Source: Elusimicrobia bacterium HGW-Elusimicrobia-3 | GTDB taxonomy: Bacteria; Elusimicrobiota; Elusimicrobia; Elusimicrobiales; UBA9959 | Reading direction: 5' to 3' | Assembly: GCA_002840355.1 (NCBI GenBank) | Contig: PHAL01000030.1 | Coordinates: forward strand, 1 to 33,725 | Length of the DNA: 33,725 nucleotides | In this document: positions 1 to 33,725 of the stretch, in pieces | Layout: every line of letters begins with the position of its first letter | Position numbering within the stretch: the first letter of the stretch is position 1 | The notes under the pieces: model-generated | Told to the model about the DNA's origin: nothing | The model's database searches: none | The model's input: only the letters and a program-made list of their open reading frames with translations | Position numbers and translations under genes: made by a program

Positions 1-2694
1 CGCCCCGCGGCGCCCGCCCCCGCGGCCAGGGAAACAGAGCGCCTCGCCGCGCCGGCCGCCGCCGCAGCCCCGGCCTTGCCCGCGCCGCTCCCGCCCGTCT
101 TCGCGGCCGCTTCCGCCCCCGTAAGGGCCGCCGACGCGTCCGGCCCCTCCTACCTGCGCGATTTCTCCGCGGCCTCGGACGCCAAGGCTAAAGCGCACGA
201 GATCTTCCTGCGACTCTCGGCCAATTACAACGGCCTGCAGGCGCGCAACATAGCTTTCCAGGACATGCTGATGCGCGCCACCGGCGTCCTGCCGCCGGGC
301 CCGTTGCCGCCGCCCGCCGCCGCCCCGCGACCGCTCCCGTCCGCACCGGCGCCAGGGCGCGAAGTGTTCATGACCCGCGAACAGTGCCTGGAGTTCGCGG
401 TAGGCTCCATAGCCAAGGTGCTGGGCGAGAAGTTCGCCGCGGCCGACACCTATCCCACGCGCGTGCGCCTGCCCGGAGAGCCGCTGATGCTGGTGGACCG
501 CATCCTCAGCGTGCGCGGCGAGCCCGGCTCCATGACCTCGGGCAACGCGGTCACAGAGCACGACGTACTGCCCGGCGCATGGTACCTGGACTGCGGCCGC
601 ATCCCCACCTGCATCGCGGTGGAAGCCGGCCAGGCCGACCTGTTCCTCTGCGGCTACCTCGGCATAGACGACCGCACCCGGGGCAAGGCCATGTACCGCC
701 TGCTCGACGCCGAGGTCACGGTGCACCGCGCCCTGCCTCTGGCCGGCCAGGTGATACGCTACGACATCAATATAGAGCGCTTCGCGCAGAACGGCGACAT
801 CTGGCTTTTCTTCTTCAACTACGAAAGCACGGTGGACGGGCAGCCTTTCATCAGCATGAAAAAAGGCTGCGCCGGCTTCTTCACCCAGGAAGAGCTGGCC
901 AAGGGCAAAGGCGTGGTGCTCACCGACGAGGAGCTAGCCCCGGCCGCCGGCAAAGCGCCCGCCGGCTGGGCCCCGCCCGCCCCCTTTGAAAAAGAAAAAG
1001 AGTCTTATTCCGACTCCCAGCTGGAAGCCCTGCGTGCCGGCCGCTACGCCGACTGCTTCGGCCCCGCCTTCGCCGGCCTGCCGCTGGCCCGGCCCGTCGG
1101 CCTGCCCTCCGGCCGCATGCGCCTGGTGGACCGCATCCTCGAACTCGCCCCCCGCGGCGGCCGCTACGGCCTGGGCTGCGTGCAGGGCGAGATGGACATT
1201 ACGCCGCAGGACTGGCACCTGCTCTGCCATTTTACCGACGACCACGTGATGCCAGGCACGCTGATGTACGAGTGCTGCCTGCACACCTTCAGGGTGCTGC
1301 TGCTGCGCATGGGCTGGGTGGCCGAAGAGGGCTCAACCTGGTACGAGCCCGTGCCCGGCGTGACCAGCCGGCTGGAGTGCCGCGGCCAGGTGCTGGGCTC
1401 TACCAAGAAGGCGATGTACGAGATCGTGGTCAAAGAGATAGGCTACCAGCCCGACGGCACGCCTTACGCCATCGCCGAGGCTTTCATGTACGCCGACGGC
1501 AAGCGCATCATCCACATCCACAACATGTCCATACGCATGGGCGGCGCGAAGAAAGACGCGATCGAAGCCCTGTGGAAGAACGCCGCCGCACCCGCGGACT
1601 ACGGCCCGCGCGCGGCTATTTTCGACAATGCCAGCATCACCGCCTTCGCGGTGGGAAAGCCCTCGGAGGCCTTCGGCGACAAATACAAGATCTTCGACTC
1701 GGGCCGCGTGATAGCGCGCCTGCCAGGGGACCCGTACAAATTCCTGGACCGCGTGGTGAAGATAGAGAACTGCCGCCAGTGGGAACTCAAAGCCGGCGGC
1801 TATATAGAGGCCGAATACGACGTGCCGCCCGGCGAATGGTATTTCAAGTCGGGGGCGCAGCGCAGCATGCCTTTCGCGGTGCTGCTGGAAGTGGCCCTGC
1901 AGCCCTGCGGCTGGCTGGCCGCCTATTTAGGCTCCGCCCTCACCAGCGACACCGACCTCTCTTTCCGCAATCTTGGCGGCACGGCTACCCAGTACGCCGA
2001 GGTTATGCCCGACGCAGGCATCCTCGTCACCCGGGTGAAGATAACAAAAGTTTCGCAGTCCGGCGGCATGATCATACAGGACTACGACCTGGAAGTGCTG
2101 TGCCAGGGGCGCACCGTCTACAAGGGGATCACCCAGTTCGGCTTCTTCTCCAAGAAGTCGCTCGCCGAACAGCTGGGCGTGCGCGGCGCCGCCCGCCACG
2201 CGCCCTCCGAGCAGGAGCTGGCCCGGGCCGTCCCGCTGGACCTCGCTGCCGCCGCCGGCCTGCCGGACGAAAAGCTTTTAATGCTGGACTCGGTGGAAAC
2301 CTATATCCCCGACGGCGGGCCCAAGGGCCTGGGCTTCATCCGCGGCCTCAAGGCGGTGGACCCGGCCGAGTGGTTCTTCAAGGCCCATTTCTACCAGGAC
2401 CCCGTCTGCCCCGGCTCGCTGGGCCTGGAGTCCTTCATCAATTTAATGAAAGCCGCCGCCCTGGAGCGCTGGCCCGGCCTGCCGCCGGACGCCCGCTTCG
2501 AGGCCATGACCGTCGGCGCGCGGCACCAGTGGATCTACCGCGGCCAGATCTCGCCGAAGAACAAGGTGGTCACCGTAGAGGCCTATATCACCACGGCCGA
2601 CGACGCCTCAAAAACCCTGAAGGCGGACGGCTTCCTGATAGTGGACGGCCTGGTCATCTACCAGATGAAAGATTTCTCGGTAAGATTAGTTTGA
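1..2694 (+). CDS. pfaC: PfaC-type polyunsaturated fatty acid synthase subunit, C-terminal dehydratase region (5' end outside window)
   Basis: The frame is open from base 1, so the protein starts outside the window; 897 residues are visible. After an Ala/Pro-rich linker and a short helical stretch, four hot-dog folds follow. Fold 1 (from about residue 150) and fold 3 (about 570-720) have the WY...G layout but lack the catalytic His. Fold 2 has HFTDDHVMPG with His at about residue 410, followed by LMYECCLHTF. Fold 4 has HFYQDPVCPG with His at about 796. Two inactive/active FabA-like pairs in tandem are the known C-terminal layout of PfaC, which dehydrates 3-hydroxyacyl intermediates and sets cis double bonds in PUFA synthesis. 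The family normally carries ketosynthase and chain-length-factor domains further N-terminal, which would lie upstream. No pfaD (enoyl reductase) follows; oleA does. Family assignment is confident; the full domain content cannot be seen. Confidence 0.88.
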   Translation, partial: RPAAPAPAARETERLAAPAAAAAPALPAPLPPVFAAASAPVRAADASGPSYLRDFSAASDAKAKAHEIFLRLSANYNGLQARNIAFQDMLMRATGVLPPGPLPPPAAAPRPLPSAPAPGREVFMTREQCLEFAVGSIAKVLGEKFAAADTYPTRVRLPGEPLMLVDRILSVRGEPGSMTSGNAVTEHDVLPGAWYLDCGRIPTCIAVEAGQADLFLCGYLGIDDRTRGKAMYRLLDAEVTVHRALPLAGQVIRYDINIERFAQNGDIWLFFFNYESTVDGQPFISMKKGCAGFFTQEELAKGKGVVLTDEELAPAAGKAPAGWAPPAPFEKEKESYSDSQLEALRAGRYADCFGPAFAGLPLARPVGLPSGRMRLVDRILELAPRGGRYGLGCVQGEMDITPQDWHLLCHFTDDHVMPGTLMYECCLHTFRVLLLRMGWVAEEGSTWYEPVPGVTSRLECRGQVLGSTKKAMYEIVVKEIGYQPDGTPYAIAEAFMYADGKRIIHIHNMSIRMGGAKKDAIEALWKNAAAPADYGPRAAIFDNASITAFAVGKPSEAFGDKYKIFDSGRVIARLPGDPYKFLDRVVKIENCRQWELKAGGYIEAEYDVPPGEWYFKSGAQRSMPFAVLLEVALQPCGWLAAYLGSALTSDTDLSFRNLGGTATQYAEVMPDAGILVTRVKITKVSQSGGMIIQDYDLEVLCQGRTVYKGITQFGFFSKKSLAEQLGVRGAARHAPSEQELARAVPLDLAAAAGLPDEKLLMLDSVETYIPDGGPKGLGFIRGLKAVDPAEWFFKAHFYQDPVCPGSLGLESFINLMKAAALERWPGLPPDARFEAMTVGARHQWIYRGQISPKNKVVTVEAYITTADDASKTLKADGFLIVDGLVIYQMKDFSVRLV

Positions 2695-2718
2695 TGCAAG
2701 TGGATGTTAAGCAACCCC

Positions 2719-2852
2719 CGTACGGACGGCCGGGCGGATAAGAAAAACACTCGTGAGGCCCGAGCTTGCATAAGCGCGAGGGCCGAATCGCGTAGCGAGC
2801 GCACGGTGTGCGCGAGCGCGTTTTTCGTTCCGACTGGGCGGCCGGACGGTAA
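2719..2852. repeat. Structured dispersed element, copy 1 (between pfaC and oleA)
   Basis: This non-coding element of about 133 bp has imperfect terminal inverted repeats (about 2719-2748 and 2818-2852) and internal hairpins. GAAAAAC (2742-2748) pairs with GTTTTTC (2820-2826). GGCCC (2757-2761) pairs with GGGCC (2780-2784) around an inner GCTT-GCAT-AAGC. GCGCAC (2799-2804) pairs with GTGCGC (2808-2813) across a GGT loop. A related copy lies at 25303-25430, with changes on both sides of several helices that keep the pairing. The element ends only about 15 bases before the oleA start codon. Its structure resembles a REP-like or MITE-like element; no family name is recognised. Confidence 0.8.
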
Positions 2853-2867
2853 CGGCTCAGGTACTTA

Positions 2868-3887
2868 ATGAAATACTCCAAAGTCTATATCAACGCCATA
2901 GGTTATGAACTCGGGCCCAACGTGGTCACCTCCTCTGAACTGGAGAAGCGCGTGCTGCCCATGCTCGAAGCCCTGCATATACCCCAGGGCCAGCTCGAAG
3001 CCCTCACCGGCATACGCGAACGCCGCTGGTGGGACCCCGGCTTCCCCCTCTCCGAGGGCGCCGCCCGCGCCGGCCGCAAGGCGCTGGCCGCCGCCGGCCT
3101 GCAGCCCGCCGACCTCGGCGCCCTCGTCTACGCCGGCGTCTGCCGCGAGCACAGCGAGCCCGCCACCGCCACCGCCGTGGCCGCCCTGCTCGGCACCGGC
3201 CCCGAGACCGCCGTCTACGACCTGTCCAACGCCTGCCTCGGCGTGCAGAACGGCATGCTCGACCTCGCCAACCGCATAGAGCTCGGCCAGATCCGGGCCG
3301 GCCTGGTGGTCTCCTGCGAGTCCTCCCGCGAGATCAACGACAGCATGATAGCCGAGATGAACCGGGACAAGAGCTTCGAGAATTTCCGCCTCTCCATCGC
3401 CACCCTCACCGGCGGCTCCGGCGCCGTGGGCGTGCTGCTCACCGACGGTTCCTTCCCCGGCGACCACCGCCGCCACAAATTGATGGGCGGCACCTACCGC
3501 GCCGCCTGCGAGCATCACAAGCTCTGCGTCTGGAACCGCGACCATATGTTCACGGACGCCACCGGCGCGCTGAAGCACGGCACCGCGCTCGGCCGCGAAA
3601 CCTGGAAGAGCCTGCTGGCCGAACTCGGCCTGCGCGGCGAGGACTTCGACAAGACCGTCTGCCACCAGGTAGGCTCCACCCACCGCAAATCCATCCTGGA
3701 AGCGCTGGGCATACCCGAAGAGAAAGATTTCCCGACCTACGAGTACCTCGGCAATATGGGCACCGCCGCCCTGCCCGCCGCCGCCGCCATCGCCGACGAG
3801 CGCGAGTTCCTGCGGCCCGGCGACAATGTGGCCTTTCTCGGCATCGGCAGCGGCCTCAACACGATAATGATGGGAGTAAAGTGGTAA
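2868..3887 (+). CDS. oleA: OleA, acyl-CoA head-to-head condensing thiolase
   Basis: 339 residues, the usual OleA size, with a thiolase (FabH-like) fold. OleA performs a non-decarboxylative Claisen condensation of two fatty acyl thioesters, giving a 2-alkyl-3-ketoacid. The triad is visible: Cys123 in SNACLGVQNG, His266 in CHQVGS and Asn296 in YLGNMGTA. The OleA-specific Glu, which acts as the condensation base, is Glu97 in VCREHSEPATA; this separates it from FabH. The ATG at 2868 has only a weak CAGG upstream, because the structured element ends about 15 bases before it. The stop overlaps the oleB start (TAATG). The adjacent pfaC suggests polyunsaturated acyl chains as substrate, which is inference. 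Confidence 0.92.
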   Translation: MKYSKVYINAIGYELGPNVVTSSELEKRVLPMLEALHIPQGQLEALTGIRERRWWDPGFPLSEGAARAGRKALAAAGLQPADLGALVYAGVCREHSEPATATAVAALLGTGPETAVYDLSNACLGVQNGMLDLANRIELGQIRAGLVVSCESSREINDSMIAEMNRDKSFENFRLSIATLTGGSGAVGVLLTDGSFPGDHRRHKLMGGTYRAACEHHKLCVWNRDHMFTDATGALKHGTALGRETWKSLLAELGLRGEDFDKTVCHQVGSTHRKSILEALGIPEEKDFPTYEYLGNMGTAALPAAAAIADEREFLRPGDNVAFLGIGSGLNTIMMGVKW

Positions 3888-4783
3888 TGAACAACAACCT
3901 TCCCGCCGGCGTCACGCCGGAAATGTACCCCTTCGCCGGCAAGTACTTCCTGCAGAAGAACGGCCTGCGCCTGCATTACCTCGACGAGGGCGCCGGCAAG
4001 CCGGTGGTGATGGTGCACGGCAACCCGTCCTGGTCCTTCTACTACCGAAATTTAGCCCTGGCCCTGAAAGACTCCCGCCGCGTCATAGTGCCCGACCATA
4101 TCGGCTGCGGCCTCTCCGACAAGCCGGGCGACGACCGCTACGACTACACGCTGGCCAGCCGCGTCGACGACCTGGAAGCCCTGATAGACAGCCTGAACCT
4201 CACGGAGAAGATCACGCTGGTGGTGCATGACTGGGGCGGCATGATAGGCCTGGCCGCCGCCGTGCGCCGCCCGGAGCGCATAGAGAAAATAGTAGTGCTC
4301 AATACCGGCGCCTTCTTCCTGCCCGGCGGCAAGAGCTTTCCCGCCGCCCTGCGGCTGGTGCGCACGCCGCTCGGCGCGCTGCTGGTGCGCGGCTTCAACG
4401 CTTTCGCCCGCGGCGCGGCCTGGATAGGCTGCAAGCGGCGCCGCATGCCCGTCGCCCTGCGCGCGGCCTACGCCGCCCCGTACGACAGCTGGGCCAACCG
4501 CATAGCCACGCTGCGCTTTGTGCAGGACATCCCGCTCACCCCCGGCGACAAGGCTTACCGGGTGGTGGACGAGACCCAGGCCAAACTGGGCTCGCTGGCC
4601 GGGTTGCCGATGCTGATCTGCTGGGGCCTGCGCGATTTCGTCTTCGACCGGCATTTCCTCGCCGAATGGCAGCGCCGCTTCCCCGGCGCCGCAGTACACA
4701 GCTTCCCCGACTGCGGCCATTACATACTAGAGGACGCCGCGGGCGAAGTAATACCGCTGGTCAAGGATTTCATCACCGCCTAA
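3887..4783 (+). CDS. oleB: OleB, beta-lactone decarboxylase (alpha/beta hydrolase)
   Basis: 298 residues; an alpha/beta hydrolase of the haloalkane dehalogenase superfamily. In olefin synthesis OleB removes CO2 from the cis-beta-lactone made by OleC, leaving a cis-alkene. Seen here are HGNPSWSFYYRNL with the oxyanion/halide-type Asn46, the nucleophile Asp115 in VVHDWGGMIG, and the base His278 in CGHYILED. The Asp nucleophile (not Ser) fits OleB and the dehalogenases. The start ATG overlaps the oleA stop by one base. The frame stays open upstream through oleA only as a GC-rich shadow. OleB and OleC are separate proteins here, unlike the OleBC fusions known in some actinobacteria. Confidence 0.9.
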   Translation: MNNNLPAGVTPEMYPFAGKYFLQKNGLRLHYLDEGAGKPVVMVHGNPSWSFYYRNLALALKDSRRVIVPDHIGCGLSDKPGDDRYDYTLASRVDDLEALIDSLNLTEKITLVVHDWGGMIGLAAAVRRPERIEKIVVLNTGAFFLPGGKSFPAALRLVRTPLGALLVRGFNAFARGAAWIGCKRRRMPVALRAAYAAPYDSWANRIATLRFVQDIPLTPGDKAYRVVDETQAKLGSLAGLPMLICWGLRDFVFDRHFLAEWQRRFPGAAVHSFPDCGHYILEDAAGEVIPLVKDFITA

Positions 4784-6397
4784 ATGCCAGAACCGGTCAA
4801 TATCTCCACGCTCATAGCCGGCTGCGCGGCCGCCCTGCCGGACCGCCCCGCCGTCATACACGACGGGCGCAGCGTTACTTTCAGGGAACTGGAGGCCGAC
4901 GTGGCCCTGCTGGCCGCCGGGCTCGCCCGCGCGGGGATAAAGCCCGGCATGCGCGCGGCCCTGATGGTCACCCCCTCCATAGAATTCGTCGCCCTCACCT
5001 TCGCCCTGTACCGGGCCGGCGCCACTACGGTGCTGATAGACCCCGGCATAGGCCTGGGCAACATGAAGCGCTGCCTGGCCGAGGCCAGGCCTGAAGCCTT
5101 TGTCGGCATATCCAAGGCGCACGCGGCGCGGCTGCTGCTGGGCTGGGCGAAAACCTCCGGCCTTAATATCACCGCCGGCCGGCGCTGGTTCTGGGGCGGG
5201 CCGGACCTGGCGGAACTGCGCAGGCTGGGCGAGGGAGCGCCGGCGCCGGACCCGGCGGCCACTCCGGAGACGGCCTCCATCAATTTCACCTCGGGCAGCA
5301 CCGGCGCCCCGAAAGGCGCCGTCTATACGCACGCCATGTTCGCAGCGCAGGCGGCAATGCTGAAGGAATATTTCAGGATAGAGCCCGGCGCTTTCTCCGT
5401 GCCCACTTTCCCGCTGTTCGCCCTTTTCGACGTGGCCCTGGGCCTTACCATAGTGATCCCGGACATGGACTTCACCAGGCCCGCCGCGGTGGACCCGGCC
5501 ATGCTGGCGGGACTGATCAACGAGTATAAAGCCGTGCAATTGTTCGGTTCTCCGGCGCTGATAGACACGCTGAGCCGCTACGGCGCGGCCAGCGGGACTA
5601 CGCTACCCTCGCTCGAGCGGGTCATCTCCTGCGGCGCGCCGGTCTCGGCCGCGGTGATAGAGCGCGTGGCCAGAATGCTCAGGCCCGGCACCCCGGTATA
5701 CACCCCTTACGGCGCCACCGAGGCGCTGCCGGTGGCCTGCGTCTCAGGCGAAGAGCTGGCGGCCCTCGGCCCCGGCCGCGGCGTCTGCTTGGGCCGCAGC
5801 TGGCCCGGCGTGGAAACTTTCGTCATCAGGATCTCCGACGGCCCCATAGCGGAATGGTCGGACGCGCTGCTGGCGCCGGAAGGCGAGATCGGCGAGATAG
5901 CGGTGAAAGGCCCGATAGTCTCGCCCTGTTATTTCGCCAGGCCGGAGAGCGACGCGCTGGCCAAGATACGGGGCGCGGACGGCCGGCTCTACCACCGCAT
6001 GGGCGACGCCGGCTGGAAGGACTCGCAGGGCCGGCTCTGGTTCTGCGGCCGCAAGAGCCACCGCGTCACTACAGCGGAAGGCACCCTTTTCACCATTCCC
6101 TGCGAGTCGGTCTTCAACGCCCATCCAGCCGTGCGGCGCTCCGCTCTCGTCGGCGCGGGCCCGGCCGGCCGCCAGACCCCGGTCCTGTTCGTAGAACTGG
6201 AGAAAGGCGCCAGGCAAAGTGCCGTGCTGACAACCGAACTGCTGGGGCTGGGCGCCGCGCAGGCCCACACCGCGGGCATAAAACATATTTTCTACCACCC
6301 TGGCTTCCCGGTGGACATACGCCATAACGCCAAGATCTCGAGAGAAAAGCTCGCGCTGCTCGCTGAAAAGCTGCTCGGCGCCGGGACGGCGGCGTGA
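4784..6397 (+). CDS. oleC: OleC, beta-lactone synthetase (ANL adenylate-forming family)
   Basis: 537 residues, normal for OleC. The protein adenylates 2-alkyl-3-hydroxyacids and closes them into a beta-lactone. The AMP-binding motif FTSGSTGAPKGAVYTH lies near residue 170, YTPYGATEALPV near 305, and the hinge/adenylate motif around GRKSHRV near 420. The C-terminal HNAKISREKL carries the conserved lysine region. The ATG follows the oleB stop with no gap (TAAATG). The stop overlaps the oleD start. OleC is distinguished from ordinary acyl-CoA ligases mainly by its place between oleB and oleD and by overall resemblance; the context makes this call strong. Confidence 0.92.
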   Translation: MPEPVNISTLIAGCAAALPDRPAVIHDGRSVTFRELEADVALLAAGLARAGIKPGMRAALMVTPSIEFVALTFALYRAGATTVLIDPGIGLGNMKRCLAEARPEAFVGISKAHAARLLLGWAKTSGLNITAGRRWFWGGPDLAELRRLGEGAPAPDPAATPETASINFTSGSTGAPKGAVYTHAMFAAQAAMLKEYFRIEPGAFSVPTFPLFALFDVALGLTIVIPDMDFTRPAAVDPAMLAGLINEYKAVQLFGSPALIDTLSRYGAASGTTLPSLERVISCGAPVSAAVIERVARMLRPGTPVYTPYGATEALPVACVSGEELAALGPGRGVCLGRSWPGVETFVIRISDGPIAEWSDALLAPEGEIGEIAVKGPIVSPCYFARPESDALAKIRGADGRLYHRMGDAGWKDSQGRLWFCGRKSHRVTTAEGTLFTIPCESVFNAHPAVRRSALVGAGPAGRQTPVLFVELEKGARQSAVLTTELLGLGAAQAHTAGIKHIFYHPGFPVDIRHNAKISREKLALLAEKLLGAGTAA

Positions 6398-7395
6398 AGG
6401 CGCTGGTCACCGGCGGCGGCGGCTTCCTGGGCCGCGCCATAGTCCGCCTGCTGCTCGCCAAGGGCGCGCAGGTGCGGACCCTCTCCCGCGGCGACTACCC
6501 GGACCTCCGCGGCCTCGGCGTGGAATGCCTGCGCGGCAGCGTGGCCGACCCGGCGGCCGCCGCCGAGGCCTGCCGCGGCAGCGATACCGTTTTCCATGTT
6601 GCCGCAAAGGTGGGCATGTGGGGCCGCTACGAGGATTTCCACAGGGACAATGTTACCGGGACCGAAACGCTGCTGGCCGCGGCGAAAGAAGCCGGCGTGT
6701 CTAAATTCGTCTTCACCAGCACCCCCAGCGTGGTCTATCCCGGCGGGGGCGGGGACGTGGAGGGCTGGAACGAGAGCGCCCCTTATCCCGCCAGGTTCGA
6801 TTCTTTCTACGCCGAAACCAAGGCGGCCGCGGAACGTCTGGTGTTAGCGGCAGACTCACCCGGAATGTCCACCGTCTCGCTGCGCCCGCATTTGGTCTGG
6901 GGCCCCGGCCGGGACCACATGATCAGCACGATAGTGGCCCGCGGCAGGGCCGGCCGGCTGCGCCGCGTCGGGGCCTTCAACAAGCTCATAGACGTGACCT
7001 ATGTCGAAGACGCCGCGGCCGCCCACTGGCTGGCCGCCGAACGGCTGGCTCCCGGCGCGGCCTGCGCCGGCAAGGCCTATTTCCTCTCGCAGGGCGACCC
7101 GCGGCCCAACTGGGACATAGTGAACATGATACTCGCGGCCGCCGGCCTGCCGCCGGTGACGGGGTCCGTGCCCTACGCCGCCGCGCGCGCCGCGGCGGCC
7201 GTGCTGGAAACTGCCTGGCGGCTGGCCCGCGTCAGTTCCGAGCCGCCCCTCACCCGCTTCGTCCTGCAGCAATTGACCACGGCGCACTGGTTCGACATCA
7301 CAGCCGCCCGCCGGGACCTGGGCTATGCCCCGTCGGTGACCATAGAGCAGGGCATGGAGAAACTAAAAGAGTGGTTCTCTTCAGCCGGCAAATAA
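6394..7395 (+). CDS. oleD: OleD, 2-alkyl-3-oxoalkanoate reductase (SDR/epimerase fold)
   Basis: 333 residues, an extended short-chain dehydrogenase. It reduces the OleA product, 2-alkyl-3-ketoacid, to the 3-hydroxyacid with NADPH. The N-terminus begins with the Rossmann loop VTGGGGFLGRAI, and the catalytic pair is Tyr139/Lys143 in YAETK. The start is GTG at 6394 inside the oleC stop (GTGA overlap), which gives the proper glycine loop at the N-terminus. It is the last gene of the unit and is followed at once by a strong terminator. OleBCD are known to assemble together in other bacteria, which fits the tight translational coupling seen here. Confidence 0.92.
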   Translation: MKALVTGGGGFLGRAIVRLLLAKGAQVRTLSRGDYPDLRGLGVECLRGSVADPAAAAEACRGSDTVFHVAAKVGMWGRYEDFHRDNVTGTETLLAAAKEAGVSKFVFTSTPSVVYPGGGGDVEGWNESAPYPARFDSFYAETKAAAERLVLAADSPGMSTVSLRPHLVWGPGRDHMISTIVARGRAGRLRRVGAFNKLIDVTYVEDAAAAHWLAAERLAPGAACAGKAYFLSQGDPRPNWDIVNMILAAAGLPPVTGSVPYAAARAAAAVLETAWRLARVSSEPPLTRFVLQQLTTAHWFDITAARRDLGYAPSVTIEQGMEKLKEWFSSAGK

Positions 7396-7407
7396 CCGGC
7401 CGATAAA

Positions 7408-7441
7408 ATGAAAAGCCCCGGTTAATGCCGGGGCTTTTCAT
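7408..7441. terminator. Perfect bidirectional terminator between oleD and tlyA
   Basis: A perfect 14-bp stem, ATGAAAAGCCCCGG (7408-7421) against CCGGGGCTTTTCAT (7428-7441), has a six-base loop. An A-run on one arm and a T-run on the other let it work in both directions. It sits between the convergent genes oleD and tlyA. Confidence 0.92.
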
Positions 7442-7455
7442 TTATGTGGCGCGGC

Positions 7456-8190
7456 TTAAGGGGCGCGCAGCAGCCACAGGAATTCAAGATTGCCCTTGGC
7501 TCCCTTTATCGGCGAGTCGGTCAACCCCTGCTCTTCCACTCCGGGCAGATTCGCCTTCAGGAAGGCGCGCATGTCGTCCATGACCCGCAGGCGGGTCTGC
7601 TCGTCCTTGACTATGCCGCGCCTGAGGTCGGCGGCCTGCAGTTCGAACTGCGGCTTCACCAGGGCCACGACTTGACCTCCGGCGGCCATGGCGCCGAAGA
7701 CGGGGCCCAGGATCAATTTCAGCGAGATAAAAGAGACGTCTATGGCGCAGAGGTCCGGCCGCGTCGGGAAGGCTTCAGCCTTGAGAAAACGGGCGTTGGT
7801 CTGCGGCATGAACACCACGCGGGGGTCGTTCTTTATCCGCTCGTGTATCTGGCCGTCGCCCACGTCCACCGCGTAAACCAGTTTGGCCCCGGCCTGCAGG
7901 AAGCAGTCGGTAAAACCGCCGGTGGCCACGCCGATGTCCAGGCAGAGCCGGCCGGCCGGGTCTATGCCGAACGTGTCCAGCGCGCCTTTCAATTTCAGCC
8001 CGCCCCGGGAAACATAAGGGCAGTCGCTCTTTACCAGGCCCAGCACGTCGGCCTCCCTGACCTGCTGGCCGGCTTTGTCGGCGGGCTTGCCGTTCACCGT
8101 CACCAGGCCGGCCATGATGGCCCGCAGCGCACGCTCGCGGCTCTCGAAAAGGCCCTGTGCCACGCAGGCTACGTCGAGTCGAGTCTTCAT
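7456..8190 (-). CDS. tlyA: TlyA family rRNA 2'-O-methyltransferase
   Basis: 244 residues. An S4 RNA-binding domain (about 3-60, with RERALRAIMAGLVTVNG) precedes an FtsJ-like Rossmann methyltransferase domain starting at RGGLKLKGAL. The SAM loop is DIGVATGGFTDC, followed by YAVDVGDGQ and the later catalytic lysine in ALVKPQFE. Characterised TlyA proteins methylate 2'-hydroxyls of cytidines in 16S and 23S rRNA; older annotations call them hemolysins. It lies alone, after a possible hairpin below the DUF2267 gene, and ends at the bidirectional terminator. No clear Shine-Dalgarno sequence precedes the ATG. Confidence 0.9.
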   Translation of the reverse strand: MKTRLDVACVAQGLFESRERALRAIMAGLVTVNGKPADKAGQQVREADVLGLVKSDCPYVSRGGLKLKGALDTFGIDPAGRLCLDIGVATGGFTDCFLQAGAKLVYAVDVGDGQIHERIKNDPRVVFMPQTNARFLKAEAFPTRPDLCAIDVSFISLKLILGPVFGAMAAGGQVVALVKPQFELQAADLRRGIVKDEQTRLRVMDDMRAFLKANLPGVEEQGLTDSPIKGAKGNLEFLWLLRAP

Positions 8191-8211
8191 ACCGATATGT
8201 TACCAAATAGC

Positions 8212-8240
8212 GGAAGGGCCCTCCCATAAAAGGCCCTTCC
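8212..8240 (-). terminator. Possible terminator after the DUF2267 gene
   Basis: GGAAGGGCC (8212-8220) and GGCCCTTCC (8232-8240) form a 9-bp stem with an 11-base loop. It lies just downstream of the DUF2267 gene and before tlyA. There is no good T-run on the minus strand, so it may only be a partial terminator or an mRNA-stabilising hairpin. Confidence 0.45.
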
Positions 8241-8263
8241 CGCCCTGACGTGCTCCCGCCGGG

Positions 8264-8905
8264 TTAACGCGTTTTGGCGGTCTCCTCCCACACCTCGCGC
8301 AGCTTTTCGGGGAAATTCCTGCGCACGTCCTTGAGTTCGCCCGGCGCCACGTGGCGCTCCAGCACCCGTATGATGCCCCGCGTCACGCGCAGCGGGTCCA
8401 TGCCGGACGGCAACTGCTCTCCGACCTTGCCGAGGAACTCGTCCATGCTCCGCAGCTTCTCCGGCTTGCCCACGGGGGTCCAGCCGCTGTAATAGAGCCC
8501 GATGACCATCATCGGCAGCTGGGCCGAGAACTCGGCGCACTCCTTTACGGGCAGCCGGTCGCGCACGGTATGCAGCACGGCGCGCAGCGCCCGGTAGGCG
8601 TCGTTGGGATTGGTCATCCCCAGTTCCTCCTCTATCTCCTTGAGCCACTGCCGGGTCTTGGCCAGCGCCTTGTCGAACAAGTGCGCCTGGGAGGACTCCG
8701 TAACGGTGTGCGGCCATTCCCGCGTTATCCGCTCCGCTTCCTGCCAGTCGCCCTGCGGCGTGCCCGGCTTGTTTCCGCGGTGCGTGTATATCAGTTGCGC
8801 CACCTGCCGCGTGGCCTCCTCCAGGTTGCCGCTGCGCAGGTAATCGGCGTAAACCTGGGTGTAGGCGTGCCTGGCTAACGTGGTAACTCTGTTGTTCTGG
8901 TTCAT
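8264..8905 (-). CDS. DUF2267 domain protein
   Basis: 213 residues, cytosolic, no signal peptide or membrane segment. The N-terminal part has a short GDWQEAERITREW stretch that resembles DUF2934. From about residue 80 the sequence looks like DUF2267 (LFDKALAKTRQWLKEIEEEL, then ALRAVLHTVRDRLPVKECAEF and LPMMVIGLYYSGW). The DUF2267 family is all-helical, of unknown molecular function, and often seen with stress-related genes. The start ATG is preceded by a purine-rich AAAGGGGGAG ribosome-binding site. It has its own strong sigma70-type promoter about 100 bases upstream and is probably monocistronic. A specific role cannot be given. Confidence 0.8.
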   Translation of the reverse strand: MNQNNRVTTLARHAYTQVYADYLRSGNLEEATRQVAQLIYTHRGNKPGTPQGDWQEAERITREWPHTVTESSQAHLFDKALAKTRQWLKEIEEELGMTNPNDAYRALRAVLHTVRDRLPVKECAEFSAQLPMMVIGLYYSGWTPVGKPEKLRSMDEFLGKVGEQLPSGMDPLRVTRGIIRVLERHVAPGELKDVRRNFPEKLREVWEETAKTR

Positions 8906-8968
8906 TACTCCCCCTTTTTAAGGCGACGAGGCCGCCGCGCCTTGCTGGCGCGGTGCCGGTTGCCTTAC

Positions 8969-9017
8969 ATTTTGTATCTCGGGATATCGCTATCCCCCCA
9001 AGGCCATCTTACAAAAT
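8969..9017. other. Inverted repeat with inner hairpin in the DUF2267 leader
   Basis: ATTTTGTA (8969-8976) and TACAAAAT (9010-9017) form an 8-bp inverted repeat. Between them is a second dyad, GGGATA-TCGC-TATCCC. The outer repeat overlaps the -10 box of the minus-strand promoter, so it could be an operator or a 5' leader structure. Confidence 0.55.
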
Positions 9018-9033
9018 ATGCGCGGGATGTCAA
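9006..9033 (-). promoter_or_regulatory. Sigma70-type promoter for the DUF2267 gene
   Basis: Read on the minus strand: a perfect TTGACA (9033-9028), 16 bases, then TAAGAT (9011-9006). Transcription would begin near 8999 and leave a leader of about 95 bases before the ATG at 8905. Confidence 0.75.
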
Positions 9034-9056
9034 CAAGCGGGCCAGGCGGCGGCCGC

Positions 9057-9788
9057 TCAGGCGAGGGGGAGGAGGTCGCCGGCGGCGAAGCGCAGCGTGT
9101 GGGTGGGCGTGGCCAGGACCAGCCGGCCCTGCTCGTCCACGTCTGCCGTTCCCTCCGCGGTTACCCCGCCGGAGGAGACGCTTAACCGCTGGCCGATAAA
9201 CCCGGCGCGGCCGCGGTACTCGGCGCTTAGGGCGGCGAAGCCGCGCTCTTCCAGGGCGGGCCGGCGCCGGAAGAATTCCTCCAGCACGGCCTCGAGGAAA
9301 GAACCGCGGTCCGCGGGGGCGGCGCCCAGCATGGCCATGGAGACCGCCGGGCAGGGGAGGCCGGCGAAATCTTCAGCCTGCTGGTAAAGGTTTATCCCCG
9401 CCCCTACCGCCGCCCCCGTGAGGCGGCCGCCGCTGGTCACGGCCTCGGCCAGCACGCCGCAGATCTTGGCGCCGCCGCAGAGCACGTCGTTGGGCCATTT
9501 CAGGGCCGGCCGGAGGCCGCGAGCGGCCAGCGCGGCGCAGACCGAAACGGCCAGCAGGTGGGTATAGCAGGGGAAGACTTCGGGGCGAGGGGCGGCGGGC
9601 TTCAGGGCCAGCGTAAAATACAGCCCCTTACCTTCGGAGAGCCAGGAGCGGTCCAGGCGGCCCCGGCCGGCGCTCTGCCGCAGGGCGGTCACGACGGCGC
9701 CGTCAGGCAGACCGGCGAAGCCGCGCAGGACCTGGGCGTTGGTGGAATCCAGGGTGTCGAATTCTTTTACCGTATAGCGTGGAGGCAT
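9057..9788 (-). CDS. birA: Biotin--[biotin carboxyl carrier protein] ligase
   Basis: 243 residues. BirA activates biotin with ATP and attaches it to a lysine of the carrier domain. The ligase motif GRGRLDRSWLSEGKGLYF (near residue 40) and the LKWPNDVLC motif (near 98) are clear. A C-terminal SH3-like part follows. The N-terminal DNA-binding domain of the E. coli type is absent, so it should be a ligase only, without repressor function. It is the last gene of the oadG-oadA-oadB unit, 25 bases after oadB. OadA carries the biotin lysine, so the pairing makes functional sense. Confidence 0.9.
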   Translation of the reverse strand: MPPRYTVKEFDTLDSTNAQVLRGFAGLPDGAVVTALRQSAGRGRLDRSWLSEGKGLYFTLALKPAAPRPEVFPCYTHLLAVSVCAALAARGLRPALKWPNDVLCGGAKICGVLAEAVTSGGRLTGAAVGAGINLYQQAEDFAGLPCPAVSMAMLGAAPADRGSFLEAVLEEFFRRRPALEERGFAALSAEYRGRAGFIGQRLSVSSGGVTAEGTADVDEQGRLVLATPTHTLRFAAGDLLPLA

Positions 9789-9813
9789 ACCGTAAGACCG
9801 CCGCCGGCCCGGC

Positions 9814-10992
9814 TCAGCCGCAGACGGCCAGCAGCACGCCGGCCGCCACCGCGCTGCCTATCACGCCCGCGACATTGGGCCCCATGGCGTGCATCAGCAG
9901 GAAATTGTGGGGGTTGTACTCCTGGCCCACCTTGTTGACTACGCGCGCCGCCATCGGCACGGCGGACACGCCGGCCGCGCCTATGAGCGGGTTGATCTTC
10001 ATCCCCATCCTGTTCATCAGCTTGGCGAGCAGCAAGCCGCCGGCCGTGCCCACGGAGAAGGCCACCAGGCCCAGCGCCAGGATGCCGAGGGTCTCCGGGC
10101 GGAGGAACTTGTCGGCGGAAAGCTTGGAGCCCACCGCCAGGCCGAGCAGGATGGTGACGATATTGATGAACTCGTTCTGGGCCGTCTTGGAGAGGCGTTC
10201 CGCCACGCCGCTCTCGCGCAGCAGGTTGCCGAACATCAGCGCCCCCACCAGCGGCGTAGCGTCGGGAATGAGCAGGATGCAGATCCCCAGCACCATCAGC
10301 GGGAAGATTATCTTCTCGCGCCTGGAGACGGCGCGCAGCTGCTCCATCTTTATCATGCGCTCCTCTTTGGTGGTCAGGAGCCTCATGATGGGCGGCTGTA
10401 TGATCGGCACCAGGGCCATGTACGAGTAGGCCGCCACCGCGATGGCGCCCAGCAGATGCGGCGACAGGCGCGAGGCCAGGAAGATGGCGGTAGGCCCGTC
10501 GGCCCCGCCGATGATGCCTATGGAGGCCGCGTCCTTGAGGGTGAAACCGAAGCCGAAGACCTGCGAGAGCAGGATGGCGCCGATCACCGTGGTGAAGATG
10601 CCCAGCTGCGCCGCCCCGCCCAGCAGGGCGGTCTTGGGGTTGGCTATGAGCGGCCCGAAATCCGTCATCGCCCCGACGCCGATAAAGATGAACAGCGGGA
10701 AGAGCCCCGAGGCTATGCCGAACTGGTAGATCTGCCCCAGGAAGCCGCCCGCCTGCGTGACCAGCTGCCCGTCCACCAGCGCGGTAACGCTGAGCGCCGC
10801 CATGCCGGCCACGGGGATATTGGCCAGCAGCCCGCCGAAGCCTATCGGCAGCAGCAGCAGCGGCTCGAACTGTTTTACGATCCCCAGCCAGAGGATGACC
10901 AGGCAGACAACTATCATCACGGCCTGGCCGCCGGTGAAGTTATAGAGGCCGGTAGAATGCCAGAGGTCGGCGAACGCGGTAAGCAAGTCCAT
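9814..10992 (-). CDS. oadB: Sodium-translocating decarboxylase beta subunit
   Basis: 392 residues and about ten hydrophobic segments. This is the membrane subunit that decarboxylates carboxybiotin and pumps Na+ outward. The hallmark [13 protein letters not shown], with the Asp needed for Na+ binding, sits near residue 180. Further conserved Gly/Asn-rich C-terminal segments follow ([18 protein letters not shown]). The start is ATG at 10992, one base after the oadA stop; the open frame reaches further upstream but that part overlaps oadA and is unlike the family. The substrate of the complex is set by the alpha subunit, so oxaloacetate is likely but not proven. Confidence 0.92.
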
Positions 10993-10993
10993 C

Positions 10994-12787
10994 TCAGGCT
11001 CCTTTGATCTCGGCCAGCACGTCCTCGGTCTGCACCTGGTCGCCCGGCTTGAAAGGCAGGAGGGTGATGACACCGGCCGAAACGGCTTTTACCGGCACCT
11101 CCATCTTCATGGCCTCCAGCACGATGAAAGCCTCGTCGGCCGCCACGGTGTCGCCCGCTTTTTTGAGCAGCTTGAAGACCAGGCCGGACAGTGGGGCCCG
11201 CACCTGCGCGCCGCCGCCGGCGGGCGGCGCCGCCGTCACAGCCGGGGCGTCGGCGAAACCGGGGTTCACGGCCGCGCTGTAATGCGTGCCGTTGACCACG
11301 GCCGCGCCGTCCTTGAGCTCGACCTTGAACCGCTCACCGTCTATAGTGACGGTAAAGCGGTCCTGGGCCTGAGCCGCGGGCTTGTTCTTGCGCACCTGCA
11401 CCCGGCCCTTGCCCTGCAGGAAAGCTATGCCCTTGTCCAGGCAGGTGGCCGCGATAAAGACGTTCTCAGGCGTATCGGGCAGCCCCGCGGCCGCGAGCTT
11501 CTTCCTGGCGGCGGCGGCGCCCTTGGCCGGGTTCTCGCCGTCCAGCTCCAGCGGGGTGCGGGTGGTCGGCTGCAGGCCGAGCTGGGCCGCGGCGGCGGCC
11601 ACCACCTCCGGGTCGGCCGGCACCGGGGTGCGGCCGAAATAGCCCAGCACCATCCTGCCGTAGCCGTCGGCGATCTTCTTCCAGCGCCCGAACATCACGT
11701 TGTTGAAGGCCTGCTGGAAATAGAACTGCGAGACCGGCGTGACCGAGGTGCCGAAGCCGCCCAGCCGCACCACTTCGCCCATCTCCTTGACCACGGCGGG
11801 ATACTTGTCCATGATCTTGTTGTCGCGCATCATCTGCGTGTTGGCGGTCAGGGCGCCGCCGGGCATCGGGGAGAAAGGGATCAGGGGCTCCACGGCCTTG
11901 GCCTCCGGCGGCACGAAGTAGTCCTTCATGCAGTCCTTGAGCACCTCTTCCGCCTCGACCACCTTTTCGATGTCGAAACCGAGATCGTACTGCGTGCCGC
12001 GCAGGGCATGCCACATGGAAAGGATGTCCGGCTGGGCGGTGCCGCCGGAGACCGGCGCCATGGAAAGGTCCAGCGCGTCGGCGCCGCCGTCCAGGGCGGC
12101 CAGGCAGCAGGCCACGCCGGTGCCCGCGGTGTCGTGCGTGTGAAAGCGCAGCGGGCGGCCTTCCCCCAGCAGCGCCCGGGCCGCCCGGAGCGTCTCGCGC
12201 ACCGCGGCCGGGGTGGCCGTGCCCGAGGCGTCCTTGAAGCAGACCGAGTCGAATTCTATGCCGGCGTCCATGATCCGGCGCAGCACCCCGGCGTAGAACT
12301 CCGGGGTATGCACTTTTTCGCCGCCGGGCACGCCGGGCGGCAGCGACATCATCGAAACCACCGCCTCGTGCCGCAGGCCTGCTTCCTTGATGCAGCGGCC
12401 GGAATAGACCAGGTTATTGACGTCGTTGAGCGCGTCGAAATTGCGTATCGTGGTGATGCCGTGCTTCTTGAATAGCTCGGCGTGCAGCTTGATGATGTCG
12501 GCCGGCTGGGAGTCCAGGCCCACCACGTTCACCCCGCGGGCCAGCGTCTGCAGGTCGGCGTCCGGCCCGGCGGCGGCGCGAAAGGCGTCCATCATGGCGA
12601 AGGCGTCCTCGTTGCAGTAGAAATAGAGCGACTGGAACATGGCCCCGCCGCCTGCCTCGAAATGCCGTATGCCGGCGCGGCTCGCGGCCTCCACCGCGGG
12701 CAGGAAGTCCGCGGAGAGCACCCGGGCCCCGTAAACCGACTGGAAGCCGTCCCTGAAAACCGTCACCATCACGTCGATCTTTTTCAT
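10994..12787 (-). CDS. oadA: Oxaloacetate decarboxylase-type alpha subunit (carboxyltransferase plus biotin carrier)
   Basis: 597 residues. An N-terminal carboxyltransferase TIM barrel of the HMGL/PYC-B family has TVFRDGFQS at the start, the lysine loop CFKDASG near 180-190 and the metal-binding RFHTHDTAG near 220. A conserved helical domain follows, then a short Ala/Pro/Gly linker and a biotinyl domain with LEAMKMEV; the biotin Lys is about residue 561, some 36 residues from the C-terminus as usual. The enzyme moves CO2 from a 2-oxoacid, probably oxaloacetate, to biotin. The N-terminal region ([19 protein letters not shown]) differs somewhat from classical OadA, so a related 2-oxoacid or acyl-CoA substrate is possible. 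Its start overlaps the oadG stop by one base. Confidence 0.88.
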
Positions 12788-13008
12788 TATTTATGCCTCC
12801 CGCTGCTGAAATGAGCAAGGGCCACTGCGGCCGCCAGGGCGGCGGCGGGCCTTGGCCTGGCGGCCCCCGCCGGCGCGGCTTCGGGCATCAGCCTGGCCAA
12901 CTGCGGCAGCAGCGCCCGGAGCGCGTTCATGGCCGCTATCATGACGAAAAGGAAAATAAAGACCATTCCCATGCCGAGGAAGGTAAGAATCAGGGAGTCT
13001 TGAATCAT
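12787..13008 (-). CDS. oadG: Sodium-pump decarboxylase gamma subunit
   Basis: 73 residues. There is one N-terminal membrane helix (LTFLGMGMVFIFLFVMIAAM) and a short Ala/Pro-rich tail, the layout of OadG, which anchors alpha to beta and helps assembly. The family often ends with a zinc-binding His-rich tail; only a short ...SSGRHK tail is seen here. An AGGAGAA ribosome-binding site lies just upstream of the ATG. It is the first gene of oadG-oadA-oadB-birA. The assignment rests on size, topology and position more than on sequence. Confidence 0.8.
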   Translation of the reverse strand: MIQDSLILTFLGMGMVFIFLFVMIAAMNALRALLPQLARLMPEAAPAGAARPRPAAALAAAVALAHFSSGRHK

Positions 13009-13106
13009 AGCGTTCTCCTGTAGAGAGAAAAGGCGGCCCGGCGCCGGCGCGCTGGTCCGTGAGGCTACTGAAACGGACGGGAGGTCGGGTGCGTGGTCTT
13101 GGTGCC

Positions 13107-13136
13107 TTTACTAGTACTATTTTATCATTTTATGGA
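13107..13136 (-). promoter_or_regulatory. AT-rich patch, probable promoter region of the oad operon
   Basis: A markedly AT-rich stretch in a very GC-rich surrounding, about 100-130 bases upstream of oadG. Read on the minus strand it has ATAAAATGATAAAATAG and offers several -10-like hexamers, but no clear -35 box. The exact start site cannot be fixed. Confidence 0.35.
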
Positions 13137-13138
13137 AA

Positions 13139-13161
13139 GTCCGGCGGAGGATCCGCCGGAC
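13139..13161 (-). terminator. Terminator of the zapA-rarA-xseAB operon
   Basis: GTCCGGCGGA (13139-13148) pairs perfectly with TCCGCCGGAC (13152-13161) over a three-base loop. On the minus strand it is followed by TTTCC and an AT-rich stretch. It lies about 50 bases after the xseB stop. Confidence 0.7.
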
Positions 13162-13209
13162 CGCAGGCCGCCGGGCGCGAGGCGCGGCGGCGGTTAAGAC
13201 CGGAACAGG

Positions 13210-13455
13210 TTATTTTTCGCGGTCTTCGTCCTCGAACTGCTCCAGCTTCAGCTTGCCCTCGGCGTCCTTTTTCAGGACCTCTATCTTGCGCTTCACTTCC
13301 TCGAGCTTCACCGAGAGCTCCTTGGAGATGGTCACGCCCTCCTCGAAGAGGGTGAGCGATTCCTCTATGGGCGTGTTCTCGTCCTCGAGCCTGCCCACTA
13401 TCTCTTCGAGCTTTGCCAGCTTCTCTTCAAAACCGCCGTTAGCTTTTTTTACCAT
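13210..13455 (-). CDS. xseB: Exonuclease VII small subunit
   Basis: 81 residues, usual size. It has the typical helical pattern FEEKLAKLEEIVGRLEDE, then PIEESLTLFEEGV and a charged tail. It binds XseA to form the enzyme that degrades single-stranded DNA from both ends into short oligonucleotides. Its start overlaps the xseA stop by seven bases, which suggests translational coupling. It is the last gene of its operon. Confidence 0.92.
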   Translation of the reverse strand: MVKKANGGFEEKLAKLEEIVGRLEDENTPIEESLTLFEEGVTISKELSVKLEEVKRKIEVLKKDAEGKLKLEQFEDEDREK

Positions 13456-14723
13456 AAAGTCTCCTGTTGCGGGCCGCCGCCCTTCCCCGCGCCTTTCCCG
13501 GGAGCGCGCGGCTTGTCCGCCGCAGCGCCGCCGCCCGTCACCTCGGCCTCGGCCCTGCCTTCTGCGAACTGCAGCGACAGCCGGTCGCCGGGGGCCAGCG
13601 AGGCCGCGCTCTTGACCGCCTTGCCGGCCGCGTCCTTGACCACGGCGTAGCCCTTCTTGAGAGGGAACAGCGGGCTGAGCGCCTTGAGTTTTTCCGACTG
13701 CAGGTTGAGTTTTTCCCCGGCGCGGCGCAGCCGCTCTCCCGAGGCGTGGAGCATCCCCTCCACGGCGTCGTCGAGGCGGCGCACCGGCCGCTCGAGCAGC
13801 GCCAGCGGATTGGCCAGCATGCGGCTGGAGGCGAGGCGGCGGAACTTGCCCTGCAGGTTCTCGTAATAGATGCGCAGGCTCTGCAGCAGGCGCTTCTCCA
13901 GGCCGGCGATATTGGCCGCCAGCTCCACCTTGCTCTTCACCACCAGCTCGGCCGCCGCCGACGGCGTCGCGGCCCGCAGGTCCGCCACGAAGTCGGCTAT
14001 CGTGAAATCCGTCTCATGCCCGACGCAGGAGATCACCGGGATCTTCGAGCCCGCTATCGCTCGGGCCACGATCTCCTCGTTGAAGGCCCAGAGGTCCTCC
14101 ATGGAGCCGCCGCCGCGCCCCACCAGCATCACGTCTATATCCGGGAAGCCGGCGTTCAGGTCCTCGATGGCTTCGGCGATCTCTTCTTTGGAGCCCGCGC
14201 CCTGCACCTTCACCGGGGCGATGATAATATGCATGTTGGCGTAGCGGCGCTTTAAAATGGAAAGGATGTCGCGGATGGCGGCGCCGGTGGGCGAGGTGAC
14301 CACGGCGATCTTCTGCGGCAGGGCCGGGATGGGCCGTTTCCTCGACGGGTCGAACAGGCCTTCGGCGGCCAGCTTTTTCTTGAGCTGCTCGAAGGCCAGC
14401 TGCAGCGGGCCTATGCCGGCCGGCTGTATCTCACGCGCCATCAGCTGGTACTTGCTCTGCCGGTCGTAGGTGGTGATATTGCCGCGCACGCGCACCAACA
14501 GGCCGTTGGCCAGGTCGAACTTCAGCGTGGTCGCGAAGCCGCGGAACATCACGCCGGAAATATTGGAAGTGGCGTCCTTGAGGTCGAAATAGGTGTGGCC
14601 GAGCGAAGAGACCTTCAGGCCGGAGATCTCCCCCTCCACCCACAGCTCGCGGAAATTGGTCTCCAGCAGGTACTTGATGCCCCCGCTGAGCTCGCTGACG
14701 GTATAGATCCTGGGCTCGCTCAT
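13449..14723 (-). CDS. xseA: Exonuclease VII large subunit
   Basis: 424 residues. An N-terminal OB-fold (SELSGGIKYLLE, then LWVEGEISGLK and HTYFDLKD, residues 8-100) precedes the catalytic domain. Motifs are TSPTGAAIRDIL near 140, GRGGGSMEDLWAFNEE near 200 and CVGHETDFTIADFVADLRA near 230, followed by a long helical region and a C-terminal segment with KGYAVVKD. It forms the nuclease core with XseB. The start overlaps the rarA stop (ATGA). The tail after about residue 390 is low-complexity (Ala, Gly, Lys, Pro). Confidence 0.94.
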   Translation of the reverse strand: MSEPRIYTVSELSGGIKYLLETNFRELWVEGEISGLKVSSLGHTYFDLKDATSNISGVMFRGFATTLKFDLANGLLVRVRGNITTYDRQSKYQLMAREIQPAGIGPLQLAFEQLKKKLAAEGLFDPSRKRPIPALPQKIAVVTSPTGAAIRDILSILKRRYANMHIIIAPVKVQGAGSKEEIAEAIEDLNAGFPDIDVMLVGRGGGSMEDLWAFNEEIVARAIAGSKIPVISCVGHETDFTIADFVADLRAATPSAAAELVVKSKVELAANIAGLEKRLLQSLRIYYENLQGKFRRLASSRMLANPLALLERPVRRLDDAVEGMLHASGERLRRAGEKLNLQSEKLKALSPLFPLKKGYAVVKDAAGKAVKSAASLAPGDRLSLQFAEGRAEAEVTGGGAAADKPRAPGKGAGKGGGPQQETLW

Positions 14724-16051
14724 TTCTCCCCGCGCAGCCGCTTGAGGCGCTTGCCGATCTCTATCTCGAAGCCCTGGTCCGAAGGCTCGTAGAAAACTTT
14801 AGGTTCCGGCATATATTCCTGCCGCACATAATGCCCGTCGAAATCGTGCGGGTACTTGTAGCCCTTGCCGTGGCCCAGCGCTTCGCCGTCCTTGGAGCCG
14901 TCGCGCAAATGCATGGGCACGGGCCGCTCGGCGCCGCCCTTGACCTCTTCGCCCGCGGCGTTGACCGCCATATAGGAGGCGTTGGACTTGGGCGAGCAGG
15001 CGACATAAATGGCCGCCTGCGCCAGTATGATGCGCGCCTCGGGCATGCCCAGCACCTGGGCTGAATTGAAGGCGGTCTGGGCCAGCACCAGCGCCATGGG
15101 GTTGGCGTTGCCCACGTCCTCGCTGGCGCAGATCAAAATGCGGCGCGCCACGAAGCGCGGGTCCTCGCCGGCCTCCAGCATCTTGGCCAGCCAGTAGACC
15201 GCGGCGTCCGGGTCGGAACCGCGCATCGATTTTATGAAAGCCGAGATATGGTCGTAATGTTCGTCGGAACTGCGGTCGTAGCGCAGGCTGCGGCGCTGTA
15301 TGCTCTCGCGCGCCACGGCCTCGTCCACCAGCCGACGCCCCCCTTTGCCGGGCTTGGTGGTGACGATACCCAGTTCCAGCGCGTTGAGCAGGCGGCGGGC
15401 GTCGCCGGAGGAATTCTCCACCAGATATTTTTTGGCTTCCGGCGAGACCTCGGGGTTCAGGTTGGCCAGGCCCTCGGGGTGCGTCAGCGCGCGCTCGAGG
15501 ATGGCGGAGAGATGCCCGGACTTGAGCGGCTTGAACTCCACCACGATAAAGCGGGAGAGCAGCGCCTGGTTGATGTAGAAGAACGGGTTCTCCGTGGTCA
15601 TGCCGATGAGGATGATCTCGCCCTTCTCCACGCTGGGCAGCAGCACGTCCTGCTGCGTGCGGTTGAAATGGTGTATCTCGTCGAGCACCAGCAGCACGCG
15701 CTGGCTGCGGGCCAGGCCGCCGCCGAGGCCGCGGGAATACTCGATGATCTTCCTGAGGTCGGGCACTCCGGCCATCACGGCGTTGAGTTCGAAGGTCTTG
15801 GCGTTGGCGCGGCCGGCTATGTAGCGGGCCAGGGCGGTCTTGCCGCAGCCGGGCGGGCCGAAGAAGACGGCGGACTTCAGGTTGTCGGCCTCTATGGCCC
15901 GGCGCAGCAGTTTGCCGGGCCCCAGGATGTCCTCCTGGCCGGCGAACTCTTCCAGCTCCTTGGGCGCCAGGCGGGCGGCCAGCGGGGAATAGGCGGGCCC
16001 GCCCTCGGGTTCCGGGACGGCAGGTTTCTCGTCGAAAAGGGAGTCGGGCAT
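14720..16051 (-). CDS. rarA: Replication-associated recombination protein A (AAA+ ATPase)
   Basis: 443 residues, the RarA/MgsA/WRNIP1 family. Walker A is GPPGCGKTALARYIAG near residue 65 and Walker B is LLVLDEIHHFNRTQQD near 120; sensor 1 lies in IGMTTENPFF. The C-terminal tetramerisation region has HYDHISAFIKSMRGSDPDAA and ASEDVGNANPMAL. It acts at stalled replication forks and gaps, interacting with SSB and clamp-loader functions in other bacteria. It lies between zapA (one-base overlap) and xseA (four-base overlap), so division and DNA-repair functions share a transcript. Confidence 0.95.
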   Translation of the reverse strand: MPDSLFDEKPAVPEPEGGPAYSPLAARLAPKELEEFAGQEDILGPGKLLRRAIEADNLKSAVFFGPPGCGKTALARYIAGRANAKTFELNAVMAGVPDLRKIIEYSRGLGGGLARSQRVLLVLDEIHHFNRTQQDVLLPSVEKGEIILIGMTTENPFFYINQALLSRFIVVEFKPLKSGHLSAILERALTHPEGLANLNPEVSPEAKKYLVENSSGDARRLLNALELGIVTTKPGKGGRRLVDEAVARESIQRRSLRYDRSSDEHYDHISAFIKSMRGSDPDAAVYWLAKMLEAGEDPRFVARRILICASEDVGNANPMALVLAQTAFNSAQVLGMPEARIILAQAAIYVACSPKSNASYMAVNAAGEEVKGGAERPVPMHLRDGSKDGEALGHGKGYKYPHDFDGHYVRQEYMPEPKVFYEPSDQGFEIEIGKRLKRLRGEK

Positions 16052-16362
16052 TACTTCTCTTCCGGGGCCGCGGCCGACAGGGTGCGCTCCAGCCGCTCAA
16101 CCATCTCTTCGACCTTCTTGGAGTCGGCCTCGCGGTTGGTCTCGGAACGCTGCTTGAGGTTGTAAAGTTCCACGGCGAAATCGTAGGCGGCCAATATGGC
16201 CAGCTTGGAGGAGTCGGCTATCTTCATCTTATCCTCTATCTTGTGGATCTTCTCCTCCACCTGGCCCACTATGGTGCTCTGCTCGATGGGGGACAGGCCG
16301 TCCACCGCCGGGAATTTGATCACGCGGTGGCAGATCTTGGCTTCGAAATCGTTACTCCCCAT
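16051..16362 (-). CDS. zapA: Cell division protein ZapA
   Basis: 103 residues. An N-terminal beta-rich part (EAKICHRVIKFPAV) is followed by a long helix with LAILAAYDFAVELYNLKQR and a charged coiled-coil tail. ZapA binds FtsZ and bundles filaments at the Z-ring. The size and the ILAA...A.EL helix fit the family, though the N-terminal beta part is divergent. It overlaps the preceding coiled-coil gene by 11 bases and rarA by one. Confidence 0.78.
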   Translation of the reverse strand: MGSNDFEAKICHRVIKFPAVDGLSPIEQSTIVGQVEEKIHKIEDKMKIADSSKLAILAAYDFAVELYNLKQRSETNREADSKKVEEMVERLERTLSAAAPEEK

Positions 16363-16618
16363 CTTCTTCCTCGAAAAGCCCGGGCTGGACGTCGTTGACC
16401 TTGTCTATTTTGGCGCAAATGCGCTCCAGGCGGCGGCGCAGCTTCGCCTTGAAGTCGGCCAGCTCGCGGGCGGCGGCGGTGCCGGTGGCGGCCTTGCTGC
16501 GGGCCGCGCCCAGCAGTTCCACCTGCTTCCTGAGCACGTCGTTCTCTTCCTTGAGCCGGTTAATAAGCGCTGCAGCCCCCGTTACGAGCTCCTCCAGGCG
16601 CTTTATGCGGTTATGCAT
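16352..16618 (-). CDS. Small coiled-coil protein upstream of zapA
   Basis: 88 residues. An N-terminal leucine-zipper-like helix (RIKRLEELVTGAAALINRL, then KEENDVLRKQVELL) is followed by an Ala-rich spacer, a basic helix (FKAKLRRRLERICAKIDKV) and an acidic tail. There is no signal peptide or membrane segment. The heptad pattern and position directly before zapA recall ZapB-like or other division coiled-coil partners, but the sequence does not prove that. No ribosome-binding site precedes the ATG, and a perfect TATAAT box lies only six bases upstream, so the mRNA may be nearly leaderless. Confidence 0.7.
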   Translation of the reverse strand: MHNRIKRLEELVTGAAALINRLKEENDVLRKQVELLGAARSKAATGTAAARELADFKAKLRRRLERICAKIDKVNDVQPGLFEEEDGE

Positions 16619-16624
16619 GAGGTA

Positions 16625-16630
16625 ATTATA
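16625..16630 (-). promoter_or_regulatory. -10 box of the coiled-coil-zapA-rarA-xseAB operon
   Basis: A perfect TATAAT read on the minus strand. With normal spacing, transcription would begin at or within a few bases of the ATG at 16618. The -35 region (about 16648-16653) is weak. Confidence 0.55.
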
Positions 16631-16667
16631 CCTATTTCTTTTCTCCCATTGGACCTATGAAATAAGG

Positions 16668-16709
16668 GGTCCTAGGACCTTTGTGGCGGCTTTAAAAAGA
16701 GAGGATAAT
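16668..16709 (+). promoter_or_regulatory. Promoter and possible operator of the secreted protease gene
   Basis: -35 TTGTGG (16681-16686), 17-base spacer, -10 GATAAT (16704-16709). Directly upstream is the perfect 12-base palindrome GGTCCTAGGACC (16668-16679), with a half-site GGACCT at 16651. A strong AGGAGG ribosome-binding site follows at 16724-16729. Confidence 0.6.
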
Positions 16710-16733
16710 ATATACAAGAAGACAGGAGGACTT

Positions 16734-17759
16734 ATGAACAAACCTTTTAAATCCCTTTCACTGCTGGCCGCCGCGGCCCTGCTGCTGCCGGCCCTGGCCA
16801 ACGCCGGCTCCAAGAGCATATACGGCGACGACAACCGCCTCGACTACTTCGAGGCCTCCCCCGCCATGCGCACCCTGGCCGATTCAGTGGTCTCGCTCTG
16901 GCCCTCCAAGCAGGTCAAGTTCGAAGGAGGCGAGTACAAGCTCGCCACCATCGGCTTCGGCGACGCCCTGGGCCTCTGCCCCGGCGAGCAGTTCCGCGAG
17001 CAGCCCATAGGCGCCTTCTGCTCCGGCACCCTGGTAGGCGAGGACCTGATCATGACCGCCGGCCACTGCATAACGGACGCGGCCTCCTGCGCCGACGCCC
17101 GCTTCGTCTTCAACTTCAACATAGATAATGACGGCGGCAGGGCCCGCACGGCCGTGCCGGCCAAGGACGTCTACACCTGCAAGCGCATCGTAAAGCGCGA
17201 CCTGGACCGCCAGGCCGACGGCCTGGTCAACACCGGCATCGTGATCATCGGCGCCCTGCTCGGCAAGCAGCCCGGCCCCGACTACGCCATCATACAGCTC
17301 GACCGCAAGGTGGAAGGCCGCAAGCCGCTGCCCGTAAACCGCAGCAAGGACCTCAAGGCCGGCGACAAGATCTTCGTGATCGGCCACCCGGTGGGCCTGC
17401 CGCTCAAAGTGGCCGGCGACGCGAGCGTGCGCAATACCGAGCCCAAGTCCTTCTTCCTGACCGACCTCGACACCTTCGGCGGCAACTCCGGATCGGCGGT
17501 GTTCAACGCCCGCACGAACAAGATAGAGGGCATCCTGGTGCGCGGCGGCACCGACTTCGTGGACAGCCCGGCCGGCTGCAAGGTGCAGTACAAGCTCGGC
17601 CAGAACGAAGGCAAAGGCGAGGCCGTGACCAAGATCTCCATAGTGCAGAAGTACATCCCCGAGATCGGCTCGCACAAGGCGGCCGCCGAAGTTCGCGACA
17701 TGGCCGTGGAGCAGGTTCCCCCCGCCGGCGAGGAGCTGGCCCGCAAAGTACGGTTCTAA
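16734..17759 (+). CDS. Secreted trypsin-like serine protease
   Basis: 341 residues. A signal peptide with a KPFK basic start, a Leu/Ala core and cleavage after ALANA leads into a chymotrypsin-fold (S1) domain. The triad is visible: His in LIMTAGHCI (about 105), Asp in GPDYAIIQLD (about 184) and Ser in GGNSGSAVF (about 250). Several cysteines may form disulfides. The layout resembles glutamyl-endopeptidase/V8-like bacterial proteases. The ATG at 16734 is chosen over the upstream in-frame GTG at 16683 because of the AGGAGG site and because the signal peptide then begins properly. It has its own promoter and terminator. Substrate is unknown. Confidence 0.88.
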   Translation: MNKPFKSLSLLAAAALLLPALANAGSKSIYGDDNRLDYFEASPAMRTLADSVVSLWPSKQVKFEGGEYKLATIGFGDALGLCPGEQFREQPIGAFCSGTLVGEDLIMTAGHCITDAASCADARFVFNFNIDNDGGRARTAVPAKDVYTCKRIVKRDLDRQADGLVNTGIVIIGALLGKQPGPDYAIIQLDRKVEGRKPLPVNRSKDLKAGDKIFVIGHPVGLPLKVAGDASVRNTEPKSFFLTDLDTFGGNSGSAVFNARTNKIEGILVRGGTDFVDSPAGCKVQYKLGQNEGKGEAVTKISIVQKYIPEIGSHKAAAEVRDMAVEQVPPAGEELARKVRF

Positions 17760-17773
17760 GAAGTTCTTGCTCC

Positions 17774-17809
17774 AAGCAGAAACCCCGCCCGGCGCGGGGT
17801 TTCTTGCTT
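17774..17809 (+). terminator. Terminator of the protease gene
   Basis: GAAACCCCGC (17779-17788) pairs with GCGGGGTTTC (17794-17803) over a five-base loop. The stem is extended outward by AAGCA/TGCTT with one bulged base and ends in a T-rich run. Confidence 0.88.
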
Positions 17810-17852
17810 TTACGCCCCTAAAATATTAATCTAGTCTTGGTTAGGGGGAAGC

Positions 17853-18260
17853 ATGAAAACTCTGTTATTACAGGCCGCAGCCGCGGCCTTGCTGTGCGTC
17901 GCAGCCTGCAGCCCGGCCGACCACGCGGTCAGCGCGGCCGAGCACGGCTTTCGCCAGGACCTGATGGCGGTGGGCGAAGTGGTGAACTTCAGGGAGACCG
18001 GTACGAAAAAGCTGCAGGCCGCCGAAGGCGAGGCCGTGCTGCTGCGCTTCGAGAGCGAGGTTAAATGGCTGACACTAGACGAGGCGATAGCCAGGTCCGG
18101 CGGTCCCGGAGACACGCAGGAGTACTTCGGCAAGGCCCAGTATGTCTTTGAGAAGCTCGGCGCCGGGCCCAAGGCAGGCCGCGTGGAACTAATCAGGGGC
18201 GCCGCGCTGATGGCCCGCACCGACATAGGCTGGATCTACAAAGGCCTGGCAGAAAACTAA
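17853..18260 (+). CDS. Small putative lipoprotein
   Basis: 135 residues. The signal peptide ends in a lipobox-like CVAAC at about residues 15-19, so a lipid-anchored protein with Cys19 as the first mature residue is likely. The mature part is about 117 residues of mixed alpha/beta character, with no motif I recognise. A purine-rich AGGGGGA site lies six bases before the ATG, and an AT-rich CTAAAATATTAATC stretch upstream may hold the -10 box. It stands alone between the protease terminator and the CsgG/FlgO-like gene. Confidence 0.72.
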   Translation: MKTLLLQAAAAALLCVAACSPADHAVSAAEHGFRQDLMAVGEVVNFRETGTKKLQAAEGEAVLLRFESEVKWLTLDEAIARSGGPGDTQEYFGKAQYVFEKLGAGPKAGRVELIRGAALMARTDIGWIYKGLAEN

Positions 18261-18394
18261 AGCAGCCAGGCGCCTTCACGGCCGGCCGCGCCTGCGCCCG
18301 GCCCGTCTTTCTTTGCCCCCTCCGCCATCTTCCAAGTGGGATAAATGTCAATTATTTGGGGAATACGCCAATGGCCCCGCCTCCACGCGGGCAG

Positions 18395-18400
18395 TATACT
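18395..18400 (+). promoter_or_regulatory. -10 box for the CsgG/FlgO-like gene
   Basis: TATACT lies 20 bases before the ATG at 18420, with a GAGGAGG ribosome-binding site at 18410-18416. No good -35 box is seen. The predicted leader is only about 13 bases. Confidence 0.45.
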
Positions 18401-18419
18401 ATACCCATGAGGAGGCCCT

Positions 18420-19292
18420 ATGAAACGCGCGGGATTGTATTTCCTTGCCGCGCTCGCTTTCATCTGCGGGCCGCACCTCCCTGCCCTGGCGGGCGGCCCC
18501 GATTGCGATAAGGCCGCCGGGGAGATAATCAGTTTCTCCCGGGCCAACGGCATAGACCGGGTCTCGGTGCTGGGCTTCTCCGCCAGGACCGGCGTGGACA
18601 AGAGCGAAGCCGATTACATTTCCGAAAAGACCGGCGCCTGCCTGGCAGGCCTGGAAAAGCCGGCGCTGATAGAGCGCGCCCTGCTGGAGAAAGTGCTGAA
18701 GGAAAGCAGGCTGTCGGCCGCCGCCGGCGGCGGCCCGGGGAGGAACAAGGAGCCCTCGGATATCTTTTTGGTGGACGCCGTGGTGACCGGGACGGTCTTC
18801 GCGGCCGGGAAGAAACTGAAGGTGCTGACCAGGCTGATAGAAGTGAGGACAGGCAGGGTGCTGCTGGCGGTGCAGTCCGAGACACAGCGCGAGTGGTCTC
18901 AATACCTGGAATCCCCGGAGCTGCTCAACGACTGGGACCCGGCTGACTGGGCGCTGCCGCCGCTGGACCTGCGGGACGCCGTACTAGACGAAGGAAAAGC
19001 GCGCTGCGCAGAGCGGAAAATGCTGCTGGGGAAACTGAACGCCGGGATGGTGGACGCCAAGGCCCGCCACTGGGCCGCCAAAATGAAGGAACCCGGCTTC
19101 AGCATACGCGGCCTGACCCGGAATCCGGGCACCGAGATCACGGACCCGGCATTAAAAGCCAGGTTCTATAAGTTGCTGGGCGCTTATTACCGCGATCCGG
19201 CCGCGGCCCCGCCGGCGGCGGAGGCATTGCCGGCCCTGAACGGACTCCTGGAGGAGGAGTCTAAGGTTTATAACGAATGCGGCTACCGCTGA
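18420..19292 (+). CDS. Exported protein with a CsgG/FlgO-like domain
   Basis: 290 residues. A signal peptide (cleavage near ALAGG, about residue 24) leads to a domain patterned like the CsgG/FlgO/LpoB group: VSVLGFSARTGVDKSEADYI, then LEKPALIERALLEKVLKESRL, then FLVDAVVTGTVFAAGKKL and LIEVRTGRVLLAV. In this group the domain is a periplasmic alpha/beta unit found in secretion pores and surface-assembly lipoproteins. There is no lipobox Cys. The C-terminal half (about 165-290) is helical with no recognised motif. The last ten bases overlap the convergent response-regulator gene. Function unknown; no curli or flagellar gene is nearby. Confidence 0.68.
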   Translation: MKRAGLYFLAALAFICGPHLPALAGGPDCDKAAGEIISFSRANGIDRVSVLGFSARTGVDKSEADYISEKTGACLAGLEKPALIERALLEKVLKESRLSAAAGGGPGRNKEPSDIFLVDAVVTGTVFAAGKKLKVLTRLIEVRTGRVLLAVQSETQREWSQYLESPELLNDWDPADWALPPLDLRDAVLDEGKARCAERKMLLGKLNAGMVDAKARHWAAKMKEPGFSIRGLTRNPGTEITDPALKARFYKLLGAYYRDPAAAPPAAEALPALNGLLEEESKVYNECGYR

Positions 19293-20089
19293 CTGGCCGG
19301 ACCGCGCCCGGACCGCAGGAAAGTCCCGATGATGCCCTCGAGTTTCTCTATGTCGGCCGGCTTGGTCAGGTAGTCCAGCGCGCCTATCTCCAGGCAGGCC
19401 CGCGCCACGTCCCCGTCGTCCCTGCCGCTGAGCATGATGAAGCCCGTCCTGGGCAGTTCCGGGACAAGTTCCCGCAGCACCGCAACGCCGTCCATGCCGG
19501 GCATGGATATATCCAGCACCGCCACGTCGGGCCGCCGCACCAGGGCCAGCTGCACGGCGCGCTTGCCGTCGTCGGCCTGCAGCACCTCGTAACCGTCGTC
19601 GGAGAGCAGCCGGGCCAGCGCGCGCTTGAAAGGGATGTCGTCGTCGGCCAGCAGCACCACGCCGCTGCTTTTACCCTCCGGGCGCGGAGCGGCAACGGGG
19701 GGCGGGACGGGGCGCGCAACGGCCGGGGCCTTCTTTACGCCCAGTACGCGGTCTATCTCGTCCAGGGCCGGCAGCAGCCCGTCCCCCTTGGAGAGGAAAG
19801 CGGTAGCCCCGGCTTTAAGATAGCGCTCGGCGTCCGTCTCGGCGTCGTGGCCGGTGAGTATCACTACCGGCACGGCGGAGGCCGCGCGGATCTTGGCCAG
19901 CACGGCCGAGCCGCTCATTACCGGCAGGTCCCTGTCCAGCACCACCAGGTCCGGAGAATGCTGCTTAAAAGCCTGCTCGCCGGCCCCTCCGTCGGCCGCG
20001 GTGATCACGCTGTGCCCCGCGCGGGTCAGGAAAACCTCCAACGCGTCGCGCGCCACCCCGTCGTCTTCCACTATTAGTATTTTCGCCAT
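19283..20089 (-). CDS. Response regulator with two receiver domains and no output domain
   Basis: 268 residues. Receiver 1 (about 1-118) has ILIVEDD, the phospho-acceptor Asp in LVVLDRDLP, and the Lys in FLSKGDG. An Ala/Pro-rich linker follows, then receiver 2 (about 142-265) with VVLLADDD, Asp in VAVLDISMPGMDG and Lys in YLTKPAD. Both have the acidic pocket, the acceptor Asp and the Lys, so both can probably be phosphorylated. There is no DNA-binding, cyclase or phosphatase domain, so it likely signals by protein contact or acts in a phosphorelay. No histidine kinase is adjacent. It lies 30 bases after the pirin gene. Confidence 0.88.
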   Translation of the reverse strand: MAKILIVEDDGVARDALEVFLTRAGHSVITAADGGAGEQAFKQHSPDLVVLDRDLPVMSGSAVLAKIRAASAVPVVILTGHDAETDAERYLKAGATAFLSKGDGLLPALDEIDRVLGVKKAPAVARPVPPPVAAPRPEGKSSGVVLLADDDIPFKRALARLLSDDGYEVLQADDGKRAVQLALVRRPDVAVLDISMPGMDGVAVLRELVPELPRTGFIMLSGRDDGDVARACLEIGALDYLTKPADIEKLEGIIGTFLRSGRGPASQR

Positions 20090-20119
20090 ACCTTTCCCGC
20101 CCCCTCCCGCGCGCTTGGG

Positions 20120-20962
20120 CTACTTTATGAATTTTCCCGCGCGGTACTCGTTGTAGGCCCGGTTTAGCTCGGCCTCGGTGTTCATCACTATCGAACCGCG
20201 CCAGGCCACCGGTTCATTAAGGGGTTTGCCCGCCATCAGCATGAAACGCAGGCCTTCTTTTGAGGCGTGGCAGTCCAGCGCGTCGCCGTCCTGCAGCACG
20301 GCCAGCTGGCCGGGCGTCAACACCCGCCCGTCCTTGCCGTCCAGCTTGCCGGAACCTTCGAACACGCAGCACAGCACGTTGTCCTCGGGCCTCAGGTCGA
20401 GAGTAAAAGCGGCGCCGGGTTCGGCTTTCACGTCGAAGAACCAAGGCTTGATCACTATGTCCTGCGCCGGGCCTTCCACGCCGCCGTACTCGCCGCAGAT
20501 GAGCTTCAGGCTGAAGCCCTCGCCCTTGTACTCCTTCATGTCGGCGGCTTTGATGTCGCGGTAGCTGGGGCGCGTCATCTTGTCCTTCTTGGGCAGGTTG
20601 GCCCACAGTTGGAAGCCGCGCATCGTCCCCTCGTAAGCCTTCGGCATCTCCTGGTGCACGATGCCCGATCCTGCCGTCATCCACTGCACCTGGCCGCTCT
20701 TGATCACGCCGGAATTGCCCAGCGAATCGCGGTGCTCCACCACGCCTTCGAGCATGTAGGTGATGGTCTCTATGCCGCGGTGCGGGTGCCACGGGAAACC
20801 CGCGATGTAGTCCTCGGGATTGTCCGAGCCGAAATTGTCCAGCAGCAGGAACGGGTCGGTAAGCGCCGTGTCGCCGAAGCCGAAGATGCGCTTAAGCTTC
20901 ACGCCGGCGCCATCCACCACCCACTGCCCTTCCGCCACCGCTTTTATGGTCCTGGTTTTCAT
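20120..20962 (-). CDS. Pirin family protein
   Basis: 280 residues, a cupin bicupin of the pirin family. The metal-binding cupin motif is HPHRGIETITYMLEG with further His and Glu in GSGIVHQEMP; the second cupin begins near residue 160. Members bind iron and some have quercetinase activity or regulate partner enzymes; the role here is unknown. The start at 20962 is chosen because MKTRTIK is a typical pirin N-terminus and overlaps the amylase stop (ATGA). The upstream open frame reads into the amylase gene. Confidence 0.9.
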   Translation of the reverse strand: MKTRTIKAVAEGQWVVDGAGVKLKRIFGFGDTALTDPFLLLDNFGSDNPEDYIAGFPWHPHRGIETITYMLEGVVEHRDSLGNSGVIKSGQVQWMTAGSGIVHQEMPKAYEGTMRGFQLWANLPKKDKMTRPSYRDIKAADMKEYKGEGFSLKLICGEYGGVEGPAQDIVIKPWFFDVKAEPGAAFTLDLRPEDNVLCCVFEGSGKLDGKDGRVLTPGQLAVLQDGDALDCHASKEGLRFMLMAGKPLNEPVAWRGSIVMNTEAELNRAYNEYRAGKFIK

Positions 20963-22518
20963 TTTTCCTCCCCGTACTCCGGGCCGCCGGGCAGCCGCCA
21001 CGGCTTGCCCGCTACTCTGCCTTTCACAAATACGCGCAGGCCGTGCGCCGGCACCCTGGCCGACAGCGCGCCGCCTTTAACTTTTAGTTTCACGCCGGTA
21101 TAAAGCTCGCGATATTTCCCGTCGGCCAGGCCGGCGGCGCTCATCGGCGCGGCTCGCCCGTCCTTATTGAGGAACACCACCGCGGTCTCGCCGCCATAGT
21201 CGCGGCGAAAAGCGTACTGGTGCTCCGCCGCCAGCAGCCCGGTCTGCGCCCCGCGCCGCAGCGGCCTCGCGGCCGCGCGCATGGCGTTGAGCTTTTTAAG
21301 GTGATGGTAGACCGGGTCGCTCTTGGCCCGCTTTATGCCCTCCGCGCCGAGCAGGCGCCGGTTGTCCGGGTCGTTGCCGCCTGGCAGGCGCGCCTCGGTG
21401 CCGTAGAACACGCAAGGGATGCCGCGCGCCGCGAAATAGAAGTTCAGCGCGTCGAAATACTGCTCGGCCGTCGCCGGTGTCCCTTCGCCGTTCGCGCCGT
21501 TGAAGCGCGGCTTGTCGTGGTTGTCGAGGAAGGTCACCAGCCAGGTGGCGTCGCCGTAAAGCCCGTCATGTTTAAAGATCCCGTTGGCCGCGGCGTAGTT
21601 GCCGCCCTTGAAGACGGCCTCCATCGGCCCCCAGGTCCCCATGGAGGACAGCGGCATGTCCAGCACGCTGATGCCGGCGTTCATCGGGTCCCCTTCGGCC
21701 AGGCGCGTGTAGGAGGAGAGCAGCACGAAGTCGTCGCGCGTCCAGGCCTCGCCGAACATGAAGAAATCTTTTTTCCCTTTGTGCATCTCGGCGGCGAAAT
21801 CCCGCCAGAAATCGTTCTTCATCCACACCAGCGTGTCCAGGCGGAAGGCGTCCACGCCCAGGTCCCGGTACTTGCCGTAGATGTCCGTGAACCACTTCAG
21901 CACTTCAGGGTTCTCGTCGTTGAAGTCCAGCAGGTCGGCCAGCGCCGGGCCCTTCCGGTTGAACCACTCTTTGTCGTCGGCGTAGTAGTCGAAGGCTAGC
22001 CCGCCGCCCCGCACCGTGCCGCGTTCGCGATGCCATTTTACGGAGGGGTGGGTGTCGCCGCCGTGGCCATGGTTGAGCACGATGTCCTGCACGATCTTCA
22101 GCCCTTTGCCGTGGGCGGCCTCTATCAGGTCGGCGTAGGAGGCGCCCGGCGATTCCAGGTGCGGGTCGATCTTGGAAAAGTCCCAGGCCCAGTAGCCGTG
22201 GTAGCCGGCCGCGTCGTAGGTACGGGAGCCGTTGACGTAGCGCCCGGGCGGCTGCATCACCGGCGGGGTGATCCAGACGGCGGTAAAGCCCATGTTCTTT
22301 ATATGGTCCAGATTGTCGATGAGGCCGCGAAAGTCCCCGCCCTGGTAGTAGCGCAGGTTGCCCGGGACATATTCGTCCCCGTAAATATCGTTATTGGCGG
22401 GGTCGCCATCGGCATAGCGGTCGGTCACGGCCAGGTAAATGGTCTCATCCCTGAAGTCCGCGGCCGCGGCCGGCGCGGCCAGCAGCAGCGCCAAGAGCGC
22501 CGTAGTTTTGGATATCAT
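20959..22518 (-). CDS. Secreted GH13 alpha-amylase family protein
   Basis: 519 residues. A signal peptide with a Leu/Ala core ending near PAAAA is followed by a GH13 TIM barrel. Region I is QDIVLNHGH, region II DAFRLDT with the nucleophile Asp, region III MFGEAWT with the acid Glu, and region IV FLDNHDKPRF. A C-terminal beta domain follows (GLLAAEHQYAFRRDYGG). It should hydrolyse or transfer alpha-1,4-glucans outside the cytoplasm. The start is ATG at 22518, placed after a GGAGA site; the in-frame TTG at 22533 lies before that site. The stop overlaps the pirin start, so the two are translationally coupled. Confidence 0.9.
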   Translation of the reverse strand: MISKTTALLALLLAAPAAAADFRDETIYLAVTDRYADGDPANNDIYGDEYVPGNLRYYQGGDFRGLIDNLDHIKNMGFTAVWITPPVMQPPGRYVNGSRTYDAAGYHGYWAWDFSKIDPHLESPGASYADLIEAAHGKGLKIVQDIVLNHGHGGDTHPSVKWHRERGTVRGGGLAFDYYADDKEWFNRKGPALADLLDFNDENPEVLKWFTDIYGKYRDLGVDAFRLDTLVWMKNDFWRDFAAEMHKGKKDFFMFGEAWTRDDFVLLSSYTRLAEGDPMNAGISVLDMPLSSMGTWGPMEAVFKGGNYAAANGIFKHDGLYGDATWLVTFLDNHDKPRFNGANGEGTPATAEQYFDALNFYFAARGIPCVFYGTEARLPGGNDPDNRRLLGAEGIKRAKSDPVYHHLKKLNAMRAAARPLRRGAQTGLLAAEHQYAFRRDYGGETAVVFLNKDGRAAPMSAAGLADGKYRELYTGVKLKVKGGALSARVPAHGLRVFVKGRVAGKPWRLPGGPEYGEEK

Positions 22519-22593
22519 AAGTCTCCTAATCAATTGTAGGAAAAATAGGCGCGGGTATCGTAAGTTTTTACGGCTGGCGCGGGAAACAAAAAA

Positions 22594-22611
22594 GCCGGGA
22601 CGGGTCCCGGC
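22594..22611 (-). terminator. Terminator of the infC-to-TSCPD operon
   Basis: GCCGGGAC (22594-22601) pairs with GTCCCGGC (22604-22611). The loop is tight; CGGG as a tetraloop with a 7-bp stem is more likely. On the minus strand a TTTTTT run follows directly. Confidence 0.88.
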
Positions 22612-22630
22612 CTTTCTTGCTCATTCGGAT

Positions 22631-22885
22631 CTATTTCTCTGCTTTCAGCAGCCGCTCCAGCACGCGGGCCAGCTGGTCGGAGCAGGAGGTGGCCTTATCG
22701 CCGCAGGTGATGCCCCGCAGCTTGGCTATGGCCTCTTTTACCGGCATCCCCTCGAGCAGCCGCGCCATCGCCGCCAGGTTGCCGGGGCAGCCGCTGAAGA
22801 ACTTGACGCCCTTCAGGCGGCCGTCGGCCACGCTGAAGCTCACCTCTTTGGAGCAGACGCCCTCGAGCTTGTGCTTTTTGGTCAC
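22631..22885 (-). CDS. TSCPD domain protein
   Basis: 84 residues. Its layout matches the small stand-alone TSCPD family: an N-terminal strand region (KLEGVCSKEVSFSVADGRL), a conserved FFSGCPGNLAAMARLLEGM, and a C-terminal CGDKATSCSDQLARVLE. The name-giving TSCPD motif reads TSCSD here. The same domain occurs at the end of B12-dependent ribonucleotide reductases. The stand-alone function is not known. The start is GTG at 22885, overlapping the pheT stop (GTGA), so it is translated with pheT. Confidence 0.82.
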   Translation of the reverse strand: MTKKHKLEGVCSKEVSFSVADGRLKGVKFFSGCPGNLAAMARLLEGMPVKEAIAKLRGITCGDKATSCSDQLARVLERLLKAEK

Positions 22886-25269
22886 GCGCGCAGCCTGGCC
22901 CCGAAGTTCTTGGTCAGCTTGTCGAGGATGGCCGTCATGCGGGCGCCCACCTCGGCGTCGTTGAGCGTTTTCTCCATCGAGGAGAACGTGAAGCGCACCG
23001 TCAGGCTGCGGTTGCCGGCCGGGATATTCTTGCCCTTGTAGACGTCCACCAGCCGCGCGCTGTGCAGGTCCTGCACGCCGGAGAAAGAGCGTTCCAGCTC
23101 CGCCCACTCGTGCTTTTCCTCCAGGATCACGCTCAGGTCCCGCCAGTTCTGCGGGAAAGCCGAGACGGGCTTGATCTTGGTTATCTTCTGCCAGAACTCG
23201 GTCTTGCCTGCCACGGCCAGGCAGGAGAGCGGGATCTCGAAGTAGTAAATGTTATTGTCCTTGAAGTCGGCCGCGGCGCAGACCGCGGGCGCGAGCTTGC
23301 CCAGGAAGCCGGCGCTGCCGCCGCCCAGCCGCATCTCAAGGCAATGGCCGGGCAGGAAATAGGCCGGGGCCTTCTTGGGCTTCTCGTAGCGGAAGCCGCC
23401 CTTGCCGGCGAAGAGGCGGTTCATCACGCCCTTGAGGTAGTAGAAATCGGCAGAGGCGCTGCCGCCCTGCCAGGAGCCGCCCTCGGGCAGGGGGCCGTAG
23501 GCCAGTCCGGCGCAGTATATTTCCTCGGCCTTGCCGGCGTCCTTGCGGGCGTAGGCGGTACCGGCCTCGAAGAGCAGCGCTGTCTCCCGTCCGCGGTTGA
23601 GGTTGTAGCGAAGCGTTTTTAGCAGACCAGCCAGCAGCGTCGGGCGCAGGTACTGGTAATCGGAAGAGAGCGGGTTCTTGACTTCCAGCGCCGCCTCCGG
23701 CTCCAGGCCGCAGGCCTTCAGTTCTTTGGCCGAGGAGAAATCGTAATTGTAGACCTCGCTGAAACCCAGCGCGGCCAGCGTGTTGCGCAGCTCCGTAGTG
23801 ACGGTCCAGAGCGGGCTCACGGTGGACGGGCGCATCGGCATATTGGAGGCGGACGGGATGACGTCGTAGCCTACGTAGCGGGCCACTTCCTCGGCCACGT
23901 CCCAGGCGCTCTCGATGTCCTGCCGGTAGGACGGCACCGTGAATTTCCACGGCTTGGCGTCCTTCAGGTCCGGCTGGAAGGCCCGCAGGCAGGCGTAGAT
24001 CTCGCCGTCGGCGATGCCGGTGCCGAGTATAGCGTTCACGCCGGCGGGGTCCACGTCCAGCACCGGCGGCTGATAGGCCACCGGGTAATTGTCGGTGATC
24101 TGCTGCGCGCTGGCGCCGGGCGCGGCGGCCAGTATCAGGCCGGCCAGGCGGCGGGCCGCCCGCATGGGCAGCTCAGGGTCGGTGCCGCGCTCGAAGCGGT
24201 AGGAGGACTCGCTCTTGATGCCGGAGGCCTTGGAGGCCAGCCGCACGGTGGGCGGGTGGAAGCGGGCGGACTCTATCAGTATCGCGTCGGTCTCCTCGGA
24301 AACCGCGGTGTCCAGGCCGCCCATCACGCCGGCCAGGGCGGCGGGCTTGGAGGCGTCGGCGATGACCATCATGCCGGGGTCCAGCTTCAGGGCCTGGTTG
24401 TCGAGCGTCTTGAGCATCTCGCCGGCCAGCGCCTTGCGCACGATGATCTTGGGGCCGGCGAGTTTGGTTATGTCGAAGCAGTGGGTGGGCTGGCCCAGCT
24501 CATACATCACGTAGTTGGAGCCGTCTATCAGCAGGTTGCCCTTGGGGTTGCAGCCGACGGCGCGCAGGCGCGAGGCCATCCACTCGGGCGTCCTGGCGCC
24601 CTTCACGCCCTTGAGGACTATGGCGCCGTAGCGGGGGCACAGGTCCGGCACCTTGACCTCCACCGGCACCAGTTGGCCGGCGGCTTCGCCGGAAAACACC
24701 GGCACGTCTTTCATCCTAAGCCCGTAGAACAGGCAGAACTCGCGGGCCAGCGCGTAATGCGACAGGCAATGCGCCTGGTTGGGCAGCATCTCCACTTCCA
24801 TCGCGTAGTCGGATTTGGGGAAAAGCGTCGAGGCGTCGGTGCCGGGCTCGAGGCCCTCGGCCAGCACGAGGATGCCGCTGTTATCGTAGCCTTCCAGGCC
24901 CAGTTCGCCCGCGGAGCAGATCATGCCCTCGCTCTCCACGCCGCGGATCTTGGCCTTCTTCAGCTCGCCCTCGGCGAGGACGGCCCCCACCCTGGCGAAA
25001 GGGATGTTCTGGCCGACGGCGATATTCTTGGCGCCGCAGACCACGCGCATGACGGCCTTGCCGTCGTTGACGTCCACGAGCGAGAGCTTGTCGGCGTTCG
25101 GGTGCTTGTCTATCTTGTCTATCCGGCCCACGCACACGCCCGAGAAAGACGCCCCGGTCTTGCGCAGCTCCTCCACCTTCAGCCCCACGCGCCCAAGCTT
25201 GGCCGCCAGGTCTTCCGGCGTCGGAGGATTCTCAATATAATCAGCCAGCCACGAATATAAAATCTTCAT
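22882..25269 (-). CDS. pheT: Phenylalanyl-tRNA synthetase beta subunit
   Basis: 795 residues, usual length. An EMAP/OB-type tRNA-binding domain (GVCVGRIDKIDKHPNADKL, from about residue 45) is followed by the B3/B4 editing region (about 200-385), the B5 domain, the inactive synthetase core and a C-terminal ferredoxin-like anticodon-binding domain that ends near RMTAILDKLTKNFGA. Together with PheS it forms an alpha2beta2 enzyme that charges tRNA-Phe and edits Tyr. An unusual 160-base gap holding the structured element separates it from pheS. The GAGAGAAAG before the ATG is a modest ribosome-binding site. Confidence 0.96.
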   Translation of the reverse strand: MKILYSWLADYIENPPTPEDLAAKLGRVGLKVEELRKTGASFSGVCVGRIDKIDKHPNADKLSLVDVNDGKAVMRVVCGAKNIAVGQNIPFARVGAVLAEGELKKAKIRGVESEGMICSAGELGLEGYDNSGILVLAEGLEPGTDASTLFPKSDYAMEVEMLPNQAHCLSHYALAREFCLFYGLRMKDVPVFSGEAAGQLVPVEVKVPDLCPRYGAIVLKGVKGARTPEWMASRLRAVGCNPKGNLLIDGSNYVMYELGQPTHCFDITKLAGPKIIVRKALAGEMLKTLDNQALKLDPGMMVIADASKPAALAGVMGGLDTAVSEETDAILIESARFHPPTVRLASKASGIKSESSYRFERGTDPELPMRAARRLAGLILAAAPGASAQQITDNYPVAYQPPVLDVDPAGVNAILGTGIADGEIYACLRAFQPDLKDAKPWKFTVPSYRQDIESAWDVAEEVARYVGYDVIPSASNMPMRPSTVSPLWTVTTELRNTLAALGFSEVYNYDFSSAKELKACGLEPEAALEVKNPLSSDYQYLRPTLLAGLLKTLRYNLNRGRETALLFEAGTAYARKDAGKAEEIYCAGLAYGPLPEGGSWQGGSASADFYYLKGVMNRLFAGKGGFRYEKPKKAPAYFLPGHCLEMRLGGGSAGFLGKLAPAVCAAADFKDNNIYYFEIPLSCLAVAGKTEFWQKITKIKPVSAFPQNWRDLSVILEEKHEWAELERSFSGVQDLHSARLVDVYKGKNIPAGNRSLTVRFTFSSMEKTLNDAEVGARMTAILDKLTKNFGARLRA

Positions 25270-25302
25270 ACTTTCTCTCTTTTAATTTACCAAAGGTGGT
25301 TT

Positions 25303-25430
25303 GTTTCGACAGGCGGACCAGGTTAGCAAAACCTTCATGAGGGCGAGGCTTGCATAGCGCCGAGCCCGATTGATGAGCGAGGCCACGGTGTGGCCGAGCG
25401 CGTTTTGCGTTCTGGTTCGCCTGGCGGAAC
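25303..25430. repeat. Structured dispersed element, copy 2 (between pheS and pheT)
   Basis: This element of about 128 bp has clear terminal inverted repeats: CAGGCGGACCAG on the left (25310-25321) against CTGGTTCGCCTG on the right (25412-25423), extended on both sides over about 30 bases. Internal helices are GCAAAAC/GTTTTGC (25326-25332 with 25402-25408), GGGC/GCCC (25341-25344 with 25363-25366) and GGCCAC/GTGGCC around GGT (25381-25386 with 25390-25395). Shared words with copy 1 include GCTTGCATA, CACGGTGTG and CGAGCGCGTTTT. The right end touches the first base of the pheS stop codon. It points against the direction of transcription, unlike copy 1. Confidence 0.85.
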
Positions 25431-26479
25431 TAAGCTACCTGCTTCAGCACCCGCAGGTCGTTCTCGTAAAGCATCCGCATGTCGCTGATGCCGTAGAGCA
25501 GCATCGCGAAGCGCTCTATGCCCGCGCCGAAAGCGAAGCCGCTCCACTTGGCCGGGTCGCAGTTGCAGGCCTTCAGCACGTTCGGGTGCACCACGCCGGC
25601 ACCCATCACCTCCAGCCAGCCCGTGCCCTTGCAGACCGGGCAGCGGCCCGCGCCGCTCTTGCAGAACACGCAGCTCATGTCCACTTCTGCGCCGGGCTCC
25701 ACGAAAGGGAAATACGACGGGTTAAAGCGGGTCTTCACGCCGGAGCCGAACAGGTCCTTCATGAAGGCGTCCACCGTCCACTTCAGGTCGGCCATGCTCA
25801 CGCCCTTGTCGACGTAGAGGCCCTCTATCTGGTGAAAAGCGAACGAGTGGCTGGCGTCCACGGCTTCGGAACGGAACACGCGGCCGGTGTGGAACACGCG
25901 CACCGGAGGCTGCGCCTTCTCCAGCGCTCGGATCTGCACCGGGGAGGTGTGCGTGCGCAGCAGCATGCCCTTGCCGTCCTGGTCCTTGGCGTCGACGTAG
26001 AAAGTGTCCTGCATGTCGCGCGCGGGGTGGAACGGCGGGAAGTTCAGCGCCTCGAAATTATGGTAGTCGTCCTCGACCAGCGGCCCGTCGGACATCGTGA
26101 AGCCGAGCTTCAGGAAGCCCTCGGCCAGGCGGTTCATCGTGTGGGTGAGCGGGTGCAGGCTGCCCTTGGGGCAGGGCGCGCCGGGCAGCGTCAGGTCCAG
26201 CCCCGGCGCGGCGGCGGCCGCGGCGGCGGGGCTCGCCCCCTTCAGCTCGGCCAGCTTGGCTTCCATCTCCGTCTTGGCGGAGTTGCCGAGCGCGCCGAGG
26301 GGCTTGCGCTCCTCCAGCGGGATATCCTTGAGGTCCCTCAGCAGCAGCGCGAGCTCGCCCTTGCGGCCCAGGAAGCGCAGCTCGAGCGTCTCCGGGTCGC
26401 CGGCGGGTTTCTCAGTTATAGAAACGGAAAAACTGTCCCGTATTGCGGACAGTTTCTCCTTCCACTCCGTGGCGTTCAC
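25430..26479 (-). CDS. pheS: Phenylalanyl-tRNA synthetase alpha subunit
   Basis: 349 residues. An N-terminal coiled-coil arm (1-85) precedes a class II synthetase core. Motif 2 lies around RVFHTGRVFRSEAVDASHS near 200. The metal-type cysteines are in CVFCKSGAGRCPVCKGTG near 275-290. Motif 3 is FAFGAGIERFAMLLYGI near 325. It is the catalytic subunit that charges tRNA-Phe. The gene follows rplT by eight bases, so it is cotranscribed with infC-rpmI-rplT. No T-box or Phe leader peptide is seen. Confidence 0.96.
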   Translation of the reverse strand: MNATEWKEKLSAIRDSFSVSITEKPAGDPETLELRFLGRKGELALLLRDLKDIPLEERKPLGALGNSAKTEMEAKLAELKGASPAAAAAAAPGLDLTLPGAPCPKGSLHPLTHTMNRLAEGFLKLGFTMSDGPLVEDDYHNFEALNFPPFHPARDMQDTFYVDAKDQDGKGMLLRTHTSPVQIRALEKAQPPVRVFHTGRVFRSEAVDASHSFAFHQIEGLYVDKGVSMADLKWTVDAFMKDLFGSGVKTRFNPSYFPFVEPGAEVDMSCVFCKSGAGRCPVCKGTGWLEVMGAGVVHPNVLKACNCDPAKWSGFAFGAGIERFAMLLYGISDMRMLYENDLRVLKQVA

Positions 26480-26487
26480 GGGGCGGC

Positions 26488-26871
26488 CTATCTCTCGGTA
26501 CCGACGACCTTCTTGATGGTCCCGATGGCTTTCCTGGCTATTTCAGCCAGCTGCTTGAAGGACTGAGGGTCGCGGATGGCGATCTCGGAGAGCATTTTCC
26601 TGTTCAGGGTGATGTTGGCCTTGTGGAGGCCGTCCATGAACCTGCTGTAAGACATACCCTCTTCGCGGGCGGCGGCGTTCAGGCGCACTATCCACAGCTG
26701 GCGGATATCGCCCTTCTTGTCGCGGCGGTGTATATAGGCGGTGGTCAGGGACTTCTTGACCTGCTGGGTCGCCTGGCGCAGGCGGTTGCCCTTGTTGCCG
26801 TAATAGCCCTTCGCGAGCTTTAAAATCCTCTTTTTTCTTTTGTTGCGAGCTACGCTGTATTTTATTCTCAT
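26488..26871 (-). CDS. rplT: 50S ribosomal protein L20
   Basis: 127 residues, typical basic L20 with RNKRKKRILKLAKGYYG, RRDKKGDIRQLWI and the C-terminal domain ending KAIGTIKKVV. It binds 23S rRNA early in 50S assembly and in many bacteria represses the rpmI-rplT message. It lies in the standard order infC-rpmI-rplT. Confidence 0.97.
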   Translation of the reverse strand: MRIKYSVARNKRKKRILKLAKGYYGNKGNRLRQATQQVKKSLTTAYIHRRDKKGDIRQLWIVRLNAAAREEGMSYSRFMDGLHKANITLNRKMLSEIAIRDPQSFKQLAEIARKAIGTIKKVVGTER

Positions 26872-26927
26872 GACGCTACTTCCGTTCCGCGGCTTTTACC
26901 GTCGGGAGCGGCTCCTTTTAGTCTTTC

Positions 26928-27131
26928 TTATTCGTAGGGCAGGTACTTCTTCAGCACGCGGCCTTCGGCGGAATTCTTCTCCTCCACTTTGGCGGTGCGC
27001 AGCGTGCGGCCGCGCTTGGAGGACATCGGCGTCAGCAGGTGGCGCAGGCCGGCTTTCCGGTGCACCCATTTGCCAGACACGGTCTTCTTAAATCTTTTCT
27101 TGGCTCCGCTGTGGGATTTCATTTTAGGCAT
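26928..27131 (-). CDS. rpmI: 50S ribosomal protein L35
   Basis: 67 residues, normal for L35. The N-terminus [17 protein letters not shown] and the pattern [17 protein letters not shown] are diagnostic. It lies between infC and rplT as in most bacteria. The 72-base gap after infC shows no obvious terminator. Confidence 0.97.
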
Positions 27132-27203
27132 ATTATTTATGTGTCCTGTCGTTCAATATCCTTATCCTGTAATTATATAATTTTCGGCCTCGGCTTGGAA
27201 AGG

Positions 27204-27767
27204 TCACTCTCCGGGAGCCTGCTCCGTTTTGGACTTCGCCGGCGCCGGCGGCTTGCCGCTGGGGGCCAGCATGATGCTCATGCGGTTGCCCATCATCGAC
27301 GGGCGGCCTTCCACGATGCCGACGCTGGAAAGGTTGTCCTTGATGGAGAGGAGGATCTCCTCACCGAGGTTGCGGTGCTGGTTCTCGCGGCCGCGGAACA
27401 CCACGGTGACGCGCACCTTGTTGTGCTCTTTCAGGAATTCTTCGATGTGGCGGATCTTGGTGTGCAGGTCGGCGGTGGCGATGCGCGGGTTCAGGCGGAT
27501 CTCCTTGAGCACGCCGGCCTTCTGCTTCTTGCGGTTGTCGCGCTCCTGCTTTTCCTTCTCGTAAAGGTACTTGTTGAAGTCCATCACCTTGCAGACCGGA
27601 GGATTGGCCTGAGGCGAGATCTCAACGAGGTCCAGGTTGGCGCCGCGGGCCATGTTGACGGCCTCGATGAGCGGCTTAATGCCGAGCATGGTCCCGTGCA
27701 TGTCGATGAGGCGGACCTGCGGGGACGTGATATTGCGGTTGATGCGAACTCTCTTGTCGTGGTACAA
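27204..27767 (-). CDS. infC: Translation initiation factor IF-3 (TTG start)
   Basis: 187 residues from the TTG. The N-terminal domain begins DKRVRINRNITSPQVRLID; a Lys-rich linker (KYLYEKEKQERDNRKKQK) and the C-terminal domain (VRVTVVFRGRENQHRNLG) follow. IF-3 keeps 30S subunits free and checks start codons. An ATG lies ten codons further upstream, but the perfect AGGAGG site falls between it and the TTG at 27767, seven bases before the TTG, so TTG is chosen. Rare infC start codons allow IF-3 to repress its own translation in other bacteria; here TTG in place of AUU could do the same. Confidence 0.93.
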   Translation of the reverse strand: MYHDKRVRINRNITSPQVRLIDMHGTMLGIKPLIEAVNMARGANLDLVEISPQANPPVCKVMDFNKYLYEKEKQERDNRKKQKAGVLKEIRLNPRIATADLHTKIRHIEEFLKEHNKVRVTVVFRGRENQHRNLGEEILLSIKDNLSSVGIVEGRPSMMGNRMSIMLAPSGKPPAPAKSKTEQAPGE

Positions 27768-27789
27768 AACTCTTCCTCCTGTGGCTGGG

Positions 27790-27824
27790 GGCGGCAAAGC
27801 CGCCTGCCGGGATTTCGCTCCCGG
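27790..27824 (-). promoter_or_regulatory. Two tandem hairpins in the infC leader
   Basis: Read on the minus strand: CCGGGA-GCGAAA-TCCCGG (27824-27807), then GGCGGC-TTT-GCCGCC (27804-27790), directly before the AGGAGG site of infC. A TAGAATATAGT stretch just upstream (about 27827-27838) may be the -10 region. The hairpins could tune infC translation, but this is inference. Confidence 0.5.
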
Positions 27825-27834
27825 ATACTATATT

Positions 27835-28602
27835 CTACCTTATTTTAGCCGGCCCGAAGAGCGCGAAGCGCAGGCGGTAATAGAGCAGGCCGGCGTATTC
27901 GTTGAGGGCGCGGCGCGCGTCCTCCCCGCTGCCGGGCAGCCAGTCGCGCAGCCAGCGCGGGCCGCCGGCCCTCCTGGCCACCGGGAACGGCTCCAGGTCC
28001 AGGCCCCCGAGGCGCCCGAAGAGCAGCACCGCCCGCGGCATGTGGAAAGCGGAAGTCAGCAGTATGGCTTTCTTGTAACCCTTCTCCCGGCAGATCCGCC
28101 CCGAATAAGCGGCGTTCTCCTCGGTATCGCGGGACCGCACCTCGGTCAGCAATTTGGCCCGCGGCGCCCCCAGTTCTTCCAGGTAGGCCGCGGCGGCCTC
28201 GGCCTCCGGTTCGCTGGAGAACGGCGCGCCGCCGGACACCAGCAGCGGCAGGCCGGTCTCCCGCTGCAATTTATAGGCCGCGGTGGCGCGTTCCAGCGTG
28301 CCCGGGGCCAGCCGCTCCGACGCCGAGAAGGGCTTCCAGCCGCCCCGGAAACCGCCGCAGAGCAGTACGATGACGTCCCCCTCCGGCCTGGCCGGAGTCT
28401 TGTAAGCGCCTTCCAGCGGGCGCAGCAGCGCGTCGCTGAAAACCTCGGTGCTGCCCGCCCAGACCAGGGCCGCCAGAGCGGCGCAGGCGATAGCCGCCGG
28501 CCTGCAGCGCTTTCTCAAATAAATAGCCAGCCCCGCCAGCGCCAGTACGAACAGCCCCGGCGGCAGCACAAAAGCGGCGACAATTTTCTTCAGTATGAAC
28601 AT
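27835..28602 (-). CDS. YdcF/SanA-like DUF218 membrane protein
   Basis: 255 residues. Two N-terminal membrane helices (about 5-27 and 35-52) are followed by a DUF218 alpha/beta domain: DVIVLLCGGF, then LPLLVSGGAP, RSRDTEENA and ILLTSAFHMPRA. Related proteins (ElyC, SanA, YdcF) affect envelope integrity and peptidoglycan or lipid-carrier metabolism; the exact reaction is unsettled. The start is taken as ATG at 28602, where the membrane helix begins; the longer frame to 28671 adds a poor extension, though no good ribosome-binding site is seen at 28602 either. Confidence 0.8.
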   Translation of the reverse strand: MFILKKIVAAFVLPPGLFVLALAGLAIYLRKRCRPAAIACAALAALVWAGSTEVFSDALLRPLEGAYKTPARPEGDVIVLLCGGFRGGWKPFSASERLAPGTLERATAAYKLQRETGLPLLVSGGAPFSSEPEAEAAAAYLEELGAPRAKLLTEVRSRDTEENAAYSGRICREKGYKKAILLTSAFHMPRAVLLFGRLGGLDLEPFPVARRAGGPRWLRDWLPGSGEDARRALNEYAGLLYYRLRFALFGPAKIR

Positions 28603-28687
28603 CGGATTAATAATACAAAAAAAGAACTCCCCGCTTGCGGAAGCCACGGGCAGAAAGGCTGCCGGGGGCATGCCGCAGAGTAGAAAA

Positions 28688-28715
28688 GAAAATCCCCGCC
28701 GCGGCGGGGATTTTC
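28688..28715. terminator. Terminator after the pyrophosphatase gene
   Basis: A 13-bp perfect stem, GAAAATCCCCGCC (28688-28700) against GGCGGGGATTTTC (28703-28715), with A- and T-runs on either side. It lies just after the hppA stop and works best on the minus strand. Confidence 0.88.
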
Positions 28716-28733
28716 GTCGGGCTTAGAGAGCCC

Positions 28734-31184
<2,451 letters not shown>

Positions 31185-31215
31185 TTTCTCCCCTCTGACA
31201 CACTGGATTTAAAAA

Positions 31216-31239
31216 AGCCCGCCGGTTTGCCGGCGGGCT
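31216..31239 (-). terminator. Terminator of the rplK-rplA operon
   Basis: AGCCCGCCGG (31216-31225) and CCGGCGGGCT (31230-31239) form a perfect 10-bp stem with a four-base loop, followed on the minus strand by TTTTTT. It closes the tuf-to-rplA group. Confidence 0.93.
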
Positions 31240-31253
31240 CTTTCTTGTTTCGC

Positions 31254-31940
31254 TTAAGCTTTCAGGTCCGCCGCGATGACGGCGATGCCCGCCCCCATGG
31301 AGGACGAGACGAATACCGACTGCATATAGACGCCCTTGGAGGCCGAAGGCTTGACCTTCTGCACGGCGTCGATGACGGCCTGCACGTTCTCCACCAGCTT
31401 CTCCTCCGGGAAGGAGATCTTGCCGGCGACGGCGTGCACGATGGCCTGCGGGTCGGCCTTGAACTCTATGCGGCCGGCCTTCAGCTCCTTGACGGCCTTG
31501 GCGACGTCGAAGGTGACGGTGCCGCTCTTCGGGTTGGGCATCAGGCCTTTGGGGCCGAGCGTCTTGCCGAGCTTGGCGGCGTCTTTCATCATATCGGGGG
31601 TGACTACGAGGATGTCGAAGTCCATGAACCCGCCGAAGATCTTCTCTATCAGTTCGGCTCCGCCGTAAACGTCGGCGCCGGCGGCCTGGGCTTCTTTCTC
31701 TTTCTCGCCCTTGGCGATCACGGCGATCTTCTTGGTCTTGCCGGTGCCGTGCGGGAGGGCCACGGTGCTGCGGACCTGCTGGTCGCTATGCTTCACGTCC
31801 ACGCCGAGCTTCAGGTGCACTTCCACCGTCTCGTCGAATTTAGCGTTAGCGGTCTTCTTGAGCATGGCCACGGCTTCCTTCACGGTGTACTTCTTCGTGA
31901 GGTCCAGGCCTTTCTTAAGGTTCTCTATTCTCTTACCCAT
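31254..31940 (-). CDS. rplA: 50S ribosomal protein L1
   Basis: 228 residues, standard L1. It begins [14 protein letters not shown] and includes [20 protein letters not shown] and the second-domain [17 protein letters not shown]. It binds 23S rRNA at the L1 stalk and in other bacteria represses its own operon. It lies after rplK with an 80-base gap that contains a strong hairpin. Confidence 0.97.
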
Positions 31941-31965
31941 TGTTTTTTCTCCTCGAGGTGCGAAC

Positions 31966-31987
31966 GCGGGAGCCGCGAGGCTCCCGC
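31966..31987 (-). other. Hairpin between rplK and rplA
   Basis: GCGGGAGCC (31966-31974) and GGCTCCCGC (31979-31987) form a perfect 9-bp stem with a four-base loop, 26 bases upstream of the rplA start. No T-run follows directly, so a translational or processing role is more likely than termination. An L1-binding site is a guess only. Confidence 0.6.
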
Positions 31988-32020
31988 TCCCTCAATTATG
32001 CCGCTATCCGCGGCAGATCT

Positions 32021-32455
32021 TTAGCCGACGATGTCGACGCCCATGCTGCGGGCGGTGCCCTTCACCATTTCCATGGCCTGCTTGATGTCCTTGGTGTTGA
32101 GGTCGGGGAGCTTTATCTTGGCGACTTCCTCGACCTGCTTGAGCGTCAGTTTACCCACCTTGTCCTTGTTCGGCACGCCGGAACCCTTGGCGAGGCCGGC
32201 GGCTTTCTTGATCAGCGCGGCCATCGGGGGCATCTTGGTGATGAACGTGAAGGTGCGGTCTTCGAAAACGGTGATGACGACGGGGATCGGCACGCCCTGC
32301 TCGAGCTTGCGGGTCTTCTCATTGAACTGCTTGCAGAAGTCCATGATGTTGACGCCGTGCTGGCCAAGGGCGGGACCGACGGGGGGCGCGGGATTGGCGG
32401 CGCCGGCCGGGATCTGGAGCTTTATGAAGGTTTTAATCGCTTTAGCTTTAGCCAT
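32021..32455 (-). CDS. rplK: 50S ribosomal protein L11
   Basis: 144 residues, standard L11. The N-terminal domain has [20 protein letters not shown] and [16 protein letters not shown], and the C-terminal rRNA-binding domain ends [10 protein letters not shown]. It forms the GTPase-associated centre with 23S rRNA. No ribosome-binding site lies at normal distance from the ATG; AAGGAG is 27 bases upstream with a small hairpin between them. Confidence 0.97.
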
Positions 32456-32463
32456 AGTATTAT

Positions 32464-32488
32464 TAAGGAATAGTCCTTAGATCTCCTT
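32464..32488 (-). promoter_or_regulatory. Distant ribosome-binding site and hairpin before rplK
   Basis: AAGGAG (32488-32483) is followed after three bases by the perfect hairpin TAAGGA-CTAT-TCCTTA (32479-32464), then eight bases to the ATG. If the hairpin folds, the distance shrinks from 27 to about 11 bases. Confidence 0.45.
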
Positions 32489-32563
32489 GTCTGATTCTGT
32501 CTGCGTCCGGACGGCCGCGTAACACGGGCGCCCCGCAGCCGCCTGAAGCTGGCGGCCTTGGAT

Positions 32564-33097
32564 TTAGACTTTTTCTACCTGCAGAAAATCGAGCTCCACC
32601 GGGGTGGGGCGGTCGAACACGGTGACGGTGACGCGGAGCTTGGCTTTCTGCTCGTTGACGTCCTCCACCATGCCCATGAAGTGCTTGAACGGCCCCTCGA
32701 TGATGCGCACGTTCTCGCCCTTCTCGAACTGCACCGCCGGCTTGGGCTTCTCGGCGCTGGTGGAGTTCACCAGTTCGAGGATCTGCTGCACCTCGGCGTC
32801 GTCCATCGGCACCGGCTTGGGGTCCCCGAGGAAACCGCTGACGCCCTGCACGCCGCGGATGGCCCAGTAGGTGTTGTTGTCCAGCTCCATGCTGACGAGC
32901 ACGTAGCCGGGGAAAAATTTACGCTTGGAAACCTTCTTCTGGTTATTCTTTACCTGCATCACGTCCTCGGTGGGGATGAGGACCTGCGCTATGCGGCCGG
33001 CGAACTCGTTGTTCTCGATCTTGGCGTGCAGCGTCTTGTAGACGCGCTCTTCGAAACCGGTGCGGGTGTGGATTACGTACCAGGCTTTGTCTGACAT
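32564..33097 (-). CDS. nusG: Transcription termination/antitermination factor NusG
   Basis: 177 residues. An NGN domain (AWYVIHTRTGFEERVYKTL, then FFPGYVLVSMELDNNTYWAI) precedes a KOW domain (FEKGENVRIIEGPFKHFMG, about residue 122 onward). It binds the RNA polymerase clamp and couples to Rho or ribosomal S10. The start overlaps the secE stop by one base (TAATG). The gene order secE-nusG-rplK-rplA is standard. Confidence 0.97.
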   Translation of the reverse strand: MSDKAWYVIHTRTGFEERVYKTLHAKIENNEFAGRIAQVLIPTEDVMQVKNNQKKVSKRKFFPGYVLVSMELDNNTYWAIRGVQGVSGFLGDPKPVPMDDAEVQQILELVNSTSAEKPKPAVQFEKGENVRIIEGPFKHFMGMVEDVNEQKAKLRVTVTVFDRPTPVELDFLQVEKV

Positions 33098-33285
33098 TAG
33101 CGGCCTCCCAGGATGGCCTTAAGGAAGGCGTTCAGGCCGAAGTCCACCACGCTTATGTAGATGGAGATCAGCACGACCACGAAGCTGACCGCCACCGTCG
33201 AGCGGATGACGTCCTTGCGGCCGAGCCACGTGACCTTGGTCAGTTCTTCGTATACTTCTTTGAGAAAGCCGGTTATTTTGTTCAT
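33097..33285 (-). CDS. secE: Preprotein translocase subunit SecE
   Basis: 62 residues, the short single-helix form found in most bacteria. The amphipathic FLKEVYEELTKVTWLGRKDV precedes one membrane helix (STVAVSFVVVLISIYISVV). SecE clamps SecY in the protein-conducting channel. It lies between tRNA-Trp and nusG. Confidence 0.95.
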   Translation of the reverse strand: MNKITGFLKEVYEELTKVTWLGRKDVIRSTVAVSFVVVLISIYISVVDFGLNAFLKAILGGR

Positions 33286-33298
33286 AGTTCTCGAAATC

Positions 33299-33372
33299 TG
33301 GCGGGAGCGGAAGGAATCGAACCTTCAGTTGCGGTTTTGGAGACCGCTGGTTTACCGTTAACCGACGCTCCC
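33299..33372 (-). tRNA. trpT: tRNA-Trp (anticodon CCA)
   Basis: 74 bases including the encoded CCA end. The acceptor stem GGGAGCG pairs with CGCTCCC, followed by G and CCA. The D arm is GGTT...AACC. The anticodon loop CTCCAAA gives CCA, and the T arm has GGTTCGATTCC. It lies between rpmG and secE, the common place for tRNA-Trp in many bacteria, and is probably processed from the mRNA. Confidence 0.95.
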
Positions 33373-33382
33373 ACTGAAGAGA

Positions 33383-33538
33383 TCAGGACTTAACTTCCTT
33401 GTGCCCGGTCTGCTTTCCGCAGGCCCGGCAGAACTTCTTCAGTTCGATTTTGAATTCCTTCTTCTTGCCCCTGGCCATATGGTAGTTCTTGTTCTTGCAG
33501 ACCGTGCAGCCCAGGGTTATGTGTATTCTGTCACCCAT
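33383..33538 (-). CDS. rpmG: 50S ribosomal protein L33
   Basis: 51 residues, short enough to be missed. It begins MGDRIHITLGCTVCKNKNYH and ends TGHKEVKS. Four cysteines in two pairs, CTVC and CRAC, make this the zinc-binding form of L33. The start ATG is at 33538, ten bases before the tRNA-Trp gene at its other end. Confidence 0.93.
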   Translation of the reverse strand: MGDRIHITLGCTVCKNKNYHMARGKKKEFKIELKKFCRACGKQTGHKEVKS

Positions 33539-33555
33539 AAGTTAGTTCTCCGTAA

Positions 33556-33595
33556 AAATCGGACGGCGGCGGCCGTTGCCGGCCGCTCGCCGCCT
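33556..33595 (-). terminator. GC-rich hairpin between tuf and rpmG
   Basis: GGCGG and CGGCC (33565-33574) pair with GGCCG (33581-33585) and CCGCC (33590-33594), with a four-base bulge. On the minus strand GTCCGATTTTT follows. It looks like a partial terminator that would lower transcription from tuf into the genes behind it. Confidence 0.55.
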
Positions 33596-33601
33596 CGCCG
33601 A

Positions 33602-33725
33602 TTATTCTATGATCTCGCTCACGACACCCGATCCCACGGTGTGGCCGCCTTCGCGGATAGCGAAGCGCAGACCCTTTTCCATGGCGATAGCGGATATCAG
33701 TTCGACGGTCATCTCGGCGTGGTCG
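33602..33725 (-). CDS. tuf: Elongation factor Tu, C-terminal end (5' part outside window)
   Basis: The last 40 residues of EF-Tu are visible, with [20 protein letters not shown] and [17 protein letters not shown] at the C-terminus. EF-Tu carries aminoacyl-tRNA to the ribosome as a GTP complex. His and Ser replace the more usual Arg and Ala in the REGGRTVGAG motif, which is a small variation. The stop lies 63 bases before rpmG. Confidence 0.96.

Follow-up and report, generated by a model that had tools for sequence, protein, structure and literature searches.

ERIC, Correia/NEMIS and RUP elements and the Rickettsia RPE are intergenic palindromic repeats of ~100–150 bp that carry no genes of their own and mainly form simple long hairpins, while the attC sites of integrons are quasi-palindromes used as one folded strand, in which the stem sequence varies and unpaired features are conserved. 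The closest described systems, the REP, BIME and REPIN repeats of the GTAG and CGTC superfamilies, are extragenic, multi-copy and palindromic, lie downstream of genes and show compensated stem changes (PMC3733652, PMC2817692, PMC3116915). Individual REPs measure 20–40 bp, with a stem of 5–13 bp and a loop of 2–20 nt (PMC3733652); they have a strand-asymmetric foot and form inverted pairs, usually 20–100 bp apart. In addition, template switching at hairpins can write multi-base compensated changes and invert the loop in a single event, with cases in rRNA and microRNA genes that involve short loops (PMC8794818).

The window analysed here, a stretch of 33,725 nucleotides from Elusimicrobia bacterium HGW-Elusimicrobia-3 (genome G000), carries two copies of an element that shares these general traits of the REP group and is much larger, with a 105-nt core bearing a two-hairpin head and an outer stem of ~20 bp or more. 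Unlike REPs and their RAYT transposases, it has no enriched GTAG tag, does not flank Y1 transposase genes and appears to exchange its core within site-specific frames. Since the tests of size, GTAG tag and flanking RAYT fail, we do not file it as a REP. Compared with ERIC, Correia/NEMIS, RUP and Rickettsia RPE as generally described, the element has a branched head, conserved bulges and a different host lineage. With attC it shares the folded strand, variable stems and conserved unpaired features, but it shows no attC core-site consensus by eye and no cassette arrays, occurring instead as dispersed single or paired copies.

The initial annotation had described two copies with common words, common helices and covarying stems. 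Alignment and folding confirmed both, with a mean column identity of 82% between the aligned copies and one arrangement common to the two folds: an outer stem, an inner stem B and two hairpins. The compensated changes that it had listed are also present, GCGCAC/GTGCGC becoming GGCCAC/GTGGCC, GAAAAAC/GTTTTTC becoming GCAAAAC/GTTTTGC and GGCCC/GGGCC becoming GGGC/GCCC. The features are as follows, the E-values of the covariance model being rough:

76–2694, + strand: FabA-domain gene, left neighbour of copy 1
2719–2852, + strand (same strand as the operon): copy 1, whole element with its degenerate outer stem
2732–2835, + strand: core of copy 1 (covariance model R1, 94 bits, E=3.4e-22)
2742–2826, + strand: inner stem B of copy 1, around both hairpins (GAAAAAC 2742–2748 / GTTTTTC 2820–2826)
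2757–2784, + strand: hairpin 1 of copy 1, stem GGCCC/GGGCC, tip GCTTGCATAAGCGC, with the near-invariant GCTTGC and its TT bulge
2795–2817, + strand: hairpin 2 of copy 1, GC-GA-GCGCAC-GGT-GTGCGC-GA-GC, with opposed GA/GA internal loop and GGT triloop
2868–3887, + strand: OleA/FabH-like gene, right neighbour of copy 1
22882–25269, − strand: pheT, flanking copy 2
25303–25430, + strand (antisense to the flanking operon): copy 2, whole element with an outer stem of ~20 bp (GTTTCGACAGGCGGACC / GGTTCGCCTGGCGGAAC)
25316–25417, + strand: core of copy 2 (covariance model R1, 105 bits, E=2.5e-25)
25326–25408, + strand: inner stem B of copy 2 (GCAAAAC 25326–25332 / GTTTTGC 25402–25408)
25341–25367, + strand: hairpin 1 of copy 2, GGGC-GA-GGC-TT-GC-ATA-GC-GCC-GA-GCCC
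25377–25399, + strand: hairpin 2 of copy 2, GC-GA-GGCCAC-GGT-GTGGCC-GA-GC
25430–26479, − strand: pheS, whose stop codon is abutted by the end of copy 2

In each copy the + strand folded better than the − strand, with z-scores of −3.0 versus −2.3 for copy 1 and −6.3 versus −4.9 for copy 2. Three terminator-like matches, which use stem B's own T and A runs, were counted in copy 1 (0.3 expected), and none in copy 2; no promoter-like site was found at the element. The genes at 2868–7395 of the window are consistent with an olefin (OleABCD-like) operon; profile matches identified a ketoacyl synthase III and an olefin beta-lactone synthetase-like ligase among them, and the hydrolase and dehydrogenase were named by eye.

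The covariance model R1, built from 19 own-genome copies including copies 1 and 2, recovered ~65 strong copies in the 2.88-Mb genome G000, where copy 1 used as a BLASTN query found ~30 significant places, and many more in relatives that had contributed nothing to the model. The shared fold is therefore not due to chance. These additional copies carry further compensated changes, which supports the REP/MITE-like dispersal that the initial annotation had envisaged, and its two-copy description understates the case: the element belongs to a high-copy family whose pairing mostly extends well beyond the core. Matches were obtained in 25/25 genomes searched within the genus and in 0/16 genomes of the sister family, while a phylum-wide search, whose stricter filters lost weak matches, returned 12 of 199 genomes and 4 of the 64 sampled genera, all in one family. 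These genomes are MAGs; several, sister genomes included, are incomplete, and repeats fall at contig ends. Named matches were Elusimicrobia or Elusimicrobiales MAGs. One match on a Magasanikbacteria contig (L168) was set aside as chimeric because its GC content jumps from ~0.32 to 0.61 along the contig. As the initial annotation had presumed, no named family accounts for the element: the Rfam covariance models gave nothing at the gathering score and chance-level matches only at an E-value cut-off of 10. Viral contigs held no exact match to two core patterns, and the literature searched, of incomplete coverage, contained no account of this repeat family of Elusimicrobiota, which is apparently undescribed so far.

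Each copy is a long quasi-palindrome: one of its strands folds into a ~105-nt core, comprising an outer helix, an inner stem and two hairpins, set atop a copy-specific outer stem. The outer helix of the core holds 7 model pairs. Among 100 copies, 32 have an asymmetric internal loop reading TTA/GT and 16 have TAA/GT instead; hairpin 1 has the tip GCTTGC-RTA(A)-GCGC, and hairpin 2 reads CAC-GGT-GTG. Unpaired features are strongly conserved, with the TT bulge in 99/100 copies and the GGT triloop in 96/100, and the opposed GA/GA internal loop is found in 63/100 copies for hairpin 1 and in 44/100 for hairpin 2, plus GC/GA in 41 more. The paired positions vary together: across 100 copies, standard pairs fill 89.6% of pair cells (70.7% when shuffled), double changes occur at 27 of 34 pairs, and the covariation score reaches 0.447 versus 0.136 for shuffled alignments and at most 0.087 for slid structures, controls that reduce but do not remove the bias of an alignment leaning to its own structure, the model having been made from own-genome copies. 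The covariation lies far above these controls. The earlier statement that compensated change means selection on the fold holds for the covarying fold and goes too far on selection, because template switching can write compensated changes and invert the loop, and one copy of this family is indeed inverted at its site (see below). The conserved features that do not pair (the TT bulge and the GGT triloop) offer better support for selection on, or inheritance of, a specific fold.

Some copies carry additional structures. Small hairpins (GTGGAGCNNAGCGACAC, GTGGCCGAAGGCCACTGCAGTG) sit in the loops of several copies of G000 (C41:10467, C16:21998, C4:11910, C91:7146, C86:15015, C53:8074 and C58:3977), and three of eight hairpins of the first type (GTGGAGCNNAGCGACAC) lie outside scored copies. 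A longer extra domain (GGATAAGCCGCATAGCGGCTTTCCGCG and further hairpins) occurs in or near hairpin 2 at C83:25694, C91:7090, C4:11852 and C30:2786 of the same genome.

Cores are homogenised within a genome, while outer stems are site-specific yet paired. Beyond the model the arms pair over ~15 more positions (0.42–0.89 versus 0.25–0.73 shuffled), and swapping arms between copies abolishes this outer pairing. For instance, 19 cores of the relative G007 are 97.3% identical; the identity of their arms falls outwards from 0.82 (positions 1–4) through 0.57, 0.40 and 0.33 to 0.26 (positions 23–40), yet arm pairing stays at 0.84–1.0 up to position 18, except for the often mismatched position 11.

We ranked relatives by PheS and compared orthologous sites, which showed that sister species can differ at one site both in the core it carries and in the orientation of that core. 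Of 23 own-genome flank pieces, 22 were located in G014, the closest relative (the 2.5-kb flank query being manually transcribed). At 10 of 11 sites, the own-genome core resembled a paralogue in G000 more closely than it did the G014 orthologue, the margin being <0.02 at two of them. In G014 the site of copy 1 is occupied by a core from another subfamily, which points the opposite way and stands on a different stem. The copy at C67:26921 has been inverted at its site, where 27 nt of the former end remain, its core being 96% identical to the orthologue versus 91% to the next best copy, and C22:2803 also looks inverted, its orthologue tying with a paralogue. G010 and G002 form a closer pair: some of their sites have hardly changed, at one the outer stem differs by several paired changes between otherwise similar flanks, and two hold different copies in opposite orientation. 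The pheS–pheT junction is occupied in about half of 30 genomes, and at most of the occupied sites an outer frame like GCGGTTCCGACAAGG/CCTTGGCGGAACCGC surrounds cores that belong to different subfamilies; this frame is kept over about a dozen species, with opposite orientation in G047.

Two sites are element-free in G014 (C6:25525 and C34:42730), with neighbouring genes close together and both arms absent. These could be deletions. We considered arms derived from the target; the lack of the outer arms at both sites speaks against the element having simply inserted into a palindrome already present at these positions. We observed no clean target duplication, the element-free sites being too diverged to display one. 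Another G014 site (L280, the counterpart of G000:C34:69115) lies downstream of a tRNA-like sequence and contains, in place of the element, an inverted repeat unrelated to it, AGGGGACGCTGCTTCCTATCTTCCTAA.

We consider it probable that these copies form a dispersed non-coding family of extragenic palindromic repeats, REP/BIME-like with a much larger branched head, which spreads by head exchange and palindrome-directed copying; head exchange itself is inferred from similarity patterns rather than observed as an event. Under such a mechanism, a core would be copied into existing or new palindromic sites through gene conversion or single-strand hairpin exchange, stems would be kept paired by hairpin template switching together with some selection for the fold, and selection against damage would leave copies behind genes. 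The folded strand is probably recognised by some enzyme, or by the replication and recombination machinery. Any effect on the 3' end of the upstream mRNA would be secondary, because the orientation of the core relative to the gene is close to free. A more specific proposal, to which we give only tentative credence, is that a ~100-nt mobile or exchangeable nucleic-acid "head" is swapped among persistent site-specific palindromic frames by a single-strand recombination system that recognises the branched fold.

A different source of mobility would be expected if the family were a true REP of the GTAG superfamily whose hairpin had expanded and which one of the resident Y1 (RAYT-type) transposases mobilised in trans, these enzymes binding the folded single strand at its 5' foot. 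The foot of well-preserved copies has GGAG(C/G)GGG on its left side and CCCGCGAAC or CCCCGACT on its right, the right motif being present in 19 of 23 copies that have the left one. This foot, GGAGCGGGT...ACCCGCGAAC (GGAGCGGG..CCCGCGAA), recurs in sister genera and resembles that of Pseudomonas REPs, GGAGCGGGTT...ACCCGCGAA (PMC2817692); GGAG is enriched (71 versus 28) and strand-asymmetric, with 62 starts located 12–18 nt outside the core versus 11 in the mirror position. The ten close pairs of G000, all arranged "−" then "+" and 30–172 bp apart (nine of ten at 30–101 bp), the placement behind genes and the presence of Y1 genes in most carriers also fit a REP. By contrast, GTAG is not enriched (9 left versus 15 mirrored, among 151 copies), and the GGAG foot is absent from many copies. 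An associated RAYT, for which the initial annotation had suggested a check, was not supported: no element lies near the eight Y1 loci scanned, nor on the contigs of seven Y1 genes of G000, G002 and G010, and several Y1 genes are flanked by other palindromes. Moreover, the presence of Y1 genes does not track the elements, G003, G015 and G044 (91–93% complete) having many copies and no detected Y1 gene, and G113 and G138 having 8–9 Y1 genes and no element. Mobilisation by resident Y1 transposases is hence, in our view, unlikely.

Further observations concern the same features. A tail, CCCCGACTNNGCATCTCGCGG, follows the palindrome at the right end of some copies and pairs (e.g. G000:C31:9540–9840 and L225); its CTCGCGG or CCTGCGG end is found in 24 of 151 copies versus 2 on the other side, and it gives pairs inverted termini. 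In relatives, the Y1 genes at L053, L054, L056 and L057 have CCCGACAATACGNTGTCGGG-like hairpins ahead of them and are bordered by palindromes of their own (GGGGACAGGCTACTTTTT or CTGTCTGAGAACTTTT), and at L294 and L293 (G010/G002) one element copy lies between inverted GGGGACAGGCTACTTTTT repeats, which also border some Y1 genes. The sole Y1 transposase gene found in G000 (C57:25337–25663, locus L156:2712–3779) combines a Y1_Tnp domain with a match to the DnaA C-terminal domain (PF08299) below the curated cut-off.

The compensated changes might also be purely mutational, template switching copying one arm onto the other so that the fold need not be selected at all. Multi-base compensated changes and loop inversions are documented for such events (PMC8794818), and the in-place inversion with partial arm duplication and the near-random but paired outer stems both agree with them, with the difference that the inverted "loop" of the element is the whole ~100-nt core. 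As a complete account we judge this improbable, as it leaves unexplained both the persistence of the TT bulge, the TTA/GT or TAA/GT loop and the GGT triloop across subfamilies whose sequences otherwise diverge widely and the spread of the cores.

The genomic placement of the family bears on whether it acts as RNA. According to gene calls from a home-made codon-based gene finder trained on the window, none of 148 placements (56 own-genome units and 92 copies from other MAGs) falls inside a called gene. In the set from other MAGs (n=85), 62 gaps are tandem, 22 convergent and 1 divergent, against 369 tandem, 35 convergent and 33 divergent among 437 background junctions, so that divergent (promoter) gaps are depleted (1/85 versus 33/437) and convergent gaps enriched (22/85 versus 35/437). 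Core starts often lie ~10–70 nt from a stop codon. Relative to tandem genes, single cores of both sets are antisense in 48 cases and sense in 30, a difference (p=0.05) that we do not rely on, and third-position GC skew revealed no significant bias in replication strand (11/30, p=0.2).

Closeness to stop codons, together with the strong covariation and the better folding of the + strand in both copies, would suit a structured RNA with a cellular role at transcript 3' ends (stability, processing or protein sponge) whose fold selection would maintain at the RNA level, and the opposed GA/GA loops and conserved bulges could equally well belong to a transcribed functional RNA. Such a role appears quite doubtful, given that cores antisense to the tandem genes are no rarer than sense ones, that a core can be inverted at its site, that the presence of the element is patchy, with only about half of the pheS–pheT junctions filled, that terminator-like matches are confined to copy 1 and no promoter-like site was found, and that numerous homogenised copies are the pattern shown by repeats.

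The element as a retroelement product was rejected, since 24 of the 32 genus genomes lack RVT_1, among them G000 and also G018, which is 100% complete and holds at least 19 element copies. A MITE of a DDE transposon would have terminal inverted repeats, a target site duplication and a related autonomous copy; no transposase was recognised between the wider-spaced inverted pairs examined, which enclose ordinary or unrecognised genes only, and overall no mobilising enzyme was found among the Y1 genes, RVT_1 and the genes between wide inverted pairs.

Our results describe a well-supported family of structured repeats in a phylum of which few members are cultured. The family also sets apart two things that are commonly equated. 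Its covariation proves that pairing is maintained, but the near-random yet paired stems, the apparent exchange of heads and the inversion at one site suggest that hairpin-directed copying is a source of compensated changes, a point relevant wherever covariation by itself is taken as evidence of selection on an RNA. Furthermore, the family offers a natural system for measuring how fast stems are copied and cores exchanged. If the swapping of heads among persistent palindromic frames proved true, it would represent a new mode of spread for a non-coding repeat.
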